Positions 1 to 64,000 of a stretch of 64,000 bases of DNA are shown here, piece after piece. The position numbers and the translations under genes were made by a program. Origin of the DNA: Tabrizicola thermarum (GTDB lineage Bacteria; Pseudomonadota; Alphaproteobacteria; Rhodobacterales; Rhodobacteraceae). How positions within the stretch are numbered: the first letter of the stretch is position 1; each line of letters opens with the position of its first letter. The stretch covers positions 1-64,000 of the forward strand of contig NZ_QMJY01000014.1 of assembly GCF_003574395.1 (NCBI RefSeq), read 5' to 3'. The notes below the pieces were generated by a model that was not told where the DNA came from, did no database searches, and saw only the letters and a list, made by a program, of their open reading frames with translations.

Positions 1-14
1 AAAAGGTTGCTCAT
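1..14 (-). CDS. Start of a gene running off the left edge
   Basis: On the minus strand an AAGGAGA ribosome binding site lies 7 bases before an ATG at position 14, and the reading frame (MSNL...) continues off the window. Only four full codons are visible, so no function can be given. The strong spacing of the ribosome binding site is the only support for a gene start here. Confidence 0.5.
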
Positions 15-33
15 CGGTCAGTCTCCTTGCGGA

Positions 34-48
34 GGCGTGAATCACGCC
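34..48. promoter_or_regulatory. 15-bp hyphenated palindrome upstream of the left-edge gene
   Basis: GGCGTGA-A-TCACGCC is a perfect inverted repeat with 7-base arms. It lies 20 bases upstream of the putative minus-strand start at 14, where an operator would be expected. The binding protein is unknown, and it could also form a small RNA hairpin. Confidence 0.35.
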
Positions 49-293
49 GCAGAAGCAAGATCAATGGGTCCTGACCCTAGTGGGGCAAGTGTGACGAGAG
101 TTCTTTGGCCCGGAATCAAGGGCGAAGCCTGCCGGGCCGCGCCCTCCCTCCCCCAGGGAGGGCGCTTTAGCAGCGATGGTTGGCAGAACTGCGGGGGGAG
201 GGGTGGCACCATAAAGCGCTTCCATTGACCGTGGTGCGCGCCCGCCCGAGGGAGGGCGCGGCCTTGTGTGGTTAGGGGTGGTGGGAGGGGGTT

Positions 294-311
294 GGTGCGC
301 TGTAGCGCACC
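294..311. repeat. Short inverted repeat, GGTGCGC/GCGCACC
   Basis: Perfect 7-base arms enclose TGTA, and the sequence continues with CTAC. The flanking ACCCTAC end is shared with the palindrome at 21244-21271, which suggests a dispersed family of intergenic repeats. Positions 1-514 otherwise hold no convincing gene: GC-rich runs such as the self-complementary GCCCTCCC/GGGAGGGC pair near 140-165, and the larger hairpin at 336-404. Confidence 0.45.
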
Positions 312-335
312 CTACTAGGGCCGGGGCGACGAGGT

Positions 336-404
336 GTCATCCCCGCGTAGGCGGGGACCCATGGCGGGGTCGAAGAACTGGATCCCCGCCTTCGCGGGGA
401 TGAC
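336..404. repeat. Large palindromic intergenic repeat (REP/MITE-like)
   Basis: GTCATCCCCGCG at 336-347 is the exact reverse complement of CGCGGGGATGAC at 393-404. The space between contains further complementary pieces (GGCGGGGACCC and GGATCCCCGCC), so the unit can fold into one long imperfect hairpin. Palindromes of this CCCCGC/GCGGGG style are common dispersed intergenic elements in GC-rich proteobacteria. Only one copy is seen in this window. Confidence 0.6.
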
Positions 405-514
405 AGGGGGGAGGGAGTCGGGGTGAACCCCGACCTACGGGGGATTGATGCGGTTGTTCGTTGGTTTGGGGGGGGCCCCGGATCAAGTCCGGGGCGGGGT
501 TTCGTGGGGTGGGG

Positions 515-931
515 TTACACCACCATATGCCGCACCCTGGCGCCCCACTCGATGGCCGCCGCATGCAACCGGTCGATCTTCAGCTCTTCGCGGACCTCCT
601 CCAGCATGCGGAGCTCGACCTGGGAGTGTCTCCCGTCCGCGGTGACCACGTCGCAGGCCAAGGCATAGGCGGTCTCGTAGAGGCGTTCGGGCAGGGCCTC
701 GCGGATCAGGCCGAAGAGGGCGTCGAGGCCGTCTTCCTCTTCGAACAGGTCGAACACGATGCGGCTGACGCGGCGGATGCGGTCGGGGTCGTAGGTCGCG
801 AAGGCAGGCATGTGGTTGACCATGCGGGTGATCGCCACCAGTTCGGCGGTGCGCATGTTCTCGTCCGAGGCGGAGGTGGCGACCATGACGGCGACAAGGG
901 CGTCCTGGGGGGACATGGCGGATTCGGGCAT
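515..931 (-). CDS. TerB-like tellurite resistance family protein
   Basis: A 138-residue, mostly helical and acidic soluble protein. The start at 931 is preceded by CAGGAG six bases upstream; a longer frame to 988 has no such signal. Residues such as ALVAVMVATSASDENM, ELVAITRMVNHMP and the late ACDVVTADGRHSQVE stretch fit the TerB/DjlA-type fold, which carries two internally similar helical halves with acidic residues. The family name comes from tellurite resistance operons, but isolated TerB-like genes such as this one have no established role. It is divergent from lysK. The assignment is by sequence pattern only. Confidence 0.7.
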   Translation of the reverse strand: MPESAMSPQDALVAVMVATSASDENMRTAELVAITRMVNHMPAFATYDPDRIRRVSRIVFDLFEEEDGLDALFGLIREALPERLYETAYALACDVVTADGRHSQVELRMLEEVREELKIDRLHAAAIEWGARVRHMVV

Positions 932-1041
932 GGTCGGCTCCTGACAAGCGGTTGGCGGCAGATTATTGACGAGGCGCGGGGGGGGCAATAGAGGACGGGG
1001 GTCCCGGGGGCTGGCCCCGGGCCCGTTTCAGGAGAGATGCG

Positions 1042-2622
1042 ATGAGTGCGTTGCGCGACGCGGCGATGACGTCGAAGGCCTGGCCGTTCGAGGAGGCGCG
1101 CGCGGTGCTGAAACGGTACGAGAAGAAGGCCCCGGAAAAGGGCTATGTGCTGTTCGAGACGGGGTATGGGCCGTCGGGTCTGCCGCATATCGGGACCTTC
1201 GGGGAAGTGGCGCGGACGACGATGATCCGGCGGGCCTTCGAGATCATCAGCGACATTCCGACGCGGCTGATCTGTTTCTCCGACGACGTGGACGGGATGC
1301 GGAAGGTGCCGGAGAACGTCCCGAACCAGGAGATGCTGCGGAACCACATGCAGAAGCCGTTGACGAGCGTGCCGGACCCGTATGGGGAGTTCGAGAGCTT
1401 CGGGCACCACAACAATGCGATGTTGCGGCGGTTCCTGGACACGTTCGGGTTCGAGTATGAATTCATCTCGGCCACCGAGTTCTACAAGTCGGGCCGGTTC
1501 GATGACACGCTGCGGCTGGCAGCGGAACGCTATGACCGGATCATGGCGATCATGCTGGCCTCCCTGCGCGAGGAGCGGCAGCAGACCTATTCCTGCTTCC
1601 TGCCGATCCACCCGGAGACCGGCCGCGTGCTTTATGTGCCGATGAAGGAGGTCAATGCGAAGGACGCGACGATCACCTTCGACGACGAGGACGGGCGCGA
1701 GTGGACGCTACCCGTGACGGGGGGCCATGTGAAGTTGCAGTGGAAGCCGGATTTCGGGGCACGCTGGGCGGCGCTGGGTGTGGACTTCGAGATGTACGGG
1801 AAGGACCACAGCACGAATACTCCGATCTACGACGGGATCTGCGAAGTGCTGGGCGGGCGGGCGCCGCACCACATGACCTACGAGCTGTTTCTGGACGACC
1901 AGGGGCAGAAGATTTCGAAGTCGAAGGGGAACGGGCTGACCATCGACGAATGGCTGACCTATGCGGCCACCGAGAGCCTGTCCTATTTCATGTACCAGAA
2001 GCCGAAGACGGCCAAGCGGCTGCATTTCGACGTGATCCCGCGGGCGGTGGACGAGTATCATCAGCAGCTGCGCGCCTTCCCGGAGCAGACGCTGGAGAGC
2101 CAGGTGAACAACCCGGTCTGGCACATCCACAACGGCAAGCCGCCGGAGTCGAAGATGGTGGTCAGCTTCGGGATGCTGCTGAATCTGGCCTCGGTCGCGG
2201 CGGCGAAGGATGCGGGGGGGCTGTGGAAATTCATCCGGCGCTATGCTCCGGAGGCGAGCCCGGAGACGCATCCCGATCTGGATGCGGCGGCGGGCTTTGC
2301 GGTGCGCTATTTCGCGGACAAGATCGCTCCGACGCGGGTGTTCCGGCTGCCCACCGACAAGGAGCGGGCGGCGATGGAGGATCTGGTCGCGCGGCTGAAG
2401 GCCTGGGACGGGGGGCTGGACGACGAGGCCTTGCAGTCGATGGTCTTTGCGGTCGGCAAGGAGCACGGGTTCGAGCCGCTGCGCGACTGGTTCAAGGCGC
2501 TGTACGAGGTGCTGCTGGGCGCCTCGGAGGGCCCGCGCTTCGGCGGGTTCATCGCGCTTTACGGCGTCGAGGAGACGGTTGCGCTGATGGAGCGGGCGCT
2601 GAAGGGTGAGCTGGTCGCCTGA
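1042..2622 (+). CDS. lysK: Lysyl-tRNA synthetase, class I
   Basis: Charges tRNA-Lys with lysine in the cytoplasm. The 526-residue length and both class I signatures are present: HIGT at residues 49-52 within a Rossmann nucleotide-binding fold, and KISKS at 290-294. Class I LysRS is unrelated to the usual class II enzyme (LysS) and is typical of archaea, spirochaetes and many alphaproteobacteria, which supports the taxonomic reading of the window. The start at 1042 follows CAGGAGAG with good spacing; an ATG five bases earlier is out of frame and stops at once. It is probably the only lysine-charging enzyme of the organism, but that cannot be seen here. Confidence 0.95.
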
Positions 2623-2649
2623 TCCGGCGCGCAAAGCGGTCGGGACGGG

Positions 2650-3204
2650 ATGACGCTGACCCTGCATGTCGGGCTGAGGAAGACGGCGACGACGACGCTG
2701 CAACATGCGATGTCCCGGGGAAAGCCGATGCCGGCCGGGCATGGGTTGCTGTTTCCGGGCCGACCCGAGGATCATCACCGGCTGGGGCGGAGAGTGCGGA
2801 CGGGGGCGGGGCGCGCGGCGGTCCGGCAGGCGCTGCCCCCCCTCGCGGCGGAAGCGCGGGCGGCGGGCCCGGACCGGGTTCTGGTGTCGAGCGAGCATCC
2901 GATCCCGGCCCCGGAGGCAGCGCTCGCCGGGCTGCGGGAGTTTCCGGGCAAGATCGCGGGCGGGCGGTTCGTCCAGGAGTCAGAGGTGCAGGAGCGGGTG
3001 ATCGCACGGTCGCGGGGCGACGTCGCCTTGCTGCGCGCGGAGTTCGGGCTGGACATCCGGCCCGAGCCGATGACCGACCATGCCGCATCCACCCTGCCCG
3101 CCGGGACCGCGCTGGCCATGGCACAGGAGATCCCGGAGCGGGTCGAGGGCCGACCGGATTGGCCCCCCGCGCCCCGCCCTGAAGCTGTGACGGAGGAAAG
3201 GACG
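2650..3204 (+). pseudogene. Sulfotransferase N-terminal remnant, open in frame into the next gene
   Basis: The first residues, LHVGLRKTATTTLQ, resemble the 5'-phosphosulfate-binding P-loop of sulfotransferases (usually HVGLPKTGTTSLQ). The following roughly 170 codons are Arg/Gly/Pro-rich and show none of the later sulfotransferase motifs, so the catalytic body looks eroded or deleted. The frame has no stop and reads straight into the gene at 3205, which has its own strong ribosome binding site. A genuine fused two-domain protein is the alternative but looks unlikely. Confidence 0.5.
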
Positions 3205-3798
3205 ATGGGACGCGAAGCCGAAGGTCACGCAAGGTTCCGCGGGCAGGAAGGCGCCGTAAGGGCGTTCCTGGAAAGCGAGGGGATCATCCTGCGCGGCGAA
3301 ATGCGCGTGAAGGTCCGGCGCGGAGCCTTGTCGGAGTGGCGCGCCGAGGGGGATGACCTTGTCCTGCACGCCGATGGCGAGCCGATGGTCCTGACGCTGG
3401 GCGCGAAGGAGGCTGAGGCCTGGGTGAAGGCGCTGGACAGGCCGGTGCCCTCGCTTGCGGCGAGGCTGGGGGTCTCGGCCAGCGCCCGGGCCTGGGTCAT
3501 CGGCGGGCCACTGCCAGAGGAGCTTGCGCTGGCGGTGGCCGGGGCGGATGCCGGGGGGCCGGAAGCTGCGGCGGTGATCGTGGCAGTGCTGACCGGGCCG
3601 GGCGATCTGGAGGCGGCCCTTGCCGCCGGACAGCGCCATGGGCTGCGGGTCTGGTGCGTGCATGGCAAGGGCAAGGGTGCGGCGGTCCCCGACGCCTCTG
3701 TCCGGGACGCGTTCCGGGCGGCAGGCTGGAGGGACATCAAGGCAAGTGCGGTGTCCGAGGACTTCACGGCCACGCTTTACCGGCCCCGGGGGGAGTGA
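3205..3798 (+). CDS. Conserved hypothetical protein, about 197 residues
   Basis: The ATG at 3205 is preceded by GGAGGAAAG five bases upstream, a far better start than the in-frame ATG at 2650. The protein is predicted soluble. Its first 80 residues form a beta-rich segment (AFLESEGIILRGEMRVKVRR, then LHADGEPMVLTLG). The second half has an alternating beta/alpha pattern beginning LAARLGV and ending RAAGWRDIKASAVSEDFTATLYR, which resembles DUF3052-like proteins. No catalytic motif is recognised and no function is proposed. It converges with the minus-strand gene ending at 3835. Confidence 0.65.
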   Translation: MGREAEGHARFRGQEGAVRAFLESEGIILRGEMRVKVRRGALSEWRAEGDDLVLHADGEPMVLTLGAKEAEAWVKALDRPVPSLAARLGVSASARAWVIGGPLPEELALAVAGADAGGPEAAAVIVAVLTGPGDLEAALAAGQRHGLRVWCVHGKGKGAAVPDASVRDAFRAAGWRDIKASAVSEDFTATLYRPRGE

Positions 3799-3834
3799 CC
3801 CGCAGCGCCCAGGGGCGGCGCGGGTCGCAGTGTC

Positions 3835-4563
3835 TTAGCCGAACTTCAGGAAGAACTTGGAATAGGGCACTTTCAGCCCACCGATGGCGGCCCTGATCGC
3901 GGCGTCATCCCCGGCGCGGGCCGCAGCGAGCAACTGGTCGACCGAAGCCTTCATCGCCCCGGAGAGCGCCGCATAGTCGGCGTCGCCTTCTGCATTTGCC
4001 GGAGGAGACGAAAGAACGTCCTGGGCGAGGTAGGCCAGCACGGCAGCATGTTCCAGGATGCCCTGCTTTGCGCCCGCATCGAGGGTCGAGAGGTCGAGGC
4101 CGAGGATCCGCTCCATTTCGGCATGATAGGCGTTCATGCGATCGGAAAAGGTTTCGATCCCGTTGCGGGCGTGCAGCGCGCTGAATGCCTCTCGCACATG
4201 TTCCAGGGTCTCGTGACTTTCGGCAAGGTTCCCCTTGCCGACGGCCTCGCTGGCCTTGGCAAGGCGGCTGGAGACCTCGGCGATCATCTCGGGCCATTGC
4301 GGATCGGCTTCATACAGCGGGGGCGGGGTCTGGCCGTAGGTGGCCACAAGAGCATCCCACTGACTTTGCAGACCGGCCAAAGCGGCCGCAGACTTTTCGG
4401 CATTGCCGGAGTTGGTGGCGAAGAGGGCGCTGCGGTAGGCGGCATACATCTCGCCATAGGCGGCTTCGAAATCGGTGACGGGGCCGGCAAGGGCTGGGCC
4501 GACCAGGGGCGGGGTGGTGCAGAGCAGGACGGCGAGGGCAATGATCGGCAGCTTGCGTGGCAT
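3835..4563 (-). CDS. Exported helical protein of unknown function
   Basis: A 242-residue protein with a clear signal peptide (MPRKLPIIALAVLLCTTPP, cleavage likely after GPALA). The mature part is almost entirely helical and Ala-rich, with FEAAYGEMYAAYRSALFATN and SHETLEHVREAFSALHARN segments, and ends KVPYSKFFLKFG. The pattern suggests a periplasmic helical bundle like cytochrome c' or imelysin-type proteins, but no CXXCH haem site is present. The start at 4563 is favoured over 4593 because GGAGG lies four bases upstream and the signal peptide begins there. Confidence 0.65.
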   Translation of the reverse strand: MPRKLPIIALAVLLCTTPPLVGPALAGPVTDFEAAYGEMYAAYRSALFATNSGNAEKSAAALAGLQSQWDALVATYGQTPPPLYEADPQWPEMIAEVSSRLAKASEAVGKGNLAESHETLEHVREAFSALHARNGIETFSDRMNAYHAEMERILGLDLSTLDAGAKQGILEHAAVLAYLAQDVLSSPPANAEGDADYAALSGAMKASVDQLLAAARAGDDAAIRAAIGGLKVPYSKFFLKFG

Positions 4564-4743
4564 GGTGGCCTCCGTTAGGGGGTGTTGAGTCACAGACTTT
4601 CGCCGGAAGGCAACGGCGGGACCTTGATGCAGATCATATCAGATAGAATGCTTTGAAGCTGTAGAGGTTATCGGCTGGTTTGACTTCTGCCCGAACGGCC
4701 TAACTGACGTGCGCAAGGGGACGTCGACACGGGAGCTTGGCCC

Positions 4744-5145
4744 ATGCGCAATGGTCTTTACGCGGTTTTCCTGGTCACATGTCTGGCGCTGCCTGCCGCC
4801 GCGCAGGAAGCGCCGATCGAGGAAACGATCCGCAGCCAGATCGACGCCTTTCTGGCGGACGACTTCGCCCGCGCCTTCACCTATGCGAGCCCGACGATCA
4901 AGGGGATATTCGGCACGCCCGAAAATTTCGGGGCGATGGTGAAGAACGGCTATCCGATGGTCTATCGCCCGGCTGAGGTCGAGATGGGCGCGTTGCGCGA
5001 CATTGCCGGAAACCTGTGGCAGCGCGTCCGCGTGGTCGATCAGGCCGGCGCGGCCTGGTATCTGGACTACATGATGGTCGAGACCGCCGAAGGCTGGCAG
5101 ATCAACGCGGTGCAGGTGTTGCCTGCGCCCGATGTGGGCGCCTGA
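4744..5145 (+). CDS. DUF4864 domain exported protein
   Basis: A 133-residue protein with a short signal peptide ending ALPAAA-Q. The mature part has the NTF2/SnoaL-like layout of DUF4864 proteins: a helical start (IEETIRSQIDAFLADDFARAFTYAS), then curved beta strands with VYRPAEVEMG, LWQRVRVVDQAGAAWYLDYMM and GWQINAVQVLP. Members are small periplasmic proteins without known activity. The following 281 bases (5146-5426) are GC-rich and contain no gene. Confidence 0.8.
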   Translation: MRNGLYAVFLVTCLALPAAAQEAPIEETIRSQIDAFLADDFARAFTYASPTIKGIFGTPENFGAMVKNGYPMVYRPAEVEMGALRDIAGNLWQRVRVVDQAGAAWYLDYMMVETAEGWQINAVQVLPAPDVGA

Positions 5146-5426
5146 AAGCCGCCTTGCCCGCCTTGCGCGTCTGATCCGGCGGGGACTGCCCCCCCGGCCC
5201 GGTCCCGTCCTGCCGGGCGGCGGGATGCCGGGACTGGCCGGTGGTTCCGGTCCGGCGCCTCCGGGCGGCCGTTGCGTGCGGGGACGGCGGACCGCGCGGC
5301 GGCGTGAACGGCGGTTAAGCCTTGCTTGCTACCCCCTTGGCCTCATGGCGGCGCGGTCTGTCGGGGGCACCCACGACCGACCTGCGCGCGGGCCAATGGC
5401 GCGAAGCGAGGCGAGGGAAATCGACG

Positions 5427-7715
5427 ATGAACAAGGCTATCACTGACGGGCTGGTCCTGATGCCGCCGCCGTTTTCGGCAGGGCTGAACCTCTGGTCGCG
5501 CGAGGACGGCACGCCCGGCTCGGGGTCCTACGCCGGCCAGCCGAATGCGGCGCTGGTGACGAACGACCAGGATTTCGGCGGCTGTCTGGAATTGCAGAAG
5601 ACCGAAGCGACCCAGAAGCTGCGCAGCTTTGCCCAGACGCCGATCCAGCCGGGCCTGTACCTGCAGGTCACGGCGCGGGCGAAGGCGGTGTCGGGGAACC
5701 TGCCCTCGGTGCGGATCGCGGCCTGGGCGGGGGATGTGAGCGGGCAGAACGTCGTCGGCCTGCCGCAGACCGGGCCTTCGGTTGCGCTGACGTCCTACGG
5801 CGAGGTGGTGACGGTGAGTGCGATCATCTCTCCGGCCAACCGCACCGGGGTGACCCTGCCGTGGTCGTTGCAGTCGGTCTATGCGCATGTCGGGCTGGAC
5901 CTGACGGGGGCGAACGGCGGGGTGGTGCGGATCGACGACATCGTGGTCGAGGATGTGACCAACATCTTCATCCGCAAGCTGATGGACTGGGTCGATGTGC
6001 GCGACTTCGGCGCCTTGGGTGACGGGACGACCAACGATGCGCCGGCCTTCCTGGCGGCGGATGCGGCGGCGGCGGGGCGCGAGATCCTGGTGCCCTCGGG
6101 CGTGTTCCGGCTGACGCAGGACGTCACGATCAACAGCCGCATCCGGTTCGAGGGGACGCTGTCGATGCCCGCGAACCGCAAACTTGCGCTGACGCGGAAT
6201 TACGACCTCGACACCTATGGCCAGGCCTTCGGGTCCGAGCTGGAAGGCTTCAAGCGCGCGCTGCAGGCGCTGTTCTACTTCACCGACTATGTGACGCTGG
6301 ACCTGTCGGGGCGCCGTGTCGACCTGACCGAGCCGATCGACGTGGCGGCGCTGGCGGGTCTGACCAGCTTTACCAGCCGCCGTGTGGTGCGCAACGGGTC
6401 GCTGAACGCGGTGGCGGGTCCGGCCTGGACGACCGAGGACGTGACCTCGGTCGCGACCTATTCGGCGGCGGCGAACACCACGCTGACCGGTGTGGCGAAC
6501 GTGGCCAACATCCCGGTGGGCGCGCTGGTCATCGGGACGGGGGTCGGACGCGAGGTCTATGTCACGGCAAAGAACGTGGGCGCGGGCACGCTGACGATCA
6601 GCCAGCCGCTGTATGCCGCGGTGGGGACGCGGACCTATACCTTCCGCCGGTTCAAGTACATGCTGGACTTCTCCGGCTTTGACCTGTTGTCGCGGTTCGA
6701 GCTGGAGGACATCGAGTTCAACTGTCTGGGCGTCGGATCGGGCGTCATGCTGCCGATGTCGGGGGCGACCCAGCGGTTCATGTCCTGCACCTTCAACCGG
6801 CCGAAGGACCGGGGGATCAGCAGTGCCGGGTCGGGCTGTCAGGGCATGTTCGTCGACATGTGCCAGTTCCTGTCGAACGAGCAGTCGGTGCCGGCGGTGG
6901 ACCGCACCACCATCGCGATGAACGTGCAGGCCAACGACACCAAGCTGCGCAACAACCGGATCGTGCGGTTTGCGCATTTCGCGATCATGAACGGGACGGG
7001 CCACCTGATCCACGCCAACCACTTCTTCCAGGGTGACAGCGTCACGGCGGGCGTGCGGCGGGCGGGTCTGGTGTTCACGCAGACCAACGTGTCGACCGTG
7101 GTGACGGGCAACTACATCGACAACTGTTTCATCGAATGGGGCAACGAGCATGACTCCGCCCCCGAGGAGAATGGAGAGTTCTCGTTCGGCGGGCTGAACA
7201 TCGTGGGCAACGTGTTCATCGCCTCGGATTGCAGCACGGCGTTCCGCTGGATCGTGGTCAAGCCCTACGGGCCGGGGCATTTCCTCAGCGGCTTCACGGT
7301 CACGGGCAACAGCTTCCGCTGCTTTGGCGTCATCGTGGACCGGGTGGACATGGTGGACACGACCTTTGCCAGCCTGGACTTCACCCGGTCGCGCAACGTG
7401 CGGGTGGAGGGCAACAGCTTCAACAAAGTCAGCCAGTGGATCATGAATCCGGTCGTGGTCACGCATACCCAGAACACGGCGGCCGAGACCTGGAACGTCA
7501 GCGCGGGGGGCTTCGTGCCCTTTGGCGGGCGGATACGGATGGTCGAAGCGGTGGCGCCGGAGGGGATCATCACCAACGCGTCCAACGCGGCGCGCTATGT
7601 GTTCCCCTATTCCGTGCCGGGCACCGGCAGCCTGGGGAACGAGGCGCAGGTGCGCTGGGGCGAGGCGGTGAAGGGCAAGGCGCAGGTCAAGATGCGCATG
7701 GACGTGCCGGCCTGA
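5427..7715 (+). CDS. Tail-spike/pectate-lyase-like beta-helix protein
   Basis: A 762-residue protein without a signal peptide. The first 170 residues look like a carbohydrate-binding or capsid-adaptor beta-sandwich (LNLWSREDGTPGS...). From about residue 190 the sequence VRDFGALGDGTTNDAPAF is the hallmark entry of the pectate lyase superfamily/GH28-related right-handed beta-helix, followed by many N-rich helix rungs (LRNNRIVRF, VVTGNYIDN, VTGNSFRCF, VRVEGNSFN). Such proteins are phage tail spikes or surface polysaccharide-active proteins. No phage genes are next to it. The start at 5427 follows GCGAGGG; upstream in-frame codons lack coding character. Confidence 0.75.
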   Translation: MNKAITDGLVLMPPPFSAGLNLWSREDGTPGSGSYAGQPNAALVTNDQDFGGCLELQKTEATQKLRSFAQTPIQPGLYLQVTARAKAVSGNLPSVRIAAWAGDVSGQNVVGLPQTGPSVALTSYGEVVTVSAIISPANRTGVTLPWSLQSVYAHVGLDLTGANGGVVRIDDIVVEDVTNIFIRKLMDWVDVRDFGALGDGTTNDAPAFLAADAAAAGREILVPSGVFRLTQDVTINSRIRFEGTLSMPANRKLALTRNYDLDTYGQAFGSELEGFKRALQALFYFTDYVTLDLSGRRVDLTEPIDVAALAGLTSFTSRRVVRNGSLNAVAGPAWTTEDVTSVATYSAAANTTLTGVANVANIPVGALVIGTGVGREVYVTAKNVGAGTLTISQPLYAAVGTRTYTFRRFKYMLDFSGFDLLSRFELEDIEFNCLGVGSGVMLPMSGATQRFMSCTFNRPKDRGISSAGSGCQGMFVDMCQFLSNEQSVPAVDRTTIAMNVQANDTKLRNNRIVRFAHFAIMNGTGHLIHANHFFQGDSVTAGVRRAGLVFTQTNVSTVVTGNYIDNCFIEWGNEHDSAPEENGEFSFGGLNIVGNVFIASDCSTAFRWIVVKPYGPGHFLSGFTVTGNSFRCFGVIVDRVDMVDTTFASLDFTRSRNVRVEGNSFNKVSQWIMNPVVVTHTQNTAAETWNVSAGGFVPFGGRIRMVEAVAPEGIITNASNAARYVFPYSVPGTGSLGNEAQVRWGEAVKGKAQVKMRMDVPA

Positions 7716-7745
7716 CGGCGGACAAGGCAGCCGAAACAGATCGGG

Positions 7746-7773
7746 CGGGCGGTCCTGCGGGGCCGCCCGTTTT
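7746..7773 (+). terminator. Intrinsic terminator after the beta-helix gene
   Basis: CGGGCGGTCC at 7746-7755 pairs with GGGCCGCCCG, closing a four-base loop, and a TTTT run follows at 7770-7773. It ends transcription of the rightward gene just before the stop codon of the convergent PNPOx-like gene. Confidence 0.7.
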
Positions 7774-8264
7774 CACAGATCGTCAGGCGAGATGTGAAAG
7801 GCGCGGGCGAAGCCGCCGTTCAGAAGGGCCGAGGTCGGGGCAAGGCGCACGAAGGCAAAATCGGGCAGGTCGATGTAGACGGTCGCCTTGGGGTTCCGCT
7901 GCAGCCAGCGCGACCGGATGCCGGGGCGGGCAGGGTCATCGGGGGCGACAAAGGCTGCGCGGGCGCGGATCATCAGCCGGGGATGGCTCAGAGGGTCGCC
8001 CGTCGGCCCGACCTCGCCCAGCATCAGCGCGCAGTCGGGGCGGTCCCGCAGGGCGCGGTAGTGCGGGGCCAGACCCGAGACCAGGGTCAGGAGCCCGGCC
8101 TCGGGATCGCGGGCAAAGGCGATGCGGCTGATGCCCGGCGCGCCGGTGTCCGGGTCGACCCAGGCAAGCGCGGCGTGGCCAAGCGCCAGCAGCTTGCGGG
8201 CCAGCAGAAGAGCGTCAGCGTCGGCGGGCTGGACAGGATCGGGACGGGCAGGCTGATCGGGCAT
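7773..8264 (-). CDS. Pyridoxamine 5'-phosphate oxidase-like (HugZ-type) FMN-binding protein
   Basis: A 163-residue protein with the split-barrel pattern of PNPOx-like flavoproteins: LLALGHAALAWVDPDTGAPG (first strands), a core VSGLAPHYRALRDRPDCALML, then the RLMIRARAAFV strand and SRWLQRNPKATVYIDLPDF. The order fits the HugZ/haem-utilisation branch rather than genuine PdxH, since the PdxH substrate residues are not recognisable. It would bind FMN or haem in the cytoplasm. It is divergent from the SulP gene at 8369. Confidence 0.75.
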   Translation of the reverse strand: MPDQPARPDPVQPADADALLLARKLLALGHAALAWVDPDTGAPGISRIAFARDPEAGLLTLVSGLAPHYRALRDRPDCALMLGEVGPTGDPLSHPRLMIRARAAFVAPDDPARPGIRSRWLQRNPKATVYIDLPDFAFVRLAPTSALLNGGFARAFHISPDDL

Positions 8265-8368
8265 CGGATCTCATCACGGTTGACACGGTGCGGTCGCGGG
8301 AGTCTTCTGTCGCCATTCATGCCGACATGCCAGCATTTCCTGGCGCATCTCTCCCACACCCGGACTCC

Positions 8369-10024
8369 ATGATGAAAGACTCCTCCCCGGCCCGCAACGA
8401 CTGGTCCGAATTCCTGCCGAAATTGCTGACTGTCTGGCGCGAAGGCTATCGGCTGACTGACCTGAAGGCCGATGCGCTGGCCGGGCTGACCGTGGCGATC
8501 GTCGCCCTGCCCCTGTCCATGGCCATCGCCATCGCCAGCGGCGTCGGGCCAGAGCGCGGCCTTTTCACCGCCATCATCGGCGGCTTTCTGGTCAGCGCAC
8601 TGGGCGGGTCGCGCTATCAGATCGGCGGGCCCGCGGGGGCGTTCATCGTGCTCGTCTCGGCCTGTGTGACGGCAACCGGGGTCGAGGGGCTGATCCTGGC
8701 CACCCTGCTGTCCGGGGTGATCCTGATCGCAGCCGGGGCGCTGCGGATCGGGACCTATATCCGCTATATCCCCTATCCCGTGACCGTGGGCTTCACCGCC
8801 GGGATCGCGGTCATCATCTTTGCCAGCCAGCTGCGCGAGATGTTCGGCCTGACCCTGCCGGGGGGCGAACCGGGCGAGATCCTGGCCAAGGTCGAGGCGC
8901 TGTGGGCCGCAAGGGACACGGTCACCTGGGCGGCCGTCGCGGTCGCCGCGCTGACCGCAGCGGTGATCCTGGGCCTGCGACAGGTCCGGCCGCATTGGCC
9001 GGGGATGCTGATCGGGGTGGTCACCGCGTCGGTCGTCACGGCGGCTCTGGGCCTGCCGGTCGCCACCATCGGCACGCGCTTTGGCGCCCTGCCGCAGATC
9101 CTGCCCGCGCCGTCCCTGCCCGACCTGAGCCTTTGGCGCGAGGTGCTGCCCTGGGCGGCGAGCTTTGCCCTGCTGGGCGCGATCGAGTCGCTGTTGTCCG
9201 CCGTCGTCGCCGACGGGATGTCCGGCACGCGCCATCGGTCGAACGCGGAACTGGTGGCGCAGGGCGTGGCGAACATCGGTTCGGCGGTCTTTGGCGGCTT
9301 CTGCGTCACCGGGACCATCGCGCGGACCGCAACCAACGTGCGGGCGGGCAGCCGGGGGCCGGTGTCGGGGATGCTGCATGCGCTGTTCCTTCTGGCCTTC
9401 CTGATGGTCGCGGCCCCCCTGGCCGCCTACATCCCGCTGGCTGCACTTGCCGGCGTGCTGGCCGTCGTCGCCTGGGGCATGGCAGAGCGGCACGAGTTCG
9501 CGGCCCTGCTGCGGTCCTCGCGCGGGGATGCGCTGGTGGTCAGCGTGACCTTCCTGCTGGTGGTGTTCCGCGACCTGACCGAGGGGATCATCGTCGGCTT
9601 CGCGCTGGCGGGCCTTGTGTTCATCAAGCGGATGTCCGAGACCGCTGCCGTCCGGCCCCGTGCCGACCAGCCCGAAACGCCGCGTGCCGACCGGGTGGTC
9701 TATCACCTGGAGGGCCCCTATTTCTTTGGCGCCGCCGCGCAGCTGGGCGGGGTGCTGGACCGCATCGCCGAGGCCCCCCGGGCTCTGGTCCTGGACATGT
9801 CGGCGGTGCCGCTGATCGACAGTTCCGGCGCGCGGGGCTTTCACAGCCTGGCCGACCGCGCGCGGCGCAAGGGTGGGCAGCTTTACCTTGTGGGCCTGAC
9901 CCACAAGCTGCGGCGTCAGCTGGAGGCGCAGGGCCTGCGCGAACCGGAAGTGCTGTACCTGCCCGACGTCCAGGCCGTCGATGCCGCGCTGGATGGCCCC
10001 GCCACCGCCGGCGAATCACGCTGA
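8369..10024 (+). CDS. SulP family anion transporter with STAS domain
   Basis: A 551-residue inner-membrane transporter. The N-terminal part carries the SulP fold (ADALAGLTVAIVALPLSMAIAIASG, then SRYQIGGPAGAFIVLVS) with about 12-14 membrane segments. The C-terminal 110 residues form a STAS domain, including ALVLDMSAVPLIDSSGARG. SulP members move sulfate, bicarbonate or dicarboxylates; the substrate is not deducible. The start was set at the ATG pair at 8369/8372 because the sequence before it (from 8288) does not look like transporter; the ribosome binding site is weak. Confidence 0.85.
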   Translation: MMKDSSPARNDWSEFLPKLLTVWREGYRLTDLKADALAGLTVAIVALPLSMAIAIASGVGPERGLFTAIIGGFLVSALGGSRYQIGGPAGAFIVLVSACVTATGVEGLILATLLSGVILIAAGALRIGTYIRYIPYPVTVGFTAGIAVIIFASQLREMFGLTLPGGEPGEILAKVEALWAARDTVTWAAVAVAALTAAVILGLRQVRPHWPGMLIGVVTASVVTAALGLPVATIGTRFGALPQILPAPSLPDLSLWREVLPWAASFALLGAIESLLSAVVADGMSGTRHRSNAELVAQGVANIGSAVFGGFCVTGTIARTATNVRAGSRGPVSGMLHALFLLAFLMVAAPLAAYIPLAALAGVLAVVAWGMAERHEFAALLRSSRGDALVVSVTFLLVVFRDLTEGIIVGFALAGLVFIKRMSETAAVRPRADQPETPRADRVVYHLEGPYFFGAAAQLGGVLDRIAEAPRALVLDMSAVPLIDSSGARGFHSLADRARRKGGQLYLVGLTHKLRRQLEAQGLREPEVLYLPDVQAVDAALDGPATAGESR

Positions 10025-10148
10025 CCCTTTACCGGGTTTCAAGGTCTGCCTCTGCACCCCCCGCGCCCGCAGCACCCCTGCGGGTGTGAGCGGTAACGGC
10101 TGTGCGAAAGCAAGCACTTGGCCGCCACACTTTTCACACATTTGCAGA

Positions 10149-10169
10149 ATTGACTGCCAATCAGTCAAT
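10149..10169. promoter_or_regulatory. 21-bp palindrome in the acs upstream region
   Basis: ATTGACTG-CCAAT-CAGTCAAT is a perfect inverted repeat with 8-base arms. It sits in an AT-rich 270-base leader about 140 bases before the acs start, in contrast to the GC-rich surroundings. This is the expected place for an acetate-responsive operator. It could also form an RNA hairpin if transcription begins upstream. Confidence 0.5.
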
Positions 10170-10311
10170 GAATTTACAGAATTATGTTGGAAAAATAGGG
10201 GGTTACGAAATTCTTTACGAAGTGCTAAGTTTACCTAGGGAAAGAGGGTTCCTGGCCGAATACTGATACAGTCGAGGGGTGTCCGTGACAGCCCTTCGGG
10301 AGGAGAAGAGA

Positions 10312-12270
10312 ATGAGCGAAGCAGCCAAATCCGTCTATCCGCCGTCCGCCGACTTTGTTGCCAGGGCGCATGTCGATGCCGAGGGCTATGCCCGGCGCTA
10401 TGCGGCCTCGATCGCGGACCCCGAGGCGTTCTGGGGTGCGGAAGGCCAGCGGATCGACTGGATCCGGCCCTATACCCGGGTGAAGAACACCTCGTTCCAG
10501 CCGGGCAACGTGTCGATCAGGTGGTTCGAGGACGGCACGCTGAACGTCAGCGCCAACTGCATCGACCGCCACATGCTGACCCGCGCCGAGCAGACCGCGA
10601 TCATCTGGGAGCCGGACGATCCGAAGACCCCGGCCAAGCACATCACCTACCGCGAGCTTCTGGAACAGACCTGCCGCCTGGCCAACGTGCTGAAGGCGCA
10701 TGGGGTGCAGAAGGGCGACCGCGTGGTCCTTTACATGCCGATGATCCCCGAGGCGGCCTATGCGATGCTGGCCTGCACCCGGATCGGGGCGATCCATTCG
10801 GTGGTGTTCGGCGGCTTTTCTCCCGATGCGCTGGCCAACCGGATCAACGACTGCGACGCGAAACTCGTCATCACTGCCGACTGGGCGCCGCGCGGCGGCA
10901 GGAAGACGGGCCTCAAGGACAATACCGACAAGGCGCTTCTGCACTGTTCCGACAATGTCCGGGTCCTGGTGGTCAAGCGCACCGGGGACCAGACGAGCTG
11001 GGTCGAGGGCCGGGATTTCGATCTGAACACGGAAATGGCGGCGGCCAAGCCCTATTGCCCCTACGTTGAGGTCGGCGCGGAAGACCCGATGTTCATCCTT
11101 TACACCTCGGGCTCGACCGGCAAGCCGAAGGGGGTGGTGCATACCACGGGCGGCTATCTGGTCTATGCCTCGATGACGCAGCAGCTGACCTTCGACTACC
11201 ATGACGGCGATGTCTTCTGGTGCACCGCCGATGTGGGCTGGGTCACCGGGCACAGCTACATCGTCTACGGACCTCTGGCCAACGGCGCCACGACGCTGAT
11301 GTTCGAGGGCGTGCCGACCTACCCCGACGCGGGCCGCTTCTGGGAGGTCTGCGCCAAGCACAAGGTCAACCAGTTCTACACCGCACCCACCGCGATCCGG
11401 TCGCTGATGGGGCTGGGCACCGAATGGGTCGAAAAGCACGACCTGTCGTCGCTGAAAGTGCTGGGCTCGGTGGGCGAGCCGATCAACCCCGAGGCCTGGG
11501 CCTGGTACAACACCCATGTCGGCAAGGGGAAGCTGCCGATCGTCGATACCTTCTGGCAGACCGAGACCGGCGGCCACATGCTGACCCCGCTGCCGGGCGC
11601 GATCCCGACCAAGCCCGGCTCGGCCACCAAGCCCTTCTTCGGCGTCAAGCCGGTGGTGCTGGATGCGGCCTCGGGCAAGGTGCAGGAAGAGGTCGAGACC
11701 GAGGGCGTGCTGTGCTTTGCCGACAGCTGGCCGGGGCAGATGCGGACGCTGTGGGGCGATCACGCCCGGTTCGAAGAGGCCTATTTCAGTCAGTACAAGG
11801 GCTATTACTTCACCGGCGACGGCTGCCGGCGCGATGCGGACGGCTATTACTGGATCACGGGCCGGGTGGATGACGTGATCAACGTCAGCGGCCACCGGAT
11901 GGGCACGGCAGAGGTGGAATCGGCGCTGGTCGCGCACGAGGCGGTGGCCGAAGCGGCGGTCGTGGGCTATCCGCACGACATCAAGGGCCAGGGCATCTAT
12001 GCCTATGTCACCCTGATGAAGGGGATCGAACCCAGCGAGGAACTGCGCAAGCAGCTGGAAGCCTGGGTCCGGCAGGAGATCGGCCCGATCGCCAAGCCCG
12101 ACCTGATCCAGTGGGCTCCGGGCCTGCCCAAGACGCGGTCCGGCAAGATCATGCGCCGCATCCTGCGCAAGATCGCCGAGAACGACTTCGGGTCCTTGGG
12201 CGACACCTCGACGCTGGCCGATCCGTCCGTGGTGGACGATCTGATCGCCAACCGCATGAACCGGGGCTAG
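10312..12270 (+). CDS. acsA: Acetate--CoA ligase (acetyl-CoA synthetase)
   Basis: Converts acetate, ATP and CoA to acetyl-CoA, AMP and pyrophosphate. The 652-residue protein has the ACS N-terminal cap, the ATP-binding [10 protein letters not shown] loop from about residue 265, and the acetate-pocket region TFWQTETGG. The C-terminal [11 protein letters not shown] places the conserved, acetylation-controlled catalytic lysine at residue 612. The start at 10312 follows AGGAGAAGAG; an in-frame codon at 10279 adds only 11 residues. It is the first gene of a long co-directional acetate locus, and adk begins four bases after its stop codon. Confidence 0.95.
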
Positions 12271-12274
12271 GGGC

Positions 12275-12937
12275 GTGGGTCCGGTTCTGATCCTTCTGGG
12301 CCCCCCGGGCGCGGGCAAGGGCACGCAGGCGCGGATGCTGGAAGAGGACTTCGGTCTGGTCCAGCTTTCGACCGGCGACCTGTTGCGCGCGGCCGTGGCG
12401 GCGGGCTCCGAGGCCGGGAAAAAGGCCAAGGCCGTGATGGAGGCCGGGCAGCTGGTGTCCGATGACATCGTGCTGGCGATCCTGAAGGACCGGATGGCGC
12501 AGCCGGATGTGCAGAAGGGCATCATCCTTGACGGCTTTCCCCGCACCGCCGGTCAGGCCGCGGCGCTGGACGGGCTTCTGGCCGAGGCGGGCGCGCGCGT
12601 GACCGCCGTCATCAGCCTGGAGGTCGAGGACGAGGCGATGGTCGCCCGCGTCTCGGGCCGCTACACCTGTGCGGCCTGCGGCGAGGGCTATCACGACCAG
12701 TTCAAGCAGCCCGCCACGGCGGGGACCTGCGACAAATGCGGCGGCACGGCGTTCAAGCGCCGGGCCGACGACACTGCCGAGACGGTGCGGGCCAGGCTTG
12801 CCGCCTACCACGCCGACACGGCACCGCTGATCGCGTTTTACGAGTCGCAGTCAGTGCTGGAACGGGTGCCGGCGATGGGGTCCATCGACGGCATCCGCGC
12901 CATGCTGGCCGATATCGTGGGGCGCGTCTCAGCCTGA
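12275..12937 (+). CDS. adk: Adenylate kinase, zinc-lid form
   Basis: Interconverts ATP + AMP and 2 ADP. The 220-residue long form has the P-loop GPPGAGKGT at residues 9-17, the NMP-binding region (STGDLLRAAV) and DGFPRT. Its lid carries two Cys pairs (YTCAACGEGY and CDKCGG), the zinc-binding type. The start is GTG at 12275, only four bases after the acs stop, so the two are almost certainly co-transcribed and perhaps translationally coupled. The arrangement makes sense because Acs releases AMP, which adenylate kinase returns to ADP. A second adk in the ribosomal cluster is usual but cannot be checked here. Confidence 0.93.
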   Translation: MGPVLILLGPPGAGKGTQARMLEEDFGLVQLSTGDLLRAAVAAGSEAGKKAKAVMEAGQLVSDDIVLAILKDRMAQPDVQKGIILDGFPRTAGQAAALDGLLAEAGARVTAVISLEVEDEAMVARVSGRYTCAACGEGYHDQFKQPATAGTCDKCGGTAFKRRADDTAETVRARLAAYHADTAPLIAFYESQSVLERVPAMGSIDGIRAMLADIVGRVSA

Positions 12938-12997
12938 CGGGAGGGGCCGCTTCCCCGGATCCCCCGGGGTGCGGAAAACAAGAAAGGGAGAGTACAC

Positions 12998-13255
12998 ATG
13001 GCAGACAAATCTTCTGCCAACGCCTATTGGGCAGCGAACGTCCGGATCATCCTGATTTCTCTGGCGGTCTGGTTCGCTTGTTCCTTCGGGCTTGGCATCC
13101 TGCTTCGGCCTGCGCTGAAGGGGATCATGGTCGGCGGCGCCGATCTGGGCTTCTGGATGGCGCAGAACGGGTCGATCTACGTCTTCATCGCGCTGATCTT
13201 CGTCTATGCGCGGATGATGGCCAAGGTCGATCGCGATCACGGCGTGGAAGAGTAA
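12998..13255 (+). CDS. DUF4212 protein, small subunit of a Na+/solute symporter
   Basis: An 85-residue protein with two membrane segments (VRIILISLAVWFACSFGLGIL and GFWMAQNGSIYVFIALIFVYA), the standard DUF4212 architecture. DUF4212 proteins are encoded directly before the large VC_2705-type symporter, as here, and probably form a complex with it. The start follows AGGGAGAG at the right distance. The gap to the symporter gene is 14 bases. Confidence 0.9.
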   Translation: MADKSSANAYWAANVRIILISLAVWFACSFGLGILLRPALKGIMVGGADLGFWMAQNGSIYVFIALIFVYARMMAKVDRDHGVEE

Positions 13256-13269
13256 GGGGGCAGGGACAG

Positions 13270-15294
13270 ATGGATCAGTTTACCCTCAACCTGATCGTGG
13301 TTGGCATCACCTTTGCCATCTACATCGGGATCGCGATCTGGGCCCGCGCGGGCTCGACAGCGGAATTCTATGCGGCCGGTCAAGGTGTGCCCCCGGTCAT
13401 GAACGGCATGGCGACGGGCGCGGACTGGATGTCGGCGGCCTCGTTCATCTCGATGGCAGGCATCATCGCGCTGGCCCCGGCCGGCGGCTATGAGCAGTCC
13501 GCCTACCTGATGGGCTGGACCGGCGGCTATGTGCTGCTGGCTCTCTTGCTTGCGCCCTATCTGCGCAAGTTCGGCAAGTTCACCGTGCCGGAGTTCATCG
13601 GCGACCGCTTCTATTCGGGCGGTGCCCGTCTGGTGGCCGTCATCTGCCTGATCGTCATCTCGGTCACCTATGTCATCGGCCAGATGCGCGGCGTGGGCGT
13701 GACCTTCTCGCGCTTCCTGGAGGTTTCGACCGACACCGGGCTTTATATCGGTGGCGCGCTGGTGTTCATCTACGCCGTGCTGGGCGGGATGAAGGGCATC
13801 ACCTACACTCAGGTGGCGCAGTATGTCGTGCTGATCATCGCCTACACGGTTCCGGCGGTCTTCATCTCGCTTCAGCTGACGGGCAGCTTCCTGCCGCAGC
13901 TTGGCCTGATCGGGTCCTATGCTCCGGGTGGCGGCGAAGTGTCGATGCTGGCCAAGCTGGACAGCGTCGTGACCGAGCTCGGCTTCAAGGCCTATACCTC
14001 GGACAGCCCGAACATGTTCAACATGTTCCTCTTCACCATGTCGCTGATGATCGGCACCGCGGGTCTGCCGCACGTCATCATCCGCTTCTTCACGGTGCCC
14101 AAGGTCGCTGACGCGCGGTCTTCGGCGGGCTGGGCCCTGGTCTTCATCGCGCTGCTGTACACGGTCGCTCCGGCCGTGGGCTCGATGGCGCGTCTGAACC
14201 TGACCACCACCTTCTGGCCGGGTGCGGTTCAGGGAACGGCCCTGTCGGCCCCGGCACTTTCGATTGCCGAGATCGACAGCAACCCGAACCTGAGCTGGAT
14301 CCGCACCTGGGAGAAGACCAAGCTTCTGGAGATGTCCGACAAGAACGGCGACGGGCTGATCCAGTACTTCAACGAGCCCAAGGTCGTGGCCGATGCCGGC
14401 AAGGCCGTGGCTGCCGCGAAGAAGGCGCTGACCGAGGCGATGACCGCCAAGGGCATTGCGGTGGAAGGCGTCGATCTGACCTCGCCAGCCGCGGTGACCG
14501 TGAACGGTGCAGCCGATGCCGACCTGACCGCGCTGCAAACCGCGCTGAACGATGCGAACGCCGCGTTCACCGCATCGCTGTCGGAAGCCAAGCTGGGCGA
14601 CAAGACCCTGGCCGAGCTTGGGTTCAAGGGCAACGAACTGACCAAGGTCGACAACGACATCATGGTTCTTGCGAACCCTGAAATCGCTGCTCTGCCGGGT
14701 TGGGTCATCGCCCTGGTCGCTGCCGGTGCGCTGGCGGCTGCCCTGTCGACTGCGGCGGGCCTTCTGCTGGCCATCTCTTCGGCCATCAGCCACGACCTGA
14801 TCAAGGGGTCGATCAACCCGAACCTGTCGGAAAAGGCCGAACTGATGTGGGCCCGCGTCGCCATGACCGGCGCCATCATCGTGGCGACCTACCTTGGTCT
14901 CAACCCGCCCGGCTTTGCCGCGCAGGTGGTGGCCCTGGCCTTCGGTCTGGCAGCGGCCACGATCTTCCCGACGCTGATGATGGGCATCTTCTCGAAGCGC
15001 ATCAACAAGGAAGGGGCGATCATGGGGATGCTGGCGGGGCTGATCTTCACCGCCGTCTACATCTTCCTCTACAAGGGCTGGTTCTTCATTCCGGGAACCA
15101 ACTGGCTGCCTGACACGGCCGACCAGTATGTCTTCGGGATCTCGCCCCTGTCGATCGGCACCGTCGGCGCGGTGGTGAACTTCGTCGTGGCCTATGTGGT
15201 CTCGATGGCGACCAAGGCCCCGCCGCAGCATGTGCAGGACCTGATCGAGTCGATCCGCGTGCCGAAAGGTGCCGGCAAGGCCCAGGCCCACTAA
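13270..15294 (+). CDS. Sodium:solute symporter, VC_2705 type (acetate/pyruvate uptake)
   Basis: A 674-residue inner-membrane symporter of the SSS family. Typical motifs are present: AAGQGVPPVMNGMATGADWM near the N-terminus, GQMRGVGVTFSRF, and GLLLAISSAISHDL in the last third. Next to acs and DUF4212, acetate or another short monocarboxylate is the likely substrate. A hydrophilic block of about 130 residues (roughly 350-470) splits the membrane core and contains DKNGDGLIQYF, which resembles a calcium-binding EF-hand loop. The first ATG in coding context, at 13270, was used. Confidence 0.9.
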   Translation: MDQFTLNLIVVGITFAIYIGIAIWARAGSTAEFYAAGQGVPPVMNGMATGADWMSAASFISMAGIIALAPAGGYEQSAYLMGWTGGYVLLALLLAPYLRKFGKFTVPEFIGDRFYSGGARLVAVICLIVISVTYVIGQMRGVGVTFSRFLEVSTDTGLYIGGALVFIYAVLGGMKGITYTQVAQYVVLIIAYTVPAVFISLQLTGSFLPQLGLIGSYAPGGGEVSMLAKLDSVVTELGFKAYTSDSPNMFNMFLFTMSLMIGTAGLPHVIIRFFTVPKVADARSSAGWALVFIALLYTVAPAVGSMARLNLTTTFWPGAVQGTALSAPALSIAEIDSNPNLSWIRTWEKTKLLEMSDKNGDGLIQYFNEPKVVADAGKAVAAAKKALTEAMTAKGIAVEGVDLTSPAAVTVNGAADADLTALQTALNDANAAFTASLSEAKLGDKTLAELGFKGNELTKVDNDIMVLANPEIAALPGWVIALVAAGALAAALSTAAGLLLAISSAISHDLIKGSINPNLSEKAELMWARVAMTGAIIVATYLGLNPPGFAAQVVALAFGLAAATIFPTLMMGIFSKRINKEGAIMGMLAGLIFTAVYIFLYKGWFFIPGTNWLPDTADQYVFGISPLSIGTVGAVVNFVVAYVVSMATKAPPQHVQDLIESIRVPKGAGKAQAH

Positions 15295-15351
15295 GACCCC
15301 TTGCGCCTCCGGGGACACCCGGGGGCGCATCCTCCTTGCCGGAACAGGATC

Positions 15352-17175
15352 ATGGATCAGGACAGCACCCCGCTTCTGGCCTTCCTGGAGACGGTCCACC
15401 CCTACGACAGCCTGCCGCGGGACGAGATGGCGCGTGTCGCCACCTCCTTCAGCCGCAGGCATTACGACGACGGTGCGGTGATCTATGCCGCCGGCGAGCC
15501 GCTGACCGGGATCTTCCTGATCCTGGAAGGCTCGGTCGAGGTGCTGGAGCCTTCCGGGGGCCTCGTGTCCCTTCTGGGCCCGCGCAACAGTTTCGGCGAA
15601 CGCGGGCTGATGCGCGACGGGATGGCGGTGACGACGGCGCGCGCGACCCGGGGCGCGGACATCCTCATGCTGCCGGAGGCCGAGTTCCGCCGCCTGATCG
15701 CGACCTATCCGGCCTTCGAGCGGTTCTTCCACCGCGGCCGCCAGCACGAGGCGCGCGAGGCCGACATCTCGACCCGCAAGGTCGGCGACCTGATCGCCCG
15801 CGCGCCGATTGCCGTGCCGCCCGACACGCCCATCCGCGAGGCGGCCGGACGGATGCGCGATGCGCATATCTCCTGCCTGGCGATCACCGAGGGCGAGCGG
15901 CTGGTCGGCATCGTCACCGCGCGGGATTTCGTGAACAAGGTGCTGGCCGAGGGGCTGGACCCTGCGGCCCCGGTAAGCCGGGTGATGGCGGCTGACCCGA
16001 TGGTGCTGACGCCGGACAGTCTGGGGTCGGACGTGCTGAACCGGATGCTGGAGCACCGGATCGGCCATCTGCCGGTGGTGGATGACGGCAGGCTGGTGGG
16101 CATGATCACCCAGACCGATCTCGTCCGGTTCCAGGCGGTGTCCTCGGCCCTTCTTGTGCGCGATGCGGCGACGGCACAGACGGTGGCGGAACTGGCGGAG
16201 AACACGGCGCGCATCCCCCGCCTTCTGGTGCAGCTGGTCGGCGGCGGCAGCGCGCATGAGGTGGTGACGCGGCTGATCACCGACATCGCCGATACGGTGA
16301 CGCGGCGGCTTCTGGCGCTGGCCGAGGCGGAACTGGGCCCGGCGCCGGTGCCTTACCTCTGGCTCGCCTGCGGCAGCCAGGGGCGGCAGGAGCAGACGGG
16401 AGTCAGCGATCAGGACAATTGCCTGATGATCGACGATGCCGCGACCGAGGCCGACATGGCCTATTTTGCCCGGCTGGCGAAGATCGTCTCGGACGGGCTG
16501 AACGCCTGCGGCTATGTCTATTGCCCCGGTGACATGATGGCGACCAATCCGCAGTGGTGCCAGCGCATGTCCGTCTGGCGCGGCTATTTCCGCAAATGGA
16601 TCACGACCCCCGATCCGATGGCGCAGATGCTGGCCAGCGTGATGTTCGACCTGCGCGCCATCGGCGGGGCCGCCAGCCTTTACACCGAATTGCAGGCCGA
16701 GGTGCTTGAGATGGCCGCGAAGAACTCGATCTTCGTGGCGCACATGATTTCCAACAGCCTCAAGCACAACCCGCCCCTGGGCCTTTTGCGGGGGTTCGCA
16801 ACGATCCGGTCGGGCGAATACAAGAACCACATCGACCTCAAGCACAACGGCGTGGTGCCGGTGGTCGATCTGGGCCGGGTCTATGCGCTGATCGGACAGT
16901 TGCCAGCGGTGAACACGCGCGCCCGGCTGGAAGCGGCGGTAGAGGCGGGCGTCATCAGCGCCAGCGGAGGGCGCGACCTGATCGAGGCCTATGACCTGAT
17001 CGCTCAGGCCCGGCTGGAGCATCAGGCGCGGCGGGTGAAGGGGGGCGAGAAGCCCGACAACTTCATCGCGCCCTCGGAACTGTCGGATTTCGAACGCAGC
17101 CACCTGCGCGACGCCTTTGTCGTCGTGCGCACCATGCAATCCGCCGTGGGCCAGGCCCGCGGCGCCAGGAGTTGA
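15352..17175 (+). CDS. cNMP-binding/CBS/DUF294 nucleotidyltransferase-like protein
   Basis: A 607-residue cytoplasmic protein. Domain order: a cyclic-nucleotide-binding fold (about 10-130, with GSVEVLEPSGG and FGERGLM), two CBS repeats (150-270, with LVGIVTARDF and LVGMITQTDL), a DUF294 nucleotidyltransferase-like domain with ACGSQGRQEQ near 340-348, and the DUF294 C-terminal helical domain. GlnD-like members may modify partner proteins in response to nucleotides. It accompanies DUF4212/VC_2705 symporters and the exonuclease partner in many proteobacteria, so a role in controlling acetate uptake is inferred. Confidence 0.88.
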   Translation: MDQDSTPLLAFLETVHPYDSLPRDEMARVATSFSRRHYDDGAVIYAAGEPLTGIFLILEGSVEVLEPSGGLVSLLGPRNSFGERGLMRDGMAVTTARATRGADILMLPEAEFRRLIATYPAFERFFHRGRQHEAREADISTRKVGDLIARAPIAVPPDTPIREAAGRMRDAHISCLAITEGERLVGIVTARDFVNKVLAEGLDPAAPVSRVMAADPMVLTPDSLGSDVLNRMLEHRIGHLPVVDDGRLVGMITQTDLVRFQAVSSALLVRDAATAQTVAELAENTARIPRLLVQLVGGGSAHEVVTRLITDIADTVTRRLLALAEAELGPAPVPYLWLACGSQGRQEQTGVSDQDNCLMIDDAATEADMAYFARLAKIVSDGLNACGYVYCPGDMMATNPQWCQRMSVWRGYFRKWITTPDPMAQMLASVMFDLRAIGGAASLYTELQAEVLEMAAKNSIFVAHMISNSLKHNPPLGLLRGFATIRSGEYKNHIDLKHNGVVPVVDLGRVYALIGQLPAVNTRARLEAAVEAGVISASGGRDLIEAYDLIAQARLEHQARRVKGGEKPDNFIAPSELSDFERSHLRDAFVVVRTMQSAVGQARGARS

Positions 17176-17179
17176 CCAG

Positions 17180-17698
17180 ATGGCCCTTGAACTGATCGGC
17201 GCGATCCTTGCGGCCGCCACCCTGGGCCTGCTGGCCTGGGCGCTTCGCCGCTGGAGCCCCGGCCTGCCGCGCTGGTTCGTGCCCGTCATGGCGGCGGCGG
17301 GCCTGATCGGCGCGACGCTGGTGCTGGAATACAGCTGGTACAGCCGTGTCGCGGCGGAACTGCCGCCGGGGATCGAAGTGGTCCGCGTCGAGGAAGAGGC
17401 GATGCCGCTGCGGCCCTGGACCTACCTCAAGCCGATCACCATGCGCTTCTGGGCCCTGGACCAGCGCAAGCGGATGATCCACCCGCAGATCGGCAGTCTG
17501 CGGATTGTCCCGCTGCTGAAATTCGCACGCTGGCGCCCGGTCGAAAGCGGCCTGATGGCGGTGGACTGCGCCGGGGGGCGGCAGGTCGTCCTTACCGAGG
17601 GGGTGGAGATCACCGAGGCCGGAGAGTTGACGGGGGCAGAGTGGCAGGCGGCTCCCGAGGGCGATGCCCTTCAGGCCGCCGCGTGCAGGGAGGGGTAG
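17180..17698 (+). CDS. Membrane protein of unknown function in the acetate locus
   Basis: A 172-residue protein with two N-terminal membrane segments (LIGAILAAATLGLLAWALRR and WFVPVMAAAGLIGATLVLE). A soluble domain of about 110 residues follows, including MRFWALDQRKRMIHPQIGSL and VESGLMAVDCAGGRQVVLT. The start at 17180 follows CAGGAG and lies just after the DUF294 stop; the receiver gene begins three bases after its own stop. The tight spacing puts it in the same operon. No known family is recognised with confidence. Confidence 0.8.
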   Translation: MALELIGAILAAATLGLLAWALRRWSPGLPRWFVPVMAAAGLIGATLVLEYSWYSRVAAELPPGIEVVRVEEEAMPLRPWTYLKPITMRFWALDQRKRMIHPQIGSLRIVPLLKFARWRPVESGLMAVDCAGGRQVVLTEGVEITEAGELTGAEWQAAPEGDALQAAACREG

Positions 17699-17701
17699 GG
17701 C

Positions 17702-18082
17702 ATGGACCGCAAGCCGCGCATCCTGGTGGTCGAGGACGAGGACAACATCGCCGTCGCGCTGGATTACCTGATGACCCGCGAAGGCTATGACCACGACCGG
17801 GTCTCGAACGGGGCCGACGCCCTGCCCCGCATCCGCGACACCCATCCCGACCTTGTTCTTCTGGATGTCATGCTGCCCGAGGTCTCGGGCTACGAGATCT
17901 GCGAGGGCATCCGCACCGATCCCTCGCTGGCGGACGTGAAGGTGCTGATGATGACCGCGCGGGGTTCTGCCATCGAACGCCGCAAGGGCCTTGCTCTCGG
18001 GGCGGACGGGTTCATCTCGAAACCCTTCGAACTGAAGGACCTGCGCGACGAGGTGCGGCGGCTTCTGATCGGAGCGGGCTAG
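17702..18082 (+). CDS. Single-domain response regulator (CheY-like receiver)
   Basis: A 126-residue receiver domain without an output domain. Acidic residues in VVEDED, the phosphorylatable Asp at 55 (LLDVMLPE), Thr85 (MMTAR) and Lys107 (SKPF) are all present, so phosphotransfer should work. The next gene encodes a membrane protein with a PAS-like domain and only a degenerate kinase-like region, so the real phosphodonor is unclear. Confidence 0.92.
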   Translation: MDRKPRILVVEDEDNIAVALDYLMTREGYDHDRVSNGADALPRIRDTHPDLVLLDVMLPEVSGYEICEGIRTDPSLADVKVLMMTARGSAIERRKGLALGADGFISKPFELKDLRDEVRRLLIGAG

Positions 18083-18117
18083 GCCATGGCCGGGCTTCGC
18101 GCAGGGGTGGGATGCAG

Positions 18118-18152
18118 GGCGCTTCCCTCCCCCCTTCGTGGGGGAGGGAGAG
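18118..18152. repeat. GC-rich hairpin CTTCCCTCCCCCC/GGGGGAGGGAG
   Basis: CTTCCCTCCCCCCTTCG and the following TGGGGGAGGGAG pair across a TTCG loop within the 146-base gap before the exonuclease gene. Another C-run/G-run pair (CCCCATCCCC, GGGGCGGGG) follows at 18190-18220. The element is intergenic and may modulate expression of the downstream gene. Confidence 0.4.
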
Positions 18153-18228
18153 GGTGGAGGGGCCGCTCGGCCCGGCCGGGTGCCCCCCTCCCCCATCCCC
18201 TCGCCACGCGGGGGCGGGGAGGCAGAAG

Positions 18229-20289
18229 ATGCTGACCCGCCTGTCCCTGCGCCTGCGGGTCTTCCTGATCTTCGCGGGCCTCGCCGCCGCGATCCTGCTT
18301 GCGACCGCCGGCGGTCTCTGGCTGGGCTACAGCCGCCTGGGTCAGCCCGGTATCGGGCAGGGCTTCGTGCAGGCGGGCGTCCTGGCCGGGTTCGCCGCCC
18401 TGGGCCTGGTGGCGGGGGTCTGGTATCTGTTCGACCTGAACGTGGCCAGACCCATCGAGACGCTTGCCGGCGCCCTGCGCGCCCGCGCCCATTCCGACGT
18501 CACGGCCGAGATGGACGCGGCCATCGCCCGCTATCTGGGCGACCTCGCCCCCGCCGCCCAGGCCGCCGCGCAAAGCCTGGCCGAAACGCGGTCGGCCCTG
18601 GCCGAGGCGGTGGCGCGGGAAACCCTGCGGCTGGGCAGCGAGAAGGCCCGGCTCGAGGCGCTGCTCTCGGACGTGCCGGTGGGGGTGATCCTCTGTTCCG
18701 CCGACCATGCGCTGGTCTTCTACAACGGCCCAGCGGCCGACATCCTCGGCACCAGCCGCGGGCTCGAGGCGGGGCTGGACCGCAAGCTGTTCGACTATCT
18801 GCACGCCGCCCCGCTGCGGCTGGCCCACGAACGCCTGGCAGCCACCGGCGATCCTGACGCGGTGTCGGACCTGTTGTGCACCACGACCACCGGCGCGCGC
18901 GTGCTGTCGGCCCGGATGCGGCTTCTGGGCGATGGCGGGACGCAGGGCTATGTCCTGACGCTGCGTGACATCACCGGCGAGATGGCGGCGGATGCCCGGC
19001 GCGAGGCGATGCTGGAAGCCGCACTCGACAGCCTGCGCCGCCCTGCTGCCGCGCTGGCGACGCTGGTCGGCGTGATGCCCGAGGACGCCCTGCCCGCGCC
19101 GATGCAGGGCGCGCTGAAGGAAGAGGTCGCAAGGCTCAGCCAGGCCGTGACCCGGTTCGGCGCGGCTCGCGACGAGGCCCTGTCCGAAACCGGCGCGCTG
19201 CCTCAGACCCGCGCTTTCGATCAGGCGCAGGGCCTTGTCGCACGGGCTGCCGCGCAGGGGATCACGGTCACCACGGAAACCGCCGACCTGATCCTGCGCT
19301 GCAACGGCTACGAGATCCTGACGCTGCTGGAACATCTTGCCCGGCAGCTTGCCGACCGTGCGCCCCTGCATCTGACCATCGAGGAAGAGGATACCGGCGC
19401 CGCGATCCGGCTGTCCTGGACCGGCGCGCGGGTGGGGGTGGGCGAGCTTGACCGCTGGCTTGCCCTGCCGCTGGCGCCCGAGGCCCCCGACCGCCCCGCC
19501 CGCGCCGTCCTTGCCGCCCATGCGACCGAGCTTTGGCCCGAGGCGCTGGCCGACGGTCGCCCCGCACTCTGCCTGCCGATCCGCCAGGCCCGCCGCGCGG
19601 TGGCGCGTCCGAAACCCGTGGCGCGCAAGGTGGTCTACGACTTCGACCTCCTGTCGCCCGCCCGCACCGACCGCCTGGCCGAGGCGCGGCTCGACCGGCT
19701 GACCTATGTCGTCTTCGACAGCGAGACGACGGGCCTCAACCCCCGGCAGGGCGACGAGATCGTGCAGCTGGCCGCCGTGCGGATCGTGAACGGCCGGCGG
19801 GTCGAGGGCGAGGTCTTCGACACGCTGGTCAACCCCGGCCGCCCGATCCCCGCCGTCTCGACCGAGGTGCACGGCATCACCGACGCGATGGTCGCCGATG
19901 CGCCGGGCGTTCCGGAGGTGGTCCGCCGCTTCCACAAGTTCGCCGAGGGCGCGGTGCTGATCGCCCACAACGCGCCCTTCGACATGGAATTCCTGCGGCG
20001 GGTCGAGGGGCAGCTGGGCCTGACCTTCGACATGCCGGTCCTCGATACGGTGCTGCTGTCGGCGGTGGTCTACGGCCAGAGCGAGGTGCACAGTCTGGAT
20101 GCGCTCAGCCATCGGCTGGGGATCACCATCCCCGAGGAAGCCCGCCACACCGCCCTGGGCGATGCCGTGGCCACGGCGGATGCCTTCCTGAAGCTGATGC
20201 CGATGCTTGCGGGCCGGGGGCTGGAGACCTTTGGCGCCGTGCTGACCGAGGTGCGCAAGCACGGGCGCCTGTTGAAGGACCTGAACTGA
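18229..20289 (+). CDS. Membrane PAS sensor-like protein fused to a DnaQ-type 3'-5' exonuclease
   Basis: A 686-residue protein. Two membrane segments (about 9-33 and 43-67) precede a HAMP-like linker, a PAS-like domain (about 140-250, with LLSDVPVGVILCSADHALVF) and a poorly conserved stretch shaped like a kinase ATPase domain (about 350-440). From about residue 490 the C-terminus is a DEDDh exonuclease: VVFDSETTGL (Exo I, Asp and Glu), HNAPFDMEFL (Exo II Asp) and RHTALGDAVAT (Exo III His and Asp). All metal ligands are present. It belongs to the exonuclease partners found beside DUF294/VC_2705 symporter genes. The physiological substrate is unknown. The start at 18229 follows GGGGAGG. Confidence 0.87.
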   Translation: MLTRLSLRLRVFLIFAGLAAAILLATAGGLWLGYSRLGQPGIGQGFVQAGVLAGFAALGLVAGVWYLFDLNVARPIETLAGALRARAHSDVTAEMDAAIARYLGDLAPAAQAAAQSLAETRSALAEAVARETLRLGSEKARLEALLSDVPVGVILCSADHALVFYNGPAADILGTSRGLEAGLDRKLFDYLHAAPLRLAHERLAATGDPDAVSDLLCTTTTGARVLSARMRLLGDGGTQGYVLTLRDITGEMAADARREAMLEAALDSLRRPAAALATLVGVMPEDALPAPMQGALKEEVARLSQAVTRFGAARDEALSETGALPQTRAFDQAQGLVARAAAQGITVTTETADLILRCNGYEILTLLEHLARQLADRAPLHLTIEEEDTGAAIRLSWTGARVGVGELDRWLALPLAPEAPDRPARAVLAAHATELWPEALADGRPALCLPIRQARRAVARPKPVARKVVYDFDLLSPARTDRLAEARLDRLTYVVFDSETTGLNPRQGDEIVQLAAVRIVNGRRVEGEVFDTLVNPGRPIPAVSTEVHGITDAMVADAPGVPEVVRRFHKFAEGAVLIAHNAPFDMEFLRRVEGQLGLTFDMPVLDTVLLSAVVYGQSEVHSLDALSHRLGITIPEEARHTALGDAVATADAFLKLMPMLAGRGLETFGAVLTEVRKHGRLLKDLN

Positions 20290-20300
20290 CGCCCCGGCGC

Positions 20301-20343
20301 CGATTTCTTCAAGGAAATCGGACCGGAGTTTCGAAAACTCCGG
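20301..20343. terminator. Double hairpin between convergent exonuclease and truA genes
   Basis: Two adjacent hairpins: CGATTTC/GAAATCG at 20301-20320, and CCGGAGTTT-CGA-AAACTCCGG at 20323-20343 with perfect 9-base arms. The position between two converging genes fits a bidirectional terminator. The same hairpin modules recur, rearranged, at 23751-23816. Confidence 0.6.
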
Positions 20344-20350
20344 TCGCCGC

Positions 20351-21124
20351 TTACCGGGCGAACGGGTCCACCGGATAGCTTACCCCGACCAGATACAGCC
20401 CCTGCGGCGGTGCGACCGGCCCGCAGGCCGCCCGGTCCCGCGCCTCCAGCGCTGCCTTCACGTCGGCAGGCGTCCAGGCCCCTGCGCCGACCCGCTCCAG
20501 CGTGCCGACAATCGACCTGACCTGATTGTGCAGGAAGCTGCGCGCGGCCAGGTCGAAGCGGTATTCGATGCCGCCGGGATAGGGAAGTTCGGCGATCTCG
20601 ATCCGGTCCAGCGTCTTCACCGGGCTTTTCGCCTGGCAGAGGGTGGAGCGGAAGGTGGTGAAGTCGTGGCTGCCGATCAGCTCCGCCGCGCCCGCCCGCA
20701 TGGCACAGATGTCCAGCCGGTTCAGCACCTGCCAGACCAGGCCCCGGTCATGCGTCACCGGCGCGCGGCGGGCGACAAGGCGGAAGGTGTAGCGCCGCCC
20801 CGTGGCCGAAAAGCGGGCGTGGAAGTCGTCGGGGACCCTTGCACAGGCGATGACGGCAACCGGGTCGGGGCGCAGATGCGCGTTCAGCGCCGAGGCAAGG
20901 CGGAACGGGTCCCAGTCCTTCGTCAGATCGGCATGGGCCACCTGCGCCGTGGCATGGACGCCGGCATCGGTGCGGCCTGCGGCGGCGATCGTATGGGGGC
21001 CGGGCTCCAGCTTGCCAAGGGCGGTTTCGACCGCCTCCTGCACCGAGGGCAGGCCGTGGGCCTGCCGCTGCCAGCCCGCGAAGGGGGCGCCGTGGTATTC
21101 GATCTGGAGCGCATAGCGGGGCAT
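20351..21124 (-). CDS. truA: tRNA pseudouridine(38-40) synthase
   Basis: Isomerises uridines 38-40 in the anticodon arm of many tRNAs. The 257-residue length is typical. The catalytic Asp lies in GRTDAGVHA, preceded by the N-terminal [12 protein letters not shown] motif. The later [12 protein letters not shown] and [19 protein letters not shown] segments match the family. It converges with the exonuclease gene, and the two stop codons are separated by the double hairpin. Confidence 0.95.
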
Positions 21125-21243
21125 GGGCCTTCCCTACCCCGGAAGCCTGCCCCCGCGCAATCCTTGCCAAATCCTGAATGCCCACGGCCAAGCCATTGAT
21201 TTCATGTGGGGTGGACACCTGCCCGCGCGTGGGCCGCGCAAGC

Positions 21244-21271
21244 GTAGGGTGGGCAATACTGCCCACCCTAC
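21244..21271. repeat. Palindrome GTAGGGTGGGCA/TGCCCACCCTAC
   Basis: Perfect 12-base arms enclose a four-base loop, in the gap between the divergent truA and ycjX genes. It shares the ACCCTAC end with the inverted repeat at 294-311. Such GTAGGGTGGGC elements are common dispersed repeats in proteobacteria; here it could also sit in the ycjX leader. Confidence 0.55.
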
Positions 21272-21336
21272 CCACCCGCCTTCCATTCCCGCCCGGCCCA
21301 CCCTATCTTGAGCCCCGCGCAGCAAAGGGACGGACC

Positions 21337-22752
21337 GTGGCATTTTCCGGACTGACGGACGGGATCACCCGCGGGATCGAAGGGGCCGGGGCCACCCTGT
21401 CCGAGACCCTGTTCGACACCACCCTCCGCCTTGGCGTGACCGGCCTGTCGCGGGCGGGCAAGACCGTCTTCATCACCGCGCTGGTTGCCAACCTTCTGAA
21501 CCGGGGCCGGATGCCGCAGCTGCGCGCCCAGGCCGAGGGCCGCATCCAGGCCGTCTACCTGCAACCCCAGCCCGACGTGACGCTCCCCCGCTTCGATTAC
21601 GAGGCCCACCTCGCCGCCCTGACCGGCGACACCCCCCGCTGGCCCGCCTCGACCCGCGCGATCAGCGAACTGCGGCTGTCCTTCCGCGTCCGACCCGCCG
21701 GGTTCCTGGCGTCCTGGCGGGGGCCGCGCACGCTCCACCTCGACATCGTCGATTACCCGGGCGAGTGGCTTCTGGACCTTTCGCTTCTCGACAAGACTTA
21801 CGAGGCCTGGTCCGAAGCCTCGCTCTCCCGCCTGGAAAAGCGCCCCGAGGCTGCCGCCTACCTCGCCCTCGCCCGCGCCGAGGACGGCGCCCTGCGGCTG
21901 GATGAGGCGAAGGCCCGCCAACTGGCCGAGACCTACACCGCCTACCTGACCGTCGCCCGCGACGCCGGGAGGGTCGATGTCACCCCCGGCCGGTTCCTTC
22001 TGCCCGGTGATCTGGCGGGGTCGCCGGTCCTGACCTTCGTCCCCCTGCCGAAACCGGCCAGCACCGGCCGCTCCAGCCTCTGGCGCGAGATGGAGCGGCG
22101 GTACGAGGCCTACAAGTCGAAGGTCGTCCGCCCCTTCTTTCGCGACCATTTCGCGAAGATCGACCGACAGGTCGTGCTGGCCGACGTGCTGGGCGCGATC
22201 CATCAGGGGCCGCGCGCGGTCGAGGATCTGCGGCGGGTGATGGCCGAGGTCCTGTCGGGCTTCCGGCCCGGCCGGAACAGCTGGCTTTCCGGCCTTTTCG
22301 GCGTGCATCGGGTGGAGCGCATCCTCTTTGCCGCCACAAAGGCCGACCATCTGCACCATGAACAGCACCCGGCGCTGACCGCGATCACGGGCGCGCTTCT
22401 GGCCGAGGCGAAACAAAGGGCCGACTTCTCGGGCGCGCGGACCGAGGCGATGTCTCTGGCCAGTTTGCGGGCGACAGTGGAGGAGCGCGTGACGCGCGAC
22501 GGGGTCGAGGTTCCTGCGGTGCGGGGCATCCTGCAAGCGACGGGGCGACCTGCGCTGATGTATCCCGGCGCGCTGCCGTCGGACCCGGCGCGCCTTCTGT
22601 CGCCGGCACGCGAGGGGGCAGAGGCCTGGCTGGATGCGGACTACCACCTGATGACCTTCGCTCCGGCGCGACTGAGCCTGAAGCCCGGCGAAGGCCCGCC
22701 GCATATTCGCCTCGACCGGGCGGTCGAGTTCCTGATCGGAGACCAGTTGTGA
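21337..22752 (+). CDS. ycjX: YcjX-family P-loop protein
   Basis: A 471-residue protein of the YcjX/DUF463 family, a predicted nucleoside triphosphatase with a stress-linked but undefined role. The P-loop-like GLSRAGKT lies at residues 36-43, and DIVDYPGEWLLDLSLL is the family's signature around the second motif. The start is GTG at 21337 after AAAGGGA; the upstream in-frame codons run through the palindrome and look non-coding. Its stop overlaps the start of ycjF by four bases (GTGA), which fits the usual ycjX-ycjF operon. Confidence 0.9.
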   Translation: MAFSGLTDGITRGIEGAGATLSETLFDTTLRLGVTGLSRAGKTVFITALVANLLNRGRMPQLRAQAEGRIQAVYLQPQPDVTLPRFDYEAHLAALTGDTPRWPASTRAISELRLSFRVRPAGFLASWRGPRTLHLDIVDYPGEWLLDLSLLDKTYEAWSEASLSRLEKRPEAAAYLALARAEDGALRLDEAKARQLAETYTAYLTVARDAGRVDVTPGRFLLPGDLAGSPVLTFVPLPKPASTGRSSLWREMERRYEAYKSKVVRPFFRDHFAKIDRQVVLADVLGAIHQGPRAVEDLRRVMAEVLSGFRPGRNSWLSGLFGVHRVERILFAATKADHLHHEQHPALTAITGALLAEAKQRADFSGARTEAMSLASLRATVEERVTRDGVEVPAVRGILQATGRPALMYPGALPSDPARLLSPAREGAEAWLDADYHLMTFAPARLSLKPGEGPPHIRLDRAVEFLIGDQL

Positions 22753-23738
22753 GCCGTCCGCCGAAGCCGTTCCTGGAAGAGATGGAGGAGGGTGTCGATC
22801 CTTCGGCCGCGCCCCCCGTGCCGGATGGCTTGCCCGAGGGGCAGGCGATGCAGGCCGTGGCGGCCTTGTCGCAGAAGCGCGGATCGGGGCTGACGCGGTT
22901 TGCGGTCTGGGCCTTCGGGGCGCTGTTCAGCTTTGCGCTGTCGGTCGCGGCCTATGATTTCGTCCTGGGCCTGATGGCGCGGAACCTGGTGCTGGGCTGG
23001 GTGGCTTTCGGGCTGGTTGCGGTTGCGGTCCTTGGCGGCTTGCTGCTGGCCCTGCGCGAATGGGGGGCCTTCCTGCGGCTGGGGCGGCTGGACAGCTTGC
23101 GGATGCGGGCCGTCGAGGCGCGGACGGCGGCAGACCTGAAGGCGGCGCGGGGGGTGGTTGCGGGGATCGTCTCGCTGTACGCCGCGCGGGGAGATACGGC
23201 CTGGGGCCGGGCGCGGCTGGCGGAACGCGAGGGCGAGGTGATGGACGCCGATGCCCTGTTGGCGCTGGCAGAGCGCGAGCTTCTGACCACGCTGGATGCC
23301 GAGGCGCGGCTGGTGATCGAGGCGGCTGCGCGGCAGGTGGCGACGGTCACGGCGCTGGTGCCGCTCGCGCTGGCCGATGTGGCGACGGCGGCGGTGGCGA
23401 ACCTGCGGATGATCCGGCGGATCGCCGAGATCTACGGCGGGCGGTCGGGGAGTTTCGGGAGCCTGAAGCTTCTCCGCCGGGTGTTCGGGTCGCTGGTGGC
23501 GGCGGGGGCTCTGGCGCTGACCGATGACATGATCGGGTCGGTCGCGGGGGGCGGAGTGCTGTCGAAACTGTCGCGCCGGTTTGGCGAGGGAATGGTGAAC
23601 GGGGCCCTGACGGCGCGGGTGGGGGTGGCGGCGATGGAGCTGTGCCGGCCGATGCCCTTCGTGGCGCTGGAGCGGCCGGCGGTGTCATCGCTGGTCAGTC
23701 GGGCGTTGGCGGGGCTGGTCAACCGGTCGGAACGCTGA
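22749..23738 (+). CDS. ycjF: YcjF-type membrane protein (TIGR01620/DUF697)
   Basis: A 329-residue inner-membrane protein. Two membrane segments lie near residues 55-75 and 80-100 (FGALFSFALSVAAYDFVLG and LGWVAFGLVAVAVLGGLLLA). A DUF697 C-terminal region follows with ALVPLALADVATAAVANLRMIRRIAEIYGG split over about residues 200-230. It starts with GTG inside the ycjX stop. In enterobacteria the pair follows the psp genes, and a membrane-stress role is presumed. It converges with pth. Confidence 0.88.
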   Translation: MSRPPKPFLEEMEEGVDPSAAPPVPDGLPEGQAMQAVAALSQKRGSGLTRFAVWAFGALFSFALSVAAYDFVLGLMARNLVLGWVAFGLVAVAVLGGLLLALREWGAFLRLGRLDSLRMRAVEARTAADLKAARGVVAGIVSLYAARGDTAWGRARLAEREGEVMDADALLALAERELLTTLDAEARLVIEAAARQVATVTALVPLALADVATAAVANLRMIRRIAEIYGGRSGSFGSLKLLRRVFGSLVAAGALALTDDMIGSVAGGGVLSKLSRRFGEGMVNGALTARVGVAAMELCRPMPFVALERPAVSSLVSRALAGLVNRSER

Positions 23739-23750
23739 TCCACCGGGCGC

Positions 23751-23816
23751 CGGACTTTTCGAAAAGTCCGGGTCGGAGCCTTCAAAGGCTCCGGTACGAT
23801 TTCTTTGCAGAAATCG
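23751..23816. terminator. Triple hairpin between convergent ycjF and pth genes
   Basis: Three consecutive perfect inverted repeats: a 20-bp palindrome CGGACTTTTC-GAAAAGTCCG (23751-23770), CGGAGCCTT-CA-AAGGCTCCG (23774-23793) and CGATTTCT-TTGC-AGAAATCG (23797-23816). The modules resemble those at 20301-20343 in a different order. A bidirectional terminator function is likely from the convergent setting. Confidence 0.6.
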
Positions 23817-23818
23817 GC

Positions 23819-24493
23819 CTAGCGAAACCTGTCCAGAAGCCTCTGCATCGGGCTGCGGGTGTCCTCTTGCGGCTGAGGGGTGGGCGCTTGTGGCTCGGTC
23901 TTGTCCTTCGTCGTGGAGGACCGGGGCGGCGCGGTGCGCAAGCTGACGGCATTCATGAACTTCTGTCCGTCGCCCATGGCCAGAGCCTCGGCCCCGTCCG
24001 AGATGCCGCGGAGGAGGTCCTCCAGCCATTCTGCATCCGCCTTGGCGAAGTCATGAAGGACGTAAGCGGCAACCGCGTCCTTGTGGCCGGGGTGGCCGAT
24101 GCCCAGGCGGACGCGGGCGTAGGCGTCGCCGAGGTGGCTGTGGATCGAGCGCAACCCGTTGTGCCCGGCATGACCGCCGCCCTGTTTCAGGCGCAGCTTG
24201 CCGGGCGCGAGGTCGAGCTCGTCATGGAACACGGTGACATCGGTCAGCGGCAGTTTCCAGAATGTGACGGCGGCCTGCACGGACTGGCCGGAGAGGTTCA
24301 TGAAGGTCTCGGGCTTGAGCAGCGCCACCTTCTCGGTCCCGAGGCGCCCTTCGCTGACCAGCCCCTGGAAGGCCTTGCGCCAGGGGGAAAAGCCGTGGTC
24401 GGCGGCAATGCGGTCAACGGCCATGAAGCCGATGTTGTGCCGGTTGCCCGCATATTTCGCACCGGGATTGCCGAGGCCGACCCAGAGTTTCAC
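23819..24493 (-). CDS. pth: Peptidyl-tRNA hydrolase
   Basis: Frees tRNA from peptidyl-tRNA that drops off the ribosome. The 224-residue protein starts with GTG at 24493 ([11 protein letters not shown]) after GGGAGAG. Catalytic His19 lies in GNRHNIGF, and the FHDELDL and [12 protein letters not shown] motifs are present. A poorly conserved Pro/Thr-rich tail of about 35 residues follows the domain. In most alphaproteobacteria pth follows rplY directly; here an FkbM methyltransferase gene on the other strand lies between them. Confidence 0.95.
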
Positions 24494-24565
24494 CTTTGCT
24501 CTCCCGTTGCCTGCAATGGCTGCGGTATAGCTGCGGCAGCGGATCGAGACAACCGAGGGCACCTG

Positions 24566-25231
24566 ATGCGCAGCTTCACCCTTCGCGGCCTGACGCTTTG
24601 GCTGCCCGAGGCGGCGCTGAAGGGGAACCTGGAGCGGGCGTTGTCGTCGGGTCGGTACGAGAACCACGAGGCGGACGCGCTGCTGCTGCATTTGCGGCCT
24701 GGGGACCGGATGCTGGACCTGGGCGCAGGGTTGGGGTTCATCTGCGCCTTGGCGGCAGGGGTGCTGGGCGAAGATGCGGTCATGGGGGTCGAAGCCGGGC
24801 CGGAGACGGTGAAGCTTGCCCGGCGGAACCTGGCGGCGAACGGATTTCCGGGCGTGAAGGTGCTGAAGGGCGCAGTGGTGGGTGACGGGACGGGCGAGGT
24901 GGAGTTCGGCCAGCGTCCCGCTTTCTGGGCCAGTGCGCGGAAGGGCCCGGAGGGTTGGCCGGAGAATGCCGAGGTCATCCGCGTTCCGGCGCGGCCCATC
25001 GGGAAACTGCTGGCGAAGTTCGCCCCCACGGCGATCTCGTGCGACATCGAGGGGGGAGAGCTGGAGGTGTTGACGCTCCCCCTGCCGGGCGTGAGGCTGG
25101 TGGTGGTCGAGACGCATCCGCAGGTCTATGGGCCCGAGGGCGTGCAGAGGATCACGGGCGCGATGCTGGCGCAGGGCTTTGCCGCGGCCGAGGGGGCGAA
25201 GAAGGATACGCTGGTGTTTCTTCGGGGGTGA
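24566..25231 (+). CDS. FkbM-family methyltransferase
   Basis: A 221-residue SAM-dependent methyltransferase. The SAM site [14 protein letters not shown] is followed by [15 protein letters not shown], and [11 protein letters not shown] is the conserved FkbM segment. Members O-methylate sugars or lipids; the acceptor is unknown. It is divergent from pth (72-base gap) and convergent with rplY, so it breaks the usual rplY-pth pair. The start at 24566 lies just after GAGGGCACCTG. Confidence 0.85.
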
Positions 25232-25257
25232 TGTCCCGGGAGGGGGCGGAATGCAAT

Positions 25258-25279
25258 CGGGGGACCCGAAGGCCCCCCG
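25258..25279. terminator. Short GC hairpin between FkbM and rplY genes
   Basis: CGGGGG at 25258-25263 pairs with CCCCCG at 25274-25279. It lies in the 71-base gap between the converging genes and lacks a T-run, so its termination role is only a positional inference. Confidence 0.35.
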
Positions 25280-25302
25280 CATCCTTGTCCTGGTGAAGGG
25301 AC

Positions 25303-25908
25303 TCAGGCCGTTTCTTCGGCGTTCTCTTCCGCCACGAGGCCCGAGGGCGCCGTGACGTTCGCGATCACGAAGTTCCGGGCGATGGTCGGCTTGACGCCTG
25401 CTGGCAACTGGACGTCGTTGATGTGGATCACGTCGCCGATCTTCTTGCCGGTCAGGTCGACCGTGATGTGATCGGGGATATCGCCTGCCGTGACTTCCAG
25501 TTCCACCTCGGGACGGACCACGACCAGCGTGCCGCCGCGCTTCAGGCCCGGCGAGGCTTCGTGGTTCACGAACTCGACGTGGATGAACAGCTCGATCCGG
25601 CTGTCATCGTGGATGCGCATGAAATCGACATGCGTCGGCAGATCCTTGACCACATCGCGTTGCACACCCCGGCACACGACATGCACGTCAGGCTGGCCTT
25701 CGACCTTGAGGTTGAAGAGCGTCTGCAGGAACCGGCCCTGCCGCAGCTTGGTCAGAAGGTAGTTGTATTTCACCTTGATCGGCTGGGGCTCTTGCCCGTC
25801 GCCGTAGATGATGCCAGGTACGTAGCCCTCACGACGGGCTTGACGGGCGGCCCCCTTGCCTGTCCCCGTCCGTACCTCGGCCAGAAGATCGGTGATCTCG
25901 CGTGCCAT
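25303..25908 (-). CDS. rplY: 50S ribosomal protein L25/general stress protein Ctc
   Basis: A 201-residue long-form L25 (TL5/Ctc) that binds 5S rRNA. The N-terminal L25 domain reads [18 protein letters not shown] and is followed by [12 protein letters not shown]. The C-terminal beta domain contains [15 protein letters not shown] and ends in an acidic tail. The start at 25908 ([15 protein letters not shown]) is the family's standard N-terminus; the longer frame to 25944 is unsupported. It is divergent from the MFS gene. Confidence 0.93.
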
Positions 25909-26127
25909 AGGTTCTCTCCAATGTATAAGTCCGCCATCCTCCAAGGGTGCATGGCGCGACCGGGGGGGCTATAGCCACGAATCGTCAGGAAGGAAAGCGG
26001 GAAGTTGCGGGCCACGGCTGTCGCTTCTGCGGGTGTCGCTCTCGGTGGGGTGCGGCGTCGCGGGCAGGCAGGATGAACGCGGGCGAACGGGCTAGCTGTC
26101 ATGCTCTTTCCCCCGGAGACGCGTTCG

Positions 26128-27273
26128 ATGTTCCCCCTGTCCACCCTTGTCCATGCCCGGCCCGCCATTGCGGCCTTTGCGGCCATGGGGGTTCTCTGGG
26201 GGTCCTTTGCGGCCGTGCTGCCGGACCTGAAGGCGATGCTGGGCGTGGACGAGGCGCAGCTGGGCCTTCTGATCTTCTGCACGCCCATCGCGGCGATCTC
26301 GGCGATGCTGGCGGCCCCGGCGTTCGGAGCGGCCGTGGGGCGGGCCGCCCTGCCCGCCTCGGTCGCGCTGATGGGGCTCGCTTTCATGCTGCCCGGTCAG
26401 GCCTCGGTGATCTGGATGTTCCCGCTGGCCATGGCCTGCGCGGGCGCGGCCACGGGATTGACCGATGTGCTGATGAACGCCCGCGTCGCGGCGATGGAGA
26501 CCTCGCGCGGGCTGCATCTGATGAATCTGACCCATGCGGCCTATTCCTTCGGCTATGCGGGGGGTGCGGTCCTGACCGGAGTGTTGCGCGGGGCGGGCTG
26601 GGGGCCGGGCTGGGTGATGGCGACGATGGGCGGGATCGGCCTTTTCTGCGCGCTGGCGACGCTGGAGCGGGATGGCCGGATCGAGGGGCTGCGCAAGCCC
26701 AAGGACGGCAGCGCACTGCCCCTGGGCCTGGTGCCGGTGATCGGCGGCGGCATCGTGCTGATCGCCTTCATGACCGAAAACGCATCCGAGAACTGGTCGG
26801 CGCTGCACATCGAAAAGACCCTGGGCGGCAGCCCCGAAGAGGGCGCGCTGGGGCCTGCCATGCTGGCGCTGACCATGGGCTTTGCGCGGCTTGGCGGGCA
26901 GGCGCTGGCGGGCCGCATCGACCCGTTCACGATCCTGCGCGGCGGGGCGGTGATCGCGGCCATCGGCGCGCTGATCGTGGCACAGGCGGGGTCGCCCCTG
27001 ATCGCCTATCTGGGGTTCTTCATCACCGGGATCGGCGCCTCGGTCCTGGCGCCCACGGCCTTTTCACTTGTCGGACAGTACAGTGCCCCCGAAGCGCGCG
27101 CCCGCGCCATCGCCCGGGCGACGCTGCTGGGCTATTTCGGCTATTTCGTCGGCCCGCCGCTGCTGGGACTGATCGCCGGGACCTTCGGGTTGCGCATGGC
27201 CTTCGTCTTTGCTGCCTGCCTTGTGGGCATGGTCTTCGTCCTGGCGCCGCTGATGGCGCGTCAGCGCACCTGA
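26128..27273 (+). CDS. MFS transporter
   Basis: A 381-residue inner-membrane transporter with 12 predicted segments. It lacks a substrate-specific signature but resembles the YfcJ/fucose-permease-like branch, with MGVLWGSFAAVLPDLKAMLG in helix 1 and ATGLTDVLMNARVAAME as a conserved loop. The ATG at 26128 has GGAG nine bases upstream; an ATG at 26101 would add nine residues. Its end overlaps the convergent aruI end by 13 bases. The substrate is unknown. Confidence 0.8.
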   Translation: MFPLSTLVHARPAIAAFAAMGVLWGSFAAVLPDLKAMLGVDEAQLGLLIFCTPIAAISAMLAAPAFGAAVGRAALPASVALMGLAFMLPGQASVIWMFPLAMACAGAATGLTDVLMNARVAAMETSRGLHLMNLTHAAYSFGYAGGAVLTGVLRGAGWGPGWVMATMGGIGLFCALATLERDGRIEGLRKPKDGSALPLGLVPVIGGGIVLIAFMTENASENWSALHIEKTLGGSPEEGALGPAMLALTMGFARLGGQALAGRIDPFTILRGGAVIAAIGALIVAQAGSPLIAYLGFFITGIGASVLAPTAFSLVGQYSAPEARARAIARATLLGYFGYFVGPPLLGLIAGTFGLRMAFVFAACLVGMVFVLAPLMARQRT

Positions 27274-28844
27274 ACCTCGAGGAAGCGCGGACCGTCCTGC
27301 GGGGTGTCGAGGATTTCGGCCAGCTCGGCCGGGTCCTGACCCACGCTTGCAAAGGGCAGATCGCAGGCCATGGCGAAATGCTCCATGTCCAGAGGCGAAG
27401 GTTCGCAGCCGAGAATGGGGCTGACTTTCGCCTGCCGCATCGCATCGGCGATCTCGCGGAAACCGGCGTTGTTCCAGACGATGAAGGTGATCGGCAGCCT
27501 TTCGTCCAGCGCGGTGCGCAGCTCTCCGGGCGAGAATTGCAGGCCGCCGTCGCCGATCAGGCACACGACGGGAACGCCAGGAGCGGCAAGGGCGGCACCG
27601 ACGGCGGCGCCGGGGGCGTAGCCGAGCGCGCCGTAGCCTGTGGCCGCGTTGAACCAGCCGCCGGGGCGGTCGTGGTCATAGTAGAGGTTCGCGGCATAGA
27701 CCGGCTGGGTGCTGTCGCCGACGATGATCGCCCCCGGCATCGCATCGCGGATCGCCTCGACCATGTCCAGCTGGCCGGGCATCGCTGCGGACAGGGTGGC
27801 AAGTTCCGCCCGTGCGGCCTTGCGTGTGGCTTCGGCCCGTTCCGCCCCTTCGCGGTTGGCGCGGATCGTCATCGGCAACAGCGCGGCCATCATCGCCCCG
27901 GCATCCGCCTTGATCGGCATCCTGGCGGGGTGCCGGGCAAGTTGCTCGGCGCAGATGTCGATGCGGATCATGCCGGACAGGTCCGGCACGCGGCCGTTGA
28001 CATACATGTCATAGTCGGTCGGCCCAAGCTCGGTGCCGATGGCGAGGATCTGATCGGCCTCGGCGATCAGCTTGCGGACTGCGGCGAGGCTGGGCGAGGC
28101 GGGCACCGAAAGGCGGTGGCCGAACATCGCCCCGCGTGCGTTGACGGTCTGGATCACCGGGGCGTCGATGGATTCCGCCAGCTTCTGCAGATGCGCCTCG
28201 GCCCCACGGGTGCCGCCACCGGCGAGGATGACGATCTTCTCGGCCTCGTTCAGCACCGTGGCGATGCTGCGGAGCCGACCCAGCGGCAGCGGCACCGCGC
28301 TGCCCGAAACCACGGGCGGCGGCAGGTCCGGGCAGGGCTGACCCATCATGTTCGTCGAGATCTGGATATGCGCGGGGCCGGGCCGACCCGCCGTCATCGC
28401 GGCGAAGGCGCGGTCCAGGACCTCGCCCAGTGTCCTGGGGTCGGTCACGGTTTCGGTGTGGCAGAGCGCGGCGACCATGGCCCCCTGATCGGGGAGTTCG
28501 TGGAGACGGCCAAGGCCCTTGCCCAGCGTGTCGCTGCGGCCAAGGCCCGAGACCACCAGCATGGGCACAGAGTCCGCCCTTGCCTGCGCCATTGCGGTAA
28601 GCGTGTTGGTCAGGCCGGGGCCGGTGATGACGAAGGCTGCGGCGGGTTTGCCCGCGACCCGGGCATAGCCGTCGGCCATGAAGCCCGCGCCCTGTTCGTG
28701 GCGCGGCGTGACGTGGCGGATCTTGCCCCCGGCGGCGGCGAGGCCGCGATAAAGTTCGATCGTGTGGACGCCGGGGATGCCGAAGACCGTGTCGATCCCG
28801 CGCGCGATCAGGCCTTCGACAAGGCGGATGCCGACGGTGGTCAT
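27261..28844 (-). CDS. aruI: ThDP-dependent 2-ketoarginine decarboxylase (AruI-like)
   Basis: Predicted to decarboxylate 5-guanidino-2-oxopentanoate made by the upstream transaminase. The 527-residue protein has the acetolactate-synthase fold: catalytic Glu50 in TPRHEQGAGFMADGYAR, the central FAD/nucleotide-like domain, and the ThDP/Mg motif starting GDGG near 431 and ending VWNN near 459. Its start overlaps the aruH stop by four bases (ATGA), mirroring the aruH-aruI pair of Pseudomonas aeruginosa. Another ThDP decarboxylase is possible if the neighbour used a different amino acid. Confidence 0.8.
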   Translation of the reverse strand: MTTVGIRLVEGLIARGIDTVFGIPGVHTIELYRGLAAAGGKIRHVTPRHEQGAGFMADGYARVAGKPAAAFVITGPGLTNTLTAMAQARADSVPMLVVSGLGRSDTLGKGLGRLHELPDQGAMVAALCHTETVTDPRTLGEVLDRAFAAMTAGRPGPAHIQISTNMMGQPCPDLPPPVVSGSAVPLPLGRLRSIATVLNEAEKIVILAGGGTRGAEAHLQKLAESIDAPVIQTVNARGAMFGHRLSVPASPSLAAVRKLIAEADQILAIGTELGPTDYDMYVNGRVPDLSGMIRIDICAEQLARHPARMPIKADAGAMMAALLPMTIRANREGAERAEATRKAARAELATLSAAMPGQLDMVEAIRDAMPGAIIVGDSTQPVYAANLYYDHDRPGGWFNAATGYGALGYAPGAAVGAALAAPGVPVVCLIGDGGLQFSPGELRTALDERLPITFIVWNNAGFREIADAMRQAKVSPILGCEPSPLDMEHFAMACDLPFASVGQDPAELAEILDTPQDGPRFLEVQVR

Positions 28845-30028
28845 GCTGCGTTCCCTAGAATGCTGGCCGCGTGGGCGGCGATGCGGGTGGCGGCCTCAAG
28901 GGTCCGGTCGTCGGGTTGCGTGAGCGACAGGCGCAGCCAGCCCTGAAGCCCGGCCCCGAAACTTTCGCCGGGCATGACGGCAACCTTCTGCCGGTCCAGA
29001 AGCCCGCTGGCGAAGGCCTCGCCCGACAGGCCGGTGGCGCGGACGTCGACCAGCGCGAACATGCCGGCCTCGGGCCGGTGGACACGCAGGCCGCCCACGC
29101 CATCCAGCGTCTGCGCAAGGATCGCCGCGCGGCGCGAGAAACGCTGAACCATCCCCTCGGCCACCGGGGAAGGTTCGGAAACTGCAAGTTCGGTGAGGTC
29201 CGCAATGAAGGGTTGCGAGCCGAAAAGCATGGTTTCCGAAAGTGGCAGCATCCGCGCGCAGAACTCTGCCGGGCCGACGCACCAGCCGGAGCGGAAGCCG
29301 GGCGCAGCATGGGACTTGGAGATCGAGGAAGCGACGACAGTGCGTTCGGCCAGTTCGGGGAAGTCCAGCGGCGAGGCGAAGGGGACGTTCGGGAACACCA
29401 TATCCTCGTAGACCTCGTCCGAGAGGATCCACAGGTCATGCGCCTGGGCCAGGGCCCCCAGCGCGCGAATGTCCTCGGCGCGCAGCACGGCACCCGTGGG
29501 GTTGTGCGGGGTGTTGAGGAACAGGACACGGCTGCGCGGCGTGATCCGGGCCGCCACATCGGCAACCTGCATGCGGAAACCGTGTTCCGGGCGCAGCGGA
29601 ACCGGCACCGCCAGCGCGCCGGTCTGGGCGATCAGGCCTTCGTAGGTGGCATACATCGGGTCGCCGATCAGCACCTCGTCCCCCGCCTCGACCAGGGTGC
29701 GCAGCACGGCGTAGAGGACAGTCTGGGTGCCGGGCAGGCACATGATCTGATCCCGGCCGATCTCGCGCCCGCGGCGGGCCGTATAGCGCGCCGCCAGTGC
29801 TGCGACGAGGCCGGGTTCGCCCCGCCCGTTGGAATAGCCGGTGCGGCCCGCCGCCATCGACCGCGCCGCCGCCTCGATGAACCGGGCGGGCGTCGGCACG
29901 TCGGGTTCGCCGATGGTCAGCTCGATGATCTCCTCGCCTGCGGCCTTGAGCGCGCGGGCGCGGGCGTGCAGCGCCCATTTCGCCCCACCCAGTCCAGCCA
30001 GCCGGTCGGTGACAGAGGCGTATCTCAT
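28841..30028 (-). CDS. aruH: Arginine:pyruvate transaminase (AruH-like), PLP enzyme
   Basis: A 395-residue fold-type I aminotransferase. The PLP lysine is Lys238 in SSISKSHAAPGFRSGW, and NTPHNPTG and LSDEVYEDM are present. Compared with P. aeruginosa AruH from memory, the N-terminus (MRY...), EPMYVTYE-like region, ISKSHA and GGMF-like motifs correspond closely. It would move the alpha-amino group of L-arginine to pyruvate, giving 2-ketoarginine and alanine. It overlaps both neighbours by four bases (ATGA), so the three genes form one operon. Confidence 0.82.
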   Translation of the reverse strand: MRYASVTDRLAGLGGAKWALHARARALKAAGEEIIELTIGEPDVPTPARFIEAAARSMAAGRTGYSNGRGEPGLVAALAARYTARRGREIGRDQIMCLPGTQTVLYAVLRTLVEAGDEVLIGDPMYATYEGLIAQTGALAVPVPLRPEHGFRMQVADVAARITPRSRVLFLNTPHNPTGAVLRAEDIRALGALAQAHDLWILSDEVYEDMVFPNVPFASPLDFPELAERTVVASSISKSHAAPGFRSGWCVGPAEFCARMLPLSETMLFGSQPFIADLTELAVSEPSPVAEGMVQRFSRRAAILAQTLDGVGGLRVHRPEAGMFALVDVRATGLSGEAFASGLLDRQKVAVMPGESFGAGLQGWLRLSLTQPDDRTLEAATRIAAHAASILGNAA

Positions 30029-30684
30029 CCGGTTTTCCTTCCAAAGTCCGGCAGCAGCGCAGTATGGGCCAGGAGGTCCACCCCAAGGATCGCCCCGGCC
30101 GAGGCGAGACCGATCGAGACGATCTCGCCCGGTGCAAAGCTTGCCGACAACAGCGAACCCTCGACCCAGAGCCCGTCGATCAGCGCGTTGCAGGCAATCG
30201 CCTCGCGGCGGGTCTGGCCCGGTTCGGTGTCGCGCGGCAGCGCCTCGATCAGCCGTTGCAGCGTGTCGCGATAGGCCAGATAGCCCGCCTCGTGCACCGC
30301 CAGAAGTTCGGGATCGCTGCGCACCTTGTGCATGTAGCCCGCCCAGAGCACCACCGACCCCGCATCCAGCACCGGCGGGCGCAACGATGCAGCGATGAAA
30401 GCGGCCAGACGCTCGGCCGGCTGAGCCCCCACCCCTTCGATCGCATCCGCGCCCTTGGCAGTCATCCCGTCCATCAGCGCGCGATAGGCGGCGCGGTTGA
30501 GTTGATCCTTGGACTGGAAATAATGCCGGATGAGCCCCGGCGTGACCCCTGCGCGTTCGGCGATGGCGCGGACGGTCGCAGCCTCGGGCCCGCCTTCGGC
30601 CACCAGCTCTTGCGTGGCCGCAATCAGCGCGGACCGGCGGTTCTCTTCGCTTTCGCGGCGGTAAAGGCGGCGGGAGCTTTGCAT
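30025..30684 (-). CDS. TetR-family regulator of the aruHI operon
   Basis: A 219-residue regulator. The N-terminal helix-turn-helix reads AATVRAIAERAGVTPGLIRHYF, and the C-terminal part resembles the BetI-type domain (RPPVLDAGSVVLWAGYMHKV). The start at 30684 fits the family length; the longer frame to 30720 runs through the operator. It is the first gene of the operon with aruH and aruI, and the palindrome just upstream suggests self-repression relieved by arginine or 2-ketoarginine. Confidence 0.9.
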   Translation of the reverse strand: MQSSRRLYRRESEENRRSALIAATQELVAEGGPEAATVRAIAERAGVTPGLIRHYFQSKDQLNRAAYRALMDGMTAKGADAIEGVGAQPAERLAAFIAASLRPPVLDAGSVVLWAGYMHKVRSDPELLAVHEAGYLAYRDTLQRLIEALPRDTEPGQTRREAIACNALIDGLWVEGSLLSASFAPGEIVSIGLASAGAILGVDLLAHTALLPDFGRKTG

Positions 30685-30695
30685 CGGGTCACCTG

Positions 30696-30711
30696 TTATA
30701 CGACCGTATAA
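30696..30711. promoter_or_regulatory. Perfect 16-bp operator palindrome for the TetR regulator
   Basis: TTATACG-AC-CGTATAA has perfect 7-base arms and lies 12 bases before the TetR start codon. The size, position and AT-rich arms are typical of a TetR dimer site. Confidence 0.75.
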
Positions 30712-30759
30712 GCGATGCATTGTGCCAGAAAGTCAAGCGGTTGGCACCAGATCGACGCG

Positions 30760-31662
30760 TTAATCGCCGTGGACGTCCTTGTGGATGATGACATCGGCAT
30801 GGGGATAGGCGGCAAGGATGGCCCGGCGCAGGCCGGCTCCGATGGCGTGGGCCTCGCGCAGGGACTGGTCTCCGTCCAGCTCGATATGCAGGTTGACGAA
30901 GACGCGGCTTCCGGCCCGGCGGGTCTTCAGGTCGTGAAAGCCGCGCACCCCCGGCCAGTCGCGGGCAATGCCGGCAATGCCGTTCAGGATCGTCGGATCG
31001 GCTGCCCGGTCCATCAGCGCGTCCCAGGCGTCCTTGCCGATCCGCAGCGCCCCGATGGCCATGACCCCCGCGGCAAGGAGCGCGACCACCGCATCCACCG
31101 AGCCGATCCCGAACCGGCTGGAGATCCACAGCGCCAGGATCGCACCCAGGCTGGGCAGAAGGTCGCCCAGGTAATGCAGCCGGTCCGCCGCGACGACCTT
31201 GCTTCCGGTCCTGCGCGCCACGCGGCCCTGCCACCAGACCAGCCCCAGCGTCAGCGCGATCGAGATGACCATGACGATCAGCCCGCGCCCTTCGGAGGCC
31301 AGTTCGGGCGGCGTCTCGGCGGATAACCGGGCAACGGCCGTCCAACTTATCAGGCCCGCCGAGACCATGATGAAGGCCGATTGCCCCAGCGCGGTCAGGT
31401 CCTCGGCCGAAGTATGGCCGAAGGCGTGATCCTCGTCCGCCGGGCGGGCGGCATAGACGATGGCCGCAGCAGCACCAAGCGACATCACAAGGTCCATCGC
31501 GCTGTCGGCCAGCGAAGCGGCAATGGACAGGGCCCCAGTCTCGGCCAGCGCCCAGAGCTTCAGCGCGACCAGCACCCCGGCCACCAGGACCGAGGCAATG
31601 CCGGCCGAGATCGTCAGCCTTACCTTGCCTTGGGGCGGGTCATTCGATGATTTCATCGGCAT
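30760..31662 (-). CDS. Cation diffusion facilitator transporter (FieF/CDF type)
   Basis: A 300-residue inner-membrane metal/proton antiporter with six membrane segments and a cytoplasmic C-terminal domain. The metal-site motif SLADSAMDLVMS in helix 2 has the DxxxD form, and FGHTSAEDLTALGQS follows. Helix 5 carries a second DAVVALLAAG acidic residue. Fe2+, Zn2+ or Mn2+ is the probable ion. It overlaps the SH3-like gene end by about 20 bases, so the two are likely co-transcribed. Confidence 0.87.
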   Translation of the reverse strand: MPMKSSNDPPQGKVRLTISAGIASVLVAGVLVALKLWALAETGALSIAASLADSAMDLVMSLGAAAAIVYAARPADEDHAFGHTSAEDLTALGQSAFIMVSAGLISWTAVARLSAETPPELASEGRGLIVMVISIALTLGLVWWQGRVARRTGSKVVAADRLHYLGDLLPSLGAILALWISSRFGIGSVDAVVALLAAGVMAIGALRIGKDAWDALMDRAADPTILNGIAGIARDWPGVRGFHDLKTRRAGSRVFVNLHIELDGDQSLREAHAIGAGLRRAILAAYPHADVIIHKDVHGD

Positions 31663-32188
31663 TCACGCCCCAGACTGCGGTTTTGCGGATCCAGCCGCGC
31701 ATACCGTCAAGCGACACCCGGCACCAGTCGGGATTGCATTCCAGCACGCGCCCGACAACGCCGAGTTCCGCCTGGGCGATCACCGTGGCGCTGTCGGAGG
31801 GGTCGTCGCGCAGTTCCGCCATGTCCAGCGTCACCAGAACGGTGCGGACCCCGGACAGGAGCGAATAGTGCACCCAGCCGCCCGCGCCTTCGAAATCCTC
31901 GACCCGGCGCCAGTTCTCGTATTCGGCGGTGATCTTCAGCGGCATTCCCGCGCGGGTGAAGACCCAGTCGATCCGGTGCGTCAGGCCGGGCCCGCGCCGG
32001 GCATTGCCCTCGCTGCCCTTCAGCGACACGAACCGCGGCAAGGGCAGGTTCGTCACACAGCCGACATCGGGCTGGCACTGCTTTTCCGGCGGCTTCTCTG
32101 CGGCGACAGGGGAATCGGTTTCCTGGGCCGCAAGGGACGTGCCGCACAGCGCACCCAGAAGTGCCAGAACGCCCGCAATCCGCATCAT
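31640..32188 (-). CDS. Exported SH3-like domain protein
   Basis: A 182-residue protein with signal peptide MMRIAGVLALLGALCGTSLA. The mature part resembles two bacterial SH3 repeats (DUF1058-like): VSLKGSEGNARRGPGLTHRI to WVHYSLLSGVRTVLV, and AELRDDPSDSATVIAQAELG to WIRKTAVWGV. Two Cys pairs (CQPDVGC; CNPDWC) are consistent with the periplasm. Such proteins bind peptidoglycan or partners in the envelope. It is divergent from the dehydrogenase gene at 32321. Confidence 0.82.
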   Translation of the reverse strand: MMRIAGVLALLGALCGTSLAAQETDSPVAAEKPPEKQCQPDVGCVTNLPLPRFVSLKGSEGNARRGPGLTHRIDWVFTRAGMPLKITAEYENWRRVEDFEGAGGWVHYSLLSGVRTVLVTLDMAELRDDPSDSATVIAQAELGVVGRVLECNPDWCRVSLDGMRGWIRKTAVWGVNADEIIE

Positions 32189-32320
32189 CTTGTCGCCTCA
32201 TCGGGTGTCGCGCTGCGCGCCACCGCCACCGTTACCGCTCTACCTGGGACTTGTGCATCGCCCCGCTTGTCGGCACCTTGCCCCAAGGACGCCGGATTTG
32301 GAAGTGTCGGGGAGATCGCC

Positions 32321-33307
32321 ATGCCTGCCAGCCGCCTGACTGTGGTCGTGACGCGACGCCTGCCCGAAGTGGTCGAGACGCGGATGAAAGAGCTGTTCGA
32401 CGTCGAACTGCGCGACCCGGACCTGGCCATGACGCGCGAGGAACTGGCCGACGCGATGCGGCGGGCGGATGTGCTGGTGCCGACGATCACCGACACGATC
32501 GACGCGGGCCTTCTGGCGCAGGCGGGCGAGAAGCTGAAGCTGATCGCCAATTACGGGGCGGGGGTCGACCATATCGACGTGGCAACGGCGCGGCAGCGGG
32601 GGATACTCGTGTCCAACACCCCCGGCGTGTCCACCGAGGATACCGCCGACATGGTGATGGCGCTGATGCTGGCGGTGATCCGCCGCATCCCCGAGGGGTT
32701 GCGGATCATGCAGTCGGGCAGCTGGACCGGCTGGTCGCCGATGGCCAATCTGGGCGGCCGGCTGGGCGGTCGGCGGCTGGGGATCCTGGGGATGGGCCGG
32801 ATCGGCCAGGCGGTCGCGCGGCGGGCGCGGGCCTTCGGGCTGCAAGTGCATTACCACAACCGCAAACGCCTGCGCCCCGAGATCGAGGCCGAGCACGAGG
32901 CGACCTGGTGGGAAAGCCTGGACCAGATGCTGGCGCGGATGGACATCGTTTCGGTCAACTGCCCGCATACGCCCTCGACCTTCCACCTGCTGAACGCGCG
33001 GCGGCTGAAGCTGATGAAGCCGACAGCGGTAGTGGTGAACACCTCGCGCGGCGAGGTGATCGACCAGAACGCCCTGACCCGGGCGCTGCGGGCCGGAGAG
33101 CTGGCCGGGGCGGGGCTTGACGTCTACGAACAGGGCACCGACATCAACCCGCGCCTGCTGGAACTGCCCAACGTCGTCCTTTTGCCGCACATGGGCTCGG
33201 CCACGCTGGAAGGCCGGATCGAGATGGGCGAGAAGGTCATCATCAACATCAAGACCTTCGCTGATGGCCACCGACCGCCGGATCAGGTCGTCCCCGGCAT
33301 GTTCTGA
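32321..33307 (+). CDS. D-2-hydroxyacid dehydrogenase (glyoxylate reductase-like)
   Basis: A 328-residue NAD(P)H-dependent enzyme. The nucleotide-binding site GILGMGRIGQAVARRA lies mid-protein, with the active-site Arg in NTSRGEVIDQNAL and the Glu/His pair in the late ELPNVVLLPHMGSAT segment. The glyoxylate/hydroxypyruvate reductase branch is favoured by NYGAGVDHIDV, but the substrate is not certain. The start at 32321 follows GGGGAGATCGCC. It lies directly upstream of the first small-protein cassette. Confidence 0.9.
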   Translation: MPASRLTVVVTRRLPEVVETRMKELFDVELRDPDLAMTREELADAMRRADVLVPTITDTIDAGLLAQAGEKLKLIANYGAGVDHIDVATARQRGILVSNTPGVSTEDTADMVMALMLAVIRRIPEGLRIMQSGSWTGWSPMANLGGRLGGRRLGILGMGRIGQAVARRARAFGLQVHYHNRKRLRPEIEAEHEATWWESLDQMLARMDIVSVNCPHTPSTFHLLNARRLKLMKPTAVVVNTSRGEVIDQNALTRALRAGELAGAGLDVYEQGTDINPRLLELPNVVLLPHMGSATLEGRIEMGEKVIINIKTFADGHRPPDQVVPGMF

Positions 33308-33511
33308 CCGCAGCCGCGAGGCACGTCGTGCCGCATGGGTTGTGTCCGAACCCTTGGCTTCCACAACCTGGTGGCGAAGCTCCCCATTTTTCTGTGGAGA
33401 AACTGTTTCCACTGGTGCGGATTGGATTGCGGCGCACTGTCCCGCAGACTAAGCGTCGGGGACGAAGCTGCGGCCCTGGAGCCGCAGCCGTCGGGACATG
33501 GAGAGAAAAGA

Positions 33512-33739
33512 ATGCAGGAATTCCTGAAAGCGGCCGTGATTGCCGCCACATCGCTTGGCGCCTCGGTCGCTCATGCCGGCGGTCCGGTCATCATCGAGGA
33601 AGAGGGCCAGCCGGAAGTCGTCGCCGAGTCGCCCCGTTCGGGCTGGATCGTGCCGGTCGTGATCGGCCTGGCGCTGGTCTGCGCCATCGCGTGCGGTGGC
33701 GGCGATGATGATCCGGCACCCGATACGGGAAGCAAATAA
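33512..33739 (+). CDS. Tandem small exported protein, copy A
   Basis: A 75-residue protein with GGAGAG before the start. A signal peptide (cleavage after AHA) exposes GGPVIIEEEG. The core continues to a membrane helix starting at GWIVPVV and closing CAIACG, and ends in a short acidic tail (GGDDDPAPDTGSK). No known family is recognised. It is the first of four consecutive paralogues; the 40 residues from GGPV to ACG differ from the other copies at only five positions. An inner-membrane protein with a periplasmic acidic N-terminus is predicted. Confidence 0.8.
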   Translation: MQEFLKAAVIAATSLGASVAHAGGPVIIEEEGQPEVVAESPRSGWIVPVVIGLALVCAIACGGGDDDPAPDTGSK

Positions 33740-33746
33740 GTCCAAT

Positions 33747-33781
33747 CCGATCTGTCGTGCGCCCCCCCCGGGCCAGATCGG
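33747..33781 (+). terminator. Hairpin after copy A
   Basis: CCGATCTG at 33747-33754 pairs with CAGATCGG at 33774-33781 across a C-rich 19-base loop, eight bases after the stop of copy A. No T-run follows, so it is only a possible terminator. Confidence 0.35.
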
Positions 33782-33991
33782 GGACGCCTTCCGAAAGCCT
33801 TCTGGCAGACTGACTTGCTGGACGCACATGCGACCAGCGGGGCGGTTACTGTTGCAATTGGGCCAAATTCTGCCACGGATTTGACCCGGCAACCACGAAT
33901 CCGTTGTGCCGATCCTGTCACCTGCCTAGCGTTTGACTCGGGCCGGTGGGTGCCGGTACCGGAAGTCTCCGGACAACAGAAAGGACACTCC

Positions 33992-34219
33992 ATGATGAAA
34001 TCTACCGCGCCGTTGCTGGCGCTTGCGATGACCGCGTCCTCTGCCTTCGCGGGCGGCCCGGTCGTTGTCGAGGAGGAAGGCCAACCGGAAGTCGTCGCGG
34101 AATCGCCGCGCTCGGGCTGGATCGTCCCCGTGGTTGTCGGCCTGGTGCTGATCTGCGCCATTGCCTGCGGCAATGACGATGAGGAAACCGGTCCGCCGCC
34201 GCCTACGCCGGCTCCGTGA
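33992..34219 (+). CDS. Tandem small exported protein, copy B
   Basis: A 75-residue paralogue of copy A with the same layout: signal peptide ending SAFA, acidic EEEGQPEVVAESPRSG segment, one membrane helix (WIVPVVVGLVLICAIAC) and a hydrophilic tail that ends in prolines (GPPPPTPAP). A GAAAGGAC ribosome binding site lies seven bases before the ATG pair. The 252-base gap to copy A contains its own leader, so each copy is probably transcribed separately. Confidence 0.8.
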   Translation: MMKSTAPLLALAMTASSAFAGGPVVVEEEGQPEVVAESPRSGWIVPVVVGLVLICAIACGNDDEETGPPPPTPAP

Positions 34220-34251
34220 CGCCCGGCTGAAGACCAACAACGCGATTTCCT

Positions 34252-34281
34252 GACGCGGCGGTCAGCGTGAAGCGCCGCGTC
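34252..34281 (+). terminator. Hairpin after copy B
   Basis: GACGCGGCG at 34252-34260 pairs with CGCCGCGTC at 34273-34281; the loop contains GCGTGA. The hairpin after copy D (35444-35473) has nearly the same sequence, so it travels with the gene cassette. The rest of the 34220-34701 gap holds no gene; the leader of copy C occupies its end. Confidence 0.55.
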
Positions 34282-34572
34282 AGTTCTTGCGTTCGCCGAA
34301 GCGGGCGCGCTGTGATGCCAAGCGGGTTTCGCGCTTTGCTCTTCCATCGCCACGCGGGCCTTGCTTTCCGACTGGCCGTGGCAGTTCGTCGCCGCCACCT
34401 TCGCTCCCGTCACTTTCGCAGTCTTTCCGGCCCTGCGACGACTGCTGTCAGCCTGTGCGGCGATCGGCGTGCCAGCCAGCACAGGCGGTTTCCCAGGCCC
34501 GCTTTGGTGCAGTCCTGCCGCGGGAAAGCGACCGGACGGCCGCCCGGCGAGCAGGAAACACGAAGCTGTGAG

Positions 34573-34626
34573 GCATCTTTGATACAGGTGCCGACTGTCG
34601 AACAGGACAGGCGGCAATCCGCTTGC
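34573..34626 (+). promoter_or_regulatory. Conserved leader block upstream of copy C
   Basis: GCATCTTTG near 34573 and CGGCAATCCGCTTGC at 34612-34626 recur in the same order upstream of copy D (35061-35109), where the second part reads CGGCAATTCCGCTTGC. Conservation of non-coding sequence suggests a promoter or regulator site copied along with the gene. Confidence 0.5.
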
Positions 34627-34701
34627 AATTCGTAAATTCCGATGCGATGCGAGTCTCATCCGATGGGGTGATGCCGTCGCGTGAAAGAAGGGAAAGTGGA
34701 A

Positions 34702-34908
34702 ATGAAACGTATTGCTGCATCTGTTCTGGCGCTCACCAGCGCGTTCAGCTCGACCGCCTTTGCTGGCGGCCCGGTCATGGTCGAAGAAGAAGGCCAGCCG
34801 GAAGTCGTTGCCGAATCGCCGCGTTCGGGCTGGATCGTTCCGGTCGTCGTCGGCCTGGTGCTGGTCTGCGCCATCGCCTGCGGAAACGACGACAACAACG
34901 GCGAATAA
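34702..34908 (+). CDS. Tandem small exported protein, copy C
   Basis: At 68 residues, the shortest copy. The signal peptide ends STAFA; the GGPVMVEEEG start, acidic linker and membrane helix match the other copies, but the tail is only GNDDNNGE. The ATG at 34702 follows GGGAAAGTGGA; a GTG at 34681 would add seven residues. Its leader is similar to that of copy D, making C and D the closest pair. Confidence 0.8.
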   Translation: MKRIAASVLALTSAFSSTAFAGGPVMVEEEGQPEVVAESPRSGWIVPVVVGLVLVCAIACGNDDNNGE

Positions 34909-34917
34909 TGTTCGGCC

Positions 34918-34952
34918 GTCGCGCGCCGGCTGAAATGTGACGGCCGCGCGAC
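34918..34952 (+). terminator. First hairpin after copy C
   Basis: GTCGCGCG at 34918-34925 pairs with CGCGCGAC at 34945-34952, ten bases after the stop of copy C. A stronger terminator follows at 34971. Confidence 0.45.
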
Positions 34953-34970
34953 CCGACATTGACAGGCCTT

Positions 34971-35003
34971 GACGGCGGCGCCTTGGCGCTGCCGTCTTTT
35001 TTT
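34971..35003 (+). terminator. Strong intrinsic terminator after copy C
   Basis: GACGGCGGCG pairs with CGCTGCCGTC (one G-T pair) over a CCTTGG loop, followed by a run of seven Ts. This is the clearest Rho-independent terminator in the window and separates copy C from copy D. Confidence 0.85.
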
Positions 35004-35060
35004 ATCGCCCGCCAGACTGCGGTCGCTCTGCCGCTTTGGCCTGCCGACAGGCGAACTGGT

Positions 35061-35109
35061 GCATCTTTGGCACAGCCTGTTGCATCTGTGCTGCGGCAAT
35101 TCCGCTTGC
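35061..35109 (+). promoter_or_regulatory. Conserved leader block upstream of copy D
   Basis: Carries the same GCATCTTTG and CGGCAATTCCGCTTGC elements as the leader of copy C, about 80 bases before the copy D start. A TTGGCAC...TTGC pair inside it resembles a sigma-54 site but the spacing is one base too long. Confidence 0.5.
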
Positions 35110-35189
35110 GCTTGAAGCGCGGGATGCATCGCGGGACTGTCGGGCGTCGGCCGGATCAGAGCCGCAAAAAAAGACATGAGGAAAAGCAG

Positions 35190-35417
35190 ATGAAGAAAAT
35201 TGCAACCGCCGCACTGGCGTTTTCGATCGCTTTCGGCACCACGGCCAGCTTTGCCGGTGGCCCGGTGGTCATCGAAGAGGAAGGCCAGCCGGAAGTCGTC
35301 GCAGAATCGCCCCGTTCGGGCTGGATCGTGCCGGTCGTCGTGGGCCTGGTGCTGGTCTGCGCCATCGCTTGCGGCAATGACGACGAAACCCCGACGCGGA
35401 CGGGTGTCCGCGGCTAA
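35190..35417 (+). CDS. Tandem small exported protein, copy D
   Basis: A 75-residue paralogue with a GAGGAAAAG ribosome binding site. The signal peptide ends TASFA, then GGPVVIEEEG, the invariant QPEVVAESPRSG, the membrane helix and a tail GNDDETPTRTGVRG. In all copies the helix ends with two cysteines three residues apart (CAIAC), possibly near the cytoplasmic face. No function can be assigned. Confidence 0.8.
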   Translation: MKKIATAALAFSIAFGTTASFAGGPVVIEEEGQPEVVAESPRSGWIVPVVVGLVLVCAIACGNDDETPTRTGVRG

Positions 35418-35443
35418 GGGTCTCTGGATCACTGCGTGATTTC

Positions 35444-35473
35444 GGCGCGGCGGTCCGCGTGACACGCCGCGCC
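35444..35473 (+). terminator. Hairpin after copy D
   Basis: GGCGCGGCG at 35444-35452 pairs with CGCCGCGCC at 35465-35473, followed by TTT. Loop and stem are close to those of the hairpin after copy B. Confidence 0.6.
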
Positions 35474-35540
35474 TTTCCCGGGCCGACCGCCGCCCTCCCC
35501 CGGTTCCGACCGTCGGGACCGGGGCACCTTGCGCAAACGC

Positions 35541-36256
35541 TCAGGCCCGGATGCGCGCGCCGTCCGGATCGTACGGCGGCGCCAGAGACAGGTCCGCGGG
35601 CGTCTCCTCCCCTGCGATGACCAGCGCATAGCGCCCTGCGCCCAGCCAGATGTCGGTCACGCCCGCCGGGTTGCGCACATAGCCAAGGCCGATGCTGGCC
35701 CCGACCGTATAGCCATACCCGCCCGAGGTGAGATAGCCAACCGGCTTGCCATCCCGCAGGATCGTCTCGCGCCCGACCAGCACCGCATCGGGGGCGGTCA
35801 CGGAAAAGCCCACCAGCCGCTTGCCCATGGGCTGAGCGACCTGCGCCTCCAGCGCCGCCCGTCCAAGGAAGGGCAGGCCGGATTTCAGCTTCACCGCCCA
35901 GCCCAGGCCCGCCTCGAAGGGTGTGTCGTTCGGCGTGATGTCCGCAGACCAGGCGCGATAGCCCTTTTCCAGCCGCAGGCTTTCCAGCGCCCGATACCCC
36001 ACCGGACGCAAGGCCGGATCCGCCGCGATCAGCCAGTCGTAGACCGTGCCCAGATCGCCAGTCGGGATGTGCAGCTCCCAGCCCAGTTCGCCGACATAGG
36101 TCACCCGCAACGCCCGGACCCGGACCCCGGCCACCGCGATCACACGCGCCGACCCGAAGGGCATGGCGGCGTTCGACAGGTCTGCCTCGGTGACACTGGC
36201 CAGCCGATGATGCCACCCCCGATGACGACGATCCGGGCCTGGGCTGGAAGGGTCAT
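35541..36256 (-). pseudogene. Dimethylglycine/sarcosine dehydrogenase-like oxidoreductase with large internal deletion
   Basis: The first 18 codons from 36256 read MTLPAQARIVVIGGGIIG, a classic FAD-binding start. After about 36200 the matching sequence jumps, in another frame, to the last third of the family: LASVTEADLSNAAMPFGSAR, then RALRVTYVGELGWELHIPTG and the GcvT-like C-terminal domain to the stop at 35541. Intact homologues are about 800 residues, so some 550 codons of FAD and folate domain are missing and the join is frameshifted. The remaining 207-codon open frame is unlikely to be functional. Confidence 0.8.
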
Positions 36257-36426
36257 GTCTGGCGATCCCGTGCGCGTATCAGACCGGACCGAAGCGCCCT
36301 GCCCCGCCGATCCTTCCCGACAGGTTGGTGCGGCATCAGGGGGAACAGAAGCCGTCTCTGCGGCCCTGCGACAGGGGCGCAGCTTTCCCCTTGCCCCCAC
36401 CGCCCCGCCCCGATAAACGGACAGGC

Positions 36427-36516
36427 GGAGACGTGGCCGAGTGGTCGAAGGCACGCCCCTGCTAAGGGCGCAGACCCGAAAGGGTCTCGAGGGTTCGAAT
36501 CCCTTCGTCTCCGCCA
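36427..36516 (+). tRNA. tRNA-Ser (anticodon GCT)
   Basis: A 90-base serine tRNA. Acceptor arms GGAGACG and CGTCTCC pair, the anticodon loop shows GCT flanked by CT and AA, the long class II variable arm (CAGACCCGAAAGGGTCTC) is present, the T-loop is GGTTCGAATCC and CCA is encoded. It decodes AGC/AGU. tRNA genes are common integration sites, and the sequence to its right is gene-poor and contains remnants. Confidence 0.97.
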
Positions 36517-37387
36517 TCATCATTGAAATATTTGGATAATTCGGCGCGTCCTGTTCCGGGCACTAAATGGGCACTAAAGCCATCCGCGCTTTGCCTGTTG
36601 ACTTAGTCGGCAGGGGGCACGCCTCGACAGGTGATCGGTTCACGCTTTCGTGAGCGTGTTCCGTGGTAAGCCGGGACAAGCCCTGGGCTGCTCGTCAGGC
36701 GCGCGCCTGCCTGTGCTCCTGTCCTCGTCCGGGAACAGTCCCCGCAGCGGTGGCGCTGGGTTGGCAATTTCCCCCCGGCACTGGCGGCAGGTTCGGACAG
36801 GGGGAGGGGCGGACGCTGAGAGCGTGCCGGACGTGGACAGAGACCGCGTCGGACGTGGACGCCGTCCAGGTCCGGCTGCCTTCCACGTCCGGGCCGGGAC
36901 CGCCCCCCGGCCTCCCCCGCGCGGACGACCGAAATATCTCTACCCGTCACACAAAAAGTGGCAATTCTCCCAACTTTTTGACAAGGCAGACAACGGGTTA
37001 TGCAGAGCCGATCTGTCAGGATGGCAGAAGCTGACGCTCGGGAACCAGTCGTATCGGCAAGCGGGAGTATAGCAGAGAGTGGGATTGCTCAGGTAGCCAT
37101 TCACGGCCCAAACCAGGAACACCATAGCAGCATATGCGCAGGCTGGGCATGGAGCGCCGGATGCTCTGCCAGCGTCCGCCCGTCAAGCCCGACCGATAGC
37201 GGACTTGGTCAGGCCAGGAAATTCGTAGGGACCAATCGGCATTGGTCGGATTTCTGGTTCTGTTTCCCATGCCACCACTTCGGTCGTTGACACAGATCAG
37301 AGTGTACGCGCGATCGGCAGAGTATTGTTTTCTTGGATATTGACCGTCTAGCGTCCGTCTGGACCGTTCGCGGGCCGGGAGAAGCAG
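36517..37387. other. Gene-poor stretch right of tRNA-Ser
   Basis: No convincing gene is seen in about 870 bases. Several small repeats stand out: the direct GGGCACTAAA repeat near 36560-36585, two CGGACGTGGAC copies 22 bases apart near 36830-36860, and the hairpin CAAAAAGT/ACTTTTTG at 36952-36980. Base composition falls from the usual GC-rich level after 36940. Decayed mobile DNA inserted at the tRNA is a reasonable reading but no integrase survives. Confidence 0.5.
36952..36980. repeat. Inverted repeat CAAAAAGT/ACTTTTTG
   Basis: Perfect 8-base arms separated by 13 bases, in the AT-richer gene-free stretch. It could be a terminator remnant of a lost gene, since the right arm ends in a T-run. 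Confidence 0.4.
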
Positions 37388-38566
37388 ATGACGACACCGG
37401 AACTACAGAAGCGGGATGAACCCTCTGGAGAGGCCGCAATATCCTCTGCAGAGGCAGGTGAGCGACGTTTGCCAGCCGTGCGCCCGACACCTGTGTCTCC
37501 AGTCCCGAGGCCATCGAAGCGTATCTGGATCTGGACCGTTGGCCTGGTTCTGGCCGGGGGCGCGGGTCTCGGCCTTGTCCTGCAGCCTTGGGCGAGCGGT
37601 CCGGTGCCTGTTGCGGTCGAAACCGTCATGCCGGCGCCGGTGACACGGGTTCTGGCCGTGAACGGCAGGATCGAAGCCCTTCATTCGGTTGATGTGCGGG
37701 CGCAGGTTGGCGGCACGCTGGCCGATCTGTCGGTCGTCGAAGGCGACATTGTGCAATCAGGCGGGATTGTCGCGCGGATAGACTCCACTGCCCAGCAGGC
37801 TGTCCTGCGGCAGGCCATTGCGGGACTGGATGCCGCCCTGGTTGCTCAGGCGCAGGCGCAGGCGACCCTTGAACGGACGCGCGCGCTTGGGACCAATGTC
37901 GCCCGCACCGCACTGGAAAACGCAGAAACCGCCGCGCAGACGGCCGCACAGGAGGTGGCGCGCATGACGGCCTTGGTCGATCAGGCCAAGATCCAGCTTG
38001 CCAACTTCACCATTCGCGCACCGATGACCGGGACGGTTCTGACCCTGAATGTTGACCTGGGCCAGACCATCGACCCCACGACCGTGCTGATGACGATTGC
38101 CGATCTGGGCCAGCTGATCGTCGAGACGGATGTGGACGAGGCCTATGCCACGCAGATCCGGGCGGGCATGCCGGCCGTGTTGCAACTCTCCGGCGAGACG
38201 GCCACGCGCGAAGGCCGGGTGAGCTTTGTGTCGCAGCGAGTGGATGCAGCGACCGGCGGTCTGGCCGTGAAGCTTGCCTTTGCCGATCCGGTGATGGCGC
38301 CGGTCGGCCTGACGGTCACCGCCAACATCGTCATCGAGCAGCGCGACGCCGCGCTGACCGTGCCGCGCACCGCGCTGCGCACCGAGGATGGCAGGCCGGC
38401 GGTGCTGGTCGTCGCGGAAGGGATCGCCCGGACACGGCCGGTGAGCGTGATCGACTGGCCGGCCGCGCGGTTGATCGTGGCCGACGGGCTGGTGCCGGGT
38501 GACGTGCTGATCGTGGATGCGACCGGCATCGCGGACGGGCAGTCAGTGCGCATGGAGCAACCCTGA
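37388..38566 (+). CDS. Efflux periplasmic adaptor subunit (HlyD/MacA-like)
   Basis: A 392-residue membrane-fusion protein. A cytoplasmic start of about 45 residues precedes one membrane segment (IWIWTVGLVLAGGAGLGLVL). A lipoyl half (IEALHSVDVRAQVGGTL), a helical hairpin rich in Ala/Gln (residues about 135-205), the second lipoyl half (APMTGTVLTLNVDLGQ) and a beta-barrel follow. It links an inner-membrane ABC exporter to the outside. GGGAGAAG precedes the start. It forms an operon with the permease and the broken ATPase gene. Confidence 0.88.
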   Translation: MTTPELQKRDEPSGEAAISSAEAGERRLPAVRPTPVSPVPRPSKRIWIWTVGLVLAGGAGLGLVLQPWASGPVPVAVETVMPAPVTRVLAVNGRIEALHSVDVRAQVGGTLADLSVVEGDIVQSGGIVARIDSTAQQAVLRQAIAGLDAALVAQAQAQATLERTRALGTNVARTALENAETAAQTAAQEVARMTALVDQAKIQLANFTIRAPMTGTVLTLNVDLGQTIDPTTVLMTIADLGQLIVETDVDEAYATQIRAGMPAVLQLSGETATREGRVSFVSQRVDAATGGLAVKLAFADPVMAPVGLTVTANIVIEQRDAALTVPRTALRTEDGRPAVLVVAEGIARTRPVSVIDWPAARLIVADGLVPGDVLIVDATGIADGQSVRMEQP

Positions 38567-39771
38567 TGCTCTATGGCCTGAAGATCGCCCTGCGCTACCT
38601 GACCGCGAGCAAGGCGCAGACGGCCCTTCTGGTGCTGGGCGTCGCCGTGGGTGTGTTCATCTTCATCTTCATGTCGGCTCTGATCGGGGGGCTGGCAGAG
38701 TTCATCCTGGCGCGCACCGTGGGAGACATCAGCCATGTCACGATCAAGGCCGAGGATGCCGACCCTGCGATCCTGATCTCGGCCGAAGGACATGTCCTTG
38801 CCGCCGTCGAACGGGGCCGTGCCCGCACCGCCACGCTGGCCGACGCCGCGACCTGGGTTCCATTGATCGAGACGGTGCCCGGCGTCATCGCGGTCTCGCC
38901 GCAGATCACGGGTGCAGGGTTCCTGACGCGCGGGGCGCAGGTGGCGCAGGTCAGCGTGACGGGACTGGAACCGGGGCGGGAATCCGCGATCCTGAATCTG
39001 GACGGCTACATGGTCGAAGGGACGGCCCGTCTGGGGTCGGGTCTGATCGTGCTGGGGCAAACTCTGGCCGATGACCTGTCGCTGCGGCTTGGCCAGACCC
39101 TGCGTCTGCAATCCTCGGGCGGTGTCTCGATGGTGCTGACGCTGAGCGGCATCTACAAGACCGGCAACGGCATGATGGATCGCAGCAGCATCTTTGTCAG
39201 CCTGCCCACCGCACGGACGCTGTTCGCCCTACCGCAAGGCGTGACCCGGATCGAGATCAAGCTGAATGATCTCAATTCCGCGGACGCCACGGCGCTGCGG
39301 ATCCGTGCGCTGACGGGGCTTGACGCCGTGCCATGGACTGACGGCGCCGAGCAACTGATGGAGGCGCTGAACGCGCAGGCTCAGACCGGGTATTTTCTCA
39401 AATCCTTTGCACTCGTCACCATCGTGATCGGCGTCGCCTCGGCGCTGCTTCTGTCCACCTACCGGCGCCGGCCGGAGATCGGGATCATGCGGGCGATGGG
39501 GGCCGGACGCGGGTTCGTGGTCTTCGTGTTCGTGACTCAGGGCGCGATGGTGGGGCTTCTGGGCGGGCTGTCTGGGGCAGCACTCGGCTATCTGGCGCTG
39601 CTGCCATTTCCCACGCGCGAGGCCTTCCGGCCCGGCACCCTGCCCATGGATATCACCCAAGGTTCCTACGGATTGGCGATCATCCTGACCGTCCTGGGCG
39701 CGGTCCTCGCCTCGATCCTGCCGGCGCGCGCCGCGGCCCGGGTCGATCCGGTCACGGCGATCGGGCAATGA
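38566..39771 (+). CDS. ABC transporter permease, FtsX/MacB type
   Basis: A 401-residue permease with one N-terminal membrane segment (ALLVLGVAVGVFIFIFMSAL), a large periplasmic domain, and three C-terminal segments in the FtsX domain (about 280-395). GIMRAMGAGRGFVVFVFVTQ is the usual cytoplasmic loop contacting the ATPase. The start shares one base with the adaptor stop (TGATG), and the end overlaps the ATPase start by four bases. Substrates of this family include lipoproteins, toxins and macrolides; it cannot be specified here. Confidence 0.87.
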   Translation: MLYGLKIALRYLTASKAQTALLVLGVAVGVFIFIFMSALIGGLAEFILARTVGDISHVTIKAEDADPAILISAEGHVLAAVERGRARTATLADAATWVPLIETVPGVIAVSPQITGAGFLTRGAQVAQVSVTGLEPGRESAILNLDGYMVEGTARLGSGLIVLGQTLADDLSLRLGQTLRLQSSGGVSMVLTLSGIYKTGNGMMDRSSIFVSLPTARTLFALPQGVTRIEIKLNDLNSADATALRIRALTGLDAVPWTDGAEQLMEALNAQAQTGYFLKSFALVTIVIGVASALLLSTYRRRPEIGIMRAMGAGRGFVVFVFVTQGAMVGLLGGLSGAALGYLALLPFPTREAFRPGTLPMDITQGSYGLAIILTVLGAVLASILPARAAARVDPVTAIGQ

Positions 39772-40445
39772 GTGCGCTGGTCGAGGTCGAGGACCTGGTC
39801 AAGACGTTCGGCACGGGCGAGGCCGCAACGCGGGTGCTGCGTGGTCTGTCACTGACACTTCGAACCGGAGAGTTGACCGCCCTTTTGGGGCCGTCCGGGT
39901 CGGGCAAGAGCACGCTTCTCACCATCCTTGGCACGCTGATGAAGCCCACTTCGGGCAATCACCGGATGTTGGGGGTGGATCTGGTCCAGGCCGACGACCG
40001 GGCGCTGACGGCGTTCCGTAACCGGCACATCGGCTTTGTCTTCTAGTTCCACAACCTGCTGCCCGACTTTACCGCCCTGGAGAACGTGATCTTCCCCTCT
40101 GCCGTGCGCGAGGGGCGCGAAACGGCTGCGGCACGGGCGCGCGGGCGTGAACTGCTTGCCCGGATGGGGTTGGCCGAGCGTATCGACTTTCCCTCGACCA
40201 ACCTGTCCGGCGGGCAGAAGCAGCGCGTGGCTGTCGCGCGCGCGCTGATGAACCGCCCCGAACTGGTGCTGGCCGACGAGCCCACGGGCAATCTGGACCG
40301 TGCCTCGGCGATGCAGGTGATGGACCTGATCGCCCAAATCAACCGCGACGAGGGCACGACGTTCCTGATCTCGACCCATGACGAGAAGATCGCGAGCCTT
40401 TGTCGGCGGCAGATCGTCGTCGCGGACGGCAAGGTGACCGGATAG
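39768..40445 (+). pseudogene. ABC transporter ATPase with in-frame amber codon at the Q-loop
   Basis: The full 225-codon frame encodes a LolD/MacB-type ATPase: Walker A GPSGSGKST near residues 44-52, signature LSGGQKQRVAVARAL, Walker B LVLADEPTGNLD and the switch His in STHDEK. The only defect is TAG at 40044-40046 (codon 93), in IGFVF-stop-FHNLLPDF, where every homologue has the Q-loop Gln. A single C-to-T change (CAG to TAG) explains it. Either the exporter is inactive, a suppressor restores it, or there is a sequencing error. Confidence 0.85.
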
Positions 40446-40479
40446 GGCGCTGCGGCACCCTCATCTGCTCATGAAGGGC

Positions 40480-40790
40480 TGATGGATATCGCTGCCGCAC
40501 TTGCGCACGTTCTGCTGCTTCGCTGCATGAAACGCGGCCACGTCACCAGCCTTGCCGGATCTCTCGAGAAGGCGGCCGGCCAGTTCGTCCGAGATCGCGT
40601 CCATGAAAAGCTCGGCCAGCAGCAATCTGGCCTAGTCGCGGACATAGCCCCGTCCATCGACATGGAGCTGCACTATGGGAGCGGATGCATTGATGATGAT
40701 CTTGCGCTTGTCGGCATCGTAGACTGCACGGATCGCGGCGTCCGGCAGTGCCCGGAATTCGTGACCATGAACATGTCGAGTTCATGGTCC
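40480..40790 (-). pseudogene. Unidentified minus-strand gene remnant with internal amber codon
   Basis: On the minus strand a frame reads EFRALPDAAIRAVYDADKR, continues with IIINASAPIVQLHVDGRG and, after a TAG, LLLAELFMDAISDELAG to a TGA at about 40468. Its composition is that of a real protein, but it has no start and contains an internal stop. The parent family is not recognised. It lies between the broken ATPase and the SDR fragment. Confidence 0.4.
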
Positions 40791-40918
40791 CGGGGCACCC
40801 GGTTTCTGCGAACATGACCTAAGTCAAGGCTTTCCCTCCGACTGCCAAGCAATGACAGTTTCGATCAACCCGAAAAGGAATGCCCATTCTGAAGAAAGTG
40901 CTTCCCCTTCTGGCGCTG

Positions 40919-41071
40919 GCCTTGGAGCAATACAATGCCTGGGTGCTGGAACGGCAATGCCTCAAGTCGCGCATCCGGCCCGAGGACGTGGCCGATCTTG
41001 CGCTGTTCCTGTGTTCGGACGCGGCGCGCATGATCTCGGGTCAGAACATCGCCATCGACGGCGGGTGGTGA
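40919..41071 (+). pseudogene. C-terminal fragment of an SDR dehydrogenase
   Basis: About 50 codons encode the last part of a short-chain dehydrogenase: EQYNAWVLERQCLKSRI, then PEDVADLALFLCSDAARMIS and the terminal QNIAIDGGW. The Rossmann and catalytic parts are missing; the preceding codons (from 40880) do not match the family. The CLKxRI-PEDVA form is typical of sugar dehydrogenases, which fits the next two genes. It marks where a sugar-catabolic operon was cut. Confidence 0.7.
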
Positions 41072-41081
41072 GGGCGCCGCG

Positions 41082-41957
41082 GTGATCGAACTGCGCGCTG
41101 GGGCGGCAAGGGCTCTGGTCGGAGCCCGGCACGGGGCGGCTCTGGCGGCGCTGGAAGTCGCGGGGCGACCGGTCCTGCGCCCGTTGCGGGCGGGAGGCGA
41201 GGCGGACCCCTTCGCCTGGGCCATGAACATCCTCGCCCCGTTCTCGAACCGTGTTTCGGTTCCCGTTCTGGTGGACGGGAAACCGGTGCGTCTGACACCG
41301 AACCTTGCCGGAGAACCCTTCCCGATCCATGGCGATGCCTTCCAGAGGCCCTGGCAGGTGCAAGGACATGCCCCCGACACGGTCTGCCTCGAGCTGCCGG
41401 ACGGGGCCTTCGGACCCCTGCGCCATGCGGCGCGGCTGACCTATCGCCTTTGCCCGGACAGCCTTGATGCCTTCTTGGTGCGGCGCAACAGGGCGGATGG
41501 CCCCCTGCCCTTCGGCGGCGGTTTCCATCCGTGGTTTCCACGTTCCGAACTCACGCGGATTGCCTTTCAGGCAAATGGCTGGTGGCCGGAGAACGACCGG
41601 CACCTGCCCCGGACGCAAGCGCCGGAGCCGATCCCCGATGCGCTGGATTACCGGGGGCTTCGGCTGCTTCCCGAGGGCTGGGTCAATGCAGGCTTCGACG
41701 GCTGGACCGGTTCGGCCCTGATCCGGCAGGGGCCGGAGGCCATGTCCTGCACGCTGGAGGCAACGGGCCTTTCGACCCTGCTGCTTTATTCGCCGGGAAG
41801 TGCGGCCGATTTCTTCTGCCTTGAACCCGTCTCGCATCCGGTGGATGCACATGCCCTTGCCGGCCATCCCGGCCTGCGGTTTCTTCGGCCGGGTGAAACG
41901 ATGGCCTTCGGCATGACCCTGACCTGGAGATCCGTGAATGCAGACCCTTCCGCCTGA
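41082..41957 (+). CDS. Aldose 1-epimerase family protein
   Basis: A 291-residue beta-sandwich mutarotase. The catalytic features are visible: PFSNRVSVPVLVDGKPVRL near the start, GDAFQRPWQV with the conserved His before it, FGGGFHPWFPRS and, late, CLEPVSHPVDA with the catalytic Glu. It interconverts anomers of a free sugar. GTG at 41082 lies ten bases after the SDR stop, so the gene was third or later in the original operon. It overlaps the next gene by 20 bases. Confidence 0.85.
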   Translation: MIELRAGAARALVGARHGAALAALEVAGRPVLRPLRAGGEADPFAWAMNILAPFSNRVSVPVLVDGKPVRLTPNLAGEPFPIHGDAFQRPWQVQGHAPDTVCLELPDGAFGPLRHAARLTYRLCPDSLDAFLVRRNRADGPLPFGGGFHPWFPRSELTRIAFQANGWWPENDRHLPRTQAPEPIPDALDYRGLRLLPEGWVNAGFDGWTGSALIRQGPEAMSCTLEATGLSTLLLYSPGSAADFFCLEPVSHPVDAHALAGHPGLRFLRPGETMAFGMTLTWRSVNADPSA

Positions 41958-43077
41958 TGCCACCCTTCTCGGCCGTATCTGGAACCCCGAGGTTCAGGGC
42001 CCATCGGTCGTGACGCTGCGGGACGGGGTGGTCTGGGACATCACCGCGCGCGAGGCCCCTCTGGTTCGTGACATCTGCGAGATGGACGATCCCGCCGGCT
42101 ATGTCCGTGCGGCGGCGGGCCGCAGGGTTGCGGCGCTCGACGAGTTGCTCGCGGCGAAGGTCGGCGACCTGTCGGTGCCGCATCTGCTGGCGCCTTGCGA
42201 TCTGCAGGCGATCAAGGCCTGCGGCGTGACCTTCGCGGGCTCGATGGTGGAGCGCGTGATCGAGGAACGCGCGGGCGGCGATCCTGCCCGCGCGGAAGAG
42301 ATCCGCCGGCGCGTCGGCACGGCAATCGGGGATTCGCTGCGCAACATCCGGCCCGGTTCGCCCGAGGCGATGGCCGCCAAGGCCGCGCTTCAGGCCGAGG
42401 GCTTGTGGAGCCAGTATCTGGAGGTCGGAATCGGCCCGGATGCCGAGGTCTTCTCGAAGGCGCAGGTCCTGTCCGCCGTGGGGCATGGGGCCGAAATCGG
42501 CCTGCACCCCGTTTCCAGATGGAACAACCCCGAGCCGGAGGTGGTGCTGGCCGTCTCCTCGAAGGGCCGGATCGTGGGGGCGACGCTTGGCAACGATGTG
42601 AACCTGCGCGATGTCGAGGGGCGTTCGGCGCTTCTGCTCTCCAAGGCCAAGGACAACAACGCCTCCTGTTCCATCGGGCCGTTCCTGCGCCTGTTCGATG
42701 CGGGCTTCGGGCTGGATGACGTGCGCCGCGCCGAACTGACGCTCCGTGTCGAGGGGCCGGACGGCTTTGTTCTGGACGGAACATCCTCGATGTCGCAGAT
42801 CAGCCGCGATCCGGCCGATCTGGTCTCGCAGACGATCGGACGTCATCATCAGTATCCCGACGGCCTGATGCTGTTTCTGGGAACGCTCTTTGCCCCGACG
42901 CAGGACCGCGGCGAACAAGGTGGCGGGTTCACGCACAAGATCGGGGACAAGGTCATCATCTCCGCACCGGGCCTTGGCGCCCTGTGCAACAGCGTGAACC
43001 TTTCCACCCATTGCCCGGAATGGACCTTCGGGATACGGGCCCTGATGGCGAACCTGGCAAGGCGGGGACTGCTGTAG
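41938..43077 (+). CDS. Fumarylacetoacetate hydrolase family protein (sugar-acid pathway)
   Basis: A 379-residue FAH-fold protein, longer than the common 280-residue type and like the L-fuconate/L-arabinonate pathway members. Features include FAGSMVERVIEER, GPDAEVFSKAQVLSAVGHG, the metal-site EPEVVLAVSSKG and GRHHQYPDGLMLFLGTLFAPT. With an epimerase and an SDR next door, hydrolysis or dehydration of a 2-keto-3-deoxy sugar acid is likely. The start lies within the end of the epimerase gene. Confidence 0.85.
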   Translation: MQTLPPDATLLGRIWNPEVQGPSVVTLRDGVVWDITAREAPLVRDICEMDDPAGYVRAAAGRRVAALDELLAAKVGDLSVPHLLAPCDLQAIKACGVTFAGSMVERVIEERAGGDPARAEEIRRRVGTAIGDSLRNIRPGSPEAMAAKAALQAEGLWSQYLEVGIGPDAEVFSKAQVLSAVGHGAEIGLHPVSRWNNPEPEVVLAVSSKGRIVGATLGNDVNLRDVEGRSALLLSKAKDNNASCSIGPFLRLFDAGFGLDDVRRAELTLRVEGPDGFVLDGTSSMSQISRDPADLVSQTIGRHHQYPDGLMLFLGTLFAPTQDRGEQGGGFTHKIGDKVIISAPGLGALCNSVNLSTHCPEWTFGIRALMANLARRGLL

Positions 43078-43238
43078 GCACCGACCCCGGCCGCCGTTGC
43101 GGGCTCGGTGGCCGACCGGCGATACCCAAGCTGGGCCAGCTGGCTCGGCAAGGCGATGGCGGGATAGGGCAAGCGCCGGGCACCCGGCACATCCACCCCC
43201 CTGAACAGCCGGTGCCTCGCATCACCGGTCGCGCTACG

Positions 43239-43571
43239 CTACGACTTTGCGGGCGCCTGCGCAGCACGAGGCTCCTCAAGAACGATGTAGCGCCAGTCCT
43301 GACTCTCGGCATGGCGGATCGCGCTTGCGGCATCGGGAAACTGCAGCCGGATGGTCCGACAGGGATCGTCGCCTGTGGTCCAGCCCATCAGCGGGTCAAG
43401 CTCCGGCGCGCCGGAGGGCTCGAACTCCAGAACCCAGTGGCGCGGACGCGGTGCCGATTGCGTCGCCGACCGTGCGGGCCGGCGGATGATCGCCAGCGGC
43501 ACATCGGGACTGCGCATGTCGGTCCCCGGGATGCGTGGTGCGGACAAGGGTCGATTGCGGCCATGATCCAT
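43239..43571 (-). CDS. NADH dehydrogenase NDUFS4-like accessory subunit
   Basis: A 110-residue protein with a CAGGAG ribosome binding site. The C-terminal 75 residues match the ETC complex I NDUFS4 family: HWVLEFEPSGAPELDPLMGW, then TIRLQFPDAASAIRHAESQ and WRYIVLEE. A 35-residue Arg/Pro-rich extension precedes it. NDUFS4 is a small accessory subunit of complex I in alphaproteobacteria and mitochondria. Here it stands alone, divergent from ftsH at the edge of a heat-resistance cluster, rather than with complex I genes; it may be a second, stress-related copy. Confidence 0.82.
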   Translation of the reverse strand: MDHGRNRPLSAPRIPGTDMRSPDVPLAIIRRPARSATQSAPRPRHWVLEFEPSGAPELDPLMGWTTGDDPCRTIRLQFPDAASAIRHAESQDWRYIVLEEPRAAQAPAKS

Positions 43572-43712
43572 CGCGATTGCTCCTGTCTTTCGAAAGATCG
43601 GATTGGCAGATCCGGACAACTCCCTTGAGGGTTGAGTTTCCGCTTTCTTTCGACATAGTAAGCATCTGAGTTTTGGCGCGTTTCCGTTCAAGAGCAGAGA
43701 ATGGCCCGGCCT

Positions 43713-43772
43713 GCCCCGTGGTGGTGCGGACCGGCGGGCATGGTTGGTCGTGGGCTGCGCCACCACGGGGGC
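43713..43772. promoter_or_regulatory. Inverted repeat in the NDUFS4-ftsH divergent region
   Basis: CCCCGTGGTGG at 43714-43724 is complementary to CCACCACGGGG at 43760-43770, with 35 bases between. It sits 65 bases before the ftsH start and can form a long-stem RNA hairpin in its leader or a protein site. No sigma-32 consensus was found with confidence. Confidence 0.4.
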
Positions 43773-43835
43773 GCTGACCGCGCAGTGGGCTTGACCGGAC
43801 TTTGGCGCAAGAGGGCAGAAGAAGAGAGGCCAAGC

Positions 43836-45650
43836 ATGAACAAGGAACAGCAGATCAACATCTGGTACTGGATCGCGGCCTTTTTTCTGCTGATGCTGTT
43901 CCAGTCCTGGTGGCAGGGGGCCTCGGTCACCGAGCGCATCCCCTATTCGCGCTTCATCGAACTGCTTGAGAAAGACCAGATCGCCGAGGTGCAGGTGCAG
44001 ACCGAACGGGTGATCGGTCGCTACCGCGAACCCCGCGACGGCGCGGAGTATTTCATCACCAACATCGTCCCCGAGGACCTGACCCGGCGGCTGGAGCAGT
44101 CGAGCGCCGAATATGACGGCACGGTGACCAACACCTTCCTGTCGCAGCTTCTGTCCTGGGTGCTGCCGGTGCTGGTCTTCTACGGCCTCTGGATGCTGGT
44201 GTTCCGCAAGATCGCCGAAAAGCAGGGCTTCGGCGGCATGATGACGGTCGGCAAGTCGAAGGCCAAGGTCTATGTCGAGAAGGACACCGGCGTCACTTTC
44301 GCCGACGTGGCCGGGATCGACGAGGCCAAGGCCGAGTTGCAGGAGATCGTGAGCTTCCTGAAGGAGCCGCAGAAATACGGCCGGCTTGGCGCTCGCATCC
44401 CCAAGGGCATCCTGCTGGTGGGCCCCCCCGGCACCGGCAAGACGCTGGTCGCCCGCGCCGTGGCGGGCGAGGCCGGGGTGCCGTTCTTTTCCATCTCCGG
44501 CTCGGAATTCGTGGAAATGTTCGTAGGCGTCGGCGCCGCCCGGGTGCGCGACCTGTTCGAGCAGGCCCGCAAGGCCGCGCCCTGCATCATCTTCATCGAC
44601 GAGCTGGACGCGCTGGGCAAGAAGCGCGGCGTGGGCGCCTTCGGCGGCGGGCATGACGAGAAGGAGCAGACGCTGAACCAGCTTCTGACCGAGCTTGACG
44701 GCTTCGACCCGCGCGAGGGGATCGTGCTTCTGGCCGCGACCAACCGGCCCGAGATCCTGGACCCCGCGCTGTTGCGCGCAGGCCGCTTCGACCGGCAGGT
44801 GGTGGTGGACCGCCCCGACAAGACCGGGCGCGCGGCGATCCTGCGGGTGCATCTGAAGAAGGTCAAGCACGAGGGGCTGGATGTGGACCAGATCGCCGCG
44901 CTGACCCCGGGCTTTTCGGGCGCAGAACTGGCGAACCTGGTCAACGAGGCCGCCATCCAGGCCACCCGCCGCGGGGCCGAGGCGGTGACCATGGCCGATG
45001 TCGTCGCCGCGATCGAGCGCATCGTTGCGGGGCTCGAACGCAAGGGGCGGCTGCTGAACCCCAAGGAACGCGAGGCGGTGGCCTGGCACGAGATGGGCCA
45101 TGCGCTGGCCGCGGCCTCGCTGCCCGGCGCGGACCCGGTGCAGAAGGTCTCGATCATCCCGCGGTCCATCGGCGCGCTTGGCTACACCATGACGCGGCCC
45201 ACCGAGGACCGCTTCCTCATCACCCGGGCGGATCTGGAAAACCGCATGGTGGTGCTGCTGGCGGGCCGGGCGGCCGAGGATCTGGTGCTGGGCGAGATCT
45301 CGACCGGGGCGGCTGACGACCTCGCCCGCGTCACCGACATCGCCCGCCAGATCGTCACCCGTTTCGGGATGCACCCCGATCTGGGCCAGGCCGTGCTGGA
45401 GCCCGAGCGGCAGAGCTTTCTCGGCGACGGTGCGCCGGGGCTGAGCCCGCGCGATTTTTCCGAGGCGACCGCCCGCGAGGTGGATCTGGCCGTGCGCGCC
45501 CTGATCGACGCCGCCTATGCGCGGGCGAAACAGGTGCTGACCGACCGGCGCGCCGATCTGGAGGCCGGCACACGGCTGCTGCTCGAACGCGAAACCATCA
45601 CGCCCGACGACTTCCCGGCACTCAAGCCCGTGGCCCAGGCGGCGGAGTAG
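43836..45650 (+). CDS. ftsH: ATP-dependent zinc metalloprotease FtsH (second-copy type)
   Basis: A 604-residue membrane AAA protease. Two membrane segments (about 8-25 and 110-128) flank a small periplasmic domain. Walker A GPPGTGKT lies at 196-203, and the pore loop, SRH ([14 protein letters not shown]) and zinc site HEMGH at 418-422 follow. The usual site is HEAGH; both His and the Glu are kept. FtsH degrades membrane and damaged proteins. Its place beside clpK, hsp20 and degP matches the extra FtsH of stress-tolerance islands rather than the housekeeping copy. psiE begins five bases after its stop. Confidence 0.92.
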
Positions 45651-45654
45651 CCCG

Positions 45655-46149
45655 ATGTCGGTGCGCTCGGACTGGAAGGATTTCCTCGACCGCTGGAAGG
45701 TGCTGACCTTCTACCAGCGCTTCGAGCAGCTTGTGACGCTTGCGCTCTCGGCCCTGCTGATCGTGGTCATCCTTGCCGCGATGTGGAACCTGTTCCTGCG
45801 CGTCACGGTGGGGTTGGTGATCGAAGGCGCGCTGGACCCCACCGACCATGCGGTGTTCCAGGCGGTGTTCGGCGCGATCTTCACCGTCATCATCGCGCTG
45901 GAGTTCAAGCGTTCGATCGTGGTCTCGGTCGAGACGCATGACACCGTGTTCCATGTGCGCACCGTTGTGCTGGTGGCGCTGCTGGCGCTGTTGCGCAAGT
46001 TCATCATCCTCGATCTGGACAAGACCGACGCCGCCACCATCGCCGCGCTGGCCTTGGCAACGCTGGCGCTGGGGGGCATCTACTGGATCATCCGCCGGCA
46101 GGACAGGGAAGCCATGGTTCAGGGCAGGCGCATCGCCGATCGGGATTGA
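45655..46149 (+). CDS. psiE: PsiE-family membrane protein
   Basis: A 164-residue inner-membrane protein with four membrane segments (LVTLALSALLIVVILAAM, AVFQAVFGAIFTVIIALEF, VVLVALLALLRKFIIL, IAALALATLALGGIYWII). The charged EFKRSIVV segment between helices 2 and 3 is typical of the phosphate-starvation-inducible PsiE family. PsiE genes are standard members of the transmissible stress-tolerance locus, but their function is unknown. It starts five bases after ftsH. Confidence 0.88.
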   Translation: MSVRSDWKDFLDRWKVLTFYQRFEQLVTLALSALLIVVILAAMWNLFLRVTVGLVIEGALDPTDHAVFQAVFGAIFTVIIALEFKRSIVVSVETHDTVFHVRTVVLVALLALLRKFIILDLDKTDAATIAALALATLALGGIYWIIRRQDREAMVQGRRIADRD

Positions 46150-46215
46150 CCGGGATCAAGGTCGGCGGCCCGATCCGACGATAGACGAACATGAATCACA
46201 GGAAAGGGAACCCCC

Positions 46216-49038
<2,823 letters not shown>

Positions 49039-49060
49039 ACCGTCGCGCGGCATGACAAAG

Positions 49061-49084
49061 GGGGCGGCGGTCTGAAGCCGCCCC
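49061..49084 (+). terminator. Hairpin after clpK
   Basis: GGGGCGGC at 49061-49068 pairs with GCCGCCCC at 49077-49084, 22 bases after the clpK stop. There is no T-run directly after it, so partial termination before the hsp20 promoter is the most that can be said. Confidence 0.5.
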
Positions 49085-49129
49085 TCACAATACACTGTAA
49101 ACAATATGATATTTCTGGGGATGCCGGGT

Positions 49130-49158
49130 CTTGAAATGCCGCTTCCCGCTTCCTTTAT
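49130..49158 (+). promoter_or_regulatory. Possible heat-shock (sigma-32) promoter for the hsp20 genes
   Basis: CTTGAA at 49130-49135 matches the sigma-32 -35 element exactly. A weaker -10-like TTCCTTTAT lies about 14 bases further on. The site is 180 bases upstream of the first hsp20 gene and downstream of the clpK hairpin. The -10 match to CCCCAT is poor. Confidence 0.4.
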
Positions 49159-49297
49159 CAGAAGGGAACGCCCGAACGGGGTTCACGAAAGATGACGGGT
49201 CTGGCCGCAATGGCAGGCCACCGAAGGGCGCCGCAAGGGTCCGGTCGGTGACGTCCAGTTGCTTTCCTGCGGTGCGCGTTGCTGCGCAGCCGTCCCG

Positions 49298-49334
49298 TCC
49301 TTCGTGGCCCGGTCCGGGTGCCAACCGAAGGAGG
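49298..49334 (+). promoter_or_regulatory. Candidate RNA thermometer covering the hsp20 ribosome binding site
   Basis: TCCTTCG at 49298-49304 is fully complementary to CGAAGGA at 49326-49332, which forms most of the AAGGAGG ribosome binding site of the gene at 49341. The bases between extend the stem (TGGCCC with GG-T-GCCA, one bulged U). Sequestering the ribosome binding site in a bulged hairpin just before an hsp20 start is the layout of heat-opened RNA thermometers. It is not a canonical ROSE element because the paired strand is not UYGCU. Confidence 0.5.
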
Positions 49335-49340
49335 TGACCC

Positions 49341-49763
49341 ATGCTTTACCGCACTGCTCTCTACCCCGCCGATCCCTTCGCGCTGATGCGGCGTCTGTCC
49401 GAGGATCTGGACAGCCTCGCCTTCGGCGCCACCCGATCCTTCCCCGCGCTGAATGTCTGGCAGAATGACGAGGCCGCGGCGATCACCGCCGAACTGCCCG
49501 GCGTCGAGCCTTCCGACATCGACATCCAGGTCAAGGACAATGTCCTGACGCTCTCGGGCGAGCGCAAGGCCCCCGACCTGCCGGAAGGCGCCATCTGGCA
49601 CCGGCGCGAGCGTGCCTTCGGCCGCTTCACCCGCGCCATCCGCCTGCCGTTCCGCGTCGATCCCGAGAAGGTCGAGGCCCGCTTTGCCGACGGCGTGCTG
49701 CGCATTGCCGTGGGCCGCCCCGACGAGGACAAGCCCCGCCGCATCGCCATCAAGGCCGCCTGA
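49341..49763 (+). CDS. Small heat shock protein Hsp20, first copy
   Basis: A 140-residue alpha-crystallin-domain chaperone that holds unfolding proteins. The domain runs from ALNVWQNDEAAAITAELPG to the end, with DIDIQVKDNVLTLSGERK in its centre and ADGVLRIAVGRP as the conserved late strand. The N-terminal arm is short (about 35 residues), and no IXI tail motif is obvious beyond RIAIKAA. AAGGAGGTG lies five bases before the ATG and is buried in the hairpin described above. Confidence 0.92.
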   Translation: MLYRTALYPADPFALMRRLSEDLDSLAFGATRSFPALNVWQNDEAAAITAELPGVEPSDIDIQVKDNVLTLSGERKAPDLPEGAIWHRRERAFGRFTRAIRLPFRVDPEKVEARFADGVLRIAVGRPDEDKPRRIAIKAA

Positions 49764-49781
49764 GAGAAGGAGGATAGACCC

Positions 49782-50183
49782 ATGAGCACCGAAGTGACCA
49801 AGGCCCCCGAACAGACCCCGGCCGAAACCCAGGCCGAACCGGCCCGCGCCCGCCGGGTCTGGCGCCCGCTGGCCGATATCGTCGAGACGAAAGAGGGCGT
49901 GACGCTGATGCTGGAACTGCCCGGTGTCGCCGCCGAGGATGTGGACGTGGCGCTGGAAAAGCGCGTGCTGACGATCCGCGCGAAATCCTCGGTCGCCTCG
50001 CCCGACAAGCTGCGGCTGGTCCATGCCGAATACGAGGCGGGCGATTACGAGCGCGCCTTCACCCTCTCGGATGATTTCGATGCCGAAAAGATCGAGGCCC
50101 AGCTGAAGAATGGCGTGCTGACCCTGCACCTGCCGCGCGCCGAAGCGTCGCAGCCGAAGGCCATCAAGGTCAAGGCTGCCTGA
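49782..50183 (+). CDS. Small heat shock protein Hsp20, second copy
   Basis: A 133-residue Hsp20 with an Ala/Glu/Pro-rich N-terminal arm and an alpha-crystallin domain (ADIVETKEGVTLMLELPGVA to KNGVLTLHLPRAEASQPK). The ribosome binding site GAAGGAGGA is strong and open, 18 bases after the first copy's stop, so translation probably follows on the same mRNA. Divergence between the copies suggests separate partners in mixed oligomers. Confidence 0.92.
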   Translation: MSTEVTKAPEQTPAETQAEPARARRVWRPLADIVETKEGVTLMLELPGVAAEDVDVALEKRVLTIRAKSSVASPDKLRLVHAEYEAGDYERAFTLSDDFDAEKIEAQLKNGVLTLHLPRAEASQPKAIKVKAA

Positions 50184-50203
50184 GACAGGAAAGGAGAACG
50201 ACC

Positions 50204-50713
50204 ATGAAGATCAAGGATCTGATCCCTTGGGCGCGCAAGGATGACGCCGCCCATCCCGACCGCGACACGGACCGCGAGAACCCCATCGCCACCCTGCAAC
50301 GCGAAATGAACCAGGTGTTCGAGGGGTTCTGGAACCGTTTCGGCAAGGGCCTTGGCGACCTTGACTGGCCGTGGGGCCATTCCGAGGCCAAATCCGACGT
50401 GGTCCAGACCGACAACGCCGTGGAGATCTCGATCGAGCTGCCCGGCATGACGATGGACGACATCGAGGTCAGCGTCACCGACGACATGCTGACCGTGAAG
50501 GGCGAGAAGAAGGTCGAGCGCCAGGAAGAGAAGAAGGGCTATTACCTGTCCGAACGCAGCTATGGCGCGATCTGGCGCACCATCCCGCTGCCGCCCGGCG
50601 TCGATGGCGAAAAGGCCGAGGCCAGCTTCAAGAACGGCGTGCTGACCGTGCGCCTGCCGCAGACGCCCGAAGCCCAGGCCCGCGTCAAGCATATCGAGGT
50701 CAAGGCCGGTTGA
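50204..50713 (+). CDS. Small heat shock protein Hsp20, third copy
   Basis: A 169-residue Hsp20, the longest of the three. The first 60 residues include PIATLQREMNQVFEGFWNRF, typical of the class with an aromatic arm. The alpha-crystallin domain contains EISIELPGMTMDDIEVSVTD and FKNGVLTVRLPQTPEAQ. AAAGGAGAA precedes the start, 20 bases after the second copy. Three adjacent hsp20 genes are more than the one or two seen in most stress-tolerance islands. Confidence 0.92.
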   Translation: MKIKDLIPWARKDDAAHPDRDTDRENPIATLQREMNQVFEGFWNRFGKGLGDLDWPWGHSEAKSDVVQTDNAVEISIELPGMTMDDIEVSVTDDMLTVKGEKKVERQEEKKGYYLSERSYGAIWRTIPLPPGVDGEKAEASFKNGVLTVRLPQTPEAQARVKHIEVKAG

Positions 50714-50723
50714 GGCCGCATCC

Positions 50724-50745
50724 GGGGGTGCCGCCCGGCACCCCC
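50724..50745 (+). terminator. Hairpin between hsp20 and degP
   Basis: GGGGGTGCC at 50724-50732 pairs with GGCACCCCC at 50737-50745 over a four-base loop; a pyrimidine run (CTTCCTTT) follows. It ends eight bases before the degP ribosome binding site, so it may reduce read-through into degP. Confidence 0.6.
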
Positions 50746-50763
50746 CTTCCTTTGGAGGATTTC

Positions 50764-52167
50764 ATGAAACGTCTCATCCTGTCCACCTGCGCCAGTGTGC
50801 TGGCGCTGTCGCTGGTCGCCGGCCCCGTCCTGCTGCCTGCCGGCCCGGCCCTTGCCGAAACCGCCGCCCCTGCGCTTGCCGACGACCGCGGCATTCCGAC
50901 CCTCGCCCCTGTGGTCGAACGTGTCTCGGATGCGGTGGTCAACATCTCGGTGGTCTCGGAACGCCCGGCGCAGATGTCGCCGCTCTACCGCGACCCCTTC
51001 TTCGCCCCCTTCCTGCCGCCCATGTCCCCCGAAGGCCCGGTCGAGCGGCAGATGAGCGCAGGCTCCGGCGTGATCGTCGATGCCAAGCGCGGCCATGTGC
51101 TGACCAACAACCACGTCATCCAGGACGCGACCGAGATCCGCGTCTCCTTGCGCGACGGACGCAGCGTCAAGGCGGAACTGGTGGGCACCGATCCCGCGAC
51201 GGATATTGCCGTGCTGAAGATCCCCGCCGAGGGGCTGACCGCCGTCGAGACCGGCAATTCCGATGCGCTGATGGTGGGCGATTACGTCGTGGCCATCGGC
51301 AACCCTTTCGGCCTGGGCCAGACGGTGACTTTGGGCATAGTCTCGGCGCTGGGGCGGTCGGGGATCAACCCTCAGGGCTATGAGGATTTCATCCAGACCG
51401 ATGCCTCGATCAACCCCGGCAACTCGGGCGGCGCGCTGATCACGCTCGACGGGAAGCTGGTCGGGATCAACAGCGCGATCATCGCGCCGAACGGGGGCGG
51501 CAACGTGGGCATCGGCTTTGCCGTGCCGGTGAACATGGCGCTGTCGGTGATGGAACAGCTGGTCGAACACGGCACGGTGGCGCGGGGCCGGCTGGGCGTG
51601 GCGATCCAGGATCTGACCCCGGATCTGGCTCAGGCCATGGGGATCGAGGCCGCAGGCGGCGCGGTGGTGGGCTCGGTCGATCCGGGCAGCGCCGCCGAAC
51701 GTGCGGGCCTGCGTGCGGGCGATGCGATCCTTGCAATCGACGGCCACAAGCTGCGCGGCTCGGCCGATCTGCGTGGTCGTGTCGGCATGCGGCGGCCCGG
51801 CGACACGGTGAAGCTGGACATCTGGCGCGAGGGGAAACGGCAGGGCATCGACGTGACGCTCGACAAGCTTGACGCGGCAGCCACCTCTGCCGCTCCGGCC
51901 GAACTGGCGGGCCTGACGCTGCAACCGCTGGCGCCGGGGATGCCCGGCTATGGCACGGTCGAGGGGCTGTCGGTCGCAGCCGTCGCCCCGCGCAGCCCTG
52001 CGGCACAGGCCGGGCTGCAACCGGGCGACGTGATCCTGGCCGTCAACCGCCGCCCGGTCACCCGCCCCGAGGATCTGGCCGCGGCGCTTGAATCCGCCTC
52101 CGGCAATGCCGTGGGACTTCTGGTCTGGCGCGACGGGCGCGAGGTCTTCGTCGTCCTGCCGCGCTGA
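50764..52167 (+). CDS. degP: DegP/DegQ-like periplasmic serine protease
   Basis: A 467-residue exported protease-chaperone. The signal peptide ends ALA-E near residue 35. The trypsin-like domain shows the triad His117 (TNNHV), Asp147 (ATDIAVLK) and Ser221 (GNSGGAL). Two PDZ domains follow (about 280-365 and 385-465, with GLRAGDAILAIDG and GLQPGDVILAVNRR). It degrades misfolded envelope proteins and is a regular member of heat-tolerance islands. TTGGAGGA precedes the start. Confidence 0.93.
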   Translation: MKRLILSTCASVLALSLVAGPVLLPAGPALAETAAPALADDRGIPTLAPVVERVSDAVVNISVVSERPAQMSPLYRDPFFAPFLPPMSPEGPVERQMSAGSGVIVDAKRGHVLTNNHVIQDATEIRVSLRDGRSVKAELVGTDPATDIAVLKIPAEGLTAVETGNSDALMVGDYVVAIGNPFGLGQTVTLGIVSALGRSGINPQGYEDFIQTDASINPGNSGGALITLDGKLVGINSAIIAPNGGGNVGIGFAVPVNMALSVMEQLVEHGTVARGRLGVAIQDLTPDLAQAMGIEAAGGAVVGSVDPGSAAERAGLRAGDAILAIDGHKLRGSADLRGRVGMRRPGDTVKLDIWREGKRQGIDVTLDKLDAAATSAAPAELAGLTLQPLAPGMPGYGTVEGLSVAAVAPRSPAAQAGLQPGDVILAVNRRPVTRPEDLAAALESASGNAVGLLVWRDGREVFVVLPR

Positions 52168-52181
52168 ACGGTTTCGCAACG

Positions 52182-52214
52182 GCCCCCGTCGCGGTGACAC
52201 GCGACGGGGGCTTT
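52182..52214 (+). terminator. Intrinsic terminator after degP
   Basis: GCCCCCGTCGCG at 52182-52193 pairs perfectly with CGCGACGGGGGC at 52200-52211 over GTGACA, followed by TTT. A 12-bp GC stem makes this a strong terminator at the end of the chaperone-protease block. Confidence 0.8.
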
Positions 52215-52263
52215 GCCTTTGCTGCGGGCCGGGGCATGCTGCCCCTTGCGAAATGGGGTGCCC

Positions 52264-53220
52264 ATGCTGTCCGCCACACTTGCCCACCGTCTGACCAACC
52301 TTGCCCAGACCCTGCTGATCCTTGCGGGCATGGGCCTGATCGCCTGGACGGTGGTCGGGCTTGTCGCCGGACCCGACATGACCCTGATCCTCGTCGCCGC
52401 GACGCTCGCCGGATTGATGCTGGCGCCCTCGGTCTCGCGTGGGCTGCTCTTGCGCGGCTACCGGGCGCGACCGCTGCGCCCGCAGGACTGGCCCGCGGGC
52501 CATGCCCTGCTGCGCGATCTGGTGGCCCGCGCCGGTCTGCCGCGCGTGCCCGAACTCTGGTATGTGCCCAGCCAGATCCCCAATGCCTTTGCCATGGGCC
52601 GGCCCGAGGACAGCGTGATCTGCGTGACCGACGGGCTGATCCGGCTTCTGTCCCCGCGCGAGATGGCCGGGGTCCTGGCGCATGAGATCGCCCATGTCGC
52701 CAATCGCGACCTGTGGCTGATGGGGCTGGCCGATGCGATGTCGCGCGCCGTTTCGCTGGCCAGCTGGCTGGGGCAGATGCTGCTTCTGGTGAACCTGCCG
52801 CTGCTGATCGCGGGCGTCGCGACCATTCCCTGGACCCTGCCGCTTGTCCTGGCCTTCTCGCCCACGATCATGGCGCTTCTGCAACTGGCGTTGTCGCGCC
52901 AGCGCGAATACGACGCCGACCGGGCGGCCGCCGAACTGACCGGCGATCCGGCCGGCCTTGCCTCGGCGCTGGCCAGGCTCGAACGCCGCACCGGGCGCTT
53001 CTGGGAAGAGATGTTCCTGCCCGGACGGCGCATCCCCGAGCCCTCGCTCCTGCGCACCCATCCGCCGACCGAAGAGCGCATCGCCCGCCTGCGCGCCCTG
53101 ACGCCTGTGCCGCAGCGCGTCGCAGCGGACCCCTTGACGGACCCCTTGACCCTGCGCCTGCCCCCGGCTTCGGCGCAGCCCATGCCGCCGCGCTTTCACC
53201 GCTCGGGACTGTGGTTCTGA
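52264..53220 (+). CDS. HtpX-like M48 zinc metalloprotease
   Basis: A 318-residue membrane protease. Two N-terminal membrane segments precede the M48 domain with HEIAH at residues 140-144; a hydrophobic pair (SLASWLGQMLLLVNLPLLIAG and LPLVLAFSPTIMALLQLAL) is followed by REYDADRAAAELTG, which holds the third zinc ligand. Conserved HPPTEERIARL lies near the end. HtpX removes damaged membrane proteins together with FtsH. The start at 52264 is chosen because the preceding frame overlaps the terminator. The gap 53221-53487 shows only a possible decayed thioesterase-like frame on the minus strand. Confidence 0.88.
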   Translation: MLSATLAHRLTNLAQTLLILAGMGLIAWTVVGLVAGPDMTLILVAATLAGLMLAPSVSRGLLLRGYRARPLRPQDWPAGHALLRDLVARAGLPRVPELWYVPSQIPNAFAMGRPEDSVICVTDGLIRLLSPREMAGVLAHEIAHVANRDLWLMGLADAMSRAVSLASWLGQMLLLVNLPLLIAGVATIPWTLPLVLAFSPTIMALLQLALSRQREYDADRAAAELTGDPAGLASALARLERRTGRFWEEMFLPGRRIPEPSLLRTHPPTEERIARLRALTPVPQRVAADPLTDPLTLRLPPASAQPMPPRFHRSGLWF

Positions 53221-53284
53221 GCCGGACAGACGCAGCGCAGGTTGCATGACAGGCCCATCGCCTCCACCGGATCGCGGCCCATGG

Positions 53285-53470
53285 TCAGGCGGGGGAAAGC
53301 CGCGAGGAGACCTCGAAACACACCGACCCGATGCGGGACGGCCGGACGCGGAAATGCACCTGGGTGATGGATGCGAAATCCGTCATCCCCACGCCCTCGC
53401 CGCCGGCGCCGATCCGCCATTGCAAGGGGCCGGACCGCCGCGTCACAGATCTTCCCGCAAGGCGATGTCC
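53285..53470 (-). other. Possible short gene remnant downstream of sulP
   Basis: A minus-strand frame ends at 53285 with WRIGAGGEGVGMTDFASITQ, followed by HFRVRPSRIGSVCFEVSS, which has the composition of a real protein but no start or length. It is too short to identify and could be chance. Confidence 0.25.
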
Positions 53471-53487
53471 AGACCGCCCTGCCCCGC

Positions 53488-55206
53488 CTATCGCGCCGGT
53501 CCGCCGAGGGTCGTGAAGGCTTCGTACTGGGACAGGAAGATCCGCCCCTTGAAATGCTGCAAGAAGTCCGACCGCTTGAGCGCGTCCATCACCGGCCCCT
53601 TGACCTCGGACAGATGAAAGCCGACCCCGGCCGAGGAAAGGCGGTGGGCGATGGCCTCCAGGCTCTCCAGCGCGCTGGCGTCGATCAGGTTCACCGCCGG
53701 GCACATCAGGACGACATGCTTCAGCGCGGGCTGATCGGCGATGCGGTCGTAGATCGCATCCTCCAGCGCGCGGGCATTGGCGAAGTACAGGCTTTCGTCC
53801 ACCCGGATCGTCAGGATCGAAGGATCGGTGACGACCTTATGCCGCTCGACATTGCGGAAATGTTCGGTCCCCGGCACCAGGCCGACGATGGCCATGTGCG
53901 GCCGCGAGGTCCGCCACAGGAACAGCACCAGCGACAGCAGCACGCCGGCGGTGATCCCGGCCTCCACCCCCACCAGCAGCACGGTCAGGATGGTGACGGC
54001 CATGGCGGCAAAGTCGGCCTTGGAATAGGCCCAGGTGCGCCGGATGGCGGCAATATCGACCAGGGAAAGCACGGCCACGATGATGGTTGCGGCCAGCACG
54101 GCCTGCGGCAGGAACCGGAACAGCGGGGTCAGGAAAACCGTGGCGGCCAGGATGCCGACGGCGGTGAAGGCCCCGGCCAGCGGCGTCTCGGCGCCGGCGT
54201 CGAAGTTCACCACCGACCGCGCGAAACCGCCGGTCACCGGATAGCCCCCCGACAGGGCCGAGGCGATGTTCGAGGCGCCAAGCGCGGTCAGTTCCTGGTT
54301 CGGCACGATCCGCTGCCGCCGTTTGGCCGCCAGCGTCTGCGCGACGGACACCGATTCCACAAAGCCCACCAGGCTGATCAGCACGGCGGGCAGCAGCAGT
54401 TGCTGCCAGAGCCCAAGGTCAAAGGACGGAAGGGCAAAGGGCGGCAGGCCGGCGGGGATGTCGCCGACGATCTTCACGCCCCTTTCCGCCAGCCCGAAGC
54501 CGACCACGGCCAGGATCGAGACCAGGATGGCGGCCACCGGCCCGGCCTTGGCGATCAGGTCGGCCAGGCGAGGCCGAAGGCCCCGCGCGATCAGCAGCGG
54601 CTTGAGGTTCTTGCGTGTCCAGAACAGGAAGGCCGTCGCCGCAATACCGATGACAAGCGTATAGGGATTGAAGCCGCCGATCCCCTCCACGAGGCCGGTC
54701 ACAAGCTGCGGCAGGGTGTCGCCCTCGGCCCTGATGCCCAGGATATGCTTCAGCTGGCTGGCCGCGATCAGGATGCCCGAGGCGGTGATGAAGCCCGAGA
54801 TCACCGGATGCGACAGGAAATTGGCCAGAAATCCCAGCCGCAGCACCGACATCGCCACCAGGACGAGGCCCGACAGGAAGGCCAGCGTGATCGCGGCGGT
54901 CAGGTATTCGGCGCTTGCCGGTGCCGCGACCTGCCCCGCCGCCGCCGCCGTCATCAGCGAGACCACCGCAACCGGCCCCACCGCCAAAGCCCGGCTGGTG
55001 CCGAAGACCGCATAGGCGATCAGCGGCAGGATCGAGGCATAAAGCCCCACCTGTGGCGGCAGGCCCGCCAGCATGGCATAGGCCAGGCTCTGCGGCACCA
55101 GCATGATCGTCACGATCACGGCGGCGACAAGATCGCTCTGGGCATCGGTCCGGCTATAGGTCGGGGCCCAGCCGAGGATCGGCAGAAGGGACTTGAGGAA
55201 GGTCAC
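53488..55206 (-). CDS. SulP family anion transporter with STAS domain, second copy
   Basis: A 572-residue SulP transporter. The N-terminus has LVPQSLAYAMLAGLPPQVGLYASI (the classic SulP signature), then GTSRALAVGPVAVVSLM, and 12 or more membrane segments. The STAS domain includes VDESLYFANARALEDAIYD and VVLMCPAVNLIDASALESLE. Sulfate is favoured by the neighbouring sulfur genes but not proven. The copy at 8.4 kb is only distantly similar. Confidence 0.9.
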   Translation of the reverse strand: MTFLKSLLPILGWAPTYSRTDAQSDLVAAVIVTIMLVPQSLAYAMLAGLPPQVGLYASILPLIAYAVFGTSRALAVGPVAVVSLMTAAAAGQVAAPASAEYLTAAITLAFLSGLVLVAMSVLRLGFLANFLSHPVISGFITASGILIAASQLKHILGIRAEGDTLPQLVTGLVEGIGGFNPYTLVIGIAATAFLFWTRKNLKPLLIARGLRPRLADLIAKAGPVAAILVSILAVVGFGLAERGVKIVGDIPAGLPPFALPSFDLGLWQQLLLPAVLISLVGFVESVSVAQTLAAKRRQRIVPNQELTALGASNIASALSGGYPVTGGFARSVVNFDAGAETPLAGAFTAVGILAATVFLTPLFRFLPQAVLAATIIVAVLSLVDIAAIRRTWAYSKADFAAMAVTILTVLLVGVEAGITAGVLLSLVLFLWRTSRPHMAIVGLVPGTEHFRNVERHKVVTDPSILTIRVDESLYFANARALEDAIYDRIADQPALKHVVLMCPAVNLIDASALESLEAIAHRLSSAGVGFHLSEVKGPVMDALKRSDFLQHFKGRIFLSQYEAFTTLGGPAR

Positions 55207-55247
55207 GAGGCTTGTCCTGTCCTGGGGCGTTGAACCGGGCGGATCGC

Positions 55248-56150
55248 CTAGAGTGTGTTGAGCGGCACCTTGAGGAACCGCTTGCCGCTTTCGTCCGGCG
55301 GCGGCAGTTCGCCCCCGCGCATGTTCACCTGCAAGGACGGGATGATGAGCTTGGGCATGGCAAGCGTCGCGTCGCGCGCCTCGCGCATGCGCACGAATTC
55401 ATCCTCGGTGATGCCGTCGCGCACATGGATGTTGTGCGCCCGCTGCTCGGCCACCGTGGTTTCCCAGCGGATCTCGCGGCCGTTCGGGCCGTAGTCGTGG
55501 CACATGAAGAGCCGTGTCTCGCCGGGCATCGACAGCACCCGCCGGATCGAACGGTACAGCGTGCGCGCGTCGCCGCCGGGGAAATCGGCGCGGGCCGAGC
55601 CGCCGTCGGGCATGAACAGGGTGTCGCCGACAAAGGCCGCATCGCCGATCACATGCGTCATGCAGGCCGGCGTGTGGCCCGGCGTGTGCATGGCAAAGGC
55701 CGTCATGCCGCCGATCTTGTAGGTGTCGCCGTCCTTGAACAGCCGGTCGAACTGGCTGCCGTCGCGCTGGAACTCGGTCCCTTCGTTGAACACCTTGCCG
55801 AAGGTTTCCTGCACGATGGTGATGTTCTCGCCGATGCCGATCTTGCCGCCCAGCTTTTCCTGGATATAGGGCGCGCCCGAGAGGTGGTCGGCATGGACAT
55901 GGGTCTCGATCAGCCATTCCAGCGTCAGGCCGTTCTTCCGGATGAAGTCGATCACCCGGTCGGCCGAGGCATAGCTGATGCGACCGGCGGCATAGTCGAT
56001 GTCCATCACGCTGTCGATGACCGCGCAGGAAGTGCTGGCCGGATCACGCACGACATAGGTGACTGTGTTGGTCGGTTCGTCGAAGAAGGCCGTGACTTCG
56101 GGCCTGACCGAAAGATCGACGGGATAGGGAACAGGAGCGAAGGTGGTCAT
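55248..56150 (-). CDS. MBL-fold hydrolase, persulfide dioxygenase-like (Blh/ETHE1 type)
   Basis: A 300-residue metallo-beta-lactamase-fold enzyme. The metal motif is THVHADHLSG (His84, His86, Asp88, His89), then HTPGHTPACMTHVIGD, FVGDTLFMPDGGSARADFPG and FMCHDYGPNGREIRWETTV. This matches persulfide dioxygenases and the dioxygenase half of Blh, which oxidise sulfane sulfur from hydrogen sulfide. The N-terminal sulfurtransferase domain of two-domain Blh is absent. It forms an operon with two YeeE genes and DUF2892 under a BigR-like regulator. The MTTF start at 56150 follows GGAGGA. Confidence 0.85.
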   Translation of the reverse strand: MTTFAPVPYPVDLSVRPEVTAFFDEPTNTVTYVVRDPASTSCAVIDSVMDIDYAAGRISYASADRVIDFIRKNGLTLEWLIETHVHADHLSGAPYIQEKLGGKIGIGENITIVQETFGKVFNEGTEFQRDGSQFDRLFKDGDTYKIGGMTAFAMHTPGHTPACMTHVIGDAAFVGDTLFMPDGGSARADFPGGDARTLYRSIRRVLSMPGETRLFMCHDYGPNGREIRWETTVAEQRAHNIHVRDGITEDEFVRMREARDATLAMPKLIIPSLQVNMRGGELPPPDESGKRFLKVPLNTL

Positions 56151-56170
56151 GGTCTGTCCTCCTTGAGGGA

Positions 56171-56605
56171 TCATGCGATCTGACGGCGGGGCAAGGCTTG
56201 CAGCCAGCGCGCAAGCAGGATGCCGGCCCCCATCGCGATCAGGAAAAGTGCCGTTGGCCAGGGCGCGAAGCCAAGTGCGGGAATGGCCCCGCCGGGGCAG
56301 AAGCCGGAGATGCCCCAGCCCACGCCGAACAGGGCCGATCCGCCGATCAGCCGGGCGTCGATCGTGCGGGCGGTGGGGAGGTGGAATTTCGTGTCGAACA
56401 GCGGGGCCTGGCGGCGCCCGAAGATCACGCGGTATCCGATGAATGTGGTCATCAGCGCTCCGCCCATCACGAAGGCAAGGCTGGGGTCCCAGGTGCCGAG
56501 AGGGTCGAAGAAGTTCAGCACCTTGGCCGGATTGGCCATCCCCGACACGGCGATGCCGATCCCGAAGACGAGACCCGCGACAAGGGCAGACAGGATGCGG
56601 TTCAT
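56171..56605 (-). CDS. YeeE/YedE-type transporter half (DUF6691)
   Basis: A 144-residue membrane protein with four segments (LVAGLVFGIGIAVSGMANP, FVMGGALMTTFIGYRVIF, LIGGSALFGVGWGISGFCPG, ALFLIAMGAGILLARWL). The GISGFCPGG motif holds the conserved Cys of sulfur-compound permeases. It pairs with the similar-sized gene at 56610; together they equal one YeeE protein, as in the PmpA/PmpB type. Confidence 0.88.
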   Translation of the reverse strand: MNRILSALVAGLVFGIGIAVSGMANPAKVLNFFDPLGTWDPSLAFVMGGALMTTFIGYRVIFGRRQAPLFDTKFHLPTARTIDARLIGGSALFGVGWGISGFCPGGAIPALGFAPWPTALFLIAMGAGILLARWLQALPRRQIA

Positions 56606-56609
56606 GGGA

Positions 56610-57041
56610 TCAGTCTCCGAAGACGTGGCGCATCAGGGTGACGGTCAGAAAGGTCGTGGCCATGAACGTCAGCGTCGCGACCAGCGAGCGCGGCGACAGT
56701 CGGGCCAGACCGCAGACGCCATGCCCCGAGGTGCAGCCCGACCCGTAGGTCACGCCAACGCCGACAATGACCCCACCGATGGCCAGCAGCACGCCGGTCG
56801 TGGGCGAGGCGAAGGCGAACTCGGCCCCCATCAGCGTCGCGATCAGCGGGGCCACAATGGCTCCGGCCAGGAAGGCCAGACGCCACGGGCTGTCTGGGCT
56901 CCGCGGCTCCAGCACGCCGCCAAGCATGGCGGTCATGCCGGCGATGCGGCCGTTGAAGCCCATCAGAATCACGGCGCCGAGGCCGATCAGGACTCCGCCG
57001 ATGAAAGAAGCGAACGGGGTGAATTCAGTAACCGTGCTCAT
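56610..57041 (-). CDS. YeeE/YedE-type transporter half, partner
   Basis: A 143-residue membrane protein. FIGGVLIGLGAVILMGFNGRIAG and GVTYGSGCTSGHGVCGLARLS carry the conserved Gly/Cys-rich loop of YeeE-type thiosulfate or sulfane-sulfur carriers. The gap to the second half is four bases. The longer frame to 57170 has no ribosome binding site and was not used. Function: uptake or export of a reduced sulfur compound, inferred. Confidence 0.88.
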   Translation of the reverse strand: MSTVTEFTPFASFIGGVLIGLGAVILMGFNGRIAGMTAMLGGVLEPRSPDSPWRLAFLAGAIVAPLIATLMGAEFAFASPTTGVLLAIGGVIVGVGVTYGSGCTSGHGVCGLARLSPRSLVATLTFMATTFLTVTLMRHVFGD

Positions 57042-57185
57042 GCGGACTCCGCGTTGTGGAAAGTGCTTCCGAAGATTGGCACCGCGCGCAATCTGGAGGA
57101 TTTCAAACCCCGCGCAGGCGCTGCCCCTCGGGCAGTATGGGCCGCCGGGCTGCGGACCGGCAACTGCCAACAGTTGACCCCCGGA

Positions 57186-57410
57186 TCATGGCTTGTCGAC
57201 CGGGCGGGCCCGGATGCCGAAGGTCGCGCAGACCGGGCAGACACTGAACAGCGCCGTGCCAAGCATCATGACACCCACGGCTGCCACGGCGAATTTCGAG
57301 GCACCCCAGTCGGCAGGGACCCCAGACAGCGGCGGCACGAACGGGTATGCTACCACGACCGCCCCGAGGCCGAGGCGCAGTGTGCGGTCAAGGGACCCGG
57401 CGTATGTCAT
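57186..57410 (-). CDS. DUF2892 membrane protein
   Basis: A 74-residue protein with two membrane segments (RTLRLGLGAVVVAYPFVP and FAVAAVGVMMLGTALFSVCPVCATFGI). The CPVCATFGI end is the DUF2892/YgaP-tail signature that accompanies sulfurtransferases. AAGGGGAAAGG precedes the start. It is the first gene of the leftward sulfur operon and lies opposite the regulator gene. Confidence 0.85.
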   Translation of the reverse strand: MTYAGSLDRTLRLGLGAVVVAYPFVPPLSGVPADWGASKFAVAAVGVMMLGTALFSVCPVCATFGIRARPVDKP

Positions 57411-57445
57411 TCCTTTCCCCTTGCTCAGTAACAGCATTGCTTTGT

Positions 57446-57457
57446 ACTTTCGAAAGT
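57446..57457. promoter_or_regulatory. 12-bp palindrome ACTTTCGAAAGT between the divergent sulfur genes
   Basis: A perfect palindrome in the 62-base gap between the DUF2892 operon and the BigR-like regulator gene, 15 bases before the regulator start. It is the best candidate for the operator of both transcription units. Confidence 0.65.
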
Positions 57458-57472
57458 TCTAAAGCGTCAAGC

Positions 57473-57796
57473 ATGGAAACTAACATCCTGGATGCAACAA
57501 TCAACCCGATGGCGGCGAAGGCCGAGGAGGTTTCCGCCATGCTTTCGGCGATGGCCAACCCCAGGCGCCTGCTGGTGATGTGCACCCTGCTGGCGGGCGA
57601 AAAATCGGTCGGCGAACTGGCAGCCATCGTTCACCTCAGCCCGGCCGCGCTTTCGCAGCACCTGGGCAAGATGCGCGCCCTGCGTCTGGTGACGACGCGG
57701 CGCGACGGCCAGACCATCTACTATCGCCTGGCCAGCGCCGAGGTGGCGGCGGTGCTGGAAACGCTCTACCGGCTTTACTGCTCGCCCGACGGCTGA
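57473..57796 (+). CDS. bigR: BigR/SqrR-type persulfide-sensing ArsR-family repressor
   Basis: A 107-residue winged-helix repressor. LSAMANPRRLLVMCTLLAGE holds the first conserved Cys (Cys37), the recognition helix reads LSPAALSQHLGKMRALRLV, and the second Cys is Cys103 near the C-terminus (RLYCSPDG). In BigR/SqrR these two cysteines form a tetrasulfide or disulfide that releases DNA. It is divergent from the DUF2892/YeeE/MBL operon, exactly the known BigR target set. No clear ribosome binding site is seen at 57473; an alternative start is 57509. Confidence 0.87.
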   Translation: METNILDATINPMAAKAEEVSAMLSAMANPRRLLVMCTLLAGEKSVGELAAIVHLSPAALSQHLGKMRALRLVTTRRDGQTIYYRLASAEVAAVLETLYRLYCSPDG

Positions 57797-57798
57797 TC

Positions 57799-58065
57799 CG
57801 GGGTCCGGTCCGGTATCTGTCCCGTCTGGACGCAGACCCCGGTCTGGCCAGATTATGGGCCGCGGGGCTGGCGCACGGGCTGCAAGGCGCCCGGACGACT
57901 GCGGCGATCAGCTCCATGCGCACTGTCGAGGAACGGTTGGCGGCGTGGCTCGCCAGTGGCAGGCCCTTGCCGCCCAAAGGCCAATGGCCAAGCCTTGCCG
58001 AGGCCCTGGGCGCCACCCGCGAGGCGCTGTATCGGGAACTGTCGAAGCGGCGTTTCGCCGGATAG
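57799..58065 (+). pseudogene. C-terminal remnant of a Crp/Fnr-family regulator
   Basis: The frame directly after the bigR stop reads GLARLWAAGLAHGLQGARTT and RTVEERLAAWLASGRPLPPK, ending AEALGATREALYRELSKRRF and TAG. This is the dimerisation helix and the DNA-binding helix-turn-helix of a Crp/Fnr protein. The ligand domain and start are missing. The remaining bases to 58245 contain nothing recognisable. Confidence 0.65.
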
Positions 58066-58245
58066 GGCACAACGCAAGTCGTCAGCCGTTCCGCCAGACC
58101 TTCACGGACGACGCCCGCAGGATGGCCACAAGGACCGGCAGCAGCTTCGCCTCGGGCACGAGGCTCCGCCAGGGCCGATCAACCTGCCGAAAAGGCCGAC
58201 GGCGGCCCCTACATGCCCCGTCCGACCCTGGGGCTGTTCCCGTCT

Positions 58246-58572
58246 TCATGTCCCCCGCGGCGCCCAAAGGATGATGGCGGCGCCGGTCAGGCAGACCAGG
58301 CTGCCGATCACGTCCCAGCGGTCGGGGCGCGCACCCTCGACCGCCCAAAGCCAGATCAGCGACGCGACGATGTAGATGCCGCCATAGATCGCATAGACCC
58401 GGCCCGCATGTTCCACATCAACGCGCGTCAGCAGCCAGGCAAAGGCGACCAGCGCCACCACACCGGGAACAAGCCACAGGGCAGACTGTCCCTGCCGCGC
58501 CCACATCCAGAAGGCAAAACACCCGGCGATTTCCAGAAGTGCCGTCAATGAGAAGATGACTATCGCGGTCAA
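58246..58572 (-). CDS. YnfA family membrane protein
   Basis: A 108-residue protein with four membrane segments, including [22 protein letters not shown] and [19 protein letters not shown], both diagnostic for YnfA/UPF0060. These small proteins resemble the SMR efflux family. The start is probably TTG at 58572 with GAGGG upstream. It lies between the sulfur and arsenic gene groups. Confidence 0.88.
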
Positions 58573-58754
58573 GGGCTGCCCTCGCGGTGTGAACCGGCTT
58601 CAGTTGCCTGCGTCCCTGCCCTAGCGTCAATCGACGGCGCGGTCTGCGGATTTTTCTTTTGCGGATCTGGCTGCATTCGTCAGGGGTGATGCCGGAACCT
58701 GCGGCATCTTGACTGATCGCCTTATGCCGATTGACGCATGGATCGCCAGGGAGT

Positions 58755-58774
58755 ATATGCGCAAAACAGCATAT
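58755..58774. promoter_or_regulatory. Inverted repeat ATATGC/GCATAT before the ArsR gene
   Basis: Six-base arms with an eight-base spacer (GCAAAACA), ending 12 bases before the likely arsR start. The layout fits an ArsR dimer site and argues for the start at 58787/58790 rather than at an upstream codon. Confidence 0.6.
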
Positions 58775-58789
58775 GCGTCCGAGGACATG

Positions 58790-59080
58790 ATGCCCATTGC
58801 CCTTCTCTCTGCCCTTGCCGAACCGACCCGCCTTGGCGCGATGCAGATCCTTGCCGATGGTCAGGAGCATTGCGTCTGCCAGTTGATGGCGCGGCTTGAT
58901 GCATCGCAAAGCCGGATGTCGCGGCACATGCAAACCTTGAAACAGGCGGGTCTGGTGGTGGACCGGCGCGATGCGCAATGGGTGCGCTATCGGCTGAACC
59001 CCGATCTGCCCGGGCCCGCCCGCGCCATTCTGGATGCGGTGCTGGCCGCCGCCGCAACCGAACAAAGGACCGCCGCATGA
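58790..59080 (+). CDS. arsR: ArsR-family metalloid-responsive repressor
   Basis: A 96-residue winged-helix repressor. PIALLSALAEPTRLGAMQIL leads to EHCVCQLMARL, where the CxC pair in the DNA-binding helix matches the arsenite site of ArsR; SQSRMSRHMQTLKQAGLVV follows. The start at 58790 (or 58787) lies just after GAGGA and the inverted repeat. Its stop overlaps the permease start (ATGA), so it controls an arsP-like operon including itself. Confidence 0.85.
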   Translation: MPIALLSALAEPTRLGAMQILADGQEHCVCQLMARLDASQSRMSRHMQTLKQAGLVVDRRDAQWVRYRLNPDLPGPARAILDAVLAAAATEQRTAA

Positions 59081-60135
59081 GCGCCGATATCTCCTCCCCC
59101 CGTCCGGCGCGCCCCGACTGGCTGTGGCACGCGGGGCTTGTCGCCTTTGTTGCCGTCTGGTGGCTCGTCTATCGCCAGCTCATCCCGCTGGCCGAAGGGA
59201 TCACGTCGCTGTTCCCGGTGGACCGGCACAGCCACACCGGCGAGGCGCTGGCGTTCTTCTTCTACGACGTGCCCAAGGTGATGATGCTTCTGACGCTGAT
59301 CGTCTTCGCGATGGGTGTGGTGCGCAGCTTCTTCTCGCCCGAACGCACCCGTGCCCTCCTGGCCGGCAAGCGCGAAGGCGTGGGCAATGTGCTGGCGGCG
59401 GGGCTTGGCGTGATGACGCCTTTCTGCTCCTGCTCGGCGGTGCCCTTGTTCATCGGGCTCGTGTCGGCGGGCGTGCCGCTGGGCGTCACGTTCTCCTTCC
59501 TGATCGCCGCGCCGATGGTGAACGAGGTGGCGCTGGCGCTCCTGTTCGGGCTGGTCGGCTGGCAGGTGGCGATGACCTATGCCGCCTTCGGTCTGGTCAT
59601 CGCCATCGTCGCGGGATGGGTGATCGGCAGACTGCATCTGGAAGGCTGGTTGCAGGACTGGGTGCGTGACATCCATTCCGGCGCGACCGCCCCCGACGCC
59701 TCCGGTGACACGCCCCTGACGCTGGTGGACCGCTATCGCCTGGGGATCGAGGCCGTGCGCGAGATCTTCGGCCGAGTCTGGTTCTGGATCATCCTCGGCA
59801 TTGGCATGGGCGCGCTGATCCACGGCTATGTGCCCGAAGACCTGATGGCCCGCATCATGGGCGCGGATGCCTGGTGGTCGGTTCCCGCCGCCGTGGTGAT
59901 CGGCATCCCGATGTATACCAATGCCGCCGGAGTGATCCCGATCGTCGAGGCGCTGCTGGGCAAGGGTGCCGCGCTTGGCACCGTGCTGGCCTTCATGATG
60001 AGCGTGATCGCCCTGTCCCTGCCCGAGATGATCATCCTGAAACAGGTGCTGACCCTGCGCCTGATCGCGGTGTTCATCGGCGTGGTGGGCTCGGGCATTC
60101 TTGCCGTCGGCTATCTCTTCAACTTCCTGTTCTGA
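59077..60135 (+). CDS. arsP: ArsP-type permease (DUF318)
   Basis: A 352-residue permease with eight or more membrane segments. The conserved TPFCSCSAVPLFIGLVSAG near residues 110-130 contains the CxC metal-interacting pair, and IPMYTNAAGVIPIVEALL is the second repeat motif. Members export trivalent organoarsenicals or arsenite. The position behind an arsenic-type ArsR and before a small thioredoxin supports this. It overlaps arsR by four bases. Confidence 0.85.
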   Translation: MSADISSPRPARPDWLWHAGLVAFVAVWWLVYRQLIPLAEGITSLFPVDRHSHTGEALAFFFYDVPKVMMLLTLIVFAMGVVRSFFSPERTRALLAGKREGVGNVLAAGLGVMTPFCSCSAVPLFIGLVSAGVPLGVTFSFLIAAPMVNEVALALLFGLVGWQVAMTYAAFGLVIAIVAGWVIGRLHLEGWLQDWVRDIHSGATAPDASGDTPLTLVDRYRLGIEAVREIFGRVWFWIILGIGMGALIHGYVPEDLMARIMGADAWWSVPAAVVIGIPMYTNAAGVIPIVEALLGKGAALGTVLAFMMSVIALSLPEMIILKQVLTLRLIAVFIGVVGSGILAVGYLFNFLF

Positions 60136-60146
60136 AAGGACAAGTC

Positions 60147-60377
60147 ATGGAAATCAAGGTTCTCGGCCCGGGCTGCGCCAAGTGCAAGGCTACCGCCGAC
60201 CTCATCACCCGCGTGGCGGCAGAGGCGGGCAAGGAAGTCACCATCGAGAAGATCGAGGACATGCGCCAGATCGTCGGCTTTGGCGTGATGACCACGCCCG
60301 CTGTCGTGGTGGGCGGCAAGGTCGTGCACAAGGGCTCCGTCCCGTCGCACGATCAGGTTCTGGCCTGGCTGAATTAA
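60147..60377 (+). CDS. Small thioredoxin-like protein
   Basis: A 76-residue redox protein with the CxxC site GPGCAKCKAT (Cys10, Cys13) and the cis-Pro segment GVMTTPAVVVGGKVVH. This is the mini-thioredoxin (redox-active disulfide protein 2) family, commonly placed after ArsP-type permeases. It could reduce a cysteine site in the permease or the following rhodanese. GAAAGGAC precedes the start. Confidence 0.9.
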   Translation: MEIKVLGPGCAKCKATADLITRVAAEAGKEVTIEKIEDMRQIVGFGVMTTPAVVVGGKVVHKGSVPSHDQVLAWLN

Positions 60378-60388
60378 GGGAGATTGAG

Positions 60389-60853
60389 ATGAACGAAACC
60401 GTCCAGAAAGAGCTGGCGCAAGCGCGCGAGGTGTGCCCCACCACCTCGCAACGGCTGTTGAAAGAGGGCGCGCTGCTGGTTGACGTGCGCGAGCCCGACG
60501 AGGTCGCGCAAGTGGGCTTTGCCGGCTGCGATGTGGTCAACATCCCGCTCAGCCAGTTCGAGGACCGCTGGCAGGAGGTGCCGCGCGACCGCGATGTAAT
60601 CCTGGCCTGTGCCGTGGGCGCGCGCAGTCTGAAGGCCACCTATTTCCTGATGTATCAGGGCTATGATCGGGTGAGCAACATGCAGTACGGCATGACCCGC
60701 TGGGCCGCGAAGGGCTTTCCCGTCACCGGATCGGCCGAGGCGGCGGGGTCGGCCGAAGCAGCCTCCTCCTGCTGCGGCGGCGCGGCTGATGCGGCATCTG
60801 CCACCACGTCCTGCTGCGGCAGCGGCACAGCCGGGACGGGCAGCTGCTGCTGA
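60389..60853 (+). CDS. Rhodanese-like protein with Cys-Cys tail
   Basis: A 154-residue protein. The rhodanese domain (about 14-113) includes LLVDVREPDEVAQVGFAGC and the active loop ILACAVGARS with Cys74. The C-terminal 40 residues are Ala/Ser/Gly-rich and carry three Cys-Cys pairs at 128-129, 142-143 and 153-154. Rhodaneses carry sulfane sulfur; the vicinal cysteines could bind arsenite or other soft metals. It is the last gene of the arsR operon, 11 bases after the thioredoxin gene. Confidence 0.87.
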   Translation: MNETVQKELAQAREVCPTTSQRLLKEGALLVDVREPDEVAQVGFAGCDVVNIPLSQFEDRWQEVPRDRDVILACAVGARSLKATYFLMYQGYDRVSNMQYGMTRWAAKGFPVTGSAEAAGSAEAASSCCGGAADAASATTSCCGSGTAGTGSCC

Positions 60854-61112
60854 CATGGGCCCGGGCAGGATCGTGCGCGGCCCGGAAGGCTTTCAGCTGC
60901 GGCACCGTCATCTCTCTGCCCGCCGCAGCGACAACCCGGGTCCCGGGTGCGCGGGATGATCTTGATCGCCGATCGGATCGCCATGGACACTGACGGGACC
61001 AGGGCCTGGCTGGCGCTCTTGCACGGGAACCTGCAAGACGATGGCCCGATCCTCACCACAATGGCGGGCGCCACCGATCTTTCCGGCACCATCCGATTGA
61101 AGGACTGACACG
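60854..61112. other. Gap between rhodanese and CDF transporter genes
   Basis: Contains one 50-codon plus-strand frame at 60955-61109 (MILIADRIAMDTDGTRAWL...) with no ribosome binding site and no recognised family. It may be the end of a decayed gene; no confident feature is seen. Confidence 0.3.
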
Positions 61113-62012
61113 ATGGCCCACGATCACGCACACGCCCATATTCCCCCGGCAGATCTTGGCCCTGCCTTCCGCTGGGCGGTGGGACTGAACACCGGCTATG
61201 TCCTTTTCGAAGGGGCGGCAGGGGTGCTGACCGGCTCGCTGGCGCTTCTGGCCGATGCGGCGCACAACCTGACCGATGTGGCGGGGCTGTTGATCGCCTG
61301 GGGCGCGGCGGTGCTGGCCAAGCGGGCGGGCAGCGCCACCTACACCTTCGGCTATGGCCGTGCCACCATCCTGGCCGCGATGCTGAACGCGATTGCCATT
61401 CTGGTGGGCGTGGGGGTCGTGGTCTGGGAAGCTGCGCACCGGTTTCAGACCGTGGTCGAGGTGCCGGGGCTGACGATCCTTCTGGTGGCGTTGGTCGGCA
61501 TCGGGGTGAACATCGGCTCGGCACTGCTGTTCATGAAATCGCAAAAGGATGACCTGAACGCCAAGGGCGCCTATCTGCACATGGCCGCCGATGCGGCGGT
61601 GTCGGGGGCGGTGGTGCTGGCGGCAGCCGGGATCATGCTGACCGGCTGGCAATGGCTCGACCCCGCCGTGGCCATCGCGGTCAGCCTGCTGATCGCCTGG
61701 ACCAGTTGGGGCCTTCTGCGCGACGCGCTGCGGCTTGGGCTGGACGGGGTGCCGGAGGGCATCGACCGACAGGCGGTGGCGACCTTCATCGGCGACCAGC
61801 CCGGTGTGACCAATGTCCACGACCTGCACATCTGGGCCCTGTCCACCACGCGCACCGCGCTGGCCGCGCATGTGGTCTGGGACGGCCCCGACGCCGACGC
61901 CTTCCTCGACCATGTGACCGACGAGCTGGAGCATGACTTCGGCATCAGCCACGTCACCCTGCAGATTGAATCCGCCCCGTGCGAACGCGCGGGGGCCTGC
62001 CTGGCGGCGTGA
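61113..62012 (+). CDS. Cation diffusion facilitator (ZitB/CzcD-like)
   Basis: A 299-residue metal exporter. The His-rich start MAHDHAHAH is followed by six membrane segments. Metal-site motifs are DAAHNLTDVAG in helix 2 and HMAADAAVSG in helix 5, the HD-HD type for zinc. The C-terminal domain contains VHDLHIWALSTTRTALAAHV and CERAGACLAA. It probably exports Zn, Cd or Co. It belongs to a different CDF subgroup from the transporter at 30.8 kb. Confidence 0.9.
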   Translation: MAHDHAHAHIPPADLGPAFRWAVGLNTGYVLFEGAAGVLTGSLALLADAAHNLTDVAGLLIAWGAAVLAKRAGSATYTFGYGRATILAAMLNAIAILVGVGVVVWEAAHRFQTVVEVPGLTILLVALVGIGVNIGSALLFMKSQKDDLNAKGAYLHMAADAAVSGAVVLAAAGIMLTGWQWLDPAVAIAVSLLIAWTSWGLLRDALRLGLDGVPEGIDRQAVATFIGDQPGVTNVHDLHIWALSTTRTALAAHVVWDGPDADAFLDHVTDELEHDFGISHVTLQIESAPCERAGACLAA

Positions 62013-62118
62013 CGCGCCCCGTATCTCTGGATGACGCCGCTCTCTCTGCGGAAACCTCAAGCCTCAAGCGATCCCGTTTGTCGGCCTCACATCCGCACGG
62101 ATCTTCAAGGCTCACCTG

Positions 62119-62280
62119 TCACGCCTGCCCCTGGGCCCTGCGGGCCAGCAGCAGGGAAAGCGTGATCTGGGCGGCGGCGAGCGCGGCGAGGTCGACCACG
62201 AACACAAGGTCGAAGAACAGTTCGAACCAGGTGGCCTTGCGGCCGTATTCTTGGGTCGGAACCAAGGAAGCCCTTGTCAC
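62119..62280 (-). pseudogene. LtrA-family remnant with internal deletion
   Basis: A GTG at 62280 with GGAGGA three bases upstream begins a 53-codon frame. GRKATWFELFFDLVFVVDLAA is the diagnostic start of low-temperature-requirement protein A. It then runs into QITLSLLLARRAQGQA and stops, which looks like the last helix of the same family. Intact LtrA proteins have about 350-400 residues, so most helices have been deleted. The start signals remain, so a tiny membrane peptide could still be made. Confidence 0.65.
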
Positions 62281-62347
62281 GGTTCCTCCGGATGCCCGGC
62301 AAGGGACCGGGCCCTGCGCGGCTTGCGCGGGCCCGGACCGGTTTCGC

Positions 62348-63085
62348 TCAGCGCCCGAGCGTCTGGACGACGAGGTCCGCCGCCGCCCCGCCCGAGAACT
62401 GCTGCTGGCCGGTGATCAGGTTGCCGTCGCGGACGGCAAAGGCCTTGAACATCGAATTCACCACGAAGTTGGTGCCTTCCAGCTTCTTCGCCTCCTCCTC
62501 GATCCAGAAGGGCTGGATCTTCTGGCCCACCCAGGCGTCGGCGAACTGCTCTTCGCTGTTGGCAAAGCCGGTCCAGGTCTTGCCCTTGACCAGCAGATCG
62601 CCGTTCGAGAGGCGGGTTTTCAGCAGAATGCAGGTGCCGTGGCAGACGATCGACACGATCTTGCCCGCCTCATAGGCGCGGGCGACGAAGGCATGCAGCG
62701 CAGTATCGTCGATCATCGTGACCATGGGCGACTGGCCCCCGGCCAGGAACACCACGTCATAGGCGGTGGGGTCCACCTCGGCGATGGACTTGGTCGCCTT
62801 CAGCAGCGCCGCGTGCTTCTCGGATTTCTTGAAGCCCAGCGAGATCAGGTCATGCGCGGAATAGCCCGACGCATCCTCGGGGTCCGAGAAGCTGTCGGCC
62901 ACCAGATCGCCGCCCTTGGGGCTCACGATCTCGACCTCATACCCCGCTTCCGAGAAGGTCCAGTAGGGGTGGGTCAGTTCGGCCCACCAGAAGCCCACCG
63001 GCCAGCCCGTGGTGGGCGAGGTGCCGGGGTTGGCGGCGATCATCAGGACTTTCTTCTTCGAATGCACGTCGATGGAGGCAGACAT
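62348..63085 (-). CDS. DJ-1/PfpI family protein (type 1 glutamine amidotransferase-like)
   Basis: A 245-residue protein of the Hsp31/YhbO-like branch. The nucleophile elbow is SIVCHGTCIL with the reactive Cys, preceded by VVFLAGGQSPMVTM and GYEVEIVSPKGG. Members act as glyoxalases, chaperones or deglycases under stress. A Trp-rich insert (GFWWAELTHPYWTFSEAGY) near the start is typical of this subgroup. It precedes the monooxygenase-domain gene's end by 12 bases on the same strand. Confidence 0.88.
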   Translation of the reverse strand: MSASIDVHSKKKVLMIAANPGTSPTTGWPVGFWWAELTHPYWTFSEAGYEVEIVSPKGGDLVADSFSDPEDASGYSAHDLISLGFKKSEKHAALLKATKSIAEVDPTAYDVVFLAGGQSPMVTMIDDTALHAFVARAYEAGKIVSIVCHGTCILLKTRLSNGDLLVKGKTWTGFANSEEQFADAWVGQKIQPFWIEEEAKKLEGTNFVVNSMFKAFAVRDGNLITGQQQFSGGAAADLVVQTLGR

Positions 63086-63097
63086 TTTCGTTTCCTT

Positions 63098-63652
63098 TCA
63101 GAGGGTTCTGGATTTCGGATAGATGAAGCGCGCGATCAGCGGGGTCAGGCGGGGCATGATGACGTAGGTCATCAGCCCGACCTGGATCGTCACGGTGACG
63201 AGCACCCGCAGGGCCAGGGGCCAGCCGGCCATCAGCAGCCCCAGCGTCAGGTTCAGGATCAGCACCAGCGTGAACACGACTGCGATCAGCACCAGCGCCA
63301 TGCGGTGCGGACTGGGTTGCGGAACCTTCGTGCCGGGCGGCGGGTCGAACCAGAATTCAAGGCCCGTCATCCGCTCCCAGGCCGCATCGGCGGCAAACAG
63401 CGGCGTGGCCTCGGCCAGCATCCGCTGCCGGAAGTCCGACCGTTCGAAGGCGTCAAGGTGGTCGACGCTATCGAAACGGAAGACACTGCGGTATTCGCCC
63501 CCGACACTGGCAGGGCGGTGGAACTCGGCACCCAGATACCCTTGAAACTGCTCCACCGCCCCGCGTGTCAGGCGTTCCAGCCAGACCTCATAATCCTTCT
63601 CGCGCCCCGGTTTGACCTTTCGACGCACGACGATGGTGACGGGATCGGTCAT
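63098..63652 (-). CDS. Antibiotic biosynthesis monooxygenase-domain membrane protein
   Basis: A 184-residue protein. The first 100 residues form an ABM-type ferredoxin-like domain (VTIVVRRKVKPGREKDYEVWLE to FRQRMLAEATPLFA). Two membrane segments follow (MALVLIAVVFTLVLILNLTLGLL is one, with LALRVLVTVTIQVGLMTYVIM). This fusion is a known family of unknown function. Its start overlaps the stop of the upstream reductase by four bases. Confidence 0.85.
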   Translation of the reverse strand: MTDPVTIVVRRKVKPGREKDYEVWLERLTRGAVEQFQGYLGAEFHRPASVGGEYRSVFRFDSVDHLDAFERSDFRQRMLAEATPLFAADAAWERMTGLEFWFDPPPGTKVPQPSPHRMALVLIAVVFTLVLILNLTLGLLMAGWPLALRVLVTVTIQVGLMTYVIMPRLTPLIARFIYPKSRTL

Positions 63653-64000
63653 GCGCTGACGGCCGCGAAGGCCCAGCTGCGGCCCTTGCCGCGGAACAGG
63701 GCCTGGTTGATCCAGACCATGCCGAAGGGCTCCAGCAGGCGGGATTTGGTGATGTCGCCTGCGTCCAGTGCCTCGAACCCGAGGTCGGTGAGCAGCGCCG
63801 CGACCTGCGCCTTGGCGCCCGCGTCGTCGCCTGCCATGAACATGACCGGGCGGTGCGGCAGATGGTCGTTCTTCGCCATGATCTCGGCGCCGACCTGGTT
63901 CAGCGTCTTGACGACATGCGCACCCGGCAGCCATCCCTGCACGATCTCTCCGCCAGAAGTGCTGTGCCCCCACGTCAGGCCGAGCGCGCCATCGACCATG
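63649..64000 (-). CDS. NADP-dependent oxidoreductase (F420-reductase-like), partial
   Basis: Only the C-terminal 117 codons are inside the window. TWGHSTSGGEIVQGWLPGAH, HVVKTLNQVGAEIM, then VMFMAGDDAGAKAQVAALL and LEPFGMVWINQALFRGKG match the NAD(P)-binding NADPH-dependent F420 reductase-like family (COG2085). The Rossmann start lies beyond the right edge. The ATGA overlap with the next gene shows co-translation. Confidence 0.8.
   Translation of the reverse strand, partial: MVDGALGLTWGHSTSGGEIVQGWLPGAHVVKTLNQVGAEIMAKNDHLPHRPVMFMAGDDAGAKAQVAALLTDLGFEALDAGDITKSRLLEPFGMVWINQALFRGKGRSWAFAAVSA

What the first reader, a model, noticed from the sequence alone, without database searches (positions are those of the whole stretch)
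33512..35473. Tandem array of four near-identical small exported membrane proteins
Four genes of 68-75 codons lie head to tail in 2 kb. From GGPV to ACG (40 residues), 35 positions are identical in all copies, including EEEGQ, PEVVAESPRSG and the Cys-xx-Ala-Cys end of the single helix, while signal peptides and tails differ freely. Each copy has its own ribosome binding site and a hairpin after it. This shows selection on the acidic linker and helix, and repeated duplication. No known family is recognised by me.
Basis: partly seen in the sequence, partly recalled or inferred. Interest (0 to 1): 0.82.

Follow-up and report, generated by a model that had tools for sequence, protein, structure and literature searches.

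The report
Array of matched mini membrane proteins
Four tiny exported membrane proteins sit side by side in a purple-bacterium relative; they belong to a large unnamed family whose longer cousins carry a phage-type self-cutting chaperone, and copies inside one genome tend to keep their middle part alike while the rest drifts.

Summary
In detail: four ORFs (33512-33739, 33992-34219, 34702-34908, 35190-35417), 35 of 40 core residues identical, 21 of 26 variable core bases at third codon positions. The window is from a Tabrizicola/Rhodobacter-like bacterium (inferred). Relatives occur in 31 of 32 genomes of the genus and 185 of 296 of the family sample; in the class sample all 3 matches of 192 genomes are in that family. 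(1) In the genus 13 of 14 Peptidase_S74 matches are fused to the end of this signal-linker-helix module, with Ser and Lys of the self-cleavage site; the window copies stop about where that domain would start. (2) In one orthologue class cores are closer to paralogues of the same genome than to orthologues in 12 of 13 genomes, though not in two other classes; window copy 1 is a mosaic. (3) A 20-bp palindrome lies upstream of 37 of 111 copies and of 23 of 26 readable orthologues of a cell-wall hydrolase. Best reading: small envelope membrane proteins, probably oligomeric (trimer inferred from the S74 cousins), kept matched within genomes. Function is untested.

The parts
33512..33739 (+). copy 1, 75 aa; signal peptide and start of tail like the first copy of relative G010, core like the other window copies (mosaic)
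33992..34219 (+). copy 2, 75 aa (alternative start 33995)
34702..34908 (+). copy 3, 68 aa
35190..35417 (+). copy 4, 75 aa; AlphaFold2 helices 3-16 (signal) and 46-62 (membrane helix), rest without structure, mean pLDDT 65.8
33559..33706 (+). 148-nt repeated core of copy 1; the other three begin at 34033, 34746 and 35237
33849..33868 (+). upstream palindrome-like box of copy 2, 12 of 16 positions, shuffle fraction 0.005
34568..34587 (+). box of copy 3, 11 of 16, shuffle fraction 0.055 (weak)
35056..35096 (+). two adjacent box-like sites of copy 4 (35056-35075 and 35077-35096; best 13 of 16)
34971..34996 (+). intrinsic-terminator-like stem with T run after copy 3
35446..35471 (+). GC-rich hairpin after copy 4, repeated (88%) at 34254-34279 after copy 2; no T run

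Best explanation
A Rhodobacteraceae family of Sec-exported micro-proteins. SHOWN by sequence: signal peptide ending mostly in A-x-A, acidic arm (GGPVVxEE..), Ser/Gly/Pro-capped hydrophobic helix usually ending in CxxxC, short acidic tail; arrays; longer cousins with a C-terminal Peptidase_S74 (intramolecular chaperone, ICA) domain; cores more alike within genomes than expected from synonymous divergence. INFERRED: after signal cleavage a peptide of about 50 residues stays in the inner membrane, arm in the periplasm, tail inside. In the long cousins the ICA domain would trimerise in the cytoplasm and cut itself off at S|D-x-R-L-K, leaving a product of 48-51 residues, the size of the mature short proteins; the window copies are thus versions without the assembly domain. 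Copies of one genome probably enter the same (mixed, probably trimeric) membrane assembly, so cores tend to match; gene conversion of the core plus selection keeps them matched while each copy keeps its own signal peptide, tail and upstream region. The upstream box shared with a cell-wall hydrolase suggests a role in envelope maintenance.
For: S74 fused to the module in 13 of 14 genus matches and, by reading, in 6 of 8 matches from a family-wide sample of 150 genomes. A core HMM without signal peptide finds the genus long forms at E 1.2e-14 to 5.1e-8 among 10909 ORF segments. One array (G042, L080) holds four short copies and one long copy with nearly the same core. Ser lies 48-51 aa after the mature N-terminus in 13 long forms; mature short forms median 51 (35-67, n=111). 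S and K at +5 are the spacing of S578/K583 in MYRF, the dyad shared with endosialidases (passages of PMC3742443). Within/between-genome core identity 0.79/0.58, signal peptide 0.46/0.42. At synonymous divergence 0.2-0.5, core pN is lower within genomes than between by 0.089 (0.044-0.145) and 0.063 (0.040-0.090) in two clades. Hydrophobic 19-mer in 111 of 111. Box: log ratio 317 against 67-71 in three shuffled sets; hydrolase orthologues 23 of 26.
Against: The own genome has no S74 match, so the window copies must work without one. S74 is rare in the family (8 of 150). Trimerisation of short forms is untested. The 13 genus long forms lack the CxxxC seen in 106 of 111 short copies, though the distant long form L125 has it. 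Distant long forms score weakly or not at all with the core HMM. No PDB sequence matches a long form. In two of three orthologue classes the core is nearer to orthologues than to paralogues (pN 0.171 against 0.366, 0.133 against 0.212), so matching is not general. 74 of 111 copies do not pass the palindrome test, window copy 1 among them (0.18). Upstream neighbours are ordinary metabolic genes. No expression data.
Confidence: 0.45

Rival explanations
1. Concerted evolution without function for sameness: ectopic gene conversion between near neighbours homogenises the cores, and the proteins act independently as redundant, differently regulated copies of one small membrane protein.
For: Copy 1 is a mosaic: 30-nt windows give 0.67-0.83 identity to G010's first copy in the signal part, 0.40-0.77 in the core where the other window copies reach 0.73-0.97, and 0.90 to G010 again at the start of the tail against 0.40-0.60. 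In the VMALT class paralogue pS is lower in the core (0.359) than in the signal peptide (0.606).
Against: In matched pS bins core pN is at least twofold lower within than between genomes in 9 of 12 bins, which conversion alone should not give; but the gap shrinks in two high-divergence bins of the RSGW clade and reverses in the highest (n=3).
Confidence: 0.3
2. Internal lipobox proteins: the helix plus C-GNDD resembles a type II signal peptide and the second Cys is lipidated.
For: CxxxC in 106 of 111 copies, usually followed by G and acidic residues. A weak sub-threshold hit to NCBIfam 'lipo-invert' in copies 1 and 2.
Against: CxxxC is absent in 5 of 111 short copies (one cut by a contig end, one apparently shifted in frame), in the 13 genus long forms and in most distant cousins read; after an exported signal peptide the Cys would face the cytoplasm (inference); the NCBIfam model gave 0 of 96 genomes over cut-off, and sub-cut-off hits in 5 of 14 control genomes.
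Confidence: 0.07
3. Tandem type I toxin cassettes (like the E. coli ldr arrays, recalled) or bacteriocin-like exported peptides.
For: Short hydrophobic proteins in tandem cassettes with long spacers; GG after the signal; an HlyD-like and a MacB/FtsX-like export gene lie about 2 kb downstream (37388-39771).
Against: Sec-type signal ending A-x-A (98 of 111, the other 13 S/T/V-x-A); no RNA family near its gathering score; up to 11 family matches per genome; the export genes did not cluster with genes beside other arrays in the 60 clusters listed.
Confidence: 0.08

Closest known systems
MYRF (eukaryotic membrane transcription factor with ICA domain)
   Same: Membrane protein whose S74/ICA domain trimerises and self-cleaves (passages and abstracts); long cousins here keep Ser and Lys at +5
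   Different: Here ICA follows the helix, the protein is tiny, there is no DNA-binding part, and the window copies have no ICA at all
Phage tail/virion proteins with C-terminal Peptidase_S74
   Same: Same C-terminal domain in the long cousins (Pfam over cut-off in 5 of 5; best PHROG for one of them phrog_6121, virion structural protein)
   Different: No fibre or receptor-binding part; the domain sits on a signal peptide and membrane helix
E. coli ldr/ibs type I toxin arrays (recalled)
   Same: Tandem cassettes of short hydrophobic proteins
   Different: Sec-type signal, no antisense RNA family found, acidic conserved arm
CenKR envelope regulon of Rhodobacter sphaeroides (PMC9275681: passages, section 11 part 1 and section 12 read)
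   Same: RSP_1860, a cell wall hydrolase, is listed there as a direct CenR target; a Hydrolase_2 gene here shares an upstream box with the array
   Different: Published CenR motif is a direct repeat TGA-N8-TGA; the box here is a palindrome CTGTTGCA-N4-TGCAACAG; orthology to RSP_1860 not tested

Membership tests
Peptidase_S74 / ICA proteins | C-terminal S74 domain over Pfam cut-off | tested here: not met
   Window copies: none; own genome 0 matches. Long cousins: met, 5 of 5 tested
Peptidase_S74 / ICA proteins | Ser and Lys of the self-cleavage dyad at S-D-x-R-L-K | tested here: not met
   Absent from window copies; present in the 13 genus long forms
Peptidase_S74 / ICA proteins | Trimerisation and self-cleavage | not testable with these tools
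   Needs protein
Bacterial lipoproteins | Lipobox at the end of the N-terminal signal peptide | tested here: not met
   Signal ends A-x-A before GG in 98 of 111 copies; the Cys pair lies at the end of the second helix
Type I toxin-antitoxin arrays | Antisense RNA to the toxin mRNA | tested here: inconclusive
   No Rfam family near its gathering score in 33300-35600, both strands; an undescribed RNA would be missed
NCBIfam NF058595 lipo-invert | Score over curated cut-off 37 | tested here: not met
   14.2 bits (copy 1) and 15.7 bits (copy 2)
CenR regulon | TGA-N8-TGA site bound by CenR | not tested
   Only a link through a cell wall hydrolase; published motif differs in form

The most novel reading that the evidence does not exclude
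The short copies and the ICA-bearing copies build mixed trimeric membrane micro-assemblies: an ICA copy, or formerly an ICA ancestor, nucleates trimers and then cuts itself out, and ICA-less copies join. The need to fit one another drives within-genome matching of the helix core by conversion and selection: a bacterial, envelope-regulated use of a phage assembly domain in which most members have since discarded the domain.
Probability: 0.22. Interest if true: 0.8.

Novelty: new variant of a known kind. Interest (0 to 1): 0.6.

Why it matters
A family found in 185 of 296 sampled Rhodobacteraceae genomes has no curated model that catches the window copies in Pfam or NCBIfam. It offers a natural case where one segment of a gene is homogenised between paralogues while signal peptide, tail and upstream region stay private, and it links cellular micro-proteins to a phage-type self-cutting chaperone. 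That makes oligomeric state, cleavage and regulation directly testable with 70-residue proteins.

Tried and rejected
NCBIfam lipo-invert lead: followed with a class-wide search, 0 of 96 genomes over cut-off and sub-cut-off hits in 5 of 14 controls, dropped. DUF6479, DUF4148, Phage_OMP, Cas_Csy2, Cas5f: below cut-off or weak, dropped. phrog_542 (copy 3 E 0.00047, copy 4 E 0.012, residues 1-47, unknown function) is judged signal-peptide-driven and was not pursued. A sigma-54 promoter: spacing wrong by one base by eye, not pursued. Sigma-70 scan: 0 promoter-like sites; a TTGTGC/TTGAGC-N17-TAGCGT pattern seen by eye was not tested. Plasmid and phage collections: no match to copy 4; no plasmid match to a distant short cousin; a long-form query matched 73 plasmid records, the 20 listed from about residue 71 on, i.e. 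the S74 part; the three I opened have other N-termini. PDB by sequence: no match to one long form. CenR: palindrome differs from the published direct repeat, kept as a lead only. Literature: searches listed no paper that I recognised, from titles and abstract starts, as about this family; the library holds open-licence papers only.

Dropped rows and limits: the 111 short copies are distinct protein sequences from fetched loci, not every match; two of them are a contig-end fragment and an apparent frame shift. The VMALT class is picked by its signal peptide, so its signal likeness is partly by construction; the 'first' class is picked partly by its core. The motif run used 40 starts for real and 12 for shuffled data, with single-base shuffles, and upstream regions of related copies share descent, so the log ratio overstates the contrast. 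One search read 26 of 30 hydrolase loci (4 lacked the FEARGE anchor; two further genomes gave no locus); a first, wrongly oriented version was discarded. One search printed only its first 71 rows.

Full report
What is there. The window lies in G000:C9 of a 3.65-Mb genome whose named relatives are Tabrizicola, Rhodobacter and related MAGs. Four ORFs stand head to tail with spacers of about 250, 480 and 280 bases: 33512-33739, 33992-34219, 34702-34908 and 35190-35417. The 40-residue core from GGPV to ACG has 5 variable positions; its DNA varies at 4, 1 and 21 first, second and third codon positions. Pairwise core pN is 0.02-0.06 and pS 0.31-0.48, whereas signal peptides reach pN 0.29-0.56. Transcription is untested.

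Family and range. A profile of the four copies finds relatives in 31 of 32 genomes of the genus, up to 11 matches per genome, often in tandem. A wider profile finds them in 185 of 296 genomes of the family sample. In the class sample of 192 genomes 3 match: the own genome and two others of the same family. In the truncated listing I count 15 genomes with two or more matches within about 2 kb on one strand. Distant cousins read like MKKLxLAAAL..ASTAFAGGMxEPVxEPEVVV..SSSSGGIxVPLLLLxxVAAAVASN. No Pfam or NCBIfam model reaches its cut-off for the window copies, none of NCBIfam for three distant short cousins, and PADLOC gives one weak hit (E 0.068). The array is at a syntenic place: upstream genes (TPP enzyme, aminotransferase, TetR regulator, cation efflux) recur in 17 of 21 regions compared, window included (named). 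They are ordinary, so synteny rather than an operon explains the neighbourhood.

Anatomy. Of 111 distinct short copies in fetched loci, 98 end the signal peptide in A-x-A before GG and 13 in S/T/V-x-A; 106 have CxxxC at the helix end; of those 106 all have a net acidic linker and 104 a net acidic tail. All 111 have a 19-residue stretch of hydropathy 1.82 or more. AlphaFold2 on copy 4 with 13 sequences gives two helices (3-16, 46-62) and no other structure at mean pLDDT 65.8 and pTM 0.31, as expected for a signal peptide and one membrane helix.

Link to an intramolecular chaperone. Peptidase_S74 (PF13884) matches 11 of 32 genomes of the genus with 14 matches. Reading the frames, 13 of 14 are fused to the end of the same signal-AGGPVVxEE-linker-helix-acidic module; the exception (L105) looks like a phage tail protein. 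In a family-wide sample 8 of 150 genomes match; by reading, 6 of the 8 carry a signal-linker-helix module and two (L119, L120) do not. A profile of the cores without signal peptide, run on 10909 ORF segments of the fetched loci, places the genus long forms at E 1.2e-14 to 5.1e-8; the more distant L087/L124, L126 and L080 score only 0.0014-0.019 and L121, L122 and L125 are not found at E 1. Five of five long forms tested exceed the Pfam cut-off. The site S-D-x-R-L-K has Lys five after Ser, the spacing of S578 and K583 in MYRF, the dyad shared with endosialidases (passages of PMC3742443). In 13 long forms the Ser lies 48-51 residues after the mature N-terminus, and mature short forms have a median of 51. 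In G042 one array holds a long copy beside four short copies with nearly the same core. Four other genus loci (L106, L107, L110, L117) show a short family gene within about 1 kb before a long one; loci are about 3 kb, so others may be out of view. The own genome has no S74 match.

Concerted evolution. Over 111 copies, core identity is 0.79 within and 0.58 between genomes; signal-peptide identity 0.46 and 0.42 (three loci were assigned to other genomes in later calls). In the class with signal MKKLxxSVMALTLG (13 genomes; picked by that signal) the signal peptide is nearer to orthologues in 13 of 13, partly by construction, and the core nearer to paralogues in 12 of 13, G026 being the exception. 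Against this, in the 'first' and 'second' classes the core is nearer to orthologues (pN 0.171 against 0.366 and 0.133 against 0.212); the 'first' class was picked partly by its divergent core, and such copies are among the paralogues of the second. In pS bins, core pN is at least twofold lower within genomes in 9 of 12 bins over two clades; the gap shrinks in two RSGW bins and reverses in the highest, n=3. Window copy 1 shows an event: its signal peptide and start of tail match the first gene of G010 (0.67-0.83 and 0.90), its core the window's other copies (0.73-0.97 against 0.40-0.77 for G010's first gene); G010's other copies match that core nearly as well (0.63-0.97), so the donor and date are open.

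Regulation. EM motif search on 103 non-redundant of 111 upstream stretches gave the palindrome CTGTTGCA-N4-TGCAACAG (log ratio 317; three shuffled sets 67-71, run with fewer starts); 39 of the 45 best sites listed start 119-142 bases before the gene. A shuffle test finds it in 37 of 111 copies; in the window copies 2 and 4 pass, copy 3 is marginal (0.055), copy 1 fails (0.18). With up to two mismatches the genus has 24 sites against 8 for the reversed control. Seven of the 24 lie before a gene for a Hydrolase_2 cell wall hydrolase (G000, G001, G003, G006, G016, G021, G031) and an eighth (G013) does so by coordinates only. Three lie between a porin-like gene and a lipoprotein-like gene, one before an OMP_b-brl gene and one in an array (the porin fragment tested is below its Pfam cut-off, the lipoprotein fragment had no hit). 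Of 26 readable hydrolase orthologues 23 carry the box, 20 of them starting 108-116 bases before the gene. In R. sphaeroides a cell wall hydrolase, RSP_1860, is listed as a direct target of the envelope regulator CenR (PMC9275681, section 11 part 1 and section 12); its published motif is a direct repeat, so CenR is only a candidate.

Mechanism and confidence. Shown: signal peptide and membrane-helix pattern, family, S74-bearing cousins, within-genome likeness of cores in part of the family, mosaic copy, shared box. Inferred: orientation in the membrane, trimers, mixed assemblies, an envelope role. I put 0.45 on the whole statement, about 0.9 on the shown part. The main rival is gene conversion without any need for sameness (0.3).

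Novelty. Known parts (S74 domain, small membrane proteins, gene conversion) are combined in a way I found no paper on (searches; open-licence library only). I call it a new variant of a known kind.

Noticed in passing
window 35541-36164 (-), with tRNA-Ser at 36427-36516: Downstream of the array stands only a 207-aa frame whose homologues beside other arrays have a median of about 810 aa (cluster 47); a tRNA-Ser gene follows, as at a rearranged or integration site.
   Followed up: no
window 37388-39771 (+): HlyD-like membrane fusion gene and MacB/FtsX-like permease gene about 2 kb downstream of the array; not in the 60 neighbour clusters listed.
   Followed up: no
L104 (G000:C75), from 1498: A protein that looks like an outer-membrane barrel begins with the same AGGPVVVAEDPVV stretch after its signal peptide as the array proteins.
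   Followed up: no
L152:1501-1520 and 1611-2234: Palindrome ending 90 bases before the start of a Hydrolase_2 cell wall hydrolase; box found in 23 of 26 readable orthologues.
   Followed up: yes
L128, L129 (Rhizobium plasmids): S74-like domain at the end of lipoprotein-like proteins with Gly-Ser-rich repeats, next to an isoprenylcysteine carboxylmethyltransferase-family gene, in L129 also beside a caspase-family gene.
   Followed up: no
G000:C8:245017-245214 (L006): A lone, more distant fifth member in the own genome, with CVVMC and no upstream box.
   Followed up: partly
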